A DNA stretch of 56,118 nt, from positions 1 through 56,118 of the forward strand of contig JAOFOL010000011.1 of NCBI GenBank assembly GCA_028042835.1, written 5' to 3'. Positions 1 through 56,118 of this stretch are shown one piece after another; the stretch's first letter is position 1, and the number at the start of each line of letters is the position of its first letter. The notes below the pieces were generated by a model, which was not told the DNA's origin, did no database searches, and worked only from the letters and a program-made list of their open reading frames with translations. The position numbers were made by a program, and so were the translations under genes. Origin of the DNA: Opitutales bacterium (GTDB taxonomy: Bacteria > Verrucomicrobiota > Verrucomicrobiia > Opitutales > Seribacteraceae).

Positions 1-48
1 CCCGGTCATTGGCGCCTCATGAAGGGGCAACTCATTGTTCAACCATGA
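1..48 (+). CDS. 3' end of an upstream gene (partial)
   Basis: The first reading frame is open from base 1 and stops at TGA 46-48, giving 15 residues ending in GQLIVQP. It lies just ahead of the oxidoreductase gene on the same strand, so it may be the C-terminus of the previous gene of the locus. The fragment is too short to name, and chance openness cannot be excluded. Confidence 0.3.
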   Translation, partial: PGHWRLMKGQLIVQP

Positions 49-100
49 CTCCTCCCAATCATTCTTAAAAACACTTCACCCACAACATTCTAAAATCATT

Positions 101-1234
101 ATGAGTATTGAAAGACCAAAAGTAGCCATTATCGGACTCGGCTTTGGTGCCGAATTCATTCCTATTTATCAACGCCATCCCAACGCGGAGATCGTGGCTC
201 TTTGCCAAAGAAATAAGGATAGCCTCAATCAGGTCGCTGATCAGTATAATATCACTAAGAGATTCACTGATTATGCTGAGTTGCTTGCCGATCCGGAAAT
301 TGATGCGGTCCATATTAATACTCCCATCCCTCACCATGCGGAAGCCACCTTGCAGGCAATGCGTGCGGGTAAGCATGTTGCCTGTACCGTACCCATGGCA
401 ACTTCAGTGGAGGATTGCGAGGCCATCGTAAAACTTTCTGCGGAGAGTGGTATGAAGTACATGATGATGGAGACCGTGGTCTATGCCCGTGAATTTCTCT
501 ACATGAAAGAACTCTATGACAACGGAGATTTGGGAAAGCTCCAGTTTCTAAAGGCGAGCCATCAACAGGATATGGATGGATGGCCCGGTTACTGGCCCGG
601 TCTTCCACCAATGCATTACGCCACTCATTGTGTGGGGCCCATTCTCGGCTTGGGTCGCCATGAGGCGGAGTATGTCAGTTGCTTTCCCAGTGGAACCATT
701 CGTGAGGAAATGCACGGGCATTACAATTCCCCTTTCGCCGTGGAAACCACTCACTTGAAATTTCGAAACAGCGACTTGAGTGCCCAAGTCTATCGTTCTC
801 TTTTTGATGTGGCCCGTCAATACCGTGAAAGTTTTGAAGTGTACGGATCCGAAAAATCGGTCGAATGGCCGCTGATCGAAGGTGAACCCCTCGTGGTACA
901 TACGGCGAAAAAACCTGAACCGGAGATTCCCGAAAAAGTGGAATGTCCGGACTTTGCCAAATTACTGCCTGAAGAAATTGCCCCATTCACGACCGGTGGT
1001 GTTTACTCCAATGAGGATGGTGAGGAACATTTGAGTTTCACTCAGGGTGCCGGGCACGGGGGATCGCACCCCCATTTGGTTCATCAATTCGTACAACTAG
1101 TCCGTGGAGAAGGGGAGGGTTATCCCAATGCGGTGCAGTCCGCCAATATTACTCTTACTGGTATTCTTGCTCATGAGTCTGCCCTCAAGGGGGGAGAGCT
1201 CATTCGTTTGCCAGATTGGAGTATGAGCTCATGA
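101..1234 (+). CDS. Gfo/Idh/MocA family NAD(P)-dependent oxidoreductase
   Basis: This 377-residue protein is probably a cytosolic sugar or sugar-acid dehydrogenase. The N-terminus carries a Rossmann fold (KVAIIGLGFGAEF, the family G-x-G-x-x-x motif) followed by the family pattern around DPEIDAVHINTPIPHHAE and AGKHVACTVPMA, where EKP is usual and the Lys is replaced by a VP pair. The C-terminal half is the usual alpha/beta substrate domain with an HYATH segment. ATG 101 is chosen over the TTG at 35 because the Rossmann motif begins seven residues after it. It lies 25 bases ahead of a sulfatase gene, which suggests it oxidises a monosaccharide released by the sulfatase and hydrolase genes downstream. 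The family fold is clear; the substrate is unknown. The missing canonical EKP lysine is notable, since that residue normally takes part in catalysis. Confidence 0.9.
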   Translation: MSIERPKVAIIGLGFGAEFIPIYQRHPNAEIVALCQRNKDSLNQVADQYNITKRFTDYAELLADPEIDAVHINTPIPHHAEATLQAMRAGKHVACTVPMATSVEDCEAIVKLSAESGMKYMMMETVVYAREFLYMKELYDNGDLGKLQFLKASHQQDMDGWPGYWPGLPPMHYATHCVGPILGLGRHEAEYVSCFPSGTIREEMHGHYNSPFAVETTHLKFRNSDLSAQVYRSLFDVARQYRESFEVYGSEKSVEWPLIEGEPLVVHTAKKPEPEIPEKVECPDFAKLLPEEIAPFTTGGVYSNEDGEEHLSFTQGAGHGGSHPHLVHQFVQLVRGEGEGYPNAVQSANITLTGILAHESALKGGELIRLPDWSMSS

Positions 1235-1259
1235 TTTTGTTAGAACCGAAAAAACCTGG

Positions 1260-2735
1260 ATGAGGAATTGGTTCTTAGCTTTGCTTGTATTGGTTTGGGC
1301 TTGGGCCTTTGGTGAATCCATGCCCAATGTTCTGTTCATCAGTATCGATGATCTTAACGACTATATTTCTCCTTTGGACAATCATCCGGGAATCAAGACT
1401 CCAAACTTCGACAGGTTGTCAAAACGCTCGGTTACTTTTGCGAATGCTCATTGTGCGGCTCCTGCCTGTCATCCTTCACGGGTCGCCGTGATGACGGGCG
1501 TGCATCCCGTTCGCTCCGGGATTTACCGGAATATGTTCCGGGCCCACGGTCCGCGTTGGCGGCATGAGTCCAAGGTTTTGGAAAAAGCGGTGGTGTTATC
1601 CCAGCATTTTCGGGATCATGGATACTGGGCGGCCGGGGGTGGAAAGATTTTTCATACCCTGCAATGGACTCCTAGAGATTCGCAAAATGATCCGGACGCC
1701 TGGGATGAGTATCGGGGAGATCCACTCGATCCCATTTCCAGGGATTGGCCCAGGCCGGAGAGCACGAAAATTCCCCAGAATCAGGGATTTATCGGTAAAC
1801 GACCTCTCGGCAATCATTACTTTGGTGCCGCAGTCATTGAAGAGGATGACGAAACCCATGGGGATCATCTTGTGGTGGACTGGGCGATCGAGCGGATGAA
1901 AGAAAAGCGAGACAAGCCCTTATTTTTGGCTGTAGGATTATTTCGCCCACACATTCCCTTTGAAGTTTCTCAAAAGTGGTTTGATCTCTACCCGATTGAA
2001 CAAGTCCGGCTTCCTGAACACCTGAAAAATGACCTCGAGGATGCCCGCCCGCACGGGCGTATGGGTTGGCACAAGTGGGTTACTGACAACAAACAGTGGA
2101 AGCACTTGATGCGAGGCTATCTCGCCAGTATCAGTTATGTCGATCATCAGGTTGGTCGTTTGCTGGATGCACTGGATTCTTGTGGTCTGAAGAAGAATAC
2201 GATTGTTGTTCTCTGGACGGATCATGGTTTTCATATTGGTGAAAAAGAGAACTGGGAAAAATTTGCCTTATGGGATCAGACTACCCGGGTGCCATTATTT
2301 ATCCATGCTCCCGGGGTTAGTAAGGATGGAATGAAAACCCGTCATCCGGTGACCCTGACCGATCTTTATCCCACTTTGTGCGACCTTGCTGGTTTACCTG
2401 TTCCTAAGCAGTGTGACGGAAAGTCCCTGGTTCCCCAGTTGAAGAATCCGGACAAAAAGAAAAAATCCCTGTCCCTTACCTCCTTTCAATTTTGGGGGGA
2501 TTCCGCCCCTTCCCATGCCGTCTCGGATCACCGCTATCGCTTGATTCAATACCCGGATGGATTTGAGGAATTATATGATTTGAAAAAGGATACCCATGAA
2601 TTTCATAACCTGAGCGAAGATCCTAATTTCTCAAAAATCAAAAACAGACTATCTTCAGGAATCCCTAGAGAAACGGCAGGCTTAGTTGGAATACCTACGA
2701 GTTCTCCCTATAATTTAAAACATAATTCAAAATGA
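1260..2735 (+). CDS. Secreted sulfatase, iduronate-2-sulfatase-like
   Basis: A 491-residue alkaline-phosphatase-superfamily sulfatase. A signal peptide (residues 1-19) leads into PNVLFISIDDLNDY, whose DD pair binds the catalytic calcium. The maturation motif is C70-H-P-S-R74; Cys70 should be converted to formylglycine. TDHGFHIGEKENWEKF around residues 320-335 is the C-terminal metal-binding stretch, typical of iduronate-2-sulfatase relatives. It should remove sulfate esters from a polysaccharide in the periplasm or outside the cell. It overlaps the next gene by 4 bases (ATGA), pointing to co-translation. The formylglycine-generating enzyme is not in this window. The family is certain; the iduronate-type assignment rests on motif resemblance, and a marine algal glycan is as likely a substrate as a glycosaminoglycan. 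Confidence 0.9.
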   Translation: MRNWFLALLVLVWAWAFGESMPNVLFISIDDLNDYISPLDNHPGIKTPNFDRLSKRSVTFANAHCAAPACHPSRVAVMTGVHPVRSGIYRNMFRAHGPRWRHESKVLEKAVVLSQHFRDHGYWAAGGGKIFHTLQWTPRDSQNDPDAWDEYRGDPLDPISRDWPRPESTKIPQNQGFIGKRPLGNHYFGAAVIEEDDETHGDHLVVDWAIERMKEKRDKPLFLAVGLFRPHIPFEVSQKWFDLYPIEQVRLPEHLKNDLEDARPHGRMGWHKWVTDNKQWKHLMRGYLASISYVDHQVGRLLDALDSCGLKKNTIVVLWTDHGFHIGEKENWEKFALWDQTTRVPLFIHAPGVSKDGMKTRHPVTLTDLYPTLCDLAGLPVPKQCDGKSLVPQLKNPDKKKKSLSLTSFQFWGDSAPSHAVSDHRYRLIQYPDGFEELYDLKKDTHEFHNLSEDPNFSKIKNRLSSGIPRETAGLVGIPTSSPYNLKHNSK

Positions 2736-3878
2736 AATTGCCCGTCCATAATTTGAAATGCACCTGTTTGCTAAGCTTAAGTTTCTGGTTTTTATGCCTC
2801 CAATCACACGGAAATTCTCTTAATCCTCAACTTCATCATATCTTCAACTCCTTGAAGGAGGTCGAGGACTCCACGGTACAGGCTTCCATGCTTCGTGGCA
2901 CACTCGCCGGATTATCCGGTAAGCGGGACCTTGCCGCACCTGCGTCATGGAAGTCCTTGCGCATTAAACTGGCTCGATCCAAAGATCCGGAAGTTAGTAA
3001 GTTGGCTGATCAGCTCAGCCAAATTTTTGGAGATCTTTCCGTCAGTCAGGATGCATTAAAACTCGTTTTGAATGGCGATGCGAATCTCGATGGCCGAAAG
3101 GAAGCCCTTTCCGGCTTGGTGGCGATGCGATTCCAGGAGCTTCCGAAAAACCTCAGTTTATTACTGGATAGCCCATTGAAAGTGGACGCAATTCGGGCCT
3201 ATTCTTTTTTTTAATTACCCGGAAGCTCCTCAGGAACTGATTTCCAAATACGAGAAATTTGACACCGTTGCCAAACGGGCAACCATTGATACCCTCGCCT
3301 CTAAGCTGTCCTATGCCAAGGCATTGCTCGAAGCGTTGCGAACCGGAAAGATCTCCAAAGCGGAGGTTCCAAATTACACCGCACGAAGTTTACAAAAAAT
3401 CCTGGGCACTTCCTTCGATAAAGTATACGGGAAGATTGTGGAAATGGGGGAGCTCTCCAAAATCGACCAAAATCCGGTCAAAGCTAGACCCGATGGTTTT
3501 GCGGATGCCCGTCGGATTGAGGTGGGTGTGTTACCAGGGCTCAAGTTCAACACCGCCCGCATTGTGGCACAAGCCGGTGAAAAAGTTATTTTTGTTTTCC
3601 TCAACGATGATTCCAGTGGCATGATGCACAACCTGGCTATCATCACTCCCGGTTCAAGACAGACCGTACTGGACGCTGCGGTTGCCATGGGTGCGGAAGG
3701 CCTCAAGAAAAATTTTATTCCGGAAATTCCCGAACTGCTCGCCTCCACACCCCAGGTTGCCCAGGGTATGAAATACACTCTTTACTTCGCCGTGCCAGAC
3801 GAGCCTGGAGACTACCATTTTATCTGCACTTATCCCGGTCATGGATTAATTATGCAGGGAATCTTCGCTGTTCAGTAA
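2732..3878 (+). pseudogene. Secreted HEAT-like/cupredoxin protein interrupted by a frameshift
   Basis: Two frames together read as one protein of about 381 residues. The first (2732-3214) begins with a signal peptide and helical HEAT-like sequence and stops at TAA 3212-3214 just after an eight-T run (3205-3212). Dropping one T lets the reading continue without a break as SFF-NYPEAPQELISKYEKF into the second frame, which ends at 3878. The second part finishes in an azurin/plastocyanin-type copper domain: MMHNLAI supplies the first His, and FICTYPGHGLIMQG supplies Cys, His and Met ligands. Such proteins are electron carriers in PVC secreted oxidation systems, and the next gene is a dehydrogenase-type protein. 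The break could be a true mutation, a slippery site or a sequencing error in the homopolymer. The cupredoxin call is strong; whether the gene is functional is unknown. Confidence 0.75.
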
Positions 3879-3995
3879 TCCAGCCCTACAAATAAACCTA
3901 CTATGAACTTTGAAGACATGATCCAAATTATACAAAAGAAACTAATTTCCCGATCTACTCGCCTACATGCGACACGAAAAACAAGTACTGCCACT

Positions 3996-6900
3996 ATGAA
4001 GTCTTATTTCTTATCTCTCTTTTTGATTCTGCCTTTCTTTCTGACCTGGGCTGAACCTAAGACTAGCAACGCACCTTTTCTCACACCCGATGAGGCCATT
4101 ACCAATATGAAGACCCTGAAGGGTTTTGAGGTCAAAGCTTTCGTAGCCGAGCCGGACATTGGTGAAGCGATTGCCTTTTGCTTCGATTTCCGGGGCCGTC
4201 TTTGGACCTTGGAGAATTACAATTATCAAACCCGGAAAGCCCATAGTGCGGACAAGAGAAACCGCATTCAAATTTTTGAGGATGTCGACGGGGATGGTGT
4301 GTTTGATAAGAAGAAGACTTTTACCGAGAACTTGACTTTCAGCTCCGGCCTCGCGGTCGGCATGGGGGGTGTCTATGTTGGCATGCCCCCCGAACTCATT
4401 TTTATTCCCGATGCCGATGGGGACGATAAACCCGACGGTCCCCATGAAGTTCTTCTCGATGGCTGGGGTATTCAGGACCGGCACGAAACTCTCAACAGTT
4501 TCATTTGGGGACCGGATGGCTGGCTGTATGGCTGTCATGGTGTTTTCACCCAGTCGCGGGTTGGTCATCCCGGTGCCAAGGATGAAGACCGGCAATTTAT
4601 CGATGCCGGGATCTGGCGCTTTCATCCGCAGTCCAGGGAATTTGAAGTCTTTGCTGAGGGCTTATCCAATCCCTGGGGTTTTGATTTCAACGACATGGGA
4701 CAGGGCTTTGCCACATGTTGTGTGATCCCTCATCTTTTCCATGTCGTCCAGGGGGGTGTCTACCACAAACAAAGCAAACAGAATGTAAACCTTTTCGTAT
4801 ACGATAATATCAAGACCATCCGCGACCATGTACACAAGTCGGCTCATGGCGGAGCTCGTTTCTACTTAGCTGATGTTTTTCCTGAAAAGTACCGGGATCA
4901 ACTTTTCATGTGCAATATTCATGAACATGCGGTCTTGATCGACTACATGGTTCCCAAGGGGTCGAGTTTCATCGGTAAGCATGGAGATGACTTTTTGCTC
5001 GCAAATGATTTGGCCTGGGTCGGATTCAGTGTCGAGACCGGTCCGGATGGAGGAATCTACATTTTGGATTGGCACGATCAAAATATCTGCGGAACTGAGA
5101 TCAGGTTTGCTAATTCCGCAAGGGTCTATCGGATTATGCCCAAAGGGGTGAAAGGTCCCGAGCCTTTCGACCTGGAAAAGCTTAGCGATGTCGAACTGGT
5201 TGAAATGCAGGCTCATTCCAACGACTGGTATGTTCGTCAGTCCCGCACCATTCTCCACCACCGCACCATTTCTGGAAAGCTCAATAAGTCTTCCGTTCAT
5301 GGTAAACTCAAATCTATGTTGACGAATGCCGAGACCGTTGGGAAACGCCTGCGTGCCCTGTGGGCCCTTCACGTGACTGACGGGATTACTCAGGAACATG
5401 CCCTTTCCCTGCTCGATGATTCCGAACAGTACATTCGGGCCTGGACCATTCAATTGCTCGGTGAAGACAAAAATCCTTCCGGAGTGGTACGCTCAAAATT
5501 TGCGGAGATGGCCAAATCGGAAAAGTCGCCCGTCGTTCGACTCTACCTGGCCAGTGCCCTTCAGCGTATGCCCTACGATCAGCGCTGGAATATTTTGGAA
5601 TCCTTATCCCAATACGCCGAAGATAAGGAAGATAATAACATTCCCCGCATGCTTTGGTTGGCTTTGGAGCCCATGGTGGTCAAAAATCCGCAAAAGGCCT
5701 TAGCTTTGGCATCTGCATCCGAACTTCCTCGTCTGCAGGAGTTCACTCCGCGCCGACTGCTCGGTGGCCAAACGGTTCATGTTCCCAGAAAGTCCAAAAA
5801 GGCTAATTTGGCAGCCTGGCAAAAATTGATCCGCAAGGCGGCTCCCAAGTTTTCCATTAATGGCTCGGGAGAGGGGGGAGTCGTTCGCTTTGACAGCTTT
5901 CGGAATAAGACCGCCACCCGGACCCATCCGATCAAGCGTGGGGTTCCAGCTGTTCTCAGTCAGAAGATTAAGGTGTTCGGTGGGAAGAAAACCGTCCTGC
6001 GTACCACTGTCAGCCACCATCCCCACGGTGACTGGGAATTGAGGGTTAAGGTAAATGGAAAGATTATTTCCAAGGCCGAAGTTTCTTCCAAGACCGTGAT
6101 CGATGAATGGCTTACCCATGAAGTGGACCTGTCTTCCTACGCGGGAAAGGAAATCAATGTTCAATTGGAGAATTATCCTACGGATTGGCGTAATGAGTGG
6201 GGATACTGGCATGAGGTCAAAGTAAGCACGGTACCCCTTGCTTCCCTCAAAAATTCAGCGGGTCCCCCAAAGAAAAAGGTGGTCTTTATTTCAGGTAAGC
6301 CCAGTCACGGTTGGATGAAACACGAACATCGGGCGGGTAATATGATTCTTGCTAAACGGTTGAACAAGTCGGGTCTGCCCATCGAAGCCGTTGTCTTGGA
6401 AGACATCGGGTATCCCAAGGATAAATCCGTTCTCGAGGATGCCTCCACCATCGTGGTCTTTTGTACCGGACACGGGAATCACTTACTCAACCCGAAGCTT
6501 AAGGAATTTGATGCCTTGATGAAAAAAGGAATTGGAGTGATCATGATTCACTGGGCGACCGAAGCGGTTAGCGGAGCTCCCGGTGATAAGTTTATTGAAT
6601 GGATGGGTGGATTCTGCGACCTCAACTGGTCGGTCAATCCCCACTGGAAACCAAACTTCAAGCCCCGTACTCATCCAATTTGGAACGGTGTGCAACCCTT
6701 CAGTGTGGATGATGAATGGTACTATCATATGCGATTTGTAGAAGACCGAACCGGATTCACTCCCATTCTCACCGATGTTCCGCCCATGGAAACCCTGAAG
6801 CGACCCGATGGCATGCGCAGTGGCAATCCGGCGGTGCGTAAGGCGGTCGCTAGCGGTGAGAGCCAACATGTTGCCTGGGCTTATGAGCGACCTTCGGGTG

Positions 6901-7097
6901 GTCGGGGTTTTGGTTTCACCGGCGGACATAATCATGTCAGCTGGCAGGACGATAATTATCGGAAGGTCATGCTCAATGCGATACTTTGGACCGCTGGAAT
7001 GGATGTTCCCAAAAATGGAGTGACTTCATCCGCTCCGGATCATATCGAGATCGAAGCCAACTTGGATCCGGTCATTAAGAAGAAAAAGAAGTCGTGA
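3996..7097 (+). CDS. PVC membrane-bound dehydrogenase-domain protein fused to HEAT and ThuA domains
   Basis: A 1,033-residue secreted protein. ATG 3996 is preferred to 3903 because it starts a clean signal peptide (SYFLSLFLILPFFLTWAEP). Residues about 30-400 match the PVC membrane-bound dehydrogenase beta-propeller, with FDFRGRLWTLENYNY, WGPDGWLYGCHG and GPDGGIYILDWHDQNICG. HEAT-like helices follow (about 400-600), then a jelly-roll-like stretch (about 650-750). From about residue 759, KKVVFISGKPSHGW, VVFCTGHGNH and GGHNHVSW mark a ThuA-like domain that reaches the C-terminus. Many relatives end in a CxxCH haem-binding domain; I see none here, so the ThuA module takes its place. It probably handles sugar oxidation in the periplasm, possibly passing electrons to the adjacent cupredoxin. 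It overlaps the following sulfatase by 4 bases. The reaction is not known. Confidence 0.85.
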   Translation: MKSYFLSLFLILPFFLTWAEPKTSNAPFLTPDEAITNMKTLKGFEVKAFVAEPDIGEAIAFCFDFRGRLWTLENYNYQTRKAHSADKRNRIQIFEDVDGDGVFDKKKTFTENLTFSSGLAVGMGGVYVGMPPELIFIPDADGDDKPDGPHEVLLDGWGIQDRHETLNSFIWGPDGWLYGCHGVFTQSRVGHPGAKDEDRQFIDAGIWRFHPQSREFEVFAEGLSNPWGFDFNDMGQGFATCCVIPHLFHVVQGGVYHKQSKQNVNLFVYDNIKTIRDHVHKSAHGGARFYLADVFPEKYRDQLFMCNIHEHAVLIDYMVPKGSSFIGKHGDDFLLANDLAWVGFSVETGPDGGIYILDWHDQNICGTEIRFANSARVYRIMPKGVKGPEPFDLEKLSDVELVEMQAHSNDWYVRQSRTILHHRTISGKLNKSSVHGKLKSMLTNAETVGKRLRALWALHVTDGITQEHALSLLDDSEQYIRAWTIQLLGEDKNPSGVVRSKFAEMAKSEKSPVVRLYLASALQRMPYDQRWNILESLSQYAEDKEDNNIPRMLWLALEPMVVKNPQKALALASASELPRLQEFTPRRLLGGQTVHVPRKSKKANLAAWQKLIRKAAPKFSINGSGEGGVVRFDSFRNKTATRTHPIKRGVPAVLSQKIKVFGGKKTVLRTTVSHHPHGDWELRVKVNGKIISKAEVSSKTVIDEWLTHEVDLSSYAGKEINVQLENYPTDWRNEWGYWHEVKVSTVPLASLKNSAGPPKKKVVFISGKPSHGWMKHEHRAGNMILAKRLNKSGLPIEAVVLEDIGYPKDKSVLEDASTIVVFCTGHGNHLLNPKLKEFDALMKKGIGVIMIHWATEAVSGAPGDKFIEWMGGFCDLNWSVNPHWKPNFKPRTHPIWNGVQPFSVDDEWYYHMRFVEDRTGFTPILTDVPPMETLKRPDGMRSGNPAVRKAVASGESQHVAWAYERPSGGRGFGFTGGHNHVSWQDDNYRKVMLNAILWTAGMDVPKNGVTSSAPDHIEIEANLDPVIKKKKKS

Positions 7098-8608
7098 GAG
7101 CATTTGCACAATCCCTGCATTTTTTTCTTTGGGTATGGGTATTATCCGCAGATCAGCGTCCCAATATCCTCTTTTGCATATCTGATGATCAGTCCTATGC
7201 ACATACTGGAGCGAACGGTGATCCCGTAGTCAAAACTCCCGCCTTCGACCGGGTGGCGAAGGAAGGGATTCGTTTTACTCATGCCTTTTGTGACGCTCCA
7301 ACCTGCGGTCCTTCCCGGAGTGCGATTTTGACCGGGCAACCTATCTGGCGGTTGGAGGAGGCAGGTAATCTTTGGAGTACTTTGCCCAAGAAGTTCATCA
7401 CTTACCCGGAGGTTTTGAATAAGGCAGGATATTCGGTCGGCTTCACCGGAAAAGGCTGGAGTCCCGGGCGACTTTCTGCCGGTGGTCGCGAATCCAATCC
7501 AGCAGGCAAGGAATTTAAGGATAAAAAGCTCAAGCCTTCGTTTAAGGCAATGAGGAACATCGATTATGCCGCCAACTTTGATGATTTTCTTGGGCAAGTA
7601 AAAAAGGATCAACCCTTTTGCTTTTGGTTGGGTACGAGTGAACCACATCGTGGATACGAGTTGGGAGCGGGTAAGCGTACGGGTAAGGATCCTTCCAAAG
7701 TGCTTGTTCCTAGAATCTTTCCTGACAATTCAATCGTTCGGAATGATATCCTCGATTATTATGTCGAGGTTGAACACTTTGACAAAATGGTCGCTCGAGC
7801 GATCCGTTCGCTCGAAAAGATTGGCCAATTGGAAAATACCATCGTTGTCGTCACAAGTGATCATGGGATGCCTTTTCCACGGGCCAAAGCCAGCCTTTAT
7901 GACGCCGGTACTCGTGTTCCACTTGCCATTCGTTGGCCCCAGGGGATTCGAAAATCCGGTCGGGTTTCTCATGCATTGGTAAACTTGAGCGACTTGGCTC
8001 CAACTTTTTTGGAAGCCGCTGGCATATCAGTTCCAAAAATGATGATCGGTAAAGGACTCAAGGATGTTTTAAAAAATAAGCTAAAATTCAAAAGAGAGGC
8101 TGCCTTTATTGCCATGGAAAGACATGCCGGTTGTCGTGAGGGAGGAAAAGGATATCCATGCCGGGCGATTCGGACGAAAGATTATCTTTATGTTCGGAAT
8201 TTTGACCCCGATCGTTGGCCTGCTGGTTCTCCCGAACGAAAGCATTGTGTGCGTCACATTCGCTTCGGCGAAGTGGATCCATCACCGACCAAGACGGTCA
8301 TGATGGATGATCCTAAATATATCAAGCTTGCAGACCTTGCCTTTGAGAAACGTCCTGCGGAAGAACTCTACGATTTATCAAGCGATCCACACCAGGTACA
8401 AAACCTTGCCGATGCTAAGGAATTTCAGAAAACCCGAAACCTACTCAGACAAAAACTCGATGATCACTTAAAGAAGAGCGGAGACCCCAGACTCACCGGC
8501 AAGCATGCATTATGGGATTATTATCCTTTTTATCGAGCACCCAAGTTTCCCGGTTGGAAAGTGGCTCCGATGCCTGCTGAATTTCAAAAAGCCCATAAAG
8601 TAAAATAA
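7094..8608 (+). CDS. Secreted sulfatase, N-sulfoglucosamine-sulfohydrolase-like
   Basis: A 504-residue sulfatase. It starts at GTG 7094, which overlaps the TGA of the previous gene (GTGA), and the first 19 residues form a signal peptide. RPNILFCISDDQSYAH carries the metal-binding DD pair, and C71-G-P-S-R75 is the formylglycine motif. VVTSDHGMPFPRAKASLYD matches the heparan-N-sulfatase (SGSH) branch, in which the second metal site reads DHG followed by a lysine. The family removes O- or N-linked sulfate from polysaccharides outside the cytoplasm. It shares a base with the next sulfatase gene (TAATG), so the two are almost certainly co-translated. The SGSH-like label describes the sequence branch, not a proven substrate. 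Confidence 0.9.
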   Translation: MRAFAQSLHFFLWVWVLSADQRPNILFCISDDQSYAHTGANGDPVVKTPAFDRVAKEGIRFTHAFCDAPTCGPSRSAILTGQPIWRLEEAGNLWSTLPKKFITYPEVLNKAGYSVGFTGKGWSPGRLSAGGRESNPAGKEFKDKKLKPSFKAMRNIDYAANFDDFLGQVKKDQPFCFWLGTSEPHRGYELGAGKRTGKDPSKVLVPRIFPDNSIVRNDILDYYVEVEHFDKMVARAIRSLEKIGQLENTIVVVTSDHGMPFPRAKASLYDAGTRVPLAIRWPQGIRKSGRVSHALVNLSDLAPTFLEAAGISVPKMMIGKGLKDVLKNKLKFKREAAFIAMERHAGCREGGKGYPCRAIRTKDYLYVRNFDPDRWPAGSPERKHCVRHIRFGEVDPSPTKTVMMDDPKYIKLADLAFEKRPAEELYDLSSDPHQVQNLADAKEFQKTRNLLRQKLDDHLKKSGDPRLTGKHALWDYYPFYRAPKFPGWKVAPMPAEFQKAHKVK

Positions 8609-10434
8609 TGAAAATCACTTCCACCCTGTTTCTTTTATCCATTGGATTTACTGTCTTTGGGAAGCCAAATGTTTTAATTATTATGACCGACGATCAGGGC
8701 TACCCCGAGATCTCTGCCCATGGAAACCCAGTCCTCCAAACTCCCAACCTTGATCGTCTACATGGACAGAGCCTGCGCCTGTCCGATTATCATGTCGCCC
8801 CCATGTGCACGCCTACGCGTGGGCAACTTTTGACTGGGTTGGATGCCGCCCGAAACGGAGCGGTCAATGTGAGTAGTGGTCGGGCATTGATAAGACAAGA
8901 GGTCCCCATCATGGCGAATTATTTTGGAGACGCTGGTTATTCAACTGGGGTTTTCGGAAAGTGGCACCTTGGGGCAAACTATCCCTACCGTCCACAGGAC
9001 CGCGGTTTTCAGGAAAGTGTGTGGTATCCATCCTCCTCCATCCCTTCCGTTCCTGCCTATTGGGGAAACGATTATTTTGACGATGTCTACATGCACAACG
9101 GGAAGGAAAAACAGTTTAAGGGCTATTGCGCCGACGTCTTCTTTGATGAGGCAAAACGCTTCATGATGGAATCTGCGAAAAAGAATAAACCATTTATGTG
9201 CTACCTTGCCACCAATACTCCCCATGGTCCCTTCATTCCTAAAGAAGAGGACCGAAAGGTGATTGCCGATGTGCTCGCCCAATCCAAGTTTGATTACCTG
9301 AACGACGGCTTAAAGAAGAGGCTCACCCTGTATTTAGGAATGATTCGCAATATCGATTGGAACATGGGCAAACTGATGAAGTTCCTGGATGATGAGAACT
9401 TGGCCAAGGATACCATTCTGATCTTCAAGACTGACAATGGAAGCCTGCTCGGCCCTCAGTATTTCAATGCCGGCATGCGGGGAAAGAAAACTGAGATCTG
9501 GGAGGGCGGGCACCGCGTACCCTGTTTTATCCGCTGGCCAAAGGGAAATCTTGGAGACCCCCGCGACATTGATGGTCTTACTCAGGTACAGGACATTCTG
9601 CCCACGCTGCTTGATCTTTGCCAAATTAAGCCCAAGAAAAAGACCACCTTTGACGGCATAAGCCTAGCATCCGTATTCAAAGGAAAAAAGCAAGTGTCTG
9701 ATGATCGAGTCCTGATCATTAATTACAGCCGCATGCCCGGCTTTTCGAATTACCCTTCGCCCCATTCACAAACCCAGATGCGGGCCGATCAGGCGGCGGT
9801 GCTTTGGAAGAGATGGCGATTGCTGGAGGATCGCGAACTCTACGATCTGGAATCGGATCCTATGCAGGAAAAGAATGTGATTGAGGATCATCCCGAAGTG
9901 GTGGCGAAAATGCGCAAGCCCCTCTATGAATGGTGGGAGGGAGTCAAGGACTTGGCCAACGAAGCCCAGAATGCTGCCATTGTTGGTACCCAATACGAGA
10001 ACCCAACCAAACTTTCCGCCACCGAGTGGCTCGATGTCTTCGTTGACCAACAGGGACAAATCCGAAGGGGCGTACTGAAGAACGGCTATTGGCTAATCGA
10101 TGTGGCCAAGGCGGGGCAGTATGAGATCGAGCTTAGGCGCTGGCCCAAGGAAGCCGATGGCACCATCTGCGGAACTTTGCCCGATGGCAGCGGCACGGCA
10201 CTACCCATCAACCAAGCCATGCTCTTTCTGAGCGGACACAATCACTTGAACATTTCCGAAAAGAAGTCCTACCAATTTGAGGGACTGACCAAGCGGGTAA
10301 ACCCCAAGGACAAAGGCGTAACCTTCACCATGAACCTGAAGAAAGGCCCCACTGCTCTGCATACCTGGTTCAAGGGGAGCGATGGAATTATGCTTAGTGC
10401 CTACTATGTCTATATGAACCGTAAAGGGATATGA
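8608..10434 (+). CDS. Secreted arylsulfatase with a C-terminal extension
   Basis: A 608-residue sulfatase with a short signal peptide (LFLLSIGFTVFGKP). NVLIIMTDDQGYPE contains the metal-binding acids, C67-T-P-T-R71 is the formylglycine motif, and GVFGKWHLG is the conserved lysine-histidine segment. KTDNGS is the second metal site. After about residue 450 the chain continues for 150 residues (LANEAQNAAIVGTQYENPTK, then LIDVAKAGQYEIELRRWP), a tail shared by a group of PVC and Bacteroidetes arylsulfatases and probably a beta-sandwich. The start codon overlaps the stop of the preceding sulfatase. It should act on a sulfated glycan or aryl-type sulfate ester in the periplasm or outside the cell. 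Substrate unknown. Confidence 0.9.
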   Translation: MKITSTLFLLSIGFTVFGKPNVLIIMTDDQGYPEISAHGNPVLQTPNLDRLHGQSLRLSDYHVAPMCTPTRGQLLTGLDAARNGAVNVSSGRALIRQEVPIMANYFGDAGYSTGVFGKWHLGANYPYRPQDRGFQESVWYPSSSIPSVPAYWGNDYFDDVYMHNGKEKQFKGYCADVFFDEAKRFMMESAKKNKPFMCYLATNTPHGPFIPKEEDRKVIADVLAQSKFDYLNDGLKKRLTLYLGMIRNIDWNMGKLMKFLDDENLAKDTILIFKTDNGSLLGPQYFNAGMRGKKTEIWEGGHRVPCFIRWPKGNLGDPRDIDGLTQVQDILPTLLDLCQIKPKKKTTFDGISLASVFKGKKQVSDDRVLIINYSRMPGFSNYPSPHSQTQMRADQAAVLWKRWRLLEDRELYDLESDPMQEKNVIEDHPEVVAKMRKPLYEWWEGVKDLANEAQNAAIVGTQYENPTKLSATEWLDVFVDQQGQIRRGVLKNGYWLIDVAKAGQYEIELRRWPKEADGTICGTLPDGSGTALPINQAMLFLSGHNHLNISEKKSYQFEGLTKRVNPKDKGVTFTMNLKKGPTALHTWFKGSDGIMLSAYYVYMNRKGI

Positions 10435-10513
10435 ATAAATATTTTTGGCTAAAAAACAGGGATTTCTGCAAATCAAAAAACAAAGATAGAAAGCCCTCAG
10501 TACGAGAGAAATA

Positions 10514-11737
10514 ATGAAAATATTTACCAAAAGAATTTTTGCGGGAACTGCAAATATACTGTTTGTAATGCAAACCTTCTACCCGCAAATAGCAAAGGCA
10601 GGAGAAAAGCCTCTAAAATCAAATATCGAAGTATCTGGAACCGCAATTACTGATACCCTTATTAAAGTTCCAGAAGATCTTTCTCAGGTAAGTAAGACTA
10701 AGCCGGTCAAAGCATTGGCGGATCGCGTCCGCGGGCATGTGAACAGTCAGCCGCTCCGATTTCCTAATCAGCACTGGGTTCGAGGCGCGTATTATGCGGG
10801 ACTGATTGCCATGTATGAAAGCACGTCGGATCGTGCCTACTTGGATGATTGCATGAAATGGGGAAAGCAGGTTTCCTGGCGGATTAAGGAGCAGGGTGGC
10901 GGGCTTTATGAAAGCGGGGCCTATCCGCTGGTTTGCGGCCAGATTTGGTATGGTTGCTATCGGGCGAAGAAGGATGAGCTGATGATGCAGCCCACCCTTG
11001 CATTTCTCGAAGACCCAAAGGTTGAGAATCCCGTGTCCGCTCCGGGGAAATGGTATTTGGAAAACACGGGGCATCGATTTGTCGATGGGCTGTTTACCGC
11101 ACCTCCACTATTCGTAATGCTGTATCAAATGACGGGGGATGCAAAATACGTGGATTGGATGGATGCCTGCTTTTGGGATGTGCACAAAGAAATCTTTGAC
11201 CACGATGCGGGCCTATTCTATCGGGACGCTCGTTCCAAACCCCGGAAGACGAAGAACGGGAAAAAAGTGTTATGGTCCCGGGGTAACGGGTGGGCTTTTG
11301 GGGGGCTGACCCGAATTCTGAAGTATCTTCCTAGCGAGCATCCCTCTTACCCAAAGTACAAATCTTTATATACCCAAATGGCCGAGTCATTGGCAAAGCG
11401 ACAACAAGCCGATGGGTTCTGGCGAAGCAACCTCGATGATCCTGAACAATATACCATGAAGGAAAGTAGTGGAACTGGGTTCTTCTGCTACGGCATCACC
11501 TGGGGAATCAATAACGGAATTCTTAATAGAGAGCGTTTTCTGCCGGTGGCAAGGAAGGCATGGACGGCGCTTGCTTCGGTTGTTAATGAAGATGGCCAGG
11601 TTGGATGGAGTCAACCCGCCGGCGGTGGTCCCGGCAAGGTTGTGGAAGCAGATACCTCGAAATTTGGTATCGGTATATTCCTTCTAGCAGCTAGCGAAAT
11701 TCATCTACTTTTTGCAAATGAAGGAAATAAACAATGA
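10514..11737 (+). CDS. GH88/GH105-type unsaturated glucuronyl or rhamnogalacturonyl hydrolase
   Basis: A 407-residue alpha/alpha-barrel hydrolase with a probable N-terminal signal sequence. HWVRGAYYAGLIAMYEST, the conserved WSRGNGWAFGGL and KESSGTGFFCYGITWGIN are characteristic of the GH88/GH105 families (YteR, YesR, unsaturated glucuronyl hydrolases). These enzymes cleave the 4,5-unsaturated uronic acid left at the non-reducing end of oligosaccharides after a polysaccharide lyase has acted, by hydrating the double bond. The presence of such a gene implies the target glycan contains uronic acid; no lyase gene is visible in the window. It overlaps the FAD oxidoreductase gene by 4 bases (ATGA). 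The family call is firm; choosing between GH88 and GH105 would need a profile search. Confidence 0.88.
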   Translation: MKIFTKRIFAGTANILFVMQTFYPQIAKAGEKPLKSNIEVSGTAITDTLIKVPEDLSQVSKTKPVKALADRVRGHVNSQPLRFPNQHWVRGAYYAGLIAMYESTSDRAYLDDCMKWGKQVSWRIKEQGGGLYESGAYPLVCGQIWYGCYRAKKDELMMQPTLAFLEDPKVENPVSAPGKWYLENTGHRFVDGLFTAPPLFVMLYQMTGDAKYVDWMDACFWDVHKEIFDHDAGLFYRDARSKPRKTKNGKKVLWSRGNGWAFGGLTRILKYLPSEHPSYPKYKSLYTQMAESLAKRQQADGFWRSNLDDPEQYTMKESSGTGFFCYGITWGINNGILNRERFLPVARKAWTALASVVNEDGQVGWSQPAGGGPGKVVEADTSKFGIGIFLLAASEIHLLFANEGNKQ

Positions 11738-13551
11738 ATAAGTTAAGTCTATTATGCCTGTTAACTATACTGAGTACAGGCTGTATCGGGGCGATTAAAG
11801 AGTACGACGTCTGTGTATACGGCGGTACGCCGGGCGGAATCACAGCCGCAATTTCCGCAGCACGGGAAGGAGCTTCGGTCGTGCTCCTTGAGCAGACCCG
11901 ACATGTGGGCGGGCTGACCACGAGCGGCTTGAACCGCGATGAGTGCAACCACCTGGATCGCCAGACGTTGGGTGGCCTTTGTGAACAGTTTCTTGAAGAG
12001 GCCGTCAAACGAAGTAACGGCAGGTGGACGGAGGGCAATAGCCGCACTTGGCAGTCCGGAATCGCCGAGTGGGTTTTCCTCGAAATGCTGAAGAAAGCCG
12101 GTGTGGAGGTACGATATGAGCAGCTGCTCGATCAGGTAGGGAAAGACGGTACCCGAATCACTGAGCTTCGTGTGCAGGGCGGTGAGATCTACCAGGCGAA
12201 GGTCTTCATCGACGCCACCTACGAAGGCGACTTGATGGCGAAGGCTGGGGTTTCCTATGCCATCGGGCGCGAGTCTGCGGAGCAATATGGTGAATCGATT
12301 GCCGGGGTTCGCTACCTCGACGACAAGGTCGCCATCTCCCCTTTCGATGACGACGGCAAACTGCTTTTTGGTGTGATGCCAGGCAAGCCGCCGGTGGCTG
12401 GTTCTGCGAGCGAGGTTCCGATCTGCTACAACGTCCGCCTGAATCTTACCACCGAGGAGGCCAATCGGGTCCCGATTAAGAAACCGAGCAGCTACGACCC
12501 GATGCAACACGAATTGCTTGCACGCGCTCTCGAAGCGGGCTTGCTGAAAAACCTCACCTCCATTATCGGTATCTACCCAATGGGAGAAAGCAGTAAGCGG
12601 GAGCTGAATAATCGCCAGTTTTCAATCGTTTCCATGAGCATTCCGGGTGCACAAACTCCTTGGGCTGAGGCCAGTTTTGAAGAGCGGGAAGTGATTCACC
12701 AAAAATACCGGGACTATACCCACGGCATGCTCTGGTTCCTGAAAACGGATCTCCGGGTACCCGAGCGCATTCGCAGCGAGATGGCACCGTATGGGTTCTG
12801 TAAAGACGAGTGGGCCGACAACGACCATTGGCCCTACTATCTCTACATCCGTGCGGCCCGTCGTATGCAAGGGGAGATCATCCTCACGGAAGCCGATGTC
12901 ATCGAAGATGTAGACAAGGAAGATGTGATCCATGTCGGCTCTCACTTCATCGACTGCCACCACGCGGCACGCTATGTTTCGGACTCCGGCCACATCATCA
13001 ACGAAGGACGGATTTGGAAAGTGGGGACACGGTTCGACATTCCCTATCGCGCCATCACCCCAAAGGCTAGCGAGTGCTCCAACTTGTTAGTACCGGTATG
13101 TGCCTCGGCCAGTCATGTCGCCTTCTGCACCATCCGCTTGGAACCGACTTGGATGCAACTGGGCGAGGCGGCCGGGATCGCTGCCGTCATGGCCGCAAAG
13201 TTAGGGGAATCAGTACAGGAGGTTGATGTCAAATCACTGCAGGCTCGCTTGCTGGAGTTAGGTATACCCCTCGAGCATCCCGTAGGGCCGATGGCCTATG
13301 AAAAGAAGCGCGGCAAACCCAGAACGTTCTCGCCTGACGATGTGGTGAAGGAATTCTTCGCCAGTGCCGATAAGAATGGAGATGGAATGGCATCCCAGTC
13401 CGAATGGAATTCGGCGAGGCCCACATGGGAGTGGCTCTTTGATCCTATGGACAAAGACAAGAACGGACAACTCGACCGGGCCGAGTATAAAGCCTTCCAG
13501 GATTTCAAAAAGGAGAACGCTGACTGGCGAAAAACATTGGAATCTAAGTAA
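11734..13551 (+). CDS. Secreted FAD-dependent oxidoreductase with C-terminal EF hands
   Basis: A 605-residue protein. The N-terminal signal sequence ends in LSTGC, which might be a lipobox. YDVCVYGGTPGGITAAISAA is the FAD-binding dinucleotide fold, followed by VVLLEQTRHVGGLTTSGL, the pattern of the FAD-dependent oxidoreductase family abundant in Planctomycetes and Verrucomicrobia. C-terminal VAFCTIRLEPTWMQLGEAAG is the second FAD-contacting stretch. Residues about 560-600 carry two EF-hand loops (DKNGDGMASQSE and DKDKNGQLDRAE), a calcium-binding addition common in PVC secreted enzymes. Translational coupling with the uronyl hydrolase suggests a role in handling the same sugar, but the substrate is not known. 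An oxidoreductase is certain; the lipoprotein prediction is uncertain. Confidence 0.88.
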   Translation: MNKLSLLCLLTILSTGCIGAIKEYDVCVYGGTPGGITAAISAAREGASVVLLEQTRHVGGLTTSGLNRDECNHLDRQTLGGLCEQFLEEAVKRSNGRWTEGNSRTWQSGIAEWVFLEMLKKAGVEVRYEQLLDQVGKDGTRITELRVQGGEIYQAKVFIDATYEGDLMAKAGVSYAIGRESAEQYGESIAGVRYLDDKVAISPFDDDGKLLFGVMPGKPPVAGSASEVPICYNVRLNLTTEEANRVPIKKPSSYDPMQHELLARALEAGLLKNLTSIIGIYPMGESSKRELNNRQFSIVSMSIPGAQTPWAEASFEEREVIHQKYRDYTHGMLWFLKTDLRVPERIRSEMAPYGFCKDEWADNDHWPYYLYIRAARRMQGEIILTEADVIEDVDKEDVIHVGSHFIDCHHAARYVSDSGHIINEGRIWKVGTRFDIPYRAITPKASECSNLLVPVCASASHVAFCTIRLEPTWMQLGEAAGIAAVMAAKLGESVQEVDVKSLQARLLELGIPLEHPVGPMAYEKKRGKPRTFSPDDVVKEFFASADKNGDGMASQSEWNSARPTWEWLFDPMDKDKNGQLDRAEYKAFQDFKKENADWRKTLESK

Positions 13552-13653
13552 CTCAAAATCGGTTAGATTCTTCGTTATGTTTTTTCCATGAGTCTAAATT
13601 TAAGAATTCGTTATCAATGATAAAACAAGAAACTAAATACTAGTTAAGAAAAT

Positions 13654-15246
13654 ATGAAAAAAATAATTTTTAGGTATCCATTCATTTTAGTTACTTTACT
13701 GCTTGGAATTTTTCCTCTTCATGCCGAGAAAAAACCGAAACCCAATATTGTCTTCTTCCTCGTCGATGACCTAGGCTGGTCCGATGTGGCTTGTTACGGT
13801 TCTTCTTTTTACGAGACTCCCCACATTGACCGTTTGGCGAAGGAGGGGGTGAAGTTTACCTCCGGGTATGCTGCTTGTCATGTTTGTTCCCCGACTCGGG
13901 CGAGTATTCTAACCGGGAAATATCCCGCCACCATGAACCTGACCGAGTGGCTCAATGGGCGTTCGGATCGACCTTATCAGGTATTATTGAATCCGGATAA
14001 GGCGATGGCTCTGGATCCCAAGGAAACTACCCTGGCCGAAGTTTTGAAGAAGGAAGGCTACGCCACCGCCCTGTTTGGTAAGTGGCATTTGGGCAGGGAC
14101 ACCAGTCCAACCGGACATGGCTTTGATCTTCATGTTCCACATTCCGTGAATTCCAACTTGGGAAGGAGGGGATTCTACAAACCCAAGAAAATTCCCGGTC
14201 TTGATGGTGGCGAGTATGTTACCGACCGATTGGCGGAATTGGCTGCCAACTATATCGACGGGAACAAGGATAAGCCCTTCCTGTTATATATGTCTCATTT
14301 CTCCGTACATGACCCCATTCATGGCCGTCCCGATCTCGTGGAAAAATATAAGAAGAAATTGGCCAAGATGAAACCCCAGCCCGGGCCCGATTACATTTTG
14401 GAAGGCAATCCGGACAGCCCCACCTTTCCAACAAGGGCAGAATTAAATGAACTGATCAAGCGTCCTCTCTATGCCAACAGTTACAAATCCTACCCCAATG
14501 ACTTGGTGAAGGTGAAACAAAAGCAGGACAATGTACAGCTCGCCGGAATGGTGGAAGCAGTGGACCAGAGTCTAGGCACCTTGGTGGCTAAGTTGAAGCA
14601 ACACGGTCTGGAGGACAATACCATCGTGATCTTCATGTCCGACAATGGAGGCATGTCGGTGATGAATGGAACCCCTGGCCGTGTGGTTCCTCAGAAACAA
14701 TTGGATGCCGCCACTTCAAGTTCCAACCTTCCCCTGCGAGGTGCTAAAGGTTGGTTGTACGAGGGAGGTATTCGTGTGCCGATGATTGTGAAATGGCCCC
14801 ATCAGGGAAAGAAAGATATCGTCTGCGATGAGCCGGTTATCAGCACTGACTTCTATCCCACCATTCTCGAAATGCTAGGTCTGGAATACGATCCCAAAAA
14901 GATCGATGGCAAGAGCTTTACCCGACTGGTAAAGGGTAAGAAAATGGATCGTGGTCCAATTTACTGGCATTTTCCGCATTACAGTAACCACGGGATGCAA
15001 AGCCCTGGAGGTGCAATTCGGGATGGTGATTATAAACTCCTCGAATATTTTGAGAATGGAACCGTTCAACTGTTCAATCTCGCTCAGGACATTGGCGAGC
15101 ATAAAGACCTCGCCAAGATCGAGGTTGAGAAGACCAAGGAGCTTACCGATAAACTTCATCGTTGGCGGAAACAAGTGGGTGCCCAAATGATGAAGCCCAA
15201 TCCGAATTATGATCCCTCCACAGACTTGTGGTCGGGTGAGAAGTAA
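13654..15246 (+). CDS. Secreted arylsulfatase (fourth sulfatase)
   Basis: A 530-residue sulfatase with a signal peptide (LVTLLLGIFPLHAE). PNIVFFLVDDLGWSDVACYG carries the metal-binding acids, C78-S-P-T-R82 is the formylglycine motif, and ATALFGKWHLG is the conserved lysine-histidine segment. IVIFMSDNGGMS is the second metal site. This is the arylsulfatase-A/GALNS-like pattern and is clearly distinct from the three sulfatases upstream. A 102-base AT-rich gap separates it from the FAD gene, enough for its own promoter, although none is clear. It should desulfate a polysaccharide or oligosaccharide outside the cytoplasm. Substrate unknown. Confidence 0.92.
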   Translation: MKKIIFRYPFILVTLLLGIFPLHAEKKPKPNIVFFLVDDLGWSDVACYGSSFYETPHIDRLAKEGVKFTSGYAACHVCSPTRASILTGKYPATMNLTEWLNGRSDRPYQVLLNPDKAMALDPKETTLAEVLKKEGYATALFGKWHLGRDTSPTGHGFDLHVPHSVNSNLGRRGFYKPKKIPGLDGGEYVTDRLAELAANYIDGNKDKPFLLYMSHFSVHDPIHGRPDLVEKYKKKLAKMKPQPGPDYILEGNPDSPTFPTRAELNELIKRPLYANSYKSYPNDLVKVKQKQDNVQLAGMVEAVDQSLGTLVAKLKQHGLEDNTIVIFMSDNGGMSVMNGTPGRVVPQKQLDAATSSSNLPLRGAKGWLYEGGIRVPMIVKWPHQGKKDIVCDEPVISTDFYPTILEMLGLEYDPKKIDGKSFTRLVKGKKMDRGPIYWHFPHYSNHGMQSPGGAIRDGDYKLLEYFENGTVQLFNLAQDIGEHKDLAKIEVEKTKELTDKLHRWRKQVGAQMMKPNPNYDPSTDLWSGEK

Positions 15247-15263
15247 GGTTCCTGAATTATGCG

Positions 15264-15307
15264 TTGACTTGACATATCTTGACATGTCAAGCCTGCGGGG
15301 TTAATTA
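15264..15307 (+). promoter_or_regulatory. Probable promoter/operator of the RHH-Doc pair
   Basis: TTGACT (15264), TTGACA (15269) and TTGACA (15279) follow one another, and the last forms a perfect 14-base palindrome, CTTGACATGTCAAG, at 15278-15291. The antitoxin ATG is at 15315. TTGACA resembles a -35 element, with a weak TAATTA at 15302 at 17-base spacing. Repeated and palindromic half-sites next to an RHH antitoxin gene are what an autorepressor operator would look like. Confidence 0.55.
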
Positions 15308-15314
15308 GATTATT

Positions 15315-15527
15315 ATGAGTGCAATTAAAATAAGCTCGAAAGTGGAAGAGTCTGCTTGGAAGAACCTCCGGGAGCTCGCCAAGGAGTCAAATCAAAGCAT
15401 TTCAGGTGTTTTGACAGAAGCGATCGAGGATTATCTTCGTCGTCATCGTGTTCGCCCCGAAGTAATGAACCATCTTGAGGATTCCATGAATGCACACGAA
15501 TCTCTTGGTCAAAAGTTGGCTCAATAA
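15315..15527 (+). CDS. Ribbon-helix-helix antitoxin of a Doc-type pair
   Basis: A 70-residue protein. SAIKISSKVEESAWKNLREL is the beta-strand and first helix of a ribbon-helix-helix domain, and SISGVLTEAIEDYLRRH is the second helix. The acidic C-terminus (NHLEDSMNAHESLGQKLAQ) would be the toxin-binding tail. The gene ends one base before the GTG start of the Doc-like gene. Its expected role is to neutralise Doc and to repress the shared promoter through the palindrome just upstream. The assignment rests on the RHH pattern and pairing with Doc, both visible; the toxin-binding role is inferred. Confidence 0.8.
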   Translation: MSAIKISSKVEESAWKNLRELAKESNQSISGVLTEAIEDYLRRHRVRPEVMNHLEDSMNAHESLGQKLAQ

Positions 15528-15905
15528 GTGAAGATTAATTTTCTCTCCACGGATGAGGTTCTTGCCATTCAGGAACGCTTGATCGATCGATTTGGGGGAA
15601 CTCATGGGGTAAGAGATCCGGGTATACTCGAGAGTGCTCTTTACCGTCCACAGTCAGGGTATTATCAAGACTTGGCAGAGATGGCCGCGGCCTTATTCGA
15701 ATCCCTCTTAATGAACCATCCATTTTTGGATGGAAATAAGAGAGTGGCTTTTTTTGGTACCGATGTATTTCTTCGAATCAACGGATATTTTCTGGATGTG
15801 AATGATGACCAGGCATACAAGTTTCTGATGAAGAAATTCGATACCAAGGCATGTGATTACGAAAACTTGCTTCCATGGATACGGAAATCAATTAAAAAAC
15901 TGTAG
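15528..15905 (+). CDS. doc: Doc/Fic-family toxin
   Basis: A 125-residue death-on-curing protein. NHPFLDGNKRVAFFG (about residues 62-76) contains the Fic core HPFxDGNKR, whose His, Asp, Asn and Lys/Arg residues position the nucleotide and the target. GVRDPGILESALYRPQ is the conserved Doc N-terminal helix-loop. Doc of phage P1 phosphorylates EF-Tu and blocks translation; other family members AMPylate targets. The gene starts at GTG 15528 directly after the antitoxin stop TAA. The length matches the family (about 125 residues). All active-site residues are present, so it looks functional. The pair sits inside the carbohydrate locus, probably as a separate arrival. Confidence 0.9.
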   Translation: MKINFLSTDEVLAIQERLIDRFGGTHGVRDPGILESALYRPQSGYYQDLAEMAAALFESLLMNHPFLDGNKRVAFFGTDVFLRINGYFLDVNDDQAYKFLMKKFDTKACDYENLLPWIRKSIKKL

Positions 15906-15914
15906 TACAAAGTT

Positions 15915-17066
15915 ATGAAAATTAATTTCACATTTTTATATTTTTTAGTTTCTTTCGCTACGGCGAAGGAAGCTGATTGGCCGAGTCAGGAGATTTATTC
16001 CGGATCGCATGTCAATTCCGCCACTGCCCATGATTATACTGGGGATGGAAAGCAGGAGATCCTCTTCTCCGCTGAAGGAAAGTTCTTCATGTATTTTGCT
16101 CCGAAATATGACAAGCCCTTTATATTTGCGAAAGCCGAGCCTCGGTATGCCAAGATGAAACCCCGTTGCATTCATTGCGTCCTTCATGATGTCGATGGGG
16201 ATGGGGATCTCGATTTTGTGGGTTCCTATGTACGCGAAGTGTTCTGGCTCGAATGTCCAGACACGAAACCGACCACTACCCAATGGAAAATGCATCTGAT
16301 AACCGATCAGATCTTTGGGGTTCATTGTATACGCTCTTTTGATATAGATCAGGATGGTAAGAATGATTTGATCACCAATGATTTTAGCGATGACAAGGGA
16401 CCCTATTCTCGATCCGTTTGCTGGCTCAAACCCAAGGTGTCAAAAAAGAAACCCATTGATTGGACGATCATTCCCCTCGCCAAAGGTACAGCACAGGGAG
16501 GCAGTCACTACTTCGACTTTGGCGATGTGAATGGAGACGGGCGCATCGACTTTGCGATGGGGGCGAAGGGTAAACCTTTTGAAAACGGAAATTACTTTGC
16601 GGTTTATTATTCGGGGAATGATATCTCCAAGCCCTGGCGAAAGGAATTACTCCCCGGTGCCGGTGAACAATTTGGAGCCACCCATGCCGCCCCTGCGGAT
16701 GTGAATGGAGATGGAAAGATGGATATCCTCGCGACTCGTGGCCATGGGGTGGGGGTTATGTGGTTTGAGGCGCCCAATTGGAAACAGCACATGATTGATG
16801 ACACCATTGATTCGACCCATTCCACTGATTTTGGAGACATCGATGGGGATGGGGATATTGATATGAGCACGGTTGGATACGAGTCCAAGTTGGCAGTCTG
16901 GTACGAGAATGACGGCAAGGGGAACTTCACCCGTCACATTCTCAGTCGTGATCAAATGGCTTACGATACCATGATTACCGATCTAGATGGGGACGGACAC
17001 AAGGACATCTTGGTCGCCGGCCAACGCAGCCAGAATGTGGTTTGGTTCAAAAACCCCGAGAATTAA
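15915..17066 (+). CDS. Secreted FG-GAP/VCBS-repeat protein
   Basis: A 383-residue secreted beta-propeller-type protein. A signal peptide (FTFLYFLVSFATAKE) is followed by six aspartate-rich calcium-binding loops: DVDGDGDLD, DIDQDGKND, DVNGDGRID, DVNGDGKMD, DIDGDGDID and DLDGDGHKD, spaced roughly 50-70 residues apart. These are FG-GAP/VCBS repeats and fold into an integrin-like propeller. No catalytic domain is seen. In PVC genomes such proteins are encoded next to sulfatases and dehydrogenases and may bind carbohydrate or protein at the cell surface. It follows the Doc gene by 9 bases and faces the esterase gene convergently, so it may have been the last gene of the carbohydrate locus before the toxin pair arrived. 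Confidence 0.85.
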   Translation: MKINFTFLYFLVSFATAKEADWPSQEIYSGSHVNSATAHDYTGDGKQEILFSAEGKFFMYFAPKYDKPFIFAKAEPRYAKMKPRCIHCVLHDVDGDGDLDFVGSYVREVFWLECPDTKPTTTQWKMHLITDQIFGVHCIRSFDIDQDGKNDLITNDFSDDKGPYSRSVCWLKPKVSKKKPIDWTIIPLAKGTAQGGSHYFDFGDVNGDGRIDFAMGAKGKPFENGNYFAVYYSGNDISKPWRKELLPGAGEQFGATHAAPADVNGDGKMDILATRGHGVGVMWFEAPNWKQHMIDDTIDSTHSTDFGDIDGDGDIDMSTVGYESKLAVWYENDGKGNFTRHILSRDQMAYDTMITDLDGDGHKDILVAGQRSQNVVWFKNPEN

Positions 17067-17080
17067 ATAAGAGTCAAAAA

Positions 17081-18298
17081 TCAATTAGAAGCGATAGGCC
17101 CGTTAAGATCATGCTTTTTGAAGAAGTCCCAAAGTAAGTGGTTGGTATTGGAACCATTAAGATCAAGGTCAAACCAGACATGCCCCCCGTTCTTCACTTT
17201 GTAATGTTCCACCCAGGTCGTTCCATTGGAATCTGAATAAACAGACTTTTCCACATTTACATTGCCGGATGTCAGGTTGGTTACTTTCGGGCTGGAATTG
17301 GCCCCGTTCTGATTTGCCCAGTAGGTAAGGATATCGGAAGTCGAAGTGCTCCCATCTCCGCCGTTATAAGCTAGGACGGAGTCAGATGTGCCATGAATAT
17401 TGATCATAGGAACGGGATTGGTTGGGTCCGGATTACCGTCAAGCATGGTCCCGGAAACGGATCCGATGGCTGCGATCTTGTCGCTCATCGATCCACCAAG
17501 AAAATAGGACATCATTCCCCCGTTTGAATATCCACAGGCGTAGATACGATTTGCGTCCACCTGGTAGCTTTGAGAAATGGAAGAGATCATGGCACTTACA
17601 AATCCAGTGTCATCTGCAGAGCTTTTATTATCACCTCCTGGAAGAGAGGCATTCCAGTGACCAGATCCGTAACTATCGAGCGAGCCTTGCGGGTAAACCA
17701 GTAGAAAATTTTCCTGCTCGGCAAGTGAACGCATGTCTGCAGATGTAAGGTGGCTATTGTGCGTTCCTCCATATCCATGGAAATTAAATAGTAGAGGGAT
17801 CGGGGATATATTGTCGTAGGATTTAGGTACATACAGAAGATAATCTCTAGTGACTCCGTTGAGCTGTAAGTTGAGACTAAGAATACCTTCTGGAGTACTA
17901 CTTGAATTATCCTTGGATGTATCATCCGATTTGTCGTAATAGTCCCACCAATTTTCGTATTCTGATTTATCAGATGAATCACTTTTGGAACCTGAGTTGC
18001 TGGTATTCTCCGCATTTTGATTGGATGAACCAACGGCTACCACGGCGGCCCATTTTTCCATACTTCGATCATAGAGATACCAGGTTTGGTTGGAATCTTT
18101 CCAACGGTAAAAGTTACCATCGGTTCCGGTATGCCAAAAATGCCAGCCTTTTTCTTTGTGGCTATACACCCAGGGAAACTGTCCATGCCAGTACCATTCA
18201 GTGGTATTAACATTGGCATGTAATCCACTCAAAACGATGAGAGACAAAACATATAACCTGAATAATTTTGGTAATAAAATTGATGCGAAACTACACAT
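17081..18298 (-). CDS. Secreted alpha/beta-hydrolase esterase (PHB-depolymerase/feruloyl-esterase type)
   Basis: A 405-residue secreted esterase (an in-frame start four codons earlier, at 18310, is also possible). After the signal peptide, WYWHGQFPWVYSHKEKGWHF and WYLYDRSMEKW form a tryptophan-rich module seen in secreted Opitutae proteins. A Ser/Asn-rich linker of about 50 residues follows. The C-terminal 260 residues are a hydrolase of the LpqC/PHB-depolymerase type: NFHGYGGTHN is the oxyanion region, ACGYSNGGMMSYF holds the nucleophilic Ser, NIHGTSDSV the Asp, and GGHVWFD the His. It may deacetylate or deferuloylate a glycan, which would fit the sulfatase cluster, though it lies on the opposite strand and converges on it. 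Confidence 0.85.
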   Translation of the reverse strand: MCSFASILLPKLFRLYVLSLIVLSGLHANVNTTEWYWHGQFPWVYSHKEKGWHFWHTGTDGNFYRWKDSNQTWYLYDRSMEKWAAVVAVGSSNQNAENTSNSGSKSDSSDKSEYENWWDYYDKSDDTSKDNSSSTPEGILSLNLQLNGVTRDYLLYVPKSYDNISPIPLLFNFHGYGGTHNSHLTSADMRSLAEQENFLLVYPQGSLDSYGSGHWNASLPGGDNKSSADDTGFVSAMISSISQSYQVDANRIYACGYSNGGMMSYFLGGSMSDKIAAIGSVSGTMLDGNPDPTNPVPMINIHGTSDSVLAYNGGDGSTSTSDILTYWANQNGANSSPKVTNLTSGNVNVEKSVYSDSNGTTWVEHYKVKNGGHVWFDLDLNGSNTNHLLWDFFKKHDLNGPIASN

Positions 18299-18483
18299 AT
18301 TTAGAAACAAACCCTTACTTTGATAATAGTCAAATTGAATGAAGTTTTATATCGTAGAGAATCTAATTTTCAAAAAATCCTTATTCGAGCATACTGTTCC
18401 TTGCTTTCTCTAAATTACGAAAATTATTATAACGAATTGAAGTTGTGCTTGTGGCGGAACGGTTTGAAAGAGATATATGGAAT

Positions 18484-18903
18484 ATGCTAGAAGTGTCCTC
18501 CAGAGTATCGATTCCCATGACTGAAATTCAGTTACAGGCAGTACGATCCCAGGGTGCAGGCGGGCAGAATATAAACAAGGTATCAACGGCTATACATTTA
18601 TTTTTCGATATCCGGGCCTCTTCTTTACCCGAAGTTTATAAGTCCCGCTTGTTAAAGATAAAAGACCGAAGGATCAGTCCTGCGGGAATCGTAATTATCA
18701 AGTCTCAGGAAGCACGCACTCAGGAGACCAACCGGGAAAAAGCACTCGCCCGGTTGAAAGAGTTGATCAAGGAAGTGATGCAGGTTCGCAAGTCCCGGCG
18801 GGCAACTTCTCCAACACGGGGATCCAAAGAACGCCGTCTGCAGGCCAAAGATACCCGTTCGAGAACCAAAAAATTTAGACGTCGTCCCGGTATGGATGAT
18901 TAA
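18484..18903 (+). CDS. arfB: ArfB-type peptidyl-tRNA hydrolase (ribosome rescue)
   Basis: A 139-residue release-factor homologue. RSQGAGGQNINKVSTAIHL carries the GGQ motif that hydrolyses peptidyl-tRNA, and the tail RRATSPTRGSKERRLQAKDTR with further basic residues is the ArfB/YaeJ extension that enters the empty mRNA channel of a stalled ribosome. ATG 18484 is preferred to GTG 18445 because VSIPMTEIQLQAVRSQG then aligns with the family N-terminus and the length matches the usual 140. It is followed 15 bases later by a small RHH gene. A degraded copy of its last codons lies at about 20,442-20,496. A housekeeping function; the assignment is firm. Confidence 0.92.
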   Translation: MLEVSSRVSIPMTEIQLQAVRSQGAGGQNINKVSTAIHLFFDIRASSLPEVYKSRLLKIKDRRISPAGIVIIKSQEARTQETNREKALARLKELIKEVMQVRKSRRATSPTRGSKERRLQAKDTRSRTKKFRRRPGMDD

Positions 18904-18918
18904 ACAGAAAGAAAAATA

Positions 18919-19227
18919 ATGAAATTAGATGCATACGAAAAAGAACTTTTACAATTAGATGATGATGGGCAAATTTCCGTTCAGTCTCCAGATCCTAAAG
19001 AAAAAGAGGCCCTGATCGCGGCTGCCCGTGAAACCTTACAAAAAGATAAACGAATCAATATCCGTATGTCCGGTCGCGATCTTCTCTCTCTAAAGAGAAA
19101 AGCCAATCGCTTTGGTATGCCTTACCAAACCCTGATCTCCAGTATTCTTCATCAATATGTTTCTGGAGATCTCAAACATTCGCAGGTTGAGGAAACCCAG
19201 TCAAAATATCGCCGCCTCAAGAAATAA
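18919..19227 (+). CDS. Orphan ribbon-helix-helix (BrnA/CopG-like) protein
   Basis: A 102-residue protein. The N-terminal half is acidic (LDAYEKELLQLDDDGQIS), and the C-terminal half RINIRMSGRDLLSLKRKANR with a following MPYQTLISSILHQYVSG helix is a ribbon-helix-helix domain of the BrnA/CopG type. Such proteins are usually antitoxins, and BrnA normally pairs with a BrnT RNase toxin encoded next to it. No BrnT-like gene is present: upstream is arfB and downstream a nucleotidyltransferase pair. It may be an orphan antitoxin or a stand-alone regulator. Its last 48 bases before the terminal codons are duplicated almost perfectly at 20391-20438. Confidence 0.75.
   Translation: MKLDAYEKELLQLDDDGQISVQSPDPKEKEALIAAARETLQKDKRINIRMSGRDLLSLKRKANRFGMPYQTLISSILHQYVSGDLKHSQVEETQSKYRRLKK
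19165..19212 (+). repeat. 48-bp direct repeat, left copy (3' end of the RHH gene)
   Basis: This stretch matches 20391-20438 at 47 of 48 positions (the single difference is AAACA versus AAACC). The left copy is the coding end of the RHH gene. The two copies bracket 1,178 bases holding the nucleotidyltransferase pair, consistent with a duplicated target or attachment sequence at the junctions of an inserted segment. Confidence 0.9.
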
Positions 19228-19258
19228 TTCTACTTCACTCTTCTCAATTTCGATGATT

Positions 19259-19292
19259 GTAAATAATAAACCGTCGTGCTACGGTTATTTAC
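19259..19292 (+). promoter_or_regulatory. Inverted repeat abutting the nucleotidyltransferase start codon
   Basis: GTAAATAA-taa-ACCGT pairs with ACGGTTATTTAC across a six-base CGTGCT loop; the only flaw is a three-base bulge in the left arm. The right arm ends at 19292, directly before the TTG start. It could be an operator for autoregulation by the pair, or an RNA hairpin that controls translation. It might also act as a terminator for the RHH gene, but no T-run follows. Confidence 0.5.
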
Positions 19293-19832
19293 TTGAAAAG
19301 TTTTAGTAGAGATCAGGTTTTGAGAGCCTTGCAAAGACTTGGCGAGTTGGCGGATCAACAGTCCGCCCAATTAAATATCTGTATCTATGGAGGATGTGCA
19401 ATGATGCTCGCTTATGACCGCAAAAGGATTACGCGCGATATTGATGCCGTTTTTTATCCTTCAGAAAAAGTGCAGCCCTTGATTAAGCAGGTAGCCGAGG
19501 AACAAGGATTGTCTGTTGATTGGTTGAATGACGATGTCCGTCAATTTCTTTCTACTCAGGAATCAAAGCGGACATTACCCATCGAGCTCCCTGGTCTGCA
19601 AGTGACCATACCTACCGCCGGCTATCTCTTGGCGATGAAAGCCTTAGCCTGTCGACGGGCTCTCCCCGGATACAAAGGGGACGAGACCGACTTACGCTTT
19701 CTTATACGCAAACTCGGGATTTCCACTTTTGATGAAATTCAGGATTGGATAGATAAGTTTTATCCGGACGATGTTCCGCCAGCGGGTGACCGTGCCTTTC
19801 TCGAACAATTAATTCGGGAGGAGGTAACATGA
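19293..19832 (+). CDS. DUF6036/AbiEii-like nucleotidyltransferase
   Basis: A 179-residue protein of the minimal nucleotidyltransferase fold. ICIYGGCAMMLAYDRKRITR followed by DIDAVF is the GG...DxD active-site pattern that binds two metals, and LSVDWLNDDVRQFL is typical of the DUF6036 branch. Members pair with DNA-binding or HEPN partners in toxin-antitoxin and abortive-infection loci (AbiE, MNT-HEPN). No in-frame ATG lies ahead of the domain: TTG 19293 is the only usual start codon after the upstream stop at 19260. The gene overlaps the next by 4 bases (ATGA). It sits between two near-identical 48-bp repeats, suggesting it arrived as part of a small mobile or recombinational segment. The enzyme fold is clear; whether it is toxin or antitoxin is unknown. 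Confidence 0.8.
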   Translation: MKSFSRDQVLRALQRLGELADQQSAQLNICIYGGCAMMLAYDRKRITRDIDAVFYPSEKVQPLIKQVAEEQGLSVDWLNDDVRQFLSTQESKRTLPIELPGLQVTIPTAGYLLAMKALACRRALPGYKGDETDLRFLIRKLGISTFDEIQDWIDKFYPDDVPPAGDRAFLEQLIREEVT

Positions 19833-20359
19833 AGGAATCCAATAACCGTCCGACCACCTTGTTTGAGGTCGCGGAGCAGGCACAAAGTCTGGAAGAGTTT
19901 GGCTTGCTTCTCAGGGATTGGATTCATCACATAACGAGGCGGGATGTAAGTAATCGTCCTGCCTTATTAAACGCCTTGCAGAAATTACCACCTAGCTTGG
20001 AAAAAAAATTTGAAAAGGGTGAAGTTGCCGATGCTTATCTGGCCGCCTATGCCGAATGGATTTCGGATCATGCAGGAATACCCCGTCCATCTTGGGTAAG
20101 ACAAAAGCACAGAATCCTTGATGAACCATGGTTTTCAGATAATGCCCGGGCAGTATTGATGGTGGATACGCCTGGTTCTTTCAGGCAAAGAGGGATATTT
20201 ACAATTCCAGAAAATGTGGTTCGCTTGCGCCGAGGGCGCCCACGGGTCAGTGCAGAGCAAAAAAAGGCCAAGGCCCGTGCCCGCGATCAGCGATATCGAG
20301 AAAAAATTCGCCAAAAGTTAAATAAGCTTAAGCAACTGGAAGAAGCCGGGTTAGTGTAG
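19829..20359 (+). CDS. Partner of the nucleotidyltransferase; unknown function, AT-hook-like tail
   Basis: I do not recognise this 176-residue protein. It is helical (VAEQAQSLEEFGLLLRDWIH and a YLAAYAEWISDHAGIPRP segment) and ends in a very basic tail. LRRGRPRVSAEQKKAKARAR contains RGRPR, the core of an AT-hook, which binds the minor groove of AT-rich DNA, followed by a coiled-coil-like KIRQKLNKLKQLEEAG end. Its ATGA overlap with the nucleotidyltransferase gene makes the two a pair. By analogy with AbiE-type systems, the DNA-binding member would be the antitoxin and repressor, perhaps acting at the inverted repeat upstream. That role is inference only. Confidence 0.65.
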   Translation: MKESNNRPTTLFEVAEQAQSLEEFGLLLRDWIHHITRRDVSNRPALLNALQKLPPSLEKKFEKGEVADAYLAAYAEWISDHAGIPRPSWVRQKHRILDEPWFSDNARAVLMVDTPGSFRQRGIFTIPENVVRLRRGRPRVSAEQKKAKARARDQRYREKIRQKLNKLKQLEEAGLV

Positions 20360-20390
20360 ATCAAGTTCCTGTTTGTGAATTTTATTTTCC

Positions 20391-20438
20391 GGAGATCTCA
20401 AACCTTCGCAGGTTGAGGAAACCCAGTCAAAATATCGC
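20391..20438 (+). repeat. 48-bp direct repeat, right copy
   Basis: Right copy of the repeat at 19165-19212, with one mismatch. It is not inside an intact gene. It is followed at once by a degraded copy of the arfB 3' end. Confidence 0.9.
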
Positions 20439-20496
20439 AAAAAAAACCGTGGCAAAGATTGAGAAATTCAGACGTCGTCTCAGTCTGGACAATTGA
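20391..20496 (+). pseudogene. Composite scar: RHH 3' end joined to arfB 3' end
   Basis: After the 48-bp repeat copied from the RHH gene, a second stretch (about 20442-20496) resembles the end of arfB: it reads KFRRRLSLDN-stop where arfB ends KFRRRPGMDD-stop, with the frame broken upstream. The order (RHH, then arfB) is the reverse of the intact genes, so the scar cannot be a simple single duplication. It is non-coding debris of recombination near the arfB-RHH locus. Confidence 0.75.
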
Positions 20497-20971
20497 ATAA
20501 AATTCGCTTAATTCAATTTCAAAAGTGTTCTTTAGCTCGTCAATAAGCAGACTAGTCCGATTAGGAAAGTAAATACGGCAAAACCGTTATGCACTCCAAA
20601 TGTAACTTCGTATATAAAAGGGGAAATTATGATCAATGAACTGGTTATCATAATCATTATGTAGCCAATCCTTATAAGTATTTTCATGAAAGGCATTTAT
20701 TTGAGCCCTCCTCCTTTGTCTTTTTGAAATTTTTAAAACGAATAGGCATACGGTAACAAAATTGGTAGTCTTCACTTACCAAATCATTCTGTAAATAGAA
20801 AATTGAGTTCATCATTTTTTAAGGTGTGCATATTCATCAATTATTGTTTGATGGTAATACACTAATTCTTTCGCTTTTTCTTTGGTTTTCTTCGACTCAT
20901 TATAGCGCTTTTACAATTTATTAATTTCTAATTTTTAATGCTCGCCACTTTGACGATTTCAGCATCTATAG
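20497..20971. other. 475-bp intergenic region without a supported gene
   Basis: AT-rich sequence between the composite scar and the rapA-like gene. A 62-codon minus-strand frame exists (20587-20775), but it has no recognisable domain or convincing start. The promoter of rapA presumably lies at its right end; I could not identify clear -35 and -10 elements. Confidence 0.5.
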
Positions 20972-23719
20972 ATGCGCATGGTAGATGTGGATATACAACC
21001 CGGCCAGCGCTGGGTAAGTGATGCCGAGCCCGAGCTTGGGCTTGGAGTGGTCATGAGTGCGGGTAGTGGACGGGTTTCCATTCTCTTTCCTGCGGTCGAT
21101 GATCGTCGCGAATATGCTCTCGATTCCGCACCCGTTCGCCGGGTCGCCTTTGAAGAGGGAGACAATATAAAGACTCACGATGGACAATCCGGTTCCATTG
21201 AAGCGGTTAAGGAAGATGGTGGCTTCTTACATTACCAGGTAAAAGGGGAGTGGGTCCCGGAAGCCATCTTGGCGGATACCATCAGTTTTTCCAACCCTCT
21301 AGATCGTCTCATGGGCAGACAATTCGATGAGCCCCACTTATTTAATGTTCGAAAAGAAGCCCTAAATTGGCAGGCCAAAATTCGCAAAGCCCCCAACCGT
21401 GGATTCACCGGTGGACGGATCGATCTCATCGAACACCAGCTCTACCTCGCCCAGGAAGTAACCAGTCGTCTGCAACCACGCGTCCTCCTCGCCGATGAAG
21501 TCGGATTGGGAAAAACCATCGAGGCCTGCCTCATTCTTCATCGCCTCCATCTTACCGGCCGGGCCGAACGGGCCCTGATAATTTTGCCCGAGTCTTTAAT
21601 GCATCAATGGTTTATTGAATTGCTCCGTCGGTTCAACTTGGTTGCCAGCCTGTTTGATGAAGAACGCTGCCAGGCCATCGAAAGTGCCGATCCGGAAATG
21701 AACCCCTTTCTCGATAGCCAAATCGTCTGCGTAAGTCTTGATTATCTTACCCGTTCTATCGAACGCTACACCCAGGTACTCGATGCTGAGTGGGACCTCT
21801 TAATTGTCGACGAAGCCCACCACCTCGAATGGACACCCGAACTTGCCAGCACCGCATACCAAATGGTGGAAGGTCTGGCAGAGAAGATTCCATCGGTTTT
21901 GCTCCTTACCGCCACTCCTCAACAACTCGGCCCAGAAGGACACTTTGCCCGCCTCCGTCTGCTCGATCCCGCCCGCTATAACAACTTGGAAACTTTTATC
22001 GAAGAGAGCGATCACTACCAGGAAATGGCCGAACTCGTCGACCGGATCGATGGCAAAGAGGAACTCACATCCACCGATTGGGAGATTATCCAAAAGAGCT
22101 CATCCCATCTCCACGACCAGTACTCCGGTAAAAAATCTCTCACCTCGGCCGAGCGTGCCAAGCTTACCAAAAACATCATCGATAGTTTTGGCCCCGGTCG
22201 TGTCATGTTTCGCAATACCCGGAAAGCCCTCAAGGGCTTCCCCAAGCGCCAACCTGTGCTTTATCCGCTAGATTCTGCCACGGAGGGAAACCCTGCATTC
22301 GATCAAAAAATCCAATGGTTGATTTCCTGGTTAGCCGATAACGAAAAGGAAAAAGTCCTGCTTATCTGTAAAACCAAGGCAATGGTCGAAGAAATTTACG
22401 AAGCCGTTCAGAAACAGGTTAATCTAAACCTCAGCCAGTTTCATGAAGGATTAAACCTGATCCAACGCGATCGTCAGGCCGCTTACTTTGCTGACCCCAA
22501 AGGTGCCCGTGTACTCCTCTGCTCGGAGATCGGAAGTGAAGGGCGTAACTTCCAATTTGCCCATCACCTCATTCTTTGGGACCTCCCCGAAAACCCCGAA
22601 CTCTTGGAACAACGCATTGGCCGGCTCGACCGAATTGGCCAGACCGATACCATCCACATTCATCTTCCCTACATTCAAAATTCGGCTGAAGAAGTGTGGG
22701 TCCAGTTTTATAACAAGGGAGTCGGCATCTTTGAACATCCCGTCCCCACGGCTTTGATTATTGCAGAAACCTTTGGGGAAGAACTTGAAAAGTTGAGCAA
22801 TAAATTTGATGCCGATGCTCTTCAGTCCCTTATGACTGATGTTACCGATGCACGAAAAGACCTTGGTGAAAAACTCGAAAATGGCTACCTTCGCCTGCTT
22901 GCCCGTAACTCGAATAAGCCCGGTCAAAGCGAACTGCTCCGTGAACAAATCCAGTCATCCGATATCGACTCCGCTTTTGAGACCTTTGCCACCGACCTTA
23001 TGGAATATGTTGGCCTGCGCGTCGAAGACCTGAGTGACCGTCGCTATTTATTTAAGCCCGAGTATGGTCAAATGGACAGCCTGCCCGGACTCGACCCCGA
23101 AGGCATGATGGCCACCTTCGATCGTACCGACGCCCTCAACCGGGACGATATTCAATTCTTCACTGCGGATCATCCACTCCTTCGCAACTCACTCGACTCC
23201 CTACTCAGCAGCGAAAAAGGCAACGCCGTACTCTCTGTTTACCAAGGCACTGAAGCACCCGGTATCTTCCTTCAGGTTACCTACCTAGTTGAGTGCGTGG
23301 CCCCCCGCCATTTACATATCGATCGCTACCTACCGATTAGCCCCACCACACTTTGGCTCGATCATACTGGGGATGCAATATCCGCTCCTGACTTTTCCGC
23401 CGGAAAGATCAATCCCACACCGGATACCGATGATATCCTGGGTAACTCTGGAATCAAACGCCTGGTCAAAAAAATGCTCCGATCCGCCGAGGCTCAAATG
23501 TTCAAAGTGACCGAAGACTTGGTCACCGAAGCCGGAATTGCTGCAGAGAAAGAACTCCAATCTGAAATCTCCCGCCTACAAAACCTCGCCCGCCTCAACC
23601 CATCGGTGGACCAACAAGAAATCAAAAATTTACAAACCCACCAAACTTCTATCGAGGAAGCCCTTGCCGAAACTCGCTTTCGCTTGGACTCTTTGCACCT
23701 CGTGGTTGTCCAAAGCTAA
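20972..23719 (+). CDS. rapA: RapA-like SNF2-family ATPase
   Basis: A 915-residue Swi2/Snf2 ATPase resembling RNA-polymerase-associated RapA (968 residues in E. coli), which recycles stalled RNA polymerase. GQRWVSDAEPELGLGVVMSA and the following 90 residues fit the paired Tudor-like N-terminal domains of RapA. LADEVGLGKT begins at residue 174 (Walker A) and DEAHH at residue 280 (motif II). LLTATPQQ is motif III, and LLEQRIGRLDRIGQTDTIHI is the helicase C-terminal motif VI. The C-terminal 300 residues match the RapA-specific region in layout. ATG 20978 is an alternative start. A diverged copy of its 3' end lies at 23905-24080. It borders the defence island, so a defence role cannot be excluded, but RapA is the simplest reading. 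Confidence 0.85.
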   Translation: MRMVDVDIQPGQRWVSDAEPELGLGVVMSAGSGRVSILFPAVDDRREYALDSAPVRRVAFEEGDNIKTHDGQSGSIEAVKEDGGFLHYQVKGEWVPEAILADTISFSNPLDRLMGRQFDEPHLFNVRKEALNWQAKIRKAPNRGFTGGRIDLIEHQLYLAQEVTSRLQPRVLLADEVGLGKTIEACLILHRLHLTGRAERALIILPESLMHQWFIELLRRFNLVASLFDEERCQAIESADPEMNPFLDSQIVCVSLDYLTRSIERYTQVLDAEWDLLIVDEAHHLEWTPELASTAYQMVEGLAEKIPSVLLLTATPQQLGPEGHFARLRLLDPARYNNLETFIEESDHYQEMAELVDRIDGKEELTSTDWEIIQKSSSHLHDQYSGKKSLTSAERAKLTKNIIDSFGPGRVMFRNTRKALKGFPKRQPVLYPLDSATEGNPAFDQKIQWLISWLADNEKEKVLLICKTKAMVEEIYEAVQKQVNLNLSQFHEGLNLIQRDRQAAYFADPKGARVLLCSEIGSEGRNFQFAHHLILWDLPENPELLEQRIGRLDRIGQTDTIHIHLPYIQNSAEEVWVQFYNKGVGIFEHPVPTALIIAETFGEELEKLSNKFDADALQSLMTDVTDARKDLGEKLENGYLRLLARNSNKPGQSELLREQIQSSDIDSAFETFATDLMEYVGLRVEDLSDRRYLFKPEYGQMDSLPGLDPEGMMATFDRTDALNRDDIQFFTADHPLLRNSLDSLLSSEKGNAVLSVYQGTEAPGIFLQVTYLVECVAPRHLHIDRYLPISPTTLWLDHTGDAISAPDFSAGKINPTPDTDDILGNSGIKRLVKKMLRSAEAQMFKVTEDLVTEAGIAAEKELQSEISRLQNLARLNPSVDQQEIKNLQTHQTSIEEALAETRFRLDSLHLVVVQS

Positions 23720-23782
23720 GGGGATTTCACCCTTCACTCTTTCTGTCTTCACTCTACCTTAACACCTAAAATCAACCTTTTT

Positions 23783-23877
23783 GCATGATATAAAATGCAT
23801 TAATCGAGATTTAGGCACTTGAGAACTAAGATTTAGGCAAAAACCTGATTATGCATGATGTATCAGGCATAAATCGA
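23783..23877 (+). repeat. Iteron-like short direct repeats
   Basis: An imperfect 25-base element that begins GCATGAT and ends AATCGA occurs at 23783-23807 and again at 23853-23877, 70 bases apart. Between them GATTTAGGCA occurs twice exactly (23808 and 23830). The cluster fills most of the short stretch between rapA and its duplicated 3' end. It could be a recombinase or regulator binding array. Confidence 0.6.
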
Positions 23878-23904
23878 TATCTATGGGCTAACATAGAAAA
23901 TAGT

Positions 23905-24080
23905 AGAGGAATCTCGCATCGTGCTTGAGAAGGAACTCAGCTTAGTTTCTCCGTCTTAACCCCGCAGTCGATAAATCAGAAATCAAAAACTTACAAACCC
24001 ACCAAACCGAACTCGAAGAAGACCTTGCCGAAACCCGCTTTCGCTTGGATTGTCTTCACTTGGTGGTTTGTGAGAATTGA
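23905..24080 (+). pseudogene. Diverged duplicate of the rapA 3' end
   Basis: Bases 23955-24080 align without gaps to the last 126 bases of rapA and translate as LNPAVDKSEIKNLQTHQTEL, continuing to a matching end, where rapA has LNPSVDQQEIKNLQTHQTSI. Many differences are synonymous (AAT/AAC, ACT/ACC, GAC/GAT), so this is a remnant of a related allele rather than a fresh copy. Weaker similarity continues upstream to about 23905, broken by a small deletion and a frameshift. It has no start and is not a gene. Confidence 0.85.
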
Positions 24081-24129
24081 AGATTACTTTGCAACTTGAT
24101 TTTGTTGCCAGAGAATTCATGATCTACTT

Positions 24130-25002
24130 ATGCAATCCGCTCTAATCATAGCTTTTTACTTCCTTGGACTTTTGGGTGGGGTTTGGTTTCTATGCTTTCG
24201 TTCTAAAACCTTCAAGGATCGCAAGAAACCGGTCGGAGAAAAAATGCTCAGACCCCCTGGTCATTCTCTTTTCGAAAAGGTCGAGATGCTGATGGACAGA
24301 ATGAACTTGCTTGTGCTTTTAGCAGGGTTGCTTCCCATACTTTTGATTCAGATTATTGGTAGTCCATTGACGGAACTGGTCCTTAACCAAACCAATCAAT
24401 TTCTAATTGTTCTTTTACCTTTTGTTTTGGGGGTTTGTATTGCTTATTTTATTTCAAAAAAATTACTAAGTTTTAGCCATAACTTGCTTGGTCTCAAAGG
24501 AGAGAGATTAGTTGGGGAAATACTCAGTAAATTAATGAAAGATGGTTTTGATGTCTTTCACGACTTCCCTTTGGAACCGGATGGGAAATCTCCAAATATC
24601 GATCATATTGTGGTTGGACCAAACGGAGTTTTTGCTATTGAAACAAAAACCTGGCGCAAGCCTAAGGAAACTTCAGATGGAAAGAACTGGGAGGTTACAT
24701 TTGATGGCAAGCAGTTGAAATTCCCTCACTTTACAACAAAGAAAGGAATTGGGCAGGCGACTCAAAACGCCCGCTTGCTTTCAAAGCACTTGAGTGCAAG
24801 CACAGACGAAACAATCTGGGCAGTTCCGATTCTTGCTCTCCCTGGATGGTTTGTCAGTAGTAAGAGTATTGATCCATTGATCGTTGTTAACCCTAAGCAG
24901 ATCCGTAGGGCAATTCTTGCGAAAGACAAAACGATCGAAGAGAGCCTGCAGAAGAAGATCGCTTACCAGCTTGAATTAAGGTGCCGCGATGTGGAGTTTT
25001 AA
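24130..25002 (+). CDS. Membrane-anchored NERD-domain (nuclease-related) protein
   Basis: A 290-residue protein. Three hydrophobic segments occupy the N-terminal 115 residues (LIIAFYFLGLLGGVWFLCF, LLVLLAGLLPILLIQIIG and FLIVLLPFVLGVCIAYFI). The cytosolic part begins NLLGLKGERLVGEILSKLMK, and NIDHIVVGPNGVFAIETKTW has the D...ExK pattern of the NERD domain, a PD-(D/E)XK nuclease relative. QATQNARLLSKHL is the conserved C-terminal NERD helix. NERD proteins are thought to process DNA, often near restriction or mobile-element genes. It lies 5 bases ahead of the GIY-YIG gene, so the two nuclease-type genes are probably cotranscribed. Confidence 0.85.
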   Translation: MQSALIIAFYFLGLLGGVWFLCFRSKTFKDRKKPVGEKMLRPPGHSLFEKVEMLMDRMNLLVLLAGLLPILLIQIIGSPLTELVLNQTNQFLIVLLPFVLGVCIAYFISKKLLSFSHNLLGLKGERLVGEILSKLMKDGFDVFHDFPLEPDGKSPNIDHIVVGPNGVFAIETKTWRKPKETSDGKNWEVTFDGKQLKFPHFTTKKGIGQATQNARLLSKHLSASTDETIWAVPILALPGWFVSSKSIDPLIVVNPKQIRRAILAKDKTIEESLQKKIAYQLELRCRDVEF

Positions 25003-25007
25003 TCCAA

Positions 25008-25445
25008 ATGCAAGATCTCGAAAAATTATGGGATGAATTAAATCGGCAGCCGTTGCATCGGTTTGCGGATTGGCCGAATCGGGATGTTCCTAAGGGGCAA
25101 CCTGGGGTCTATCTTATTTATCAGGGGAATGATTTAAAATATGTTGGGATGGCGAGTGCTAATCTGTACGGTCGTTTGACTCAGCACGCTCGTGGGCGTC
25201 GCAGTGGGGATCAGTTTTGTGTGTATGTGTCTGATCGATTGGTGATGAAAAATTTAACCGATGAACAAATAAAAGGAATTAGCTTGGGGACTTATTCTTT
25301 GGATCATCAAATACGAGACTTTATTCGAACGGAATTATCTTATTGTTATGTACTGGTTTCGGACGATCCTACCGCTCGGGCTCTAGAAAGGTATGGACTT
25401 CAAATTGCCAAAGGGCAGGGGGCGGAGTTGTTGAATACCTTATGA
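25008..25445 (+). CDS. GIY-YIG-fold protein
   Basis: A 145-residue protein. GVYLIYQGNDLKYVGMASAN corresponds to the GIY and YIG strands (here GVY and YVG), NLYGRLTQHARG supplies the conserved Arg, and ARALERYGLQIAKG supplies the Glu that would bind the metal. This is a single-domain GIY-YIG endonuclease-like protein. The start is set at ATG 25008, since an in-frame GTG at 24981 would overlap the NERD gene. It ends one base before the stop of the convergent DUF3427 helicase. The target is unknown. Pairing with a NERD protein suggests DNA processing or defence. Confidence 0.75.
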   Translation: MQDLEKLWDELNRQPLHRFADWPNRDVPKGQPGVYLIYQGNDLKYVGMASANLYGRLTQHARGRRSGDQFCVYVSDRLVMKNLTDEQIKGISLGTYSLDHQIRDFIRTELSYCYVLVSDDPTARALERYGLQIAKGQGAELLNTL

Positions 25446-25446
25446 T

Positions 25447-28400
25447 TTAACTTTCAATAAACTCTTCTTTGAGCTGAATTGGCAATATTTCTGCCATTTC
25501 CCATGTAACATTCATCGGTTCTGCTCCTGTGTGTTCTTTGTATGTAAGTTGGCCAAGATAAACAAAGGGGGCAGCCTTTTTACCTGCCATCTTGTGCTTT
25601 CTGACGAATAGGTGAACATCGCTGTTATCTTTTGCATGATTAATAATTCGTAATCCGGAATTATTTTGTGCAGATGAGCGGTTCTGGCTCTGCCAGTGAA
25701 AAGTTTGTGAATCGATAAAATAGTCGTGGTAGCGGTGTTCCTTACCGTGATTTCTTTTGTTTATGGTGACGAGTAGGATTTGTTTGTTTATCGCTTTGGG
25801 GCATACATGGCCTTGTTCCCAAAGACCTTTGTTAAATTCTAAACCAAAGAGTGGCGGAATATCTTCACGCATGTAGCGTTGGTGCAAATATAGATCAAAG
25901 GGATTTATGATTTCCTTGAAGCGTGCACGGGTACGCATGTTTTCATTTGCCTGAATAGTTTCGTACTCTGGGTTGAGGGCAATTAAGTCGTATTGATCGT
26001 GTGTCGTTTTATTAACTTTACGGAGGAGGTATTGGTCACCTCCGGATTCGGAGTCCGTTTCTATGGCAACGATTTGATTGTTTAAACTGCCAGCAGATTG
26101 CGGGCTGATGTTTTCAAATAATAGGTGGTCGCCATCACAGATTGGATTGGTGCCGCCGTTCATGGAGTTGCCTTTTGCTCGGGCAATGAAGTGGATAGCC
26201 GGGTTGAGCTTTCCGTATTTAATTGGTAGCTGGGTTAGTTCGATCGCTTCGCGTTCATGCGGGCTTTCGGCAAAGAATCCACAGGCAATTTGTAGGTCGG
26301 TGAAATAAGGGATTTCTGAGCCTTGATCTGTACCGTCGACTTCGGGCGGCGTGGAGCTTGGTTCTTGGTTACTTCGAGATTCGTAATTGAGATAGCGGAG
26401 GTTGACTAATTCTTGAGTGAGTTCATTGAGTGATTCGACGTCACTTGCTTGTACATTTTGATGAAATCGAAATGAATTTCCTTCTTGGGTAAAGTATTTG
26501 GGTCTGTTTTCAGAGTGTTTGCCTAACCATGCGTGGACCGGGTTTCTTTTCCAGTAGGATATCCAGGCTTTTTCTGTTTTTGGATCTTGGTTAATAGAGG
26601 TAAAGAATTCTTGGGGTATATCGCCCGCAAGTTGGGTTCTTCGTTTAAGAGTATGCCAAGACTTTGTCGATAGTGTATCAAGGTCGACCGGTGTTGAGAA
26701 ACCATTGAGGTCGAGGAAGGTCTCCATCAGAACAAGTTTAAACGATTTTGACAGGGAGGTAACTTCTAGTTCTTGGAGGAATTCTCCGTGCTGGTGAGCG
26801 ACTAATTCAGTATCCGGTTCTAAATCTTTTTCACTGATGAGTAGGTTGATCCAACTTCCATATTCTTTTTTGATTTGCACGAGGGAACCACCCGCAAGAT
26901 AGAACTCGGATGCGGTAGGGCGTCTGCCCAGTGATTCTTTTAATGATCGGTAGGTATCGAGGTGAGTATCAATTTTGGTTTGGATTAATTTCTCTAAGAA
27001 TTCAATCGCTTCTAAATCGTAGTTTACATAGCAACCATCCGCTAATTCGATTGAACCTTCGCGAATCTGTTTGATGAATTGTTTTCTGTCTTGGTTCGTT
27101 ACTCCGATTTGAAAGAGAGCTTCGGCTTTTTTGAAAAAGCTAATGTGGTTACCAATTAAATCGAGTACAACGAGTTTTTCTTTTCCGCTTTCTTTTGCTT
27201 GCCTGAGTCCGCGTCCAAGTTGTTGAAGGAAGATGATTTTGGACTCGGTGGGTCGAAGCATCAGGACTGTGTCAATCTTGGGCAGATCGACTCCTTCGTT
27301 AAATAGGTCGACGGAAAATATTACTTCAATTTCGCCACGGTTAAGTTGGTCCAGTGCTTCATTTCGGCGGAGTTTTGATTGACTGTGAATGGATGCACAT
27401 CGAATATTTTTCCGGTTGAAAAAATCCGCCATGAAATCGGCGTGTTTAATCGAAATGCAAAATGCGAGTGTTCGGTTTTGTTTACGCTCTGCCCAATTTT
27501 GGAAAGCGTGTTCAGCACGGGCCTCAGTGGCTAATTGGTTTTGGAGTTCTTCAGGATCAAATTTTCCGTTTCGCCATGAGATTTCTTGGTAGTCGACTTC
27601 GATATCTGCAATGCCGAAATAAGTAAAGGGGCAGAGGACAGATTGGTTGATCGCTTTGACCATGCCGTTTTCAAAAACCAAATTATTATCGCACAGGGAG
27701 AGGATATCAGCTTGATCAGTACGTTCTGGGGTTGCGGTAAGACCTAATAAGAATTTTGGAGTGAAGCCTGATAGCAGTCGTTTATAACTAGCAGCACCAG
27801 CATGGTGAAATTCATCGACTATAATGTAGTCGAAGTAAGTTTCGTTAAATTTATCCAGGTGAGTTTGACGGCCCAGGGTTTGAATGGATGCAAAGAGTAT
27901 ATCTACATTCTTATCTTTCTGGGTACCGGTATATTTACCAACTTTAGCATCTTCGAATATTCGAACAAAAGTTTCCTCTGCTTGGGAGAGGATTTCCTCA
28001 CGGTGGGCAACAAAGAGAATCTTTTTCGCTTTGGTTTCTAAACAGTCAAAAGCGGCAAGCCAGGTTTTGCCAGTGCCGGTTGCCATGACGACCAAACCAC
28101 GAGCATTTCCTTCGATACGACACTTCTTGAGGGCGAGTAATGCTTCTACCTGAATTGGATTCGGTTTAACGGGAGGAAGGCATTCTTTTTCTACTTCAAC
28201 TCCGCTCTTTATTTTGTCCTGAGGAGTTTTTGATTCGTATTCATCGCGGTATATATCGATCCATTCATTTGATAAATGAACCGCTTGTGGATTTTCGAAC
28301 AGAACTTTGAACTTTGAGCAGATTTCCTGGAATGCACTTTGATTTTCAGATGAAGTAATTCTTAGGTTCCATTCTAACCCATGATTTAATGCGGAATGGC

Positions 28401-28776
28401 TTATATTACTAGAGCCTACATAAGCGACGCCATCTTTTGATGACCTGTCTTCACGATGAACAAAGATATAGGACTTCATATGGAAAGCAGTATTTCCAGA
28501 TTCATATATTTTAACCTGGGCCCCTTTTTCTTGTAGGATCATTAAAGCTCGGAGAGCTTTGGGCTCCGTTATGTGAAGATAACCACTAGTAATAATCCTG
28601 ATTTTTACATCTGCTTCTAATGCATCCTCTAGTGCAGGCTTAATAAGCTCTAGTCCAGATGATCGAATAAAAGAAACCGCAATATCAATCCGTGTTGCTT
28701 GATTGATAGCCGCAATTAGTTTTGGCAGGAAATGATCACCTCCTCCAGTAACTAGGCTTTGCTCAGAAATGTTCAT
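25447..28776 (-). CDS. PLD-helicase-S24-DUF3427 multidomain protein
   Basis: A 1,109-residue fusion. Residues 1-170 are a phospholipase-D-like domain (FHMKSYIF ... YVGSSNISHSALNHGLEWN, a single HxK motif). Residues about 220-600 are an SF2 helicase: MATGTGKTWLAAFD is Walker A, DEFHHAGA motif II, GLTATPERTD motif III and LQQLGRGLRQAKESGKEKL motif VI. Around 840-960 lies a LexA/UmuD-like S24 domain: ARAKGNSMNGG places the nucleophilic Ser at 871, and LLRKV has a Lys at 920 beside the position where LexA has its catalytic Lys. The last 130 residues (NSDVHLFVRKHKMAGKKAAP) are DUF3427. Proteins of the PLD-helicase-DUF3427 type are found in defence islands and probably degrade or restrict foreign DNA. 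A 12-base palindrome lies in its promoter region. Confidence 0.85.
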   Translation of the reverse strand: MNISEQSLVTGGGDHFLPKLIAAINQATRIDIAVSFIRSSGLELIKPALEDALEADVKIRIITSGYLHITEPKALRALMILQEKGAQVKIYESGNTAFHMKSYIFVHREDRSSKDGVAYVGSSNISHSALNHGLEWNLRITSSENQSAFQEICSKFKVLFENPQAVHLSNEWIDIYRDEYESKTPQDKIKSGVEVEKECLPPVKPNPIQVEALLALKKCRIEGNARGLVVMATGTGKTWLAAFDCLETKAKKILFVAHREEILSQAEETFVRIFEDAKVGKYTGTQKDKNVDILFASIQTLGRQTHLDKFNETYFDYIIVDEFHHAGAASYKRLLSGFTPKFLLGLTATPERTDQADILSLCDNNLVFENGMVKAINQSVLCPFTYFGIADIEVDYQEISWRNGKFDPEELQNQLATEARAEHAFQNWAERKQNRTLAFCISIKHADFMADFFNRKNIRCASIHSQSKLRRNEALDQLNRGEIEVIFSVDLFNEGVDLPKIDTVLMLRPTESKIIFLQQLGRGLRQAKESGKEKLVVLDLIGNHISFFKKAEALFQIGVTNQDRKQFIKQIREGSIELADGCYVNYDLEAIEFLEKLIQTKIDTHLDTYRSLKESLGRRPTASEFYLAGGSLVQIKKEYGSWINLLISEKDLEPDTELVAHQHGEFLQELEVTSLSKSFKLVLMETFLDLNGFSTPVDLDTLSTKSWHTLKRRTQLAGDIPQEFFTSINQDPKTEKAWISYWKRNPVHAWLGKHSENRPKYFTQEGNSFRFHQNVQASDVESLNELTQELVNLRYLNYESRSNQEPSSTPPEVDGTDQGSEIPYFTDLQIACGFFAESPHEREAIELTQLPIKYGKLNPAIHFIARAKGNSMNGGTNPICDGDHLLFENISPQSAGSLNNQIVAIETDSESGGDQYLLRKVNKTTHDQYDLIALNPEYETIQANENMRTRARFKEIINPFDLYLHQRYMREDIPPLFGLEFNKGLWEQGHVCPKAINKQILLVTINKRNHGKEHRYHDYFIDSQTFHWQSQNRSSAQNNSGLRIINHAKDNSDVHLFVRKHKMAGKKAAPFVYLGQLTYKEHTGAEPMNVTWEMAEILPIQLKEEFIES

Positions 28777-28982
28777 GAAGGAAATCGATAAAAGAGATGT
28801 GCGTTAAATTAAACATACGATCGTATTAAAATAACGACCATGAAAGTTATATAAATCGACTGCAATTCGATTCTAGTCTTTCAGTCGTTTATCCGATTAG
28901 TCTCGTCTTGATATAGGTGAGTTTGACGAAGTTTTTCATTTCGGGCTGGCTACGGAAAATCAAAAGAATAGTTTTTAATTAC
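28777..28982 (-). promoter_or_regulatory. Promoter region of the DUF3427 gene with a perfect palindrome
   Basis: A 206-base AT-rich gap upstream of the DUF3427 gene and downstream of the SNF2 gene. It contains ATACGATCGTAT (28815-28826), a perfect 12-base palindrome about 39 bases before the ATG, a plausible operator. No confident -35/-10 pair is identified. Confidence 0.5.
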
Positions 28983-31640
28983 TTAACTTGTGATATTCCA
29001 AATTATTCCAAGTAGTTCAGAGTCTGGATGTTCGAGGTTTTGGCCAAGTGAATGTAGGTTATCTTTAAGGTATTGATTAACTTGTTTTTCAAACAAGGCC
29101 AGCTTTTCGAATTCTTTTTCATAGTTACCTTGAAAATCAAAGTTTGTGCCAAAAGTGGTTTTATTCAGGTGATCAAGTAACTCCCAGTCCTTGTAGTTTT
29201 TTAGGTCTTTTGAGTTTAATTCCAAACCATAGATGTAGGAGGAAACACTTTCATTCTCAGTGGTGATTCGATTGAAAACTCTTATTATTGCTAGAGGTTT
29301 GAACTTTGAATCAGTCTTTACTAAGCAAAGACAGTCTTCATAGTTTTCTGCTTGTTTCAATGCTCGGTCAAAAACAGGAAAGCCAACTGCAATTCGATTT
29401 TCTTCCACTTTCTTTCCCAAAGTTGATTGTCGATTGAAAATTATATTTTTCATCTCTTTTCGATCACTTCTTTTTTTCCATTCTTCTGGAGTAATGAGGG
29501 AGATGCAATCCTCATTTTGCGTAAGTCTTCTTTTATTATTTGAAGCGGCTCGTTTAAGAAAGTTTTGAAGATCAGGAAGATCGAGCTGAGGAATCGCACC
29601 GATTGCGTTTTGAAAATCGAATTTGGATGCATTTCCAACCAAATTAGTAACAGTTTCCATGATATCCTTTCCACCAAGTTGCCCTGCCTTAATATCAACC
29701 CAGTCCTTAAGGTTTTCGGGCTTTTGCTCGATCGCTTCAGAATAGATCTCTTCAAAAAGTGAAGGATTGGGAACTCCAAGTATGAGATCACTTAGGTCTT
29801 CAGGTGTATCCATAACTTCCTTCATCGATCGCATGATTGTATTAATCTTTTCAGTCAGGTGGTTTCGAATTTTGGATTCAATCGTTTCTGGATTTGATAT
29901 ATTATAAACCAATACTTTGTCTTTTTGTCCTATCCGGTTTAAACGACCCACTCGTTGGTGAAGCCTCATCGGGTTCCATGGCATGTCAACCTGAACAAGC
30001 ACATGACAATTTCCTTGCAGATCGACACCTTCACCTGCTGCCTCAGTAGAAACAAGAAAGCGAATCCCACCAGTATTAAATTGTTCAGCAAGTTCTCTTC
30101 TGTTCGATGACAGCTTAAACTCTTCTCCTGAATCTTTAATCACTAAGTAGTTATCTCCGTTTATAAATCCAACGGATTGATGCCCATACTTTTTCCTAAG
30201 TAGTTTAACTAAAAGACCCTGGGTTGCTTTATATTCCGTGAAGAAAAGAATGGAGTCTTGTGAGTGTTCAGATTCAATTAAATCTAGAATGACTTCCATC
30301 TTAGATTCGGATTTTACCTCGCTCGCATATCCAATTAATTGATCAATGGATATTTCCTCATCCCTACATACCTTGATTAAAGAATCTAGGATTTCCTTTG
30401 TTCTATCTTCAACGGATTCAAGCTCGTGTTCTGTTGCACCTGATTCTTTTAGTGCATTGAGATTCCTCGCATATTCATCTTCTGTATCCGTTTTTATTTT
30501 TTGAAAGTTTTTCTTTCGGTTGCGAAGAGCAGATAATATAGCAGCCACAGAGCTTGCAGCTAGTTTTTGCATGGTTGCTAAAATTAAACCTACTGCACTG
30601 CCTTTTTGATTAGATAATCCTTGCGAGTATGTTCTTCCTTCAAGAATAAAGTTTTCCAGGCAATGGTAAAAGAATTCTTCTTGTTCGCTGTAAGTGTACT
30701 GAAGGTTGATTGTTTTTGGGGCTTGAAATAGCTTATTGCCATTCAAATCCGTTACTTCTTGCTTGTTGTTGCGAATTACAGCCTGGTTCAAATAGGGATA
30801 TTGATCAGCCGGATTTTTGTTTGGGTCAAAAAGATCTGGACGAAGCAAACTAAGGAGTGAGAAGAAACCAAAGTTTTTTCCCCGATGTGGGGTACCTGTG
30901 AAAAAAAGCAGAGAATCAACCTTTTCCTCTTTATCCAAATGACCAACCAACCTGTATGCCTTTGTTGCACCGCCTCTTTCCTTAACATTAAGATGATGAG
31001 CTTCGTCTACTATAATTAAGTCCCAGCCTTCATGTTCCACAAGTCTATCCCATCTTCCACCCTTATCATTTCTAAGGGTGTGAAACGATGCGATGACTGC
31101 GTTATGTTTTTCCCAGAATCGGTCATTTGTTTGATCCATTTCAGGACTGTATTCAGAAGATCGAATGTCAAACATATCAAACAGCCTTTCAGACCATTGT
31201 TTGACAAGGGATGCGGGGCACATAACTAAGAACCTATTAATTCTCCCACTTGATTTAAGAGCCCATAGGGCAAGGCCTGCCTCAATGGTTTTACCTAAGC
31301 CCACATCATCTGCAATAAGCCATCGTGTTGGCCAGTCTTGGGTGATTTTTTGGCAGACCCATAATTGGTGAGGGAAAAGCTTTATTTTGGAGGGCGAAAA
31401 TACCCCCCACGCCTTATTTATACTCTGAATCGTTACAGACTGCACTCTTGCAATGGTACGATTAGCATCATTGAACTTTTTTGCCGAAATTTCAGAACCA
31501 ACTGTTGCACGGTTCTGTAAGTCTTCTTTTTTGCACTCTTGGATTTTAGTGCCAAACCGGGCGATAATCGTTTCGCCACGGTCGAGTTCTATAATTCCTT
31601 CGCCATATTCTTTATGAAAGATTTTTATTTGATCACTCAT
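28983..31640 (-). CDS. SNF2-family helicase/ATPase of a sacsin-like defence pair
   Basis: An 885-residue SF2/SNF2 ATPase. The N-terminus IFHKEYGEGIIELDRGETII resembles the small Tudor-like module found at the ends of UvrD and RapA. IADDVGLGKTIEAGLALWAL is motif I, IVDEAHHLN motif II, FFTGTPHRGKN motif III, and MRLHQRVGRLNRIGQKDKVL motif VI. A helical insertion lies between the two RecA lobes (about residues 330-430), and the C-terminal 250 residues have no recognised domain. It starts 6 bases after the stop of the 2,531-residue sacsin-like gene, so the two form an operon. It resembles the SNF2 proteins of DISARM and BREX loci but comes with no methyltransferase. It probably translocates on DNA for the partner protein. 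Confidence 0.85.
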   Translation of the reverse strand: MSDQIKIFHKEYGEGIIELDRGETIIARFGTKIQECKKEDLQNRATVGSEISAKKFNDANRTIARVQSVTIQSINKAWGVFSPSKIKLFPHQLWVCQKITQDWPTRWLIADDVGLGKTIEAGLALWALKSSGRINRFLVMCPASLVKQWSERLFDMFDIRSSEYSPEMDQTNDRFWEKHNAVIASFHTLRNDKGGRWDRLVEHEGWDLIIVDEAHHLNVKERGGATKAYRLVGHLDKEEKVDSLLFFTGTPHRGKNFGFFSLLSLLRPDLFDPNKNPADQYPYLNQAVIRNNKQEVTDLNGNKLFQAPKTINLQYTYSEQEEFFYHCLENFILEGRTYSQGLSNQKGSAVGLILATMQKLAASSVAAILSALRNRKKNFQKIKTDTEDEYARNLNALKESGATEHELESVEDRTKEILDSLIKVCRDEEISIDQLIGYASEVKSESKMEVILDLIESEHSQDSILFFTEYKATQGLLVKLLRKKYGHQSVGFINGDNYLVIKDSGEEFKLSSNRRELAEQFNTGGIRFLVSTEAAGEGVDLQGNCHVLVQVDMPWNPMRLHQRVGRLNRIGQKDKVLVYNISNPETIESKIRNHLTEKINTIMRSMKEVMDTPEDLSDLILGVPNPSLFEEIYSEAIEQKPENLKDWVDIKAGQLGGKDIMETVTNLVGNASKFDFQNAIGAIPQLDLPDLQNFLKRAASNNKRRLTQNEDCISLITPEEWKKRSDRKEMKNIIFNRQSTLGKKVEENRIAVGFPVFDRALKQAENYEDCLCLVKTDSKFKPLAIIRVFNRITTENESVSSYIYGLELNSKDLKNYKDWELLDHLNKTTFGTNFDFQGNYEKEFEKLALFEKQVNQYLKDNLHSLGQNLEHPDSELLGIIWNITS

Positions 31641-31646
31641 TTCCTT

Positions 31647-34600
31647 TTATCTTTGAACTATAGGAGTAAATCTACTATCAGACTGAAAAAGAAGAGGTAT
31701 ATGAAAGCAATAGTCGAATGTATAATCTTCTTCTGTTGTTCCTAGTTTTTCTTTTAAAAAATCAGAAATAACTTTCGAATCGGTAGAAGAATGAGCTTCT
31801 TCAGTTAATCCTTGGCATCCTAATTGAATCATGAACTTACGAATACTTTTCTTCGGCAAATAACAATGATCATAAAAAGCAGTACCTTTTCCTTCGCCAG
31901 TTATTCTGGCAAATTCAGCCATGATAAAGTGAGCACCAAGGCTAACATCTTTGGTGATCATAGGGGAAGTTATACCTGTTCCATCAAGATTCGTGTTTTG
32001 CTTTAAATCTGTTATCCCTTTTGAATTAGAATTCCCTTCATCTAAATAAGAAAAAATATTTCTAACATAATCCTCTAAATACCTTGAAAATTTGAAAAAA
32101 CTTGGAAAACATCCAAATAGTTGAAAATGATTTTGACCTGAACTTTCTTCTTCTTCAATCCATCGTTCCAGAAGATTTAACCACTCTACTGGGTCTGCTT
32201 CTGGTGCGGCAAAGGTATCTAAATATTTTTCTCTTTCACATTTTTCTATAAAACCTTTGGTTACCTGTGGCCATGCAAACCCAAACCTAAAAGTTAGCGA
32301 AGCTATGAAAATTTTAAGCCATTCTTTTCTAGTGCTTACATCATTTTTTGAAGCTTCCCAATCCGGAGAAATTATTGGGTCTATTGAACCAGGGTAGAAC
32401 TTTTCTTTGTATAAATTTATGAAATGATCTTTGCGGTCTCTAAATTCCTTAAGGATCAAGTGTAAATATTCACCACTATTAGAGAAGTGCTGTTCCCGGT
32501 AATGGTCTTCCTCATCTTCAGGCTCACCGTCTTCCTCGTCAGTGTATAAGTTGTTTAATGTTTCTGGAAAGAGTTTACCTATGATTACTGCTTTTTCTCT
32601 ATCTGATAAAATCGAACTTTTAAAAATGAATTTGAAGAGGTCTTCTTTTATTAACCAATCTGGGATATGGTCGTTTGTTGCTATTCGGTGGCAAATAGAA
32701 TCGGTTAATGTTGAGTTGAATATTAAAAATTTCAAAAATTCTGTTTTTGTACTCACAGATGAGAAATTAGAACACCAATTTAGAATGGTAGATTCTTTTG
32801 GACATTTAAACTCATCTCTACAAGTTTTAAAGAAAGTGATAGCATGTTCACTTGTAGTAATTTCATCACATAGCAAGACTTCATCTGGTGCAAATCTGCA
32901 AAGAAGCGTTTCTATATTTGTGTAAGTATCTTCCTTTGATTGTGATGAAAAAAGAAGTTCTTTAGGATCCTTCCATTGATTTGCCTTTGATTGGAATCTT
33001 ATTTGAGAAAGAGTTTTTTGAGTTTCTTTCCATGGGTTATTTTCTGAATACACAACATCATATTTCCCGATTAGCTGTTCTGTGAATAACGATCCTAATC
33101 TTTCTGCATCAGCCTTATTTGCCTGTTTGCCATTAAACCAAACCGGATCTTCAGATACTAGCTCGTTCAGACCAAAAAATTGGGGTGAGAAATCCTGTAC
33201 TAAAAATCTACTAAGAATTCTTTCCACATTTTGCGAAACCGAAGTACTTAGTATTTTATTGAGATGATCCCATTCTTTTATTGTATCTAGATGTTCTGCT
33301 AGTTTTGAACAAATTTTATACTCAACCTCGCCCTTTTTTAGGAGTTTTGGGTTTGATTCGATTCCGTTTGGAATAACTCTTTTTTCACTAATGAACCAAC
33401 CATAGCCTGTTGCCTGATTATCTCCCCAAAGAAGAAGTTCAATTAAATCTAGACCGGATTGGTCTTCGTCATCTCTAAATCGATTGTTTAGATTTGTAGC
33501 AAAGAGAGACCATAGAGAATTCCATAATTCATAGTCAGTATGGATGGCTTCATTCTCAGTGTATTGCCATAATTCTAATAACCCCTTTTGCAAATCAGAT
33601 TCCATCTCTTGGATTACTTTCTCGTTAAGCGAACGGTCTCTGTGCAAGCTTGCCCTTCCTATATCCAAGTGAAATGAACCATTTAGAATAAATCCTAATC
33701 CTAGTTTTACATCAGTGGGTACCGTTACCCAAAAAGTAGACGCATTAGGAATTTTAGAAAAAGTCTTACCGTCAAAAAAGAGTAGTAATTTACCGAATTC
33801 TCCAAGTTTGAAAAAACAAACTGGGTGTTTAACACTTTCGTTTTCAAGTATATCACCTAGATTCCAAAACTCAGTCGATGAATCTTTTTGACTGTACTTG
33901 AAAGAAATTTTTTCATCGGCAGCTCTGTCGATGGTGACTTCTTCAAGGGCTCGACCAAATACTGGTAGGAATGGTGAATTGTTTAGAAATTGTAATAGTA
34001 AATTTGTTTCAGGAGAAGAGATTGTGGATTTTTCTAGAACAACAGCAGTTCTTCCCTTATCGGGACTTGGTAATTCACTTTCAAGCTTTTCTTTTTCAGC
34101 AGATTGAAGTTTTCTTGGATAAAATCCACAGACGATTTCAAAATCAATTCCATCACTTATTACTTTTGGTTTATCGCAAATTAAGTAGACGCTTTTGAAT
34201 CCTACACCAAACTTTCCAGTTGCATTGTTATTGGCATCGATATTTTTTGCGGAGCTGTTAAGAAATAACATCTTTACAAGATCCTCGTCATATTTCCTTA
34301 CACTAGCTTCTTTTTTAGTAAGATCGGTTCCGCTCCAGCTATTAATTGGTCTTCCCCAGTGAACGAAAACGATTTCATTGTCGTTTTCAATTAACTCAAA
34401 GGTGTTTTTTGGTCTATTTTTTTCTGGGAGTTGAAGGAGGGCATCATCTGCATTTTGAAAAATTTCGAAAGGTATTGATTCTTGGGTGTACTGATAGTGT
34501 TTGTTAATGGTGTTTCTAACATCGCTGATCATAAATTCAGCATCGGGATTTAGTGCTCCCGAACGGTCTTCTAAAATATTTTTTAGTTGATTGTTTAAGG

Positions 34601-37600
34601 TTTGTTCAATCTTTCGAAAACTTTCTTCGGCTTCTTCTCTAATAGATTTATCATTATTTTTGTTAGCATATGCTTTATCTTTGAGTTGGTTGTTGTACTC
34701 CAAAGTTAATTTACCCATTTCTGAATTATTCGGAAAATTTTTGTCGCGCAAATAGCGAAAGATTCCATCAAACACCATAACTTGTGCGAAATAAATATCT
34801 ACCCACGAAGTATCACTAAGTTTTTTAACTAGTTCATCTATAGCCGAGCGGTTGTTAAACCCGAAGTTATCTCTTAATATACAGTTCCAAGTATTTGTAA
34901 AAGTTTCTAGAAGTTGATCAATTTGGCCTCTGTCAGTTGGATTGATCTCAATTGGAATGAATTGTAATTCAAGTCTGACATCTTCTTCTCCGCCGACGAA
35001 GAACTTTCTTACTCTTGCAAAAAGTTGTGGTATGCTTCCTGCCGCAAAACTTTTCACAGGAATGCGAAGATCAAGAATATTGGTTGCTTCTAATCCTAGT
35101 TCACTGGCAATTGAGATAGGAGTTTTCTTGAGATGAAAAATCTTTGGGTTCTCGTACTTGTCATCCAGTATTAGAAGAGTTCTAACCTGATCAGGTGTTT
35201 GAGTCTGAAGTAGTTTTTCAGCCAATTCTTTAGCACCTGGTGTTAAGTCACCCAGAAAACTAATAAAGCCTCCTATTACTGGTTTTGGAATAAAGGCTAT
35301 CCATGGTTCAAAATATTGCTTTAGAATCTCTTTTTCTTCAATGCTTTCAGCCCTTGCCAGTGGCTCTGCTTCGGGCAGATCACTGGGTAAGCATCCTTCA
35401 ACCTCTGGATCAACAGTAAATTCCGTTGATATCGTTGGATCAGATTTACAAAGTGTTTGAGCATCCTTCCATTCTGTATTTGCAGAAAGAAGGGGGGTGT
35501 TTGGTAAAACCTGCTCCTTAAATGTATCCAATTTTTCCACCGATGATTTGAGGTAATTAAGATAAGTTTGGAATTCATTTTCCTTTAATTTATCTCCTGC
35601 ACCGGAAATTTCGGCTAGATTTTTGAGTACACTTACAGTTTCTTCCTTACCCCTGATTCCAAAAAGATCTTTGTCTGAGTCTTCTGTACCTAGAAATGAC
35701 TCGATCTCCTGGACTGATTTAGAAGAATGCCAGATGTTTGAAAGGACTTTCACAAGAGTGTAAGAGGGGGATATAGCATCTACAATCGACTTCTTACCTA
35801 GAATTCGTCTAAAGAAAGCCTTCTTCTTTTCCCTCGTATCTTCATCCTCCTGTCCATCTGTAATTTTGGAATAAACATTATAACTTATTCCAAAGAAGAT
35901 ATCGTTTTCATAGCAAATCGTTTTCAGGGCGGTGAGATTGTTTGAATCTTGAATGCAAAATTCTCGAATAACCTTTTGAAAGTCCTCTTTTTTTGTGCCA
36001 TTGGGGATCTGCAATTCTTTTGCAGTACAGCATCCCAGATTATCCTCTGCTTGCTTGATAATTGCCCTGGCCGGTCTTTCATAATCCGGATGAAATATTT
36101 TATTCAGACTAATCGCCGATCCACTATCGGATAGTTGATTCCACGCTGTCGAATGAACACTTTGCTTTAATCCTTTATGATCTGTTAGCTTATGCGACTT
36201 GAGTATCTCGAAAATCTGTCTGGAATATTGAGTAGGGCTATCCTGGTTAAGAAGGATTCGAAGAACTTTTAATTTATCAAGAGGCTCAACATATCGTTTT
36301 AATATGCTTAGCTTGTGCTCATTTTTCGGAGTTCCAAGGAATTTAAAGCCCTGCTTGAGTTTAATAGGTAGAGGATGAGATCCTTCATTCAAATAAGTAT
36401 GTTCATCGATCGAGATTAGCTTGTTATCAATAGAATTATGAATGGGCAGGAGTTTAAATAGCCCCTCAGTCTTGCTTTCTATGAAATCACTATGATCATA
36501 GATCTCTAAAATCTCTTCCTCGCTCAAATCTGAGAGATCTAATGAGGGAATAGAATTTAGATTCTGAATTAATTCGGAGAGGATATCGCCCATCTCCATA
36601 TTTTTTATGTTTAGAATATCCTTTTGATCGGGTGAAAGCGTGCTCAGGAAATCTGGATTGAGAATTCTCCAACCCTCATCATTGCTTTCAAAAAGTTTGC
36701 GGGCAACTTTAGCCCAACAACTAGAACTTGGTTCGAATAATGAGATATCGTCGTTTGGAAATTGTTCGGATATTCCATGTAAGAAGAAACGATGAAGTCT
36801 ATTGGCATCTACATTCGATTCTCTTACATATTGGATTGAGTCGGAAAGGAGTTTTTTTCTTTCTTCTCCTTCATGCAGTCGGATTGGGTTCGCTTGAAGA
36901 AAAGTCTCTAAGTTTGAGTAAATATCTATTTTTGGATTTCCAAAATCAGGCCAGTGGTCAGTGGGTATAACGAGACATCCTTGTACAATCGATTTTGCAA
37001 AATGTTCATTCAAGTAGTCCTTACGAAGCATTTGATGAACAGAGTGAAATTCTGTAACTTGATTGAGTGAATACAAATTTTTAACACTTTCCCCATCTTT
37101 CCATCTGCAGCATGTGAGGAGTTTGCGATTTTCAAGTAAGGCTACTCTTTCATCAGGTTTACAAAACTCAATAATTGAAAGTGCAATGTCAGCCCCCTTA
37201 ATTCGCATTTTTTCATTATCTGGATCTTCCTCAATCCAAGATGAAATCGCATCTAAAGCGGCTTCAGCGACTTGATAGCAATTTTGATCTCTTCCCCCTT
37301 CATTAATATCGCGATTGAATGTGATAAGGTCTGAACTTTTTTTGCAGAAAACTTTGAGTAATTTCTCGCCTAATTCGCCATGTAGTTTTTTGAAATCCAA
37401 ATACAAAATTTTGTCTTCTCCGCAAAAACGAATCAGCTTTCGGATAATTTCCCAATTTTCTGAAAATTTGGATGGCTTCGTTTTTTGAAACGAAAATGCA
37501 AGAACCTTTCTGACTAAATGTGGAGTGAGCTGCTCGTGAGGAATCCCCTCAAGAAATTCAACTATGGTTTCAAGTGTTTCTTTCTCATCAAGTTTGAAGT

Positions 37601-39242
37601 TTGCTTTGTCGTTTAAAACTAATCGGAAAGTTTCCTCATTCCAGGCGGAGATTTCTTTCTGATTGTCGAATATCTTCGCGGATTTGTTGAGGTAAAGAAT
37701 TTTACCTTCTAGCAATTCATTTATTCCAGGAAGCGCGGAGCCTAGGTCTTTGAACTGGTGCTCTTCACTTATTCCAACTGGCAAAAGAGTTGTAGTCTGT
37801 TCATATTTGAAACTTTGGAAAACAAATACGAAATCATCTTTTTTCGAAATTCTTCGGACCAAGAAATTCTCCTGGATTGCAAACTTGATTTCAAAAAACG
37901 CTTCTTTAGCTTCGCTTAGGAATTGCGTGAATTTCCTTATATCGTGGCTAGATAAACGACCAGTATTTTCATTCAGAAACTCGGCAACCTTGGAAATGAT
38001 ATGCCCGGCCAATAGTTCTCTAGATAGAGCTCGATTCCATTTTGCCCCTACATCTGCGTCATCTACCTTTGCTCTAGTTCTAGAATGATCCACGAAATAG
38101 TAACCATGGATTAATAGAGTAATATCAGGGTTTTTCTTTTCTTTGTCCCCGAAGATCTTGTAATCACCCGAAAGCGGGAGGAATGAACATCGTCGAATTA
38201 TTAATTGACTTAAGCTAACTTTACTATTTTGCGGGCTTATAATACAAAAAGCTCCATGAGGAAATGCTTTGAGTCTGTCTCCTAGGTTGCTCGGCCATTT
38301 TTCATGGGTATAGATTTCCTCTAGCTGAGGAGATAGTTGATCTATAGATCGTCCATTTTGAAAAGCTGTAACAAGGAATTCGTTATTCTTTGTTTCCTCG
38401 GTTATTGAAAGTTTACCTGTAAAAGGTGTGTGTTTTTTGCAATTTAGCTCAATTGTATTTTGAGCTAAAAGATTATCTTTAGAAATTTTTATTACGCTTT
38501 GTTGATTTAAATCTTGAATTTCAAAGCTTTCTAATGATTTAAGCAGAGGAAAGGATGTTTGAAGGTTATTTGGCAGATCATTTCCAAAGATATCCCCAAT
38601 AAGGTTAGTTTCCTGATCTTGATAATCTTCAATGAAAAAATTAAGTGAGATTAAACTTTTGGGATTATGTAGATAATCTTTACTCCTAATTGGTATCCAA
38701 ATTAAAAACCAGTTTCTTGGAGCTTTCCCTTTAAAAAAGATATTTTCAACAAATTTAGAAAGTTCAGAAATTATGAAATTGCTATCATAATCTAGCCAGT
38801 CGGGATGGTAATTATTTGTCTCGCCATCCCATGGCTTCCAAGGATTGATCAGTATATCAGGGTCAAACTTTTCAGGAAACTTTTTGTGAGAACTACTTAC
38901 TAAAAAAAAGGCTTCGCAAAAATGAAAGACGCTCTTTAGTCCAAGCCCAAACCTCCCGATTTTATCCGGTTCATCAACTTTACTACTGTTAAATGATCGA
39001 ATACTTTCGTCGTCTTCTTTTTTAAATATTCCATCGTTTATTATAAATATTCCGGTTGTATCTAAAAGCGGGTGCTTATTCGTATTTCTTAATGAATCAG
39101 AAAGGCCACAATAGAGTTTCTTAGCACCTGCATCATCAGCGTTTTGTAGAAGCTCCTTTGTAAATGGGAAGCCTTTTTGATAACCTTCTAATAATCTCCC
39201 TATTTCATGACGAATATGATCCGAGTTTATTTTGAATGACAT
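31647..39242 (-). CDS. Giant sacsin-like protein with two GHKL ATPase modules
   Basis: A 2,531-residue protein. The N-terminal 150 residues match the sacsin/HSP90-type ATPase: LLEGYQKGFPFTKELLQNAD followed by DAGAKK is the N box, FIINDGIF the G1 box and IGRFGLGLKSVFHF the G2 box. A second module begins near residue 1,580: IPFEIFQNADDALLQLPEKN is an N box, FVHWGRPI stands at the G1 position and TGKFGVGFKSVYLICDKP is the G2 box. The remaining roughly 2,000 residues show no family I can name. Sacsin is a giant eukaryotic chaperone; bacterial relatives with one sacsin-type ATPase occur beside helicases in defence islands. The gene is strikingly AT-rich (a hand-counted line at 34681 is 30% G+C, versus 50% at 4621), a sign of transfer. 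I cannot match the pair to a named defence system. Confidence 0.85.
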   Translation of the reverse strand: MSFKINSDHIRHEIGRLLEGYQKGFPFTKELLQNADDAGAKKLYCGLSDSLRNTNKHPLLDTTGIFIINDGIFKKEDDESIRSFNSSKVDEPDKIGRFGLGLKSVFHFCEAFFLVSSSHKKFPEKFDPDILINPWKPWDGETNNYHPDWLDYDSNFIISELSKFVENIFFKGKAPRNWFLIWIPIRSKDYLHNPKSLISLNFFIEDYQDQETNLIGDIFGNDLPNNLQTSFPLLKSLESFEIQDLNQQSVIKISKDNLLAQNTIELNCKKHTPFTGKLSITEETKNNEFLVTAFQNGRSIDQLSPQLEEIYTHEKWPSNLGDRLKAFPHGAFCIISPQNSKVSLSQLIIRRCSFLPLSGDYKIFGDKEKKNPDITLLIHGYYFVDHSRTRAKVDDADVGAKWNRALSRELLAGHIISKVAEFLNENTGRLSSHDIRKFTQFLSEAKEAFFEIKFAIQENFLVRRISKKDDFVFVFQSFKYEQTTTLLPVGISEEHQFKDLGSALPGINELLEGKILYLNKSAKIFDNQKEISAWNEETFRLVLNDKANFKLDEKETLETIVEFLEGIPHEQLTPHLVRKVLAFSFQKTKPSKFSENWEIIRKLIRFCGEDKILYLDFKKLHGELGEKLLKVFCKKSSDLITFNRDINEGGRDQNCYQVAEAALDAISSWIEEDPDNEKMRIKGADIALSIIEFCKPDERVALLENRKLLTCCRWKDGESVKNLYSLNQVTEFHSVHQMLRKDYLNEHFAKSIVQGCLVIPTDHWPDFGNPKIDIYSNLETFLQANPIRLHEGEERKKLLSDSIQYVRESNVDANRLHRFFLHGISEQFPNDDISLFEPSSSCWAKVARKLFESNDEGWRILNPDFLSTLSPDQKDILNIKNMEMGDILSELIQNLNSIPSLDLSDLSEEEILEIYDHSDFIESKTEGLFKLLPIHNSIDNKLISIDEHTYLNEGSHPLPIKLKQGFKFLGTPKNEHKLSILKRYVEPLDKLKVLRILLNQDSPTQYSRQIFEILKSHKLTDHKGLKQSVHSTAWNQLSDSGSAISLNKIFHPDYERPARAIIKQAEDNLGCCTAKELQIPNGTKKEDFQKVIREFCIQDSNNLTALKTICYENDIFFGISYNVYSKITDGQEDEDTREKKKAFFRRILGKKSIVDAISPSYTLVKVLSNIWHSSKSVQEIESFLGTEDSDKDLFGIRGKEETVSVLKNLAEISGAGDKLKENEFQTYLNYLKSSVEKLDTFKEQVLPNTPLLSANTEWKDAQTLCKSDPTISTEFTVDPEVEGCLPSDLPEAEPLARAESIEEKEILKQYFEPWIAFIPKPVIGGFISFLGDLTPGAKELAEKLLQTQTPDQVRTLLILDDKYENPKIFHLKKTPISIASELGLEATNILDLRIPVKSFAAGSIPQLFARVRKFFVGGEEDVRLELQFIPIEINPTDRGQIDQLLETFTNTWNCILRDNFGFNNRSAIDELVKKLSDTSWVDIYFAQVMVFDGIFRYLRDKNFPNNSEMGKLTLEYNNQLKDKAYANKNNDKSIREEAEESFRKIEQTLNNQLKNILEDRSGALNPDAEFMISDVRNTINKHYQYTQESIPFEIFQNADDALLQLPEKNRPKNTFELIENDNEIVFVHWGRPINSWSGTDLTKKEASVRKYDEDLVKMLFLNSSAKNIDANNNATGKFGVGFKSVYLICDKPKVISDGIDFEIVCGFYPRKLQSAEKEKLESELPSPDKGRTAVVLEKSTISSPETNLLLQFLNNSPFLPVFGRALEEVTIDRAADEKISFKYSQKDSSTEFWNLGDILENESVKHPVCFFKLGEFGKLLLFFDGKTFSKIPNASTFWVTVPTDVKLGLGFILNGSFHLDIGRASLHRDRSLNEKVIQEMESDLQKGLLELWQYTENEAIHTDYELWNSLWSLFATNLNNRFRDDEDQSGLDLIELLLWGDNQATGYGWFISEKRVIPNGIESNPKLLKKGEVEYKICSKLAEHLDTIKEWDHLNKILSTSVSQNVERILSRFLVQDFSPQFFGLNELVSEDPVWFNGKQANKADAERLGSLFTEQLIGKYDVVYSENNPWKETQKTLSQIRFQSKANQWKDPKELLFSSQSKEDTYTNIETLLCRFAPDEVLLCDEITTSEHAITFFKTCRDEFKCPKESTILNWCSNFSSVSTKTEFLKFLIFNSTLTDSICHRIATNDHIPDWLIKEDLFKFIFKSSILSDREKAVIIGKLFPETLNNLYTDEEDGEPEDEEDHYREQHFSNSGEYLHLILKEFRDRKDHFINLYKEKFYPGSIDPIISPDWEASKNDVSTRKEWLKIFIASLTFRFGFAWPQVTKGFIEKCEREKYLDTFAAPEADPVEWLNLLERWIEEEESSGQNHFQLFGCFPSFFKFSRYLEDYVRNIFSYLDEGNSNSKGITDLKQNTNLDGTGITSPMITKDVSLGAHFIMAEFARITGEGKGTAFYDHCYLPKKSIRKFMIQLGCQGLTEEAHSSTDSKVISDFLKEKLGTTEEDYTFDYCFHIPLLFQSDSRFTPIVQR

Positions 39243-39424
39243 ACAAAAGTTACTGTTATTTTGAATTTAGGTTAAAAAAAGGATCGATTACTCCTTAAGA
39301 TTCTGTAGTTGTCAAATCAATTGGATTATTGCTTTAAGTTTGTGTGTAGAAACGATAATTAATTAGCTTTCGGGTCGACAATGTCTGTTTTGTTTGTCCA
39401 ATTAAATGTCTCTATTCTTATCTT

Positions 39425-40093
39425 ATGAGTATGTTCGAATTGAAGTTTTTGGAGAGGCATTTGTATCTGTCTTTGGGGGACCAATTGTGGTTGTTCGACA
39501 CCGGGGCACCGCAGAGTTTTGGAGAGGGGGAGAAGCTTTCTATTTTGGGCAAAGAGTTTCCGGTTGCTTCGAGTTTCATGGGATTGGATGCCAATAAGGT
39601 CTCCGAGCATGCGGGTGTCCAAATGCAGGGTTTACTTGGAGCTGATGTTATTAACCATTTCGATTATCGTATCGATGTTCAGAATGAATCTATAGAGATT
39701 TCAGAGGATTTAATCGAAATGGGTGAGTCTCCTCTCCCAATTAAGGAATTTATGGGTATTCCAGTTCTTACAGCTGAGATTGGCGGAGCCGAGTATTCGA
39801 TGTTTTTTGATTCAGGTGCTAAGTATTCATATTTTCAGGGTGATGGACTGTCCAGTTTCCCAGCACTTGGAACGGTTGCAGATTTTTATCCCGGTGTCGG
39901 TCCGTTTGAGACGGATACCTTTTCCGTACCGATGAAAATTGGTTCTGTTGATATTTCCACGCAATGTGGAAAATTGCCTGATCTGCTAGCTATGACTTTA
40001 TCAATGGCGGATACATCCGGAATAATCGGGAATGAATTATTGTTTGATCGAGTCGTTACTTATTCCCCGAAGAGAAATTTGATTTCTTTTTAA
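39425..40093 (+). CDS. Two-lobed retropepsin/pepsin-like aspartic protease
   Basis: A 222-residue protein with the aspartic-protease pattern twice. The first lobe has LWLFDTGAPQSFG (about residues 20-32) and GLLGADVINHFDYRIDVQNE, the second YSMFFDSGAKYSYF and GIIGNELLFDRVVTYSPKRN. Each lobe therefore has a DTG/DSG catalytic motif followed by the hydrophobic-hydrophobic-Gly motif that supports it, as in pepsin, but in about two thirds of the usual length. No signal peptide is visible, so it would act in the cytosol. It is transcribed away from the sacsin-like gene and overlaps the following convergent gene by 4 bases. Its position inside a defence island suggests a protease effector, but this is inference. 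Confidence 0.7.
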   Translation: MSMFELKFLERHLYLSLGDQLWLFDTGAPQSFGEGEKLSILGKEFPVASSFMGLDANKVSEHAGVQMQGLLGADVINHFDYRIDVQNESIEISEDLIEMGESPLPIKEFMGIPVLTAEIGGAEYSMFFDSGAKYSYFQGDGLSSFPALGTVADFYPGVGPFETDTFSVPMKIGSVDISTQCGKLPDLLAMTLSMADTSGIIGNELLFDRVVTYSPKRNLISF

Positions 40094-40674
40094 ATATCTA
40101 AGTCTGGGCCGTTTTTTGTTTGGAACCAGAAATCATTTTTTTCTGCACCAGTAAATCGAACACAGGTTATTTCGATTTTTTGATTGGTGACATCGGCAAG
40201 TATGCTATAGCCAATGAATTTTGCGACTTTGGTTGAGGTCTTTTGAATCCATGGAATATCGTATTCCGTAAAAGTTTTAGTCTTATTCTTTCTTTGTCCA
40301 GGACGGTCTCTTTTGTTGAATGATTTCCATTCGAGGACGGATAGTGGGTAAATGTTAGCCATTCCATTGCTGTCCCAACAAGACATTTTGGGTTCTTCCC
40401 AAATGACTACATCTTTGCAGACATCTGGATTTTTTCTTGGATTGTTTGGCGTCTTATGTTGGGGGACTGCCACTTCAATGCCAACCTGACTTGGCTGATT
40501 GATAATGCTTTCTTTGCTTACCAGGGGAAGCAGGTGGTCGGTGACAAACCAGCTGACTAATTCTTTTTCTCTCGCCCATTGACTAACCTTTGGAATCGAT
40601 GAGAAACTTAAAAGGGCAGATTTGATTAAATCGTCAAGCTGACTCTGCCAGTCACTATCTTTTATTTTATTCAT
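40090..40674 (-). CDS. Small PD-(D/E)XK-like protein of unknown function
   Basis: I do not recognise this 194-residue protein. CKDVVIWEEPKMSC followed about 18 residues later by PLSVLEWKSFNKRD gives a D...ExK arrangement on adjacent strands, the signature of PD-(D/E)XK nucleases. The N-terminus (WQSQLDDLIKSALLSFSSIP) is helical. Several small nuclease-like proteins of this shape occur in defence islands. It converges on the aspartic-protease gene with a 4-base overlap and is transcribed away from the MazG-like gene. The nuclease reading is tentative. Confidence 0.55.
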   Translation of the reverse strand: MNKIKDSDWQSQLDDLIKSALLSFSSIPKVSQWAREKELVSWFVTDHLLPLVSKESIINQPSQVGIEVAVPQHKTPNNPRKNPDVCKDVVIWEEPKMSCWDSNGMANIYPLSVLEWKSFNKRDRPGQRKNKTKTFTEYDIPWIQKTSTKVAKFIGYSILADVTNQKIEITCVRFTGAEKNDFWFQTKNGPDLDI

Positions 40675-40857
40675 AAATACGAAAGATGGGCTAAAACGAT
40701 AATTTATTCAATCTAATCGAATAGAGGAGTTTATTTGGTTGAATGAATACCATGCGGTCTGCAAGATTTTATTAATCCCAAAAGAGAGAATTGTTGTTGT
40801 GGGGAATCTCTCAATAAACTTCGATTTTTAATACAATAATTATGGATTTAATTTTTA

Positions 40858-41199
40858 GTGATAAACGAATTTGATAAACTTTTAGAATTACTAGAGCAGT
40901 TTCGAGATGAAAGGGATTGGGCTCAGTTTCATGATTCAAAAAACCTTGCACTTGCTTTGTCTATCGAAGTTGCTGAGCTCAACGAATTATTTCTTTGGAA
41001 AAAAGATCTACAGTCCGAAACTGTAGATCGTGAAAAATTGAAAGAAGAATTAGCCGATGTTTTTGCATATGCGATCATGCTTGCTGGAAAACACGATTTG
41101 AATATTGGAGAAATTATTCGGGATAAGATTGAAAAGAATCGAAAAAAGTATCCGACTGATAAGGCCAAAGGCTCGGCCAAAAAATACGACGAATTATGA
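40858..41199 (+). CDS. MazG-like nucleotide pyrophosphohydrolase
   Basis: A 113-residue all-alpha NTP pyrophosphohydrolase of the MazG/RS21-C6 group. FRDERDWAQFHDSKNLALAL is the conserved N-terminal helix, SIEVAELNELFLWK supplies ExxE, and KEELADVFAYAIMLAGKHD supplies ExxD, together binding magnesium and the nucleotide phosphates. It would hydrolyse a (d)NTP to the monophosphate and pyrophosphate, possibly dCTP or a modified nucleotide. The start is GTG 40858; the nearest in-frame stop lies at 40849, so no earlier start is available. It overlaps the DUF2075 gene by 4 bases. Pairs of this kind are common in bacterial accessory regions. Confidence 0.88.
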   Translation: MINEFDKLLELLEQFRDERDWAQFHDSKNLALALSIEVAELNELFLWKKDLQSETVDREKLKEELADVFAYAIMLAGKHDLNIGEIIRDKIEKNRKKYPTDKAKGSAKKYDEL

Positions 41200-43049
41200 T
41201 TGTTTATAAAAAGAAGAAATCCGAATTTTTAGTAGATATCGATACTGGAGAAATTGGAGATATTGTATCGAAAGCAGTTACCTCTGTTCTAGGTATGCGA
41301 GTGGGTCCAAGTGAAAAGAAATCCTGGGAGAATTCACTTGAGTACATGGGGCAAGTTCTTGCACCCGATGAAGTTTCGCCTGAATCGCTTGTGGCTATTG
41401 AATATCGAATTCCTCGTACCTCCAATCGAATTGATTTTTTAGTCTCGGGTAAAGGGGCGGATGGATCTACCAATATTGTAATTGTTGAGTTGAAACAATG
41501 GTCGAGTGCAGAAAAAACTGCCGAAGATGGTATTGTTCGCACTGCTTTGGGCGGACGAATCCGCTCCACTACTCATCCGAGTTATCAGGCTTGGAGTTAT
41601 GCATCATTACTATCCGGGTTTAATGAGGCGGTACATTCCGGGGAAATAGATGTCTACCCCTGTGCATATCTTCACAATTACAAAAGAGATGGAATTATTG
41701 ATGATGGTTTTTATAAAGATCACATCACAAATGCCCCTCTTTATTGTAAAGCAGACCGTAAAGAACTGAGAAGTTTTATCGGGGAAAAAGTTCAATCTGG
41801 AGATCAAGATGACATCATATCGAAGTTAGATTCCTCCGCTATTATGCCATCTAAAGTACTTGCTGAACATGTAGGCAAGATGCTTAGAGGTAACAAGGAG
41901 TTCGTTATGATTGACACACAAAAAATCGTCTATGAACGAGCGATGTCTTTTGTAAATTCATCTACAGATGGAAAGAAAAAAGTACTTTTAGTCCAAGGCG
42001 GTCCGGGTACAGGTAAATCGGTCATTGCGGTAAACTTGCTAGCTAAACTTACCAACACTGGAAAAATGGCTCAATATGTAACCAAAAATGCTGCACCAAG
42101 AGAAGTTTATCACAGCCTGCTTTCTGGTACCTTCAAGAAGAATGAAATATCGAATCTATTCAAAAGTTCTGGATCTTATGTAGAATCTGAATTCGACGCA
42201 TATGATGCATTAATCGTCGATGAGGCTCACCGACTTAATGCGAAGTCCGGTCTTTATTCCAACATGGGAGAAAACCAGATCAAAGAACTGATACACAGCA
42301 GTAAAGTTGCAATCTTCTTTATTGATGATGCACAACGCATTCATTTTAAGGATATCGGAAGCTCAGACGAAATTAGAAAGTGGGCCAAGGAGTTCGAAGC
42401 TGATATTGAGGAACTCGAGTTAACTTCACAGTTCAGGTGTTCTGGCTCCGATGGTTATTTAGCATGGATCGATCATGTCTTGGGAATTCGCGAAACTGCC
42501 AATTACGATCTTTCCGAAATTAACTACGACTTTCAGGTATTCGACTCACCTGCTACTATGCGTGATGAAATTTTCGAGAGGAACAAGGACAACAATAAGT
42601 CTCGCCTGGTTGCCGGTTATTGCTGGGACTGGGTAAGTAAGAAAGATTCCAAAGCTAATGATATTACTCTTCCACCGTTCGACTTTTCGATGCAATGGAA
42701 CCTTGCAGAAGATAAAGGAACTTGGATGATCAAAGAAAATTCGGTCGAACAAATTGGATGCATCCATACATGCCAAGGTTTGGAGCTTGATTATGTAGGC
42801 GTCGTTATTGGACCCGATCTTCAAATGAAGAACGGGCAACTGGTAACCGACCCATCATCTCGCTCAAAAAACGATAGATCTATTTTTGGTTGGAAAAAGC
42901 AGATGAAGACTGATCCTGAAGGAACTTTGAAAAAGTTGGATGAAATTATCCGCAACACCTATCGCACCTTAATGACTCGTGGTATGAAGGGGTGTTATGT
43001 GCATGCCGTGGATAAAGAATTGAATGAATATTTGAGATCTAAATTATAA
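41196..43049 (+). CDS. DUF2075 helicase with an N-terminal nuclease-like domain
   Basis: A 617-residue ATPase. NRIDFLVSGKGADG with D79, then IVIVELKQWSSAEK with E98 and K100, is a D...ExK nuclease pattern. GGPGTGKSVIAVNL (from about residue 268) is Walker A and LIVDEAHRLN is motif II, followed by FFIDDAQRIH and LTSQFRCSGSDGYLAWID. CIHTCQGLELDYVGVVIG and RTLMTRGMKGCYVHA are the helicase C-terminal motifs. This is the DUF2075 family, related in its ATPase to Schlafen-type helicases. It overlaps the MazG-like gene (ATGA), so the two proteins probably act together, one on nucleotides and one on nucleic acid. The substrate is not known. Confidence 0.88.
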   Translation: MIVYKKKKSEFLVDIDTGEIGDIVSKAVTSVLGMRVGPSEKKSWENSLEYMGQVLAPDEVSPESLVAIEYRIPRTSNRIDFLVSGKGADGSTNIVIVELKQWSSAEKTAEDGIVRTALGGRIRSTTHPSYQAWSYASLLSGFNEAVHSGEIDVYPCAYLHNYKRDGIIDDGFYKDHITNAPLYCKADRKELRSFIGEKVQSGDQDDIISKLDSSAIMPSKVLAEHVGKMLRGNKEFVMIDTQKIVYERAMSFVNSSTDGKKKVLLVQGGPGTGKSVIAVNLLAKLTNTGKMAQYVTKNAAPREVYHSLLSGTFKKNEISNLFKSSGSYVESEFDAYDALIVDEAHRLNAKSGLYSNMGENQIKELIHSSKVAIFFIDDAQRIHFKDIGSSDEIRKWAKEFEADIEELELTSQFRCSGSDGYLAWIDHVLGIRETANYDLSEINYDFQVFDSPATMRDEIFERNKDNNKSRLVAGYCWDWVSKKDSKANDITLPPFDFSMQWNLAEDKGTWMIKENSVEQIGCIHTCQGLELDYVGVVIGPDLQMKNGQLVTDPSSRSKNDRSIFGWKKQMKTDPEGTLKKLDEIIRNTYRTLMTRGMKGCYVHAVDKELNEYLRSKL

Positions 43050-43108
43050 AAAACTGAACAGTGGTAGAGATTACTATTTTATAAGAATTAAATATGGTTA
43101 GTCCGTAA

Positions 43109-45952
43109 ATGAGAAATAAAAGAAAATCCATAAAGGAATCTATAGGTAGGTCATTGAAACCTCATACGATTTTTAAAAGAGCTAAAAACTGGAATGACTT
43201 TGAGCAATCCTTAGAATCCTTACAGTCCAAAGATAAAGGAGATTGTTTTGAACTTTTATCGATATATTTGCTACAGTTTGATCCAAAATATGAGTCAAAA
43301 ATTGAAGAAGTTTGGCCTGTTCGGAATGTCCCCAAAAAAATCAGAAGACATTTACAACTTCCGGCTACAGATGAGGGGATTGATCTCGTTTGTAGAACAG
43401 TAGAAGGAGATTTTTGGGCTGTGCAGTGTAAGTATAAGTCGAACACAGATACTTCCATCACCCGCAAGGAATTAAGCACATTTACAGATTTGGCGTTTGG
43501 AATATGTAAAAATTTTTCCTTCGGGTTGGTTTGTACAACTGCAGAACGCTACAGTCCTAAACTGAAACTGCACAAAGAAAAAATAGGTTTTTGCTCAGGG
43601 GATATTTGGCGAAATTTAGGTAAGCCTTTTTTTGACAGGATTCATCTGGATCTATCTGGAAAGTTTAAACCACTGGAACCATTCAAACCTAAAGAACATC
43701 AAAAAAAAGCTATAGGGGAAGCTCTAGTTCATTTTAAGGGAAATAATAGGGGGAAGTTAATTATGCCATGCGGTACAGGGAAGAGCCTTATCGCTTACTG
43801 GACCTCGGAGATGCTAAAAGTTAAGCGAATTGTTATAGCTGTGCCTAGCCTTTCACTACTTGAACAAACTCTCAAAGTTTGGGCTCGTGAATCACTAGCT
43901 AATAAAAAGACATTTCGTTGGATTTGTGTTTGTAGTGATGATTCCGTCGATAAGGGTCTGAGAGATGGGGCTTCTTACATGACCCAAGACTTAGGAGTCG
44001 AGGTTAGCACAAATATTGAAAAAATCGCTAAGTGGTTAAGGAAACGCACAACTGAAGTTAGTGTTGTTTTTGTTACCTATCAAAGCGGTAGAACTCTGAG
44101 TGCTGCTTATAAAAAATCAGGAAGATCTTTTGATTTCGGTATATTTGATGAAGCTCATAAGACATGTGGTTTGAATTTTTCTTTATTTTCTCATCTGTTA
44201 GATGAAAAAAATATAAGGATTCAGAAGAGGATTTTTATGACTGCGACTGAGAGGTTTTTCCAAGGTGCAAGAGATTCAGTCGTTAGCATGGATGATAATC
44301 ATATATTCGGTGAAACATTTGAGCTTTGTACTTTCAAAAAAGCACTGGAAATAAAGCCACCTATCCTTTGTGACTATAAAATCTTAACTATTTCTGTTTC
44401 TGAAAAGGAAATAAAAGATTTGATCGATCGAAACTTAATGGTTCGACCATCTACAGGTAAATTTGACGGAATCTTAGAGGCTCGAATGATGGCCGCTGTG
44501 ATTGCCCTTAGGCATGCAATGAAGACTTACCCTATCAAACATGCTATATCTTTTCATTCGACTGTGGCTAGAGCAAAAGCTTTCAAAGAAACTAATGATT
44601 CGATTTCAAAGAAATTACGAAGATATAAAAAACTAGAAAGCTTTCATATTTCAGGTGCAATGTCATCAGGACAACGAAATGTTTTACTCGATGATTTTAA
44701 AAATTCAGAGAGAAGCTTGGTGACAAATGCCAGATGCCTGACTGAAGGTGTCGATATTCCGTGTATCGACTCGGTATTGTTTGCTGACCCAAGATCTAGT
44801 CGGGTTGACATCGTGCAGGCGATTGGGCGGATGTTACGTCTATTTCCGGGAAAAAAATCTGGTTATGTAATTATACCTTTGATTGTCGATTCTCCTAAGT
44901 TGAGTGTTCGTATTGAACAAAGCGATCCATTCAAAGATCTTTGTATGACCTTACGGGCATTAGCCGCAAATGATGAAAGAATCATAGCTTATTTTAAACA
45001 AATTTCGGAAGGGCAAACTACTAGTAGAGGAATTGCTTCTATTTTTAATTTGGAATTTTCCTCTGGTAAAAAAGTCAATCTTGCATCTTTTAATAAAGCG
45101 TTAACAACTAAGGTATGGTCTAAAGTTGCAAAGCTTTCATGGCGACCGTTTGAAGAAGCAAGAGAATTTGTCAGAACACTAGGGCTAAATGGTCAAAAAG
45201 GATGGAATGATTATAAATCTGGAAAGTTAACCGAACTGGAATCTAAGCCTCCCGATATCCCAAGTTGTCCAAACGAAGTTTATGAAAATAGTGGGTGGGC
45301 TGGGTTTGGTGATTGGACTGGAACTAGAAATCGTAGAAAAAGTGGATTCTTGAAATTCGAAGAAGCAAGAGAATTTGCCAGAAAACTAAAACTCGGTTCT
45401 ACAAAAGAGTGGATTGAATATTGTTCAGGAAAAATAACTGACCTTCCTACAAAACCCATAAATATTCCCAGTAACCCAAACCAGGCAGATTCAAAATATT
45501 GGGTAAGTTGGCCTGATTGGCTAGGACATAAGCGTATCGCGACAAACAAATTTAAGTACGACAGTTATATTGATGCACGAAAATTTGTCCGAAAACTAAA
45601 ACTCAAAAGTCGCAATGAATATCTTGTGTGGTCCAAGAAAAGCCGTCCTGACAACATTCCTAGTAATCCAAATCGAACCTATGGTGATGAATTTGAAGAA
45701 AAGGGAGGTTGGTCAGCATTTCTAGGCACAGAATATATTTCTACCAAAAAAAGAAAATATAGGGATTTTATACCGGCTCGAAAATTTGCCAGATCACTAA
45801 AGCTTAAGAGCGGTACCGCATGGGGTAAGTACTGTAAAGGTGAAATACTTGGTAAGAAACCTAAGCCAGATGATATTCCTATGTCCGCTCATATCGTCTA
45901 TAAAGGCAAGGGCTGGAAATCAATGCCTGATTGGCTAGGTCTAAAGAAATGA
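43109..45952 (+). CDS. Mrr-like nuclease-SF2 helicase with four C-terminal DNA-binding-type repeats
   Basis: A 947-residue protein. Residues about 40-160 are a restriction-endonuclease domain: TDEGIDLV (D88, D92) and AVQCKYKSN (Q106, K108) give the D...QxK pattern of Mrr-like nucleases and of the N-terminus of type ISP enzymes. IMPCGTGKSLIAYW (from residue 219) is Walker A, IFDEAHKTCG (D347) motif II, FMTATERFF motif III and DIVQAIGRMLRLFPGKKSG motif VI. After residue 677 come four repeats of about 67 residues, each with an EAREFVRKLKL-type helix, IPSNPN and a WxxWxDWLG motif, like the repeat units of some phage integrases. Type ISP enzymes place a methyltransferase and target-recognition domain here; this protein has neither. 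Confidence 0.88.
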   Translation: MRNKRKSIKESIGRSLKPHTIFKRAKNWNDFEQSLESLQSKDKGDCFELLSIYLLQFDPKYESKIEEVWPVRNVPKKIRRHLQLPATDEGIDLVCRTVEGDFWAVQCKYKSNTDTSITRKELSTFTDLAFGICKNFSFGLVCTTAERYSPKLKLHKEKIGFCSGDIWRNLGKPFFDRIHLDLSGKFKPLEPFKPKEHQKKAIGEALVHFKGNNRGKLIMPCGTGKSLIAYWTSEMLKVKRIVIAVPSLSLLEQTLKVWARESLANKKTFRWICVCSDDSVDKGLRDGASYMTQDLGVEVSTNIEKIAKWLRKRTTEVSVVFVTYQSGRTLSAAYKKSGRSFDFGIFDEAHKTCGLNFSLFSHLLDEKNIRIQKRIFMTATERFFQGARDSVVSMDDNHIFGETFELCTFKKALEIKPPILCDYKILTISVSEKEIKDLIDRNLMVRPSTGKFDGILEARMMAAVIALRHAMKTYPIKHAISFHSTVARAKAFKETNDSISKKLRRYKKLESFHISGAMSSGQRNVLLDDFKNSERSLVTNARCLTEGVDIPCIDSVLFADPRSSRVDIVQAIGRMLRLFPGKKSGYVIIPLIVDSPKLSVRIEQSDPFKDLCMTLRALAANDERIIAYFKQISEGQTTSRGIASIFNLEFSSGKKVNLASFNKALTTKVWSKVAKLSWRPFEEAREFVRTLGLNGQKGWNDYKSGKLTELESKPPDIPSCPNEVYENSGWAGFGDWTGTRNRRKSGFLKFEEAREFARKLKLGSTKEWIEYCSGKITDLPTKPINIPSNPNQADSKYWVSWPDWLGHKRIATNKFKYDSYIDARKFVRKLKLKSRNEYLVWSKKSRPDNIPSNPNRTYGDEFEEKGGWSAFLGTEYISTKKRKYRDFIPARKFARSLKLKSGTAWGKYCKGEILGKKPKPDDIPMSAHIVYKGKGWKSMPDWLGLKK
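45140..45949 (+). repeat. Four coding repeats of about 67 codons
   Basis: The C-terminal third of the nuclease-helicase gene consists of four imperfect units starting near 45140, 45352, 45556 and 45758. Shared marks are FEEAREFARKLKLGSTKEW (or a variant), IPSNPN and DWLG at the end of the unit. Divergence between units is high, so the array is old rather than freshly amplified. Confidence 0.8.
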
Positions 45953-45989
45953 TTTTTTCTGAATTTTATGTATAGAGTCCGAAAAAGAG

Positions 45990-48071
45990 CTATGCCTTGA
46001 AGATATCGATTGATGTTTCCATGCAGGGGCGTAGATCCAGGTCGTTGGCTCCGATATTTAGCCAGTCTTCGGGTCTTTGGAAATAGTCTAGTCCGCGACC
46101 AATCTTGATGGTCCATCCATTATCTAGCTTCATCTCCCGGTCGTGTATCTTGCCGTCAAAGGAAAGTTTTAATTCGATATCATAGTCCTTCAGGCTGTCG
46201 GCAATGGTAAAGAGCTTTGCCTTAGTTTCATCTTCTTGGTCAGGGAAGTCAGAACCAGTCTTAAGTTTAATCGTACGAATGGTCTCTGATTTTACCACAA
46301 CATCGCAAAAGCGCAGGAAGTTCGTAATTTGATGGGGTGCTCGTATGTATGGATCTTCAATCGTTATGGACTTAGCACCCTGCATGTATTTGAGAAATAA
46401 TTTTTCGTACCCATACCCTTTGGAATCATACCTAATCTTAATATGATCCTCAGCCAATTCCGGTTTTTTTTGTAGGGTTTCAGCAGGTGGTAAAACTTGC
46501 GCCGTTGATTCGCTGTCTGTGGCAGATGCATCTTCAATATCTTTTGTTGGTAGCGGTGGGCTACTTTCCTTTTCGGTAGATGGTTGAGCGGATGAGTCAG
46601 CAGTCGCAGATTTTCCAATCTTTCCTTTTGATTCGGGGCAATGAACGATTACTTCTTCTCCTTCTTTGGTGAAGTAGGAAAATTCAAATTTTTCGAATTC
46701 TTCATCGGGTTTTTGTTTGTAGAGTTGTTCCTTTACACGACGTCTTCCTTCGAGGGCGTATTCGACATATTCGGTTAGCTCTTGTTGAGATGGCTCGCCA
46801 TCAGGGTGAAGCAATTTAAGAAATGCAGATACCGTTTTGATTGCCGCCTTTTCATCTCTACCTACTAAGTGAGATCCAAACTTGCAGTTTTCCTGTACAT
46901 AGGTCGATTTATTGACGCCTTTCCACATGTGGTGCATGGCTTCTGCTAAGTACTCGGTGATAAATCCATAATTCTTAGTCAGTGAGCTTGTGCTTGGCTG
47001 TGGAACCTCCCACCCGGGTAAGTACATATAAAGCCGGTGCAGAATAGCCAAGTCGATGGCTTTGGCCAAAGGTTTGAATAAACTATCATCCGGAGATTCC
47101 ACTAATTTGGCGATCGACTCATCCAAGTTTCCGACAAAAGCCATACTGGCATTGGCAATGACTTCAGTGCCACGGTTGAACCGACCGTTGGACATGTAGT
47201 CCTTCATCAATTGGATCGCATCTTGATCCTTGATTTTCATGGTGCCGATTTCGTCAAAACCCACTACATCCCAAAACCCAAGTACTCCGACTTTCCGTCG
47301 GGCATTATTGTAGAAGAGGGTAGAGGCGGTAGGCTGGGATCCACTCAACAGGGTACAGTAGGGGGAGAATTCACTGTAAGTGTAGGACTTTCCGTTTCCT
47401 CGTGGACCGAGCTCAATCAAGTTGTAGTTTTGTTCAACAAAAGGAATGAGCCGAGCGATGTGATGGAATTTCAATCGCTTATCCATCAAGGAAGGCTCCA
47501 GACCAATGGTACGTAAGACTACATCAATCCATTCATCTCGGGTAAATGCTTTCCGACCCTCACAGAATGCATCGAAATCAAATCGTGAAAGTTGGACGGG
47601 TCTGACATCCTCAACGAAAAAGGCATAGTCATCATCTTCCACATCATTGTGCCCAACAGTTACCTCTGCCCAAATACCTCCTTCAAGCAATCGATCGTTG
47701 TCCTTATAAAAACGCTCATTGATCGCAATCCTTCGGGAATCAAAATTTTCCATCGCCGCCCAGTGCCGCCGGTCTTTTTCGATGTAATTTACATGTAACT
47801 TGTCGATAAAGACATGGTTTCCCTTTTGCTGTACGGTGGATTGGGCTCGGTTTGCTTCGTTTGGCCGCACATAGTTTTGCTGAATAGTTTCAAAGACCGC
47901 CTGCTTACCGGATTCAATCTCTTGAGGATCATCCGATGCACAGAACCGTGCCAGCAAGTATTCCAAAACAAAAGAAGGTACATTCGATCCCTTCTTTACA
48001 TCGTGCAGCAAATCCTTGCGTACGACCTTGCCATAATAAGTATCGAGAAGTTTTTGATCAAGAGGGTCCAT
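45990..48071 (-). CDS. brxL: BREX protein BrxL with a C-terminal MIT_C/PLD-like domain
   Basis: A 693-residue BREX ATPase. LIELGPRGNGKSYTYSEFSP is Walker A and VVGFDEIGTMKIKDQDAIQL holds Walker B; TEVIANASMAFVGNLDESIA is the following AAA+ sensor stretch. A low-complexity linker of about 70 residues (PSTEKESSPPLPTKDIEDAS) separates it from a C-terminal domain with LKYMQGAKSITIEDPYIRAP, HDREMKLDNGWTIKIGRGLD and PEDWLNIG, which match the MIT_C phospholipase-D-like domain. Canonical BrxL has a Lon-like protease domain at this end; I see no Ser-Lys dyad here. BrxL forms DNA-binding ring oligomers needed for phage exclusion. It is the last gene of the operon, starting 2 bases after pglZ ends and converging on the nuclease-helicase 37 bases away. 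Confidence 0.88.
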   Translation of the reverse strand: MDPLDQKLLDTYYGKVVRKDLLHDVKKGSNVPSFVLEYLLARFCASDDPQEIESGKQAVFETIQQNYVRPNEANRAQSTVQQKGNHVFIDKLHVNYIEKDRRHWAAMENFDSRRIAINERFYKDNDRLLEGGIWAEVTVGHNDVEDDDYAFFVEDVRPVQLSRFDFDAFCEGRKAFTRDEWIDVVLRTIGLEPSLMDKRLKFHHIARLIPFVEQNYNLIELGPRGNGKSYTYSEFSPYCTLLSGSQPTASTLFYNNARRKVGVLGFWDVVGFDEIGTMKIKDQDAIQLMKDYMSNGRFNRGTEVIANASMAFVGNLDESIAKLVESPDDSLFKPLAKAIDLAILHRLYMYLPGWEVPQPSTSSLTKNYGFITEYLAEAMHHMWKGVNKSTYVQENCKFGSHLVGRDEKAAIKTVSAFLKLLHPDGEPSQQELTEYVEYALEGRRRVKEQLYKQKPDEEFEKFEFSYFTKEGEEVIVHCPESKGKIGKSATADSSAQPSTEKESSPPLPTKDIEDASATDSESTAQVLPPAETLQKKPELAEDHIKIRYDSKGYGYEKLFLKYMQGAKSITIEDPYIRAPHQITNFLRFCDVVVKSETIRTIKLKTGSDFPDQEDETKAKLFTIADSLKDYDIELKLSFDGKIHDREMKLDNGWTIKIGRGLDYFQRPEDWLNIGANDLDLRPCMETSIDIFKA

Positions 48072-48073
48072 AA

Positions 48074-50617
48074 TTATGTGAGTATATCGGCTTTAAGTTC
48101 TAAAGTGTGGTATTCAAATTGAGTTTCGGGATCATAGGCCACCACCTCAAATTTTCCATCCAGGTCGTTATCCAAGCTTAGGGTTAAACTAATGGTTTCA
48201 TTCTTATCGATCTTTACTTGCATGGTCGATGCATCCACGGAGTCCCCCATTTTTACTTCTCCCACTACTTTTCCCTTTTGCTTGGCTTGTACCCCCAAGC
48301 TTATGCTTTCCGGTGCATTAAACATGTCTTTGGCTAAGTAAGTTAGGCTGATGTTGGGACGGCGAACAACGACGACATTGGTTTTTCCATTTCGATAGCT
48401 CAAAGTAATAGATGTGGCATCCGAGTCTTGCTGGTTTGCCGAACTATCCGACAACTTGGCTACCAACACGGGCAAGATGCACTCCTGTGGGGAAAGCCCT
48501 GCATGGAAGTAACTTTTTCCAGCGATAAAAGTTCCTAAAGACTTGGCCACGCAATAAGTCTCTACATCCGTAGGTAAGTCTACTGCAGAAGGACTCAATG
48601 TAATCGTTCCCGGAGAAGACGGCCCTGAGCCAAGTAAACATCTGTCTTTCACCATTACCCAGTTGTCCCCACCCGTCGGTTTATCCACCTTATTGCCTGA
48701 GTTGGTGGTGCGAGAAAGATGGAATCCATGGTCCGTAGCGATCACTGCAGTCTTAAATCCACGCTCACTTAATATCCTCAGAGCACGTTTTAAACGGCTC
48801 AATGCTTGAGGGATTTCTCTTAGGGCAAAGGAAGAACTGACTTCTCCAGCCTGGTCAATCTCTGTAGTCCTCACGACCAATAGATTTATGCGATCATCTA
48901 TTTTCAAACGATCTCCCTTATCCAAAAGATCATCCAGCTTTTCCATCTGTACGCGATCTCCCAGCTTTTCTTTGAACTGTTCAAACCTCTGAGCGGGCGT
49001 GCTTACCTCCTTGCCGTTAATGGTGGGTACGAGGTTACCTCCTTGGTTTTTAAGAAAAAATCCATCTTTTGCCCCGGGGAGTAGGGCGGCCATTCCCACC
49101 GGAGTAATGGTGGGCAATTGAGCTGCGGTCGCTTCGAGTTCGCAAGAATAAGAATCATCCAAAGAGTTCTTTAGACCGAGGGCCAATTCGTACCTTATCG
49201 AATCGACCAAAAAATACGCTACGCGGTCCCTAGCTTCCAATGCCGGTTCGACATGCTTGGTATAGACATCTCGATTGGAATCCAAGTTGGAAGGTGGCCA
49301 GTTTTGTTTGGACACTGCATTAGTGAAAGCAGCTACCCGAGTACCCGCCAGTTCATTGTATCGATCATCCACTCGTTCGGAGAGCTTTCGAAGCTCTTCG
49401 GAAGGATCTTCATCCAACTGTTCCCAGGATTGGTGGAATTCACGATGTAAAGAATCGATCAATCTACCCGTCTTCAGGTAGACCTCCACCAATTCTTCCA
49501 ACTTCTCTGGAAAACTTGCATGTTCGCGTTTAAAATCCTCGATTTTCTTCAACAGTTCGAGCAGTCGTCCGGCTAAATCCCAGTCGGCCGCTTTCCCACC
49601 GCCTGCCACCCAGATTGATTCTCGATGAATTTCATAAATTTCCTGAGCCTTGGTAATGTCATCTTCGAGGCCCGCCTCTGCAAAACGCTTCAAATTCGCC
49701 CGTTCTTCAAATGCAAAAGTATCTCGAACTCCCAAGTCTTCGATATCCTGTGTGACGATATTTAGCTTTAACCCATCCGCCACCTCGGAGGCATGATCTA
49801 TGTACGATTCCTTAGCTGATTTAGAATCACGCAATCGCTCGCACAAACTATATACAAAATCCTTGGCAAAAGGCTCAGCTTTGGGCACGCCTGCCAATCT
49901 CTCGGGTAACTCGCCAGGTAAATCAAATGCAAACTCGCTAAAGAGGATAAATCGCCAAAACTCTCCAGCCATGCTTTTCCATTTTCTCCCCTCAGTAATC
50001 ACCTTGTGCCCAAATACTCGTAGGATGAACTGCTTGGCTTCTTCCACCCAATCATCTGATTCATCCCACTTCTTAATTTTTTCTTCATCTGCAATCAGGA
50101 ATTGAAAAAGAATATCCTCCGTGGATGAGCCTCCCGTTAATACCTTTAGTCTTGGCCAGCCACCACTCTCTCCCTCATCCAATGCATCCAGATGAGCAAA
50201 GCTCGGCTCCCCCTCAGCAAACAACCGGTCTACCTCTGCGGCATGTTCTGGTTTTGCTTTCCGGCATAGAGATTGAAAAGAATCGCCATCTCCCTTGGGG
50301 AAAGCTTCTCCTGCCACTGCCATCGCTGAGAATGGCTCCAATTGTTTATCTCTATCATCAATGGGTAATTTTCGATCAAGGTAAACAACCAGTCCCTTTG
50401 GTCCGTCCTTTCCTTTACCGATCTTGATCAATATATCCTGCGCCTCCTGCCTTGGCTCGATCGTACTCTTGTCCGCATAGACCACCCTCGTATCCTTGGA
50501 CTCCATCTCCTGGACAATTTCTCGATACCTGTGATCCGGGTCATGCACGACCAATACCTTGGATTGCTTTACCCTGGGCTCAAAAACCTTTTCTTTGATG
50601 TATTCGGAAAGTTTCAT
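48074..50617 (-). CDS. pglZ: BREX phosphatase-fold protein PglZ
   Basis: An 847-residue PglZ protein. The N-terminus KVLVVHDPDHRYREIVQEME is the PglZ family beginning. The alkaline-phosphatase-superfamily core follows: YFLVDSIRYELALGL holds a metal-binding Asp, ATAAQLPTITPVGMAALLPG is the conserved Thr-rich stretch that includes the nucleophile position, and VIATDHGFHLSRT the Asp-His pair. The last 110 residues are beta-rich (SITLSYRNGKTNVVVVRRPN). PglZ is present in every BREX type and acts with the methyltransferase and BrxC in phage exclusion. Its exact reaction is unsettled. It follows the C-terminal pglX gene by 11 bases. All core motifs and the usual length are present. Confidence 0.93.
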   Translation of the reverse strand: MKLSEYIKEKVFEPRVKQSKVLVVHDPDHRYREIVQEMESKDTRVVYADKSTIEPRQEAQDILIKIGKGKDGPKGLVVYLDRKLPIDDRDKQLEPFSAMAVAGEAFPKGDGDSFQSLCRKAKPEHAAEVDRLFAEGEPSFAHLDALDEGESGGWPRLKVLTGGSSTEDILFQFLIADEEKIKKWDESDDWVEEAKQFILRVFGHKVITEGRKWKSMAGEFWRFILFSEFAFDLPGELPERLAGVPKAEPFAKDFVYSLCERLRDSKSAKESYIDHASEVADGLKLNIVTQDIEDLGVRDTFAFEERANLKRFAEAGLEDDITKAQEIYEIHRESIWVAGGGKAADWDLAGRLLELLKKIEDFKREHASFPEKLEELVEVYLKTGRLIDSLHREFHQSWEQLDEDPSEELRKLSERVDDRYNELAGTRVAAFTNAVSKQNWPPSNLDSNRDVYTKHVEPALEARDRVAYFLVDSIRYELALGLKNSLDDSYSCELEATAAQLPTITPVGMAALLPGAKDGFFLKNQGGNLVPTINGKEVSTPAQRFEQFKEKLGDRVQMEKLDDLLDKGDRLKIDDRINLLVVRTTEIDQAGEVSSSFALREIPQALSRLKRALRILSERGFKTAVIATDHGFHLSRTTNSGNKVDKPTGGDNWVMVKDRCLLGSGPSSPGTITLSPSAVDLPTDVETYCVAKSLGTFIAGKSYFHAGLSPQECILPVLVAKLSDSSANQQDSDATSITLSYRNGKTNVVVVRRPNISLTYLAKDMFNAPESISLGVQAKQKGKVVGEVKMGDSVDASTMQVKIDKNETISLTLSLDNDLDGKFEVVAYDPETQFEYHTLELKADILT

Positions 50618-50628
50618 AGATGATTGCT

Positions 50629-51789
50629 TTATCCGTTGAATAAATCCTCCAGGTCATGAGCAATGGCTAGCGACTTATCGGTAGCACATTTTTCCCGTAC
50701 TCTTTCTGGCCAATAACTCAATGCGATGTGAGCCCAATCAAACTCTCCCTTTTCTAACTTACCCCAGGTTTCCTTTAGCTTTTTTTGCCAAGGCTTCAGC
50801 AAAAAGAGGGTATGTAGAGCAGCCCCAGTTATCAATGCACCATCATTTAAATTTGGTTTCCATGAACGGGCGTGCTTTTGCAACTCCTCTTCAAAATCCT
50901 TAAGCTCATGTTCGAGGTCATTCAATTCTTCGAATCTCTTTGGATCTCTATTTTCATCCGCCCGCAAACTCGCCAAATCCCTTTGCACAGCTTCCAACTT
51001 GGGCTGTACAAAGTCCCCAAGTGCAGAGTAGAGCAATTGATCATCCAGCCGGTGGTAATATATCCAAAGTGTATAACTTCCAGACTTTGTGGAAAGTGGC
51101 CAGTACAGTGGTGCCTGCCTCCGGCTCTTGCTCCATCTTTTTAAATGATTGGCAAAATATTTAGTGGGCGCATTTAAGTAGTCTCGCAGAGACCTCGCCT
51201 TCAATGTCCTGCATGCCTCCTCTTCTATCGCATCCGCATGTTCTCCCCAAATGATGGCCAGAGCATCCCGTACACGGGCTAAAATATCCTCCGTATGGCC
51301 AGCATCATCCACCATGATGCCAGGCCAGGTAATACGCATTGGATAATTATCCGGTACATCTTTTTGCTCGGCTGGTAGACCTTCGGAATTTTGTAACATT
51401 CCTGGCGAGCAAACGGGTAGGGGATCAAATGGATCTGGCTCGGGAGGCTCAGGCTTTTCACCAGTTGCACACCGAATATCCCATCTTCCGAAGGCACAGC
51501 CCACTGCATAATCAATTAACTCCGCCACCAGCTCTGGGCTATCCGTTGGTAGAGTATCTTCCTCATCGCTCCCTTCTTCACCGCCTGATTTATCTCCCAA
51601 CATTGCCTCAATTGCCAGACGGTCTTCCTCTCCGATCTCATATAGCTCATAGGCCAAATCATCGATTTCTCGTTGGATCTCCGCTAGCTTGCTATCTGCA
51701 TCGGAAAGTTTTCCATTCCATACATCTGCCGCTTGCTGGAGTGTGATCACTGGTTCTTCGCTTGGTGAAATTGTGGATGTTTCGTTCAT
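50629..51789 (-). CDS. pglX: Separate gene for the C-terminal region of BREX methyltransferase PglX
   Basis: A 386-residue protein matching the last third of long single-chain PglX. After a coiled coil (SKLAEIQREIDDLAYELYEI), LIDYAVGCAFGRWDIRCATG and DPFDPLPVCSPGMLQ match the family, as do PLYWPLSTKSGSYTLWIYYH and YWPERVREKCATDKSLAIAH near the end. No methyltransferase motif is present. In ordinary PglX this region follows the target-recognition part in the same chain; here it starts with an ATGA overlap on the preceding module. It would have to associate with the core and a middle module to rebuild the enzyme. The identity rests on recalled family sequence, without a search. The coiled coil at its start may be the docking element. 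Confidence 0.75.
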   Translation of the reverse strand: MNETSTISPSEEPVITLQQAADVWNGKLSDADSKLAEIQREIDDLAYELYEIGEEDRLAIEAMLGDKSGGEEGSDEEDTLPTDSPELVAELIDYAVGCAFGRWDIRCATGEKPEPPEPDPFDPLPVCSPGMLQNSEGLPAEQKDVPDNYPMRITWPGIMVDDAGHTEDILARVRDALAIIWGEHADAIEEEACRTLKARSLRDYLNAPTKYFANHLKRWSKSRRQAPLYWPLSTKSGSYTLWIYYHRLDDQLLYSALGDFVQPKLEAVQRDLASLRADENRDPKRFEELNDLEHELKDFEEELQKHARSWKPNLNDGALITGAALHTLFLLKPWQKKLKETWGKLEKGEFDWAHIALSYWPERVREKCATDKSLAIAHDLEDLFNG

Positions 51790-52625
51790 GATGAATGAGT
51801 GGGTAAAGGTTTTGTTCGTCTCGGAGTTAGGGCCGGTGCATAAAAGGCATGACTGGTCTGGTTGGCCGTGTCGGTACTACGCTTTGTGGACCATGCGGAA
51901 TGTGCGAATGTCGATAGATTTGCCGAAGATTTTTCATCAAGAGGAGGAATTACAGTGCGTTGAATGACACCGACTTCATAGGACCGGGCAGCAGCATCGC
52001 CGGCAGCTAATTGCAGTGCAACGAGTGCTTGGAAGGCTTGTGCCTGAATCAATGAAAGAAATGCCCATGCATCCGAATTTCCCATGTCAAAAAAAGCAGC
52101 TGGTCCTTTGTCCGCAAAGACACAGTTTTGCGGCATTATGCGCATAGACATTCCGCTTGTTGTCCTTCTTGGCCAAGTAAGTCCGGGCCGGAAATAAAAA
52201 TCTGCATTTCTGATCACGCTTCCAGTGAAGGTATCCAACTCGGTGCCATCTTTCCCCCAGTTCACGCTTAGGTACACATCAGCATAGAAGGGTGAGTAGC
52301 TACCACCTTTAGCGAAGGGAAACCAAGATTTAATTTGGTAATTACTAGGAGTTTCCCAGGTTGTACGAACAAAACGGAAGTCGTCCCCGCTGGCCAAACC
52401 CTGCTTGGCTGTTCTCTCATCTCCTTCGAATTGTGGCAGTTCAGAAAATAGGTTACGAATCCGCTCACTCACCCAGTACGCAAACGGAGCGTTAGGGACT
52501 TTGCGGAAGGAGGTTGGGTTGACGGAGTAGACATCGGGCGGATTTTCGCCTTCGCACACCTTGGCCACGGCCTGGGCCAGGGGCTCGGCGGGGTCATCGG
52601 AATCAAGTAAGCGAAAACAGATCAT
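51786..52625 (-). CDS. pglX: PglX middle (target-recognition-type) module, copy B
   Basis: A 279-residue protein that aligns from end to end with the preceding 292-residue gene. Shared landmarks are FRKVPNAPFAYWVSERIRNL, the TKQGLA(S/T)xDDFRFVR segment, FAKGGSYSPFYADV, FYFRPGLTWPRRT and a nearly identical C-terminus around STDTANQTSHAFYAPAL. In single-chain PglX this whole stretch lies directly after the methyltransferase motifs and is where target recognition resides. Between the landmarks the two copies differ strongly (GMSMRIMPQNCVFADKGPAA here), as expected for modules reading different DNA sequences. It starts 8 bases after the stop of copy A and overlaps the C-terminal pglX gene by 4 bases. 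It has a methionine start and no internal stop, so it is not debris. Confidence 0.8.
   Translation of the reverse strand: MICFRLLDSDDPAEPLAQAVAKVCEGENPPDVYSVNPTSFRKVPNAPFAYWVSERIRNLFSELPQFEGDERTAKQGLASGDDFRFVRTTWETPSNYQIKSWFPFAKGGSYSPFYADVYLSVNWGKDGTELDTFTGSVIRNADFYFRPGLTWPRRTTSGMSMRIMPQNCVFADKGPAAFFDMGNSDAWAFLSLIQAQAFQALVALQLAAGDAAARSYEVGVIQRTVIPPLDEKSSANLSTFAHSAWSTKRSTDTANQTSHAFYAPALTPRRTKPLPTHSS
51832..51893 (-). repeat. 62-bp near-identical repeat at the end of module B
   Basis: Matches 52686-52747 at 59 of 62 positions, while the genes around it are far more diverged. It encodes the shared C-terminal TANQTSHAFYAP segment of the PglX middle modules. It is long and similar enough to allow homologous recombination between the two modules. 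Confidence 0.9.
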
Positions 52626-52633
52626 GACAGGAA

Positions 52634-53512
52634 TCAGGCAGTGGTCGCTTTCTTGTTTCGAGAGCCAAACTGCCCGGGCGACAACGCCGGTGCATAAAAG
52701 GCATGACTGGTCTGGTTGGCGGTGTCGGTACTGCGCTTTGTAGACCAGGCAGATTTGGCCAACGGCTTTACCGTCATTTCAATCTTGTCAGTAAGTTTGA
52801 AGGGTACTTTACCTACCATACCTGCCATGAATTGCGGATTAGTACCTCCTTCATCCTGTGAGGTGGTCCCGAGAGAAAGTGAGATAAAAGTTTGTGATAT
52901 AGCGGAGAAAAGCACCGCTGCAGTGACAAGTTCCTTTCCAGGATTATAAGCAACTTGGCCACCGTCACTGAATATTGCTCCAGGTGGCATTAATTTGGGG
53001 CAAAATCGCCTTGTTCGTCTAGGCCAAGTTATTCCTGGACGAAAATAGAAATCTGGATTTTTTATTATCCGGGACCAATGTGAGTTGTTGTAAAGAGTAC
53101 CAGCCCAGGACTTTAGCTCTTTGCCATCTTGGCCCCAATTTAATTGTAGAATTATATCAGCGTAAAATGGAGAAAAGCTTCCTCCTTTTACAAAAAGAGA
53201 CCATCTTTTATTAGAGTGATCTTTCGATGTTTCCCAAATAGCTCTAACGAATCTAAAGTCATCAGCAGTTGCTAAACCTTGTTTTGTTGTTCTATTTCCA
53301 CATTCGAAAGGAGCAATTTCTGCGAATATGCTGCGAATATGTTCACTCACCCAATAGGCGAAAGGAGCATTTGGCACTTGTCGAAATGAAGCAGGTTCAA
53401 CTTGGTAAGTCGCCTTGTTGGATCGGCCTTCGGCAAGATCTCGGACTGCTTCGAGCAACGGGCCGGCAGGTTCGTCAGCATAAAGCAAACGGATGGCAGT
53501 AAGCTGGCTCAT
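52634..53512 (-). CDS. pglX: PglX middle (target-recognition-type) module, copy A
   Basis: A 292-residue protein. Its start ATG overlaps the stop of the methyltransferase core (ATGA), and its first residues (LTAIRLLYADEPAGPLLEAV) are what follows the core in ordinary single-chain PglX. FRQVPNAPFAYWVSEHIRSI, TKQGLATADDFRFVRAIWET, FVKGGSFSPFYADI and FYFRPGITWPRRTRR are shared with copy B, as is the C-terminus STDTANQTSHAFYAPAL. The centre (FCPKLMPPGAIFSDGGQVAY and SLSLGTTSQDEGGTNPQFMA) differs from copy B. It probably supplies the DNA-recognition and substrate-positioning half of the enzyme. With the core and C-terminal genes it totals about 1,350 residues, matching a long PglX. Confidence 0.8.
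   Translation of the reverse strand: MSQLTAIRLLYADEPAGPLLEAVRDLAEGRSNKATYQVEPASFRQVPNAPFAYWVSEHIRSIFAEIAPFECGNRTTKQGLATADDFRFVRAIWETSKDHSNKRWSLFVKGGSFSPFYADIILQLNWGQDGKELKSWAGTLYNNSHWSRIIKNPDFYFRPGITWPRRTRRFCPKLMPPGAIFSDGGQVAYNPGKELVTAAVLFSAISQTFISLSLGTTSQDEGGTNPQFMAGMVGKVPFKLTDKIEMTVKPLAKSAWSTKRSTDTANQTSHAFYAPALSPGQFGSRNKKATTA
52686..52747 (-). repeat. 62-bp near-identical repeat at the end of module A
   Basis: Partner of 51832-51893, 854 bases apart in the same orientation. Recombination between them would exchange or delete one module and keep the reading frame at the shared C-terminus. Confidence 0.9.
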
Positions 53513-55521
53513 GCTTGAGCAATTCCTTCCATAGGTTTTTCCAGGACATAGGCAGCGGCCTCCACCATGGCGGCATCCATTACCCCGTGACCAAGGTCAA
53601 CCAATAGGCGAATTTGTAACTTCTTAAGAATTATATGCTCTCGCCACTTTGTGTAGGAAGAAAGGAAGAAGCAGGTGCGCGAGGTGATGGCCCCGAGCTG
53701 GCCACCGGGTACAAGAATTTCTCCCCCGCGGTCGACAAAGGCGGCCAAGATATCGTTGTAGCTATTGGGGTAGACTTTTTTGGACTCTGCTTTGTAGAGC
53801 TTGGACCATTCCCCAAAGGGTGGATTCATGACGATGACATCATATCGTTTGCGGCAAAGATTGATAAAGGAAAATCCTTGGGCGGCATCCTCTGCAAAGA
53901 GTTTTCGCCGGTATTCGCCAGAGGAGTCGCTATCGGAACCTTCGGCATATTTCTCTAAGGCTTTGTAGATGCGTTCTTCGGCTTCGTTAAAAAATCGAGT
54001 ACTAGAAACTCCTGATAAGTCGAATTCACCTTGAGTTGGAATTCCAAGGTCTTCATCAGAAAACATGTCAGATCGTTGGGATTTCCATGCCTGGCGTGCA
54101 CGATCAACCAGGCCGGATATAATCTCGTCGATCTTGAGTAGGGCACCAGCTTCACCGGCAAGTTGCATCTTTTCAAATATGCGTTCTACCATTTGGGCAA
54201 GGGCAGGGTGGAGCTTTGTTGCAAAGGCTTGCAATTGCTCAGGGTCCCCAGGCATGGGCTCGGCACATACGACATTTGATTTAACGATTTCAGGACGTTC
54301 AAGGGCTTTTAGGCCTTGTTCGAGCCAGGCTCGTTGAGCTCGTAGCCAGAGGGCAAGTCCTGCGATCTGGGTAGCACGGTGGTCGATATCTACACCATGG
54401 ATATTATTTTCGATGATGAGTTTGGGGACATCTCGAAGGAGAGTAGATTTTTCGGGATAATCAGCCCGTAGGCTCTCGATTCCGAGATCCCAGGCTTCTT
54501 CGTATATGGTCTGAAAAACATCGAAGGCATAGAGGCCGAAGTGCATAGAGCCACAGGCAGGATCGAGCATGAGGATTTCTCGCGGATCTTTTACTGGGCG
54601 GAATGGTACATGTACGGGCAGGCGAAGGATTTCTTCTTTGGATAAGCCTTCCTCGGATGGTGCTGGCGGGGCAGCCTCTCCTTCCCCGAGAAAATTTTCA
54701 TTGGGCTTGCGTACGAGGTAGCGGCATTTTTCCGATAAGGTAGTATTACCCTGTGTCATTTCGTACCAGGTACGGCCCAGGGTATTATCGGTTAAGAACT
54801 CGACAACATACCGAGGAGTAAAAAACTGATTTCTAATTGCCAGTTCGCGACTGTTGCGCGGAGCAGCAGATTCCTTTTTGATTTTTGAAATTTCTTCCCG
54901 TGTATTCCAGTATTGGTAGATCCAACCAATGGTTTCATCGGCCGCCCATACTTCACGAAGATCCGAACGATTTAAATGAGCTACAAGCTTATTGAGGGCA
55001 ACTTCGCCAGGAAAGAGCATCCCTTGTGGGGAGTATCGGTCGAAGAGGGCACCTAGCTCGATGCTTAGCTCGTCAAAAAGAGAGTAAAGGAAGCAGCGAT
55101 AACGTTCGTAACGTTCACCCAGGACGGAGCCCGTTATTTGATCGTACACGGCAAAACCCTTGGATTGATCCCCCTGGGCAAGAGATTCACGAATAAGTTC
55201 GCGAGATTCAGCCATGCGAATAGCTATGAAGCGATTAAGCAGAGTAAAGGCTTGTTCACGGAGTACTCGGCGAATAGCTACCTCGGACTTGCCGCCTGAT
55301 GCATCAGTGGAGCGTAGGTGCTCAATACGCTGGCGTAAGATGGTGGCAATAGTGAGTTCGGTATCAGTCAAGCTGGTAAGAGTATCGATCTCTGCGATTT
55401 GCCCATCTGCTCGTATACCAAACCGGCCCTCGAGCTGTTCGCCGAATTCTTCCTCAAGGAGTTTCCGGCAATCGTTTACGAGCTGTACAAGTTTGTTGCG
55501 TGTGTTGCTGTCGAAGGCCAT
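53509..55521 (-). CDS. pglX: BREX adenine methyltransferase PglX, catalytic core only
   Basis: A 670-residue N6-adenine methyltransferase core. ATG 55521 is preferred to the upstream TTG 55551 because MAFDSNTRNKLVQLVNDCRK is the usual PglX beginning. LMLDPACGSMHFGLYAFDVF (D320) is the S-adenosylmethionine-binding motif I, and VIVMNPPFGEWSKLYKAESK (N566) is the catalytic NPPF motif IV. LLVDLGHGVMDAAMVEAAAY comes just before the end, the last conserved element of the methyltransferase domain. The chain then stops (EGIAQA), where ordinary PglX continues into the recognition region. That region is supplied by the next two genes. PglX methylates host DNA at a non-palindromic site so that BREX spares it. 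It lies 23 bases after brxC. Confidence 0.92.
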   Translation of the reverse strand: MAFDSNTRNKLVQLVNDCRKLLEEEFGEQLEGRFGIRADGQIAEIDTLTSLTDTELTIATILRQRIEHLRSTDASGGKSEVAIRRVLREQAFTLLNRFIAIRMAESRELIRESLAQGDQSKGFAVYDQITGSVLGERYERYRCFLYSLFDELSIELGALFDRYSPQGMLFPGEVALNKLVAHLNRSDLREVWAADETIGWIYQYWNTREEISKIKKESAAPRNSRELAIRNQFFTPRYVVEFLTDNTLGRTWYEMTQGNTTLSEKCRYLVRKPNENFLGEGEAAPPAPSEEGLSKEEILRLPVHVPFRPVKDPREILMLDPACGSMHFGLYAFDVFQTIYEEAWDLGIESLRADYPEKSTLLRDVPKLIIENNIHGVDIDHRATQIAGLALWLRAQRAWLEQGLKALERPEIVKSNVVCAEPMPGDPEQLQAFATKLHPALAQMVERIFEKMQLAGEAGALLKIDEIISGLVDRARQAWKSQRSDMFSDEDLGIPTQGEFDLSGVSSTRFFNEAEERIYKALEKYAEGSDSDSSGEYRRKLFAEDAAQGFSFINLCRKRYDVIVMNPPFGEWSKLYKAESKKVYPNSYNDILAAFVDRGGEILVPGGQLGAITSRTCFFLSSYTKWREHIILKKLQIRLLVDLGHGVMDAAMVEAAAYVLEKPMEGIAQA

Positions 55522-55544
55522 GGGTTCGGTCAGTAAGGGGTTAT

Positions 55545-56118
55545 TTACCAATTAACATTTACGGGAAGGTTCTCTTTGAGAGTTTCCAGTTTTTTCACGA
55601 GCTCATCGATCTGTTCTTTGGTTTCAATCCGGCGAGGAGCTTGAATGTTTTGAGTAGCTTTGTCTTCTTTAACTTCTAGTTCACGCTTGTTGGCCAACTC
55701 CTGGGTCTTGTTGTTGATCTCAAATAATTTACTAGTTAGCTCATGGTCGTTTCTTACTATATTCTTCAATCCTTCCAGGCCAGTTCCAGAACTTATCTGA
55801 ATGGATTGTACGGATTTGGTAACTTGGTCGTGTTCTTCTTCGGAGAGTTTTCCCCAAGATGGCCCTTTTTGGATGGTTTCGGAAAGGAAAGTAACTCGAG
55901 TACTTTCTTGTTTTTCCAAAAGATCTTTATTGGCAGAGTCGATATGAGTTTTTAATTCGTCTGCTGTCTTAACTAATTTTTCTCGTTCTTCGGTGAAATC
56001 CTCCTGCTGGAGGATACTATCTGCATTTTTTACCAGTTCATTTAATTCAAGTTGAACTTGAACAAGGGGGCCAGTTGAAGGAAGGGATTCAGCCAAGGAC
56101 TGGGTTTCTCGAATCTCT
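55545..56118 (-). CDS. brxC: C-terminal fragment of BREX ATPase BrxC (runs off the window)
   Basis: An open frame enters from the right edge and stops at TAA 55545-55547, giving about 190 residues without a beginning. The TTG at 56094-56096 encodes an internal Leu, because the frame stays open to the edge (EIRETQSLAESLP). The fragment is strongly helical and charged (LKTHIDSANKDLLEKQESTR and KELANKREL-like repeats), as expected for the coiled-coil end of the large AAA+ protein BrxC. The name rests on position: in type 1 BREX, brxC lies directly upstream of pglX. The ATPase motifs are outside the window. Confidence 0.7.
   Translation of the reverse strand, partial: EIRETQSLAESLPSTGPLVQVQLELNELVKNADSILQQEDFTEEREKLVKTADELKTHIDSANKDLLEKQESTRVTFLSETIQKGPSWGKLSEEEHDQVTKSVQSIQISSGTGLEGLKNIVRNDHELTSKLFEINNKTQELANKRELEVKEDKATQNIQAPRRIETKEQIDELVKKLETLKENLPVNVNW

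Follow-up and report, generated by a model that had tools for sequence, protein, structure and literature searches.

The window, by which we mean the whole stretch of DNA analyzed, is a complete contig of 56,118 bases from a MAG that is 63% complete. Its right end carries what appears to be a type 1 BREX antiphage locus on the minus strand, in which the end of brxC is followed by four pglX genes, pglZ, and brxL (Table 1). The contig stops inside brxC, and a search of the MAG revealed no BrxC match besides the fragment at the contig end. The pglZ and brxL genes fitted their PADLOC models nearly over the full length. The ORF of the pglX core can be read from a TTG codon (53509–55551, 680 aa) or from an in-frame ATG at 55521, which is the likelier start and coincides with the limit of the interval given in the preliminary description. 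The core contained the DPACGS and NPPF motifs (SAM-binding and catalytic) and matched the Eco57I methylase domain. An ATGA overlap joined the core to module A, and another one joined module B to the C subunit; A and B were separated by an 8-nt gap. Internal stops were absent from all four pglX ORFs. Both the ORF list and the junction sequences agree with the preliminary description of this DNA, which had reported four open frames with ATGA or few-base junctions. A search of the MAG detected no further modules besides A and B.

Table 1. Genes and repeats of the BREX locus at the right end of the window.
Feature	Position	Strand	Description or match
brxC, C-terminal end only, cut by contig end	55545..56117	-	PDLC02483 positions 1003–1199
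pglX core, 670 aa from ATG 55521	53509..55521	-	N-terminal helical domain and methyltransferase domain; PDLC02527 1–661 (E 5e-260)
Module A, separate TRD subunit, 292 aa	52634..53512	-	PDLC02527 668–934 (E 8e-50); solved PglX 649–840
Direct repeat, 77-nt, copy at the C-terminal edge of A	52686..52762	-	88% identical to the other copy
Module B, second TRD subunit, 279 aa	51786..52625	-	PDLC02527 667–933 (E 9e-50); solved BrxX 647–796
Direct repeat, 77-nt, copy at the C-terminal edge of B	51832..51908	-	88% identical to the copy in A
C subunit, PglX helical spacer and C-terminal domain, 386 aa	50629..51789	-	PDLC02527 936–1291 (E 9e-107)
pglZ, 847 aa	48074..50617	-	PDLC02561 1–839 of 840
brxL, 693 aa	45990..48071	-	PDLC02508 1–694 of 698; BrxL_N, BrxL_ATPase

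The four pglX products were compared with PDLC02527, the PADLOC model of one-chain PglX with 1332 positions (Table 1). The core, the modules, and the C subunit fell in the same order on the NCBIfam model BREX_1_MTaseX, and A and B aligned to one common stretch of solved PglX/BrxX. In the alignment to the single-chain enzyme, neither A nor B matched another part of PglX. It had been claimed earlier that A and B cover the same stretch after the core and that the fourth gene corresponds to the C-terminal third of PglX, and these comparisons bear out both statements. Matches of A and B were of the PglX type only (PADLOC, NCBIfam), with nothing in Pfam at E 0.1. The locus is similar to the one-chain PglX/BrxX of type 1 BREX from E. 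coli and Salmonella (PDB 9ewz, 8c45) in domain order, core motifs, and C-terminal fold, and the modules and the C subunit are homologous to the TRD and the C-terminal domain of solved PglX. However, PglX/BrxX is described as a single polypeptide with the TRD being a part of the methylase (PMC12707154, partial text), and each monomer of solved PglX contains a single TRD (PMC11341690 and PMC11842806, partial texts), whereas three kinds of chain are encoded here by four ORFs, with two TRD genes among them. The four-gene pglX is a variant of PglX and not the standard PglX.

In E. coli BrxX, the NTD comprises residues 1–210, the MTD 211–650, the TRD 651–837, and the CTD 838–1205 (PMC11842806, partial text). 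The match of the core on this protein stopped at residue 609, approximately 40 residues before the MTD/TRD border (650/651), so that the last MTD stretch is also part of the modules. Residue 38 of B aligned with BrxX residue 647, the module profile ended at 864, and the C profile started at 896. According to these alignments, each module runs from the last MTD stretch through the hinge and the TRD into the beginning of the CTD. The core had been described as stopping just after its last methyltransferase element; this needs correction, as the last stretch of the MTD sits in the modules. We infer that both ends of a module are docking tabs, one for the core and one for the C subunit. The C subunit alone was predicted to fold independently (pLDDT 90.5), and when this fold was searched against the PDB, the six hits that reached E 0.001 were all BrxX/PglX chains, the best of them at E 7e-9. 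For A, no usable fold prediction was obtained (pLDDT 53.9). A natural three-part PglX would offer cut points for studying the docking of the core, the TRD, and the C part.

A search for the same gene order in other genomes revealed the same four pglX genes in an Akkermansiaceae MAG of Verrucomicrobia (locus L036, contig JABDRB010000003.1). Two other genome entries, G460 and G695, point to the same places as L036; the listed completeness of G695 is 98%. In L036, the core has 706 aa, module 1 has 301 aa (279 aa if started at ATG 8590), module 2 has 280 aa, and the C subunit has 422 aa; the BREX locus also contains brxA, brxB, brxC, pglZ, and brxL. The identity between the window and L036 was 60% for the core and 53% for C. 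Thus, the four-gene PglX with separate, doubled TRD subunits is a real, rare, and recurrent variant. The low completeness of the MAG gave some ground to suspect that assembly or sequencing frameshifts had broken a single long pglX. This is extremely improbable: one module cannot yield two by frameshift, start and stop codons overlap cleanly, and L036 has the same joints in a different sequence. Given the recurrence of the layout in L036, we rejected such an error as the origin of the four genes.

Between the two loci, synonymous change in the core, B, and C was saturated, and nonsynonymous change was far lower. Together with the nearly end-to-end matches of pglZ and brxL, this makes it very unlikely that the locus is decaying and that the split of pglX means loss of function, although the contig breaks off within brxC and truncated pglX pairs have been reported and read as interruption, with attribution to reference 56 of the reporting article (PMC9716671, partial text). 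Genes annotated as "interrupted" pglX deserve a second look, since they may encode split enzymes that work. That reference 56 is presumably Goldfarb 2015, in which irregular pglX genes were reportedly found. In the second four-gene locus, an FRG-domain gene and two other genes were located between the C subunit and pglZ (L164 1444–4024); the two genes beside the FRG-domain gene had no Pfam match at E 0.001.

The architecture of PglX was determined in 92 loci, comprising the best 80 of 354 core relatives in genome contigs and 12 viral loci. Six viral loci from another search fell on contigs already represented among the viral ones and were treated as part of these. The enzyme was one-chain in 51 loci, two-gene (core plus fused module and C part) in 27, and four-gene in one (L036); the remaining 13 were cut by contig ends, broken, or odd. 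The preliminary statement that PglX is normally a single chain holds for the 51 loci, but the 27 two-gene loci show that it is not universal. In 24 of these 27, i.e., in 24 of the 92 loci, the break coincided with the first joint of the window, between the core and the recognition half, and in 8 of the 24 the two were separated by more than 1 kb. The two-gene form is fitted by PADLOC PglX models of 640 (PDLC02526) and 682 (PDLC02532) positions. It shares the first joint with the window; however, its TRD and C part are fused and single, whereas in the window a further cut divides the second half and there are two TRD genes. The other three two-gene loci (L059, L073, and L106) were broken at another place, and these breaks may be frameshifts or insertions. 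On the core tree, which included the window and 91 of the 92 loci (one was dropped for its short core), the two-gene label required 16 changes, so PglX splits have been gained or lost many times. The window core grouped with L036 and the one-chain Roseibacillus enzyme L078 (SH-aLRT 97). It was found in none of 26 genomes of the same genus and in none of 15 genomes of the same family.

Various genes were located between the halves of two-gene PglX. An OLD-family AAA/TOPRIM gene was present in three loci (L112 8390–10240, L052 8423–10222, and L093 8570–10270), a PIN-domain gene in L094, a cytosine methylase gene in L076, and a TumE-like gene in L045, and the gene tested from L095 had no Pfam match. 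On a closed Thioflavicoccus plasmid, two genes sit between the core and the second half. This plasmid was the one inspected for tandem genes among the 40 listed of 211 plasmid records and 6 phage records. L112 and L114 are two BREX copies with identical cores and the same layout on one contig of Tepidimonas fonticaldi (NZ_VJOO01000006.1). In the odd locus L110 (6501–13336), the core was followed by a shortened TRD gene of 234 aa and then by a second core gene. On contig C19 of G1378 (181700–186240), a TRD lies in a 708-aa frame and, 3 kb further, another one in a 1304-aa frame; the two may represent a two-gene PglX adjacent to a one-chain PglX.

Module matches were obtained in 23 of 384, 25 of 288, 9 of 267, and 13 of 265 sampled genomes; these sets overlap, and the best 6 to 9 first-look candidates were scored per genome. 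No tandem stand-alone modules other than those of the window and L036 occurred among these matches, nor in 16 other genomes reached by locus. A separate scan of 387 genomes (15 with a match), in which two candidates were scored per genome, missed A itself and is uninformative on pairs. TRD pieces in short or broken frames in G048 and G295 were left out of the counts. The split between core and recognition half alone is common; the separate, doubled recognition gene was seen, among the searched sets, only in the window and in the genome of L036. In the parts of the literature covered by a search on split or multi-gene PglX, a separate TRD gene was nowhere described. In PMC12839542, the section on BrxX describes it as one protein, and the words "split" and "fragment" are absent.

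The identity between A and B was 47%. B and L036 module 1 were 65% identical, the remaining module pairs 41–53%, and A was the module least identical to the rest. Close to their ends, A and B shared a 68-nt block with 93% identity, with five differences, all synonymous (codons judged by eye); in L036, the first 61 bp of the modules were 90% alike, and 54 bp near the end were 89% alike. The 5′ edges of A and B were unlike, with the same codon at 3 of 11 conserved residues (14 of 19 in the L036 modules). In a four-module test, the body paired B with L036 module 1 (10 amino-acid sites against 0 and 1 for the alternatives; 37 DNA sites against 23 and 25), whereas the C edge paired the modules within each locus (5 amino-acid sites against 0 and 0; 11 DNA sites against 2 and 0). 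The permutation p for this conflict was 0.0005. The N edge had no informative amino-acid sites, and its DNA sites followed the within-locus pairing (6 against 1 and 1). Clustering of codon likeness was reached by 0 of 20,000 permutations for A/B; p was 0.0007 in the L036 pair, compared to 0.88 when B was paired with L036 module 1. Since the cross-locus pair of A and L036 module 2 also clustered (p 0.0068), the edge signal may partly reflect constraint acting on a conserved segment. At the C edge of the window, codon likeness alone was weak (p 0.068), the edge windows having been picked by eye. Judging from these patterns, module edges seem to follow the locus and bodies do not, as if recognition bodies had been exchanged between fixed docking edges. 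Two processes would each produce this pattern: recombination at the edges, and co-adaptation of the modules with the C subunit of their own locus.

One of the two modules could also be an unused spare, either a relic or a store of sequence that recombines via the similar C-terminal edges. The 77-nt direct repeat at the module ends, the conflict between body and edge sites, and the position of A as the least identical module point in this direction. We consider this unlikely, as both modules are intact and coupled or closely spaced, the pair is kept in two genomes, and nonsynonymous change is low against saturated synonymous change. The latter was true for all six gene pairs tested. Conserved TRD positions, defined as those shared by 18 or more of 20 other modules, were retained at 41 of 46 in A and 42 of 46 in B. 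On the module tree, in which few branches were well supported (15 of 77 starred), A and B had, apart from one another and L036 module 1, modules of two-gene loci from other phyla as their nearest neighbors, and L036 module 2 was nearest to the one-chain module L107.

We propose that PglX of this locus is a non-covalent three-part enzyme, in which the catalytic core probably associates with a single TRD subunit and with a C-terminal subunit for DNA binding or docking. A and B would be translated from one gene run and compete for a single docking place on the core and C, giving two enzyme species per cell and two specificities, in the way of alternative HsdS subunits. This explanation, with its assembly, joint expression, and double specificity, is reasonably likely. 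In its favor are the coverage of one-chain PglX by the four ORFs, their recurrence in L036, the two-gene loci broken at the first joint, the predicted fold of C alone, and the retention of conserved TRD positions in A and B; against it count the restriction of the layout to two loci among those searched and the presence of a one-chain enzyme, L078, among the closest kin of the core. The preliminary description assumed the use of A or B; the better reading is that both are made from one transcript and compete. Joint production is preferred because both modules are intact and in line and the inverted repeats are short and imperfect. An invertible switch was rejected: only seven inverted-repeat pairs were found, 16–23 nt long, imperfect, and 74–88% complementary. 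For the broader view of a BREX system with its own exchangeable specificity subunits, arranged as tandem TRD cassettes with fixed docking edges and providing two or more specificities per cell, the chances are about even. If it is true, new BREX specificities could be gained by swapping a short gene and not the whole pglX.

In type I RM systems, alternative HsdS specificity subunits act on a shared methylase. The window may be likened to them, by analogy, in the exchangeable specificity subunit and the like edges at exchange points, and A and B are likewise encoded apart from the core. However, HsdS has two TRDs per chain, and the modules of the window match PglX models instead. No HsdR-like match was found among the seven proteins from brxC to brxL (PADLOC, Pfam, NCBIfam). 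Type IIB BcgI-like enzymes also have a methylase with a separate S chain, but their nuclease is fused to the methylase and they are not BREX. The two TRDs of HsdS and the tandem module pairs in the window and L036 would agree with joint action of A and B, in which the core, both modules, and C recognize one longer or bipartite site or form a dimeric enzyme. Such joint action is improbable: both modules match one and the same stretch of PglX, where the solved enzyme has a single TRD per monomer, and one TRD per core is the rule in the 51 one-chain and 27 two-gene loci of the 92.

The methylation mark of PglX/BrxX is placed on a single strand of a 6-bp motif. In E. coli BrxX, R751, K681, and N823 contact G1, G2, and A4, respectively, D684 and Q784 contact the other strand, and the MTD loop 587–601 reads the sixth pair; G785 was altered together with N823 in a published variant of relaxed specificity (PMC11842806, partial text). 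At the places of R751, K681, N823, D684, and Q784, the by-eye alignment, which is a distant one, had K/R, Q/Q, Q/S, A/A, and D/D in A/B and R/E, V/L, S/S, Q/G, and D/D in L036 modules 1/2. A and B differed at two of these five aligned base-contact positions (K/R and Q/S), and at the place of G785 the same distant alignment had G in A and K in B. A and B could, on these residues, read closely related sites. The equivalent of the loop 587–601 sits in the core, and the contact differences lie in the modules; hence, the methylated A (position 5) and the last base would be common to both predicted 6-bp 6mA motifs, and the differences would fall among the first four bases. With a three-part PglX, it becomes testable whether one BREX system can carry two self-marks simultaneously.

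The region of the window beside BREX (25447–45952) contained defense-type genes and had a G+C content of 38–39%, compared to 48% for positions 1–25000. It encodes a 2531-aa protein with weak TmtA matches, a DrmD-like helicase, a PLD-helicase type IV restriction-like protein, a Schlafen-group-3 helicase, a MazG-like protein, and an Mrr-helicase.
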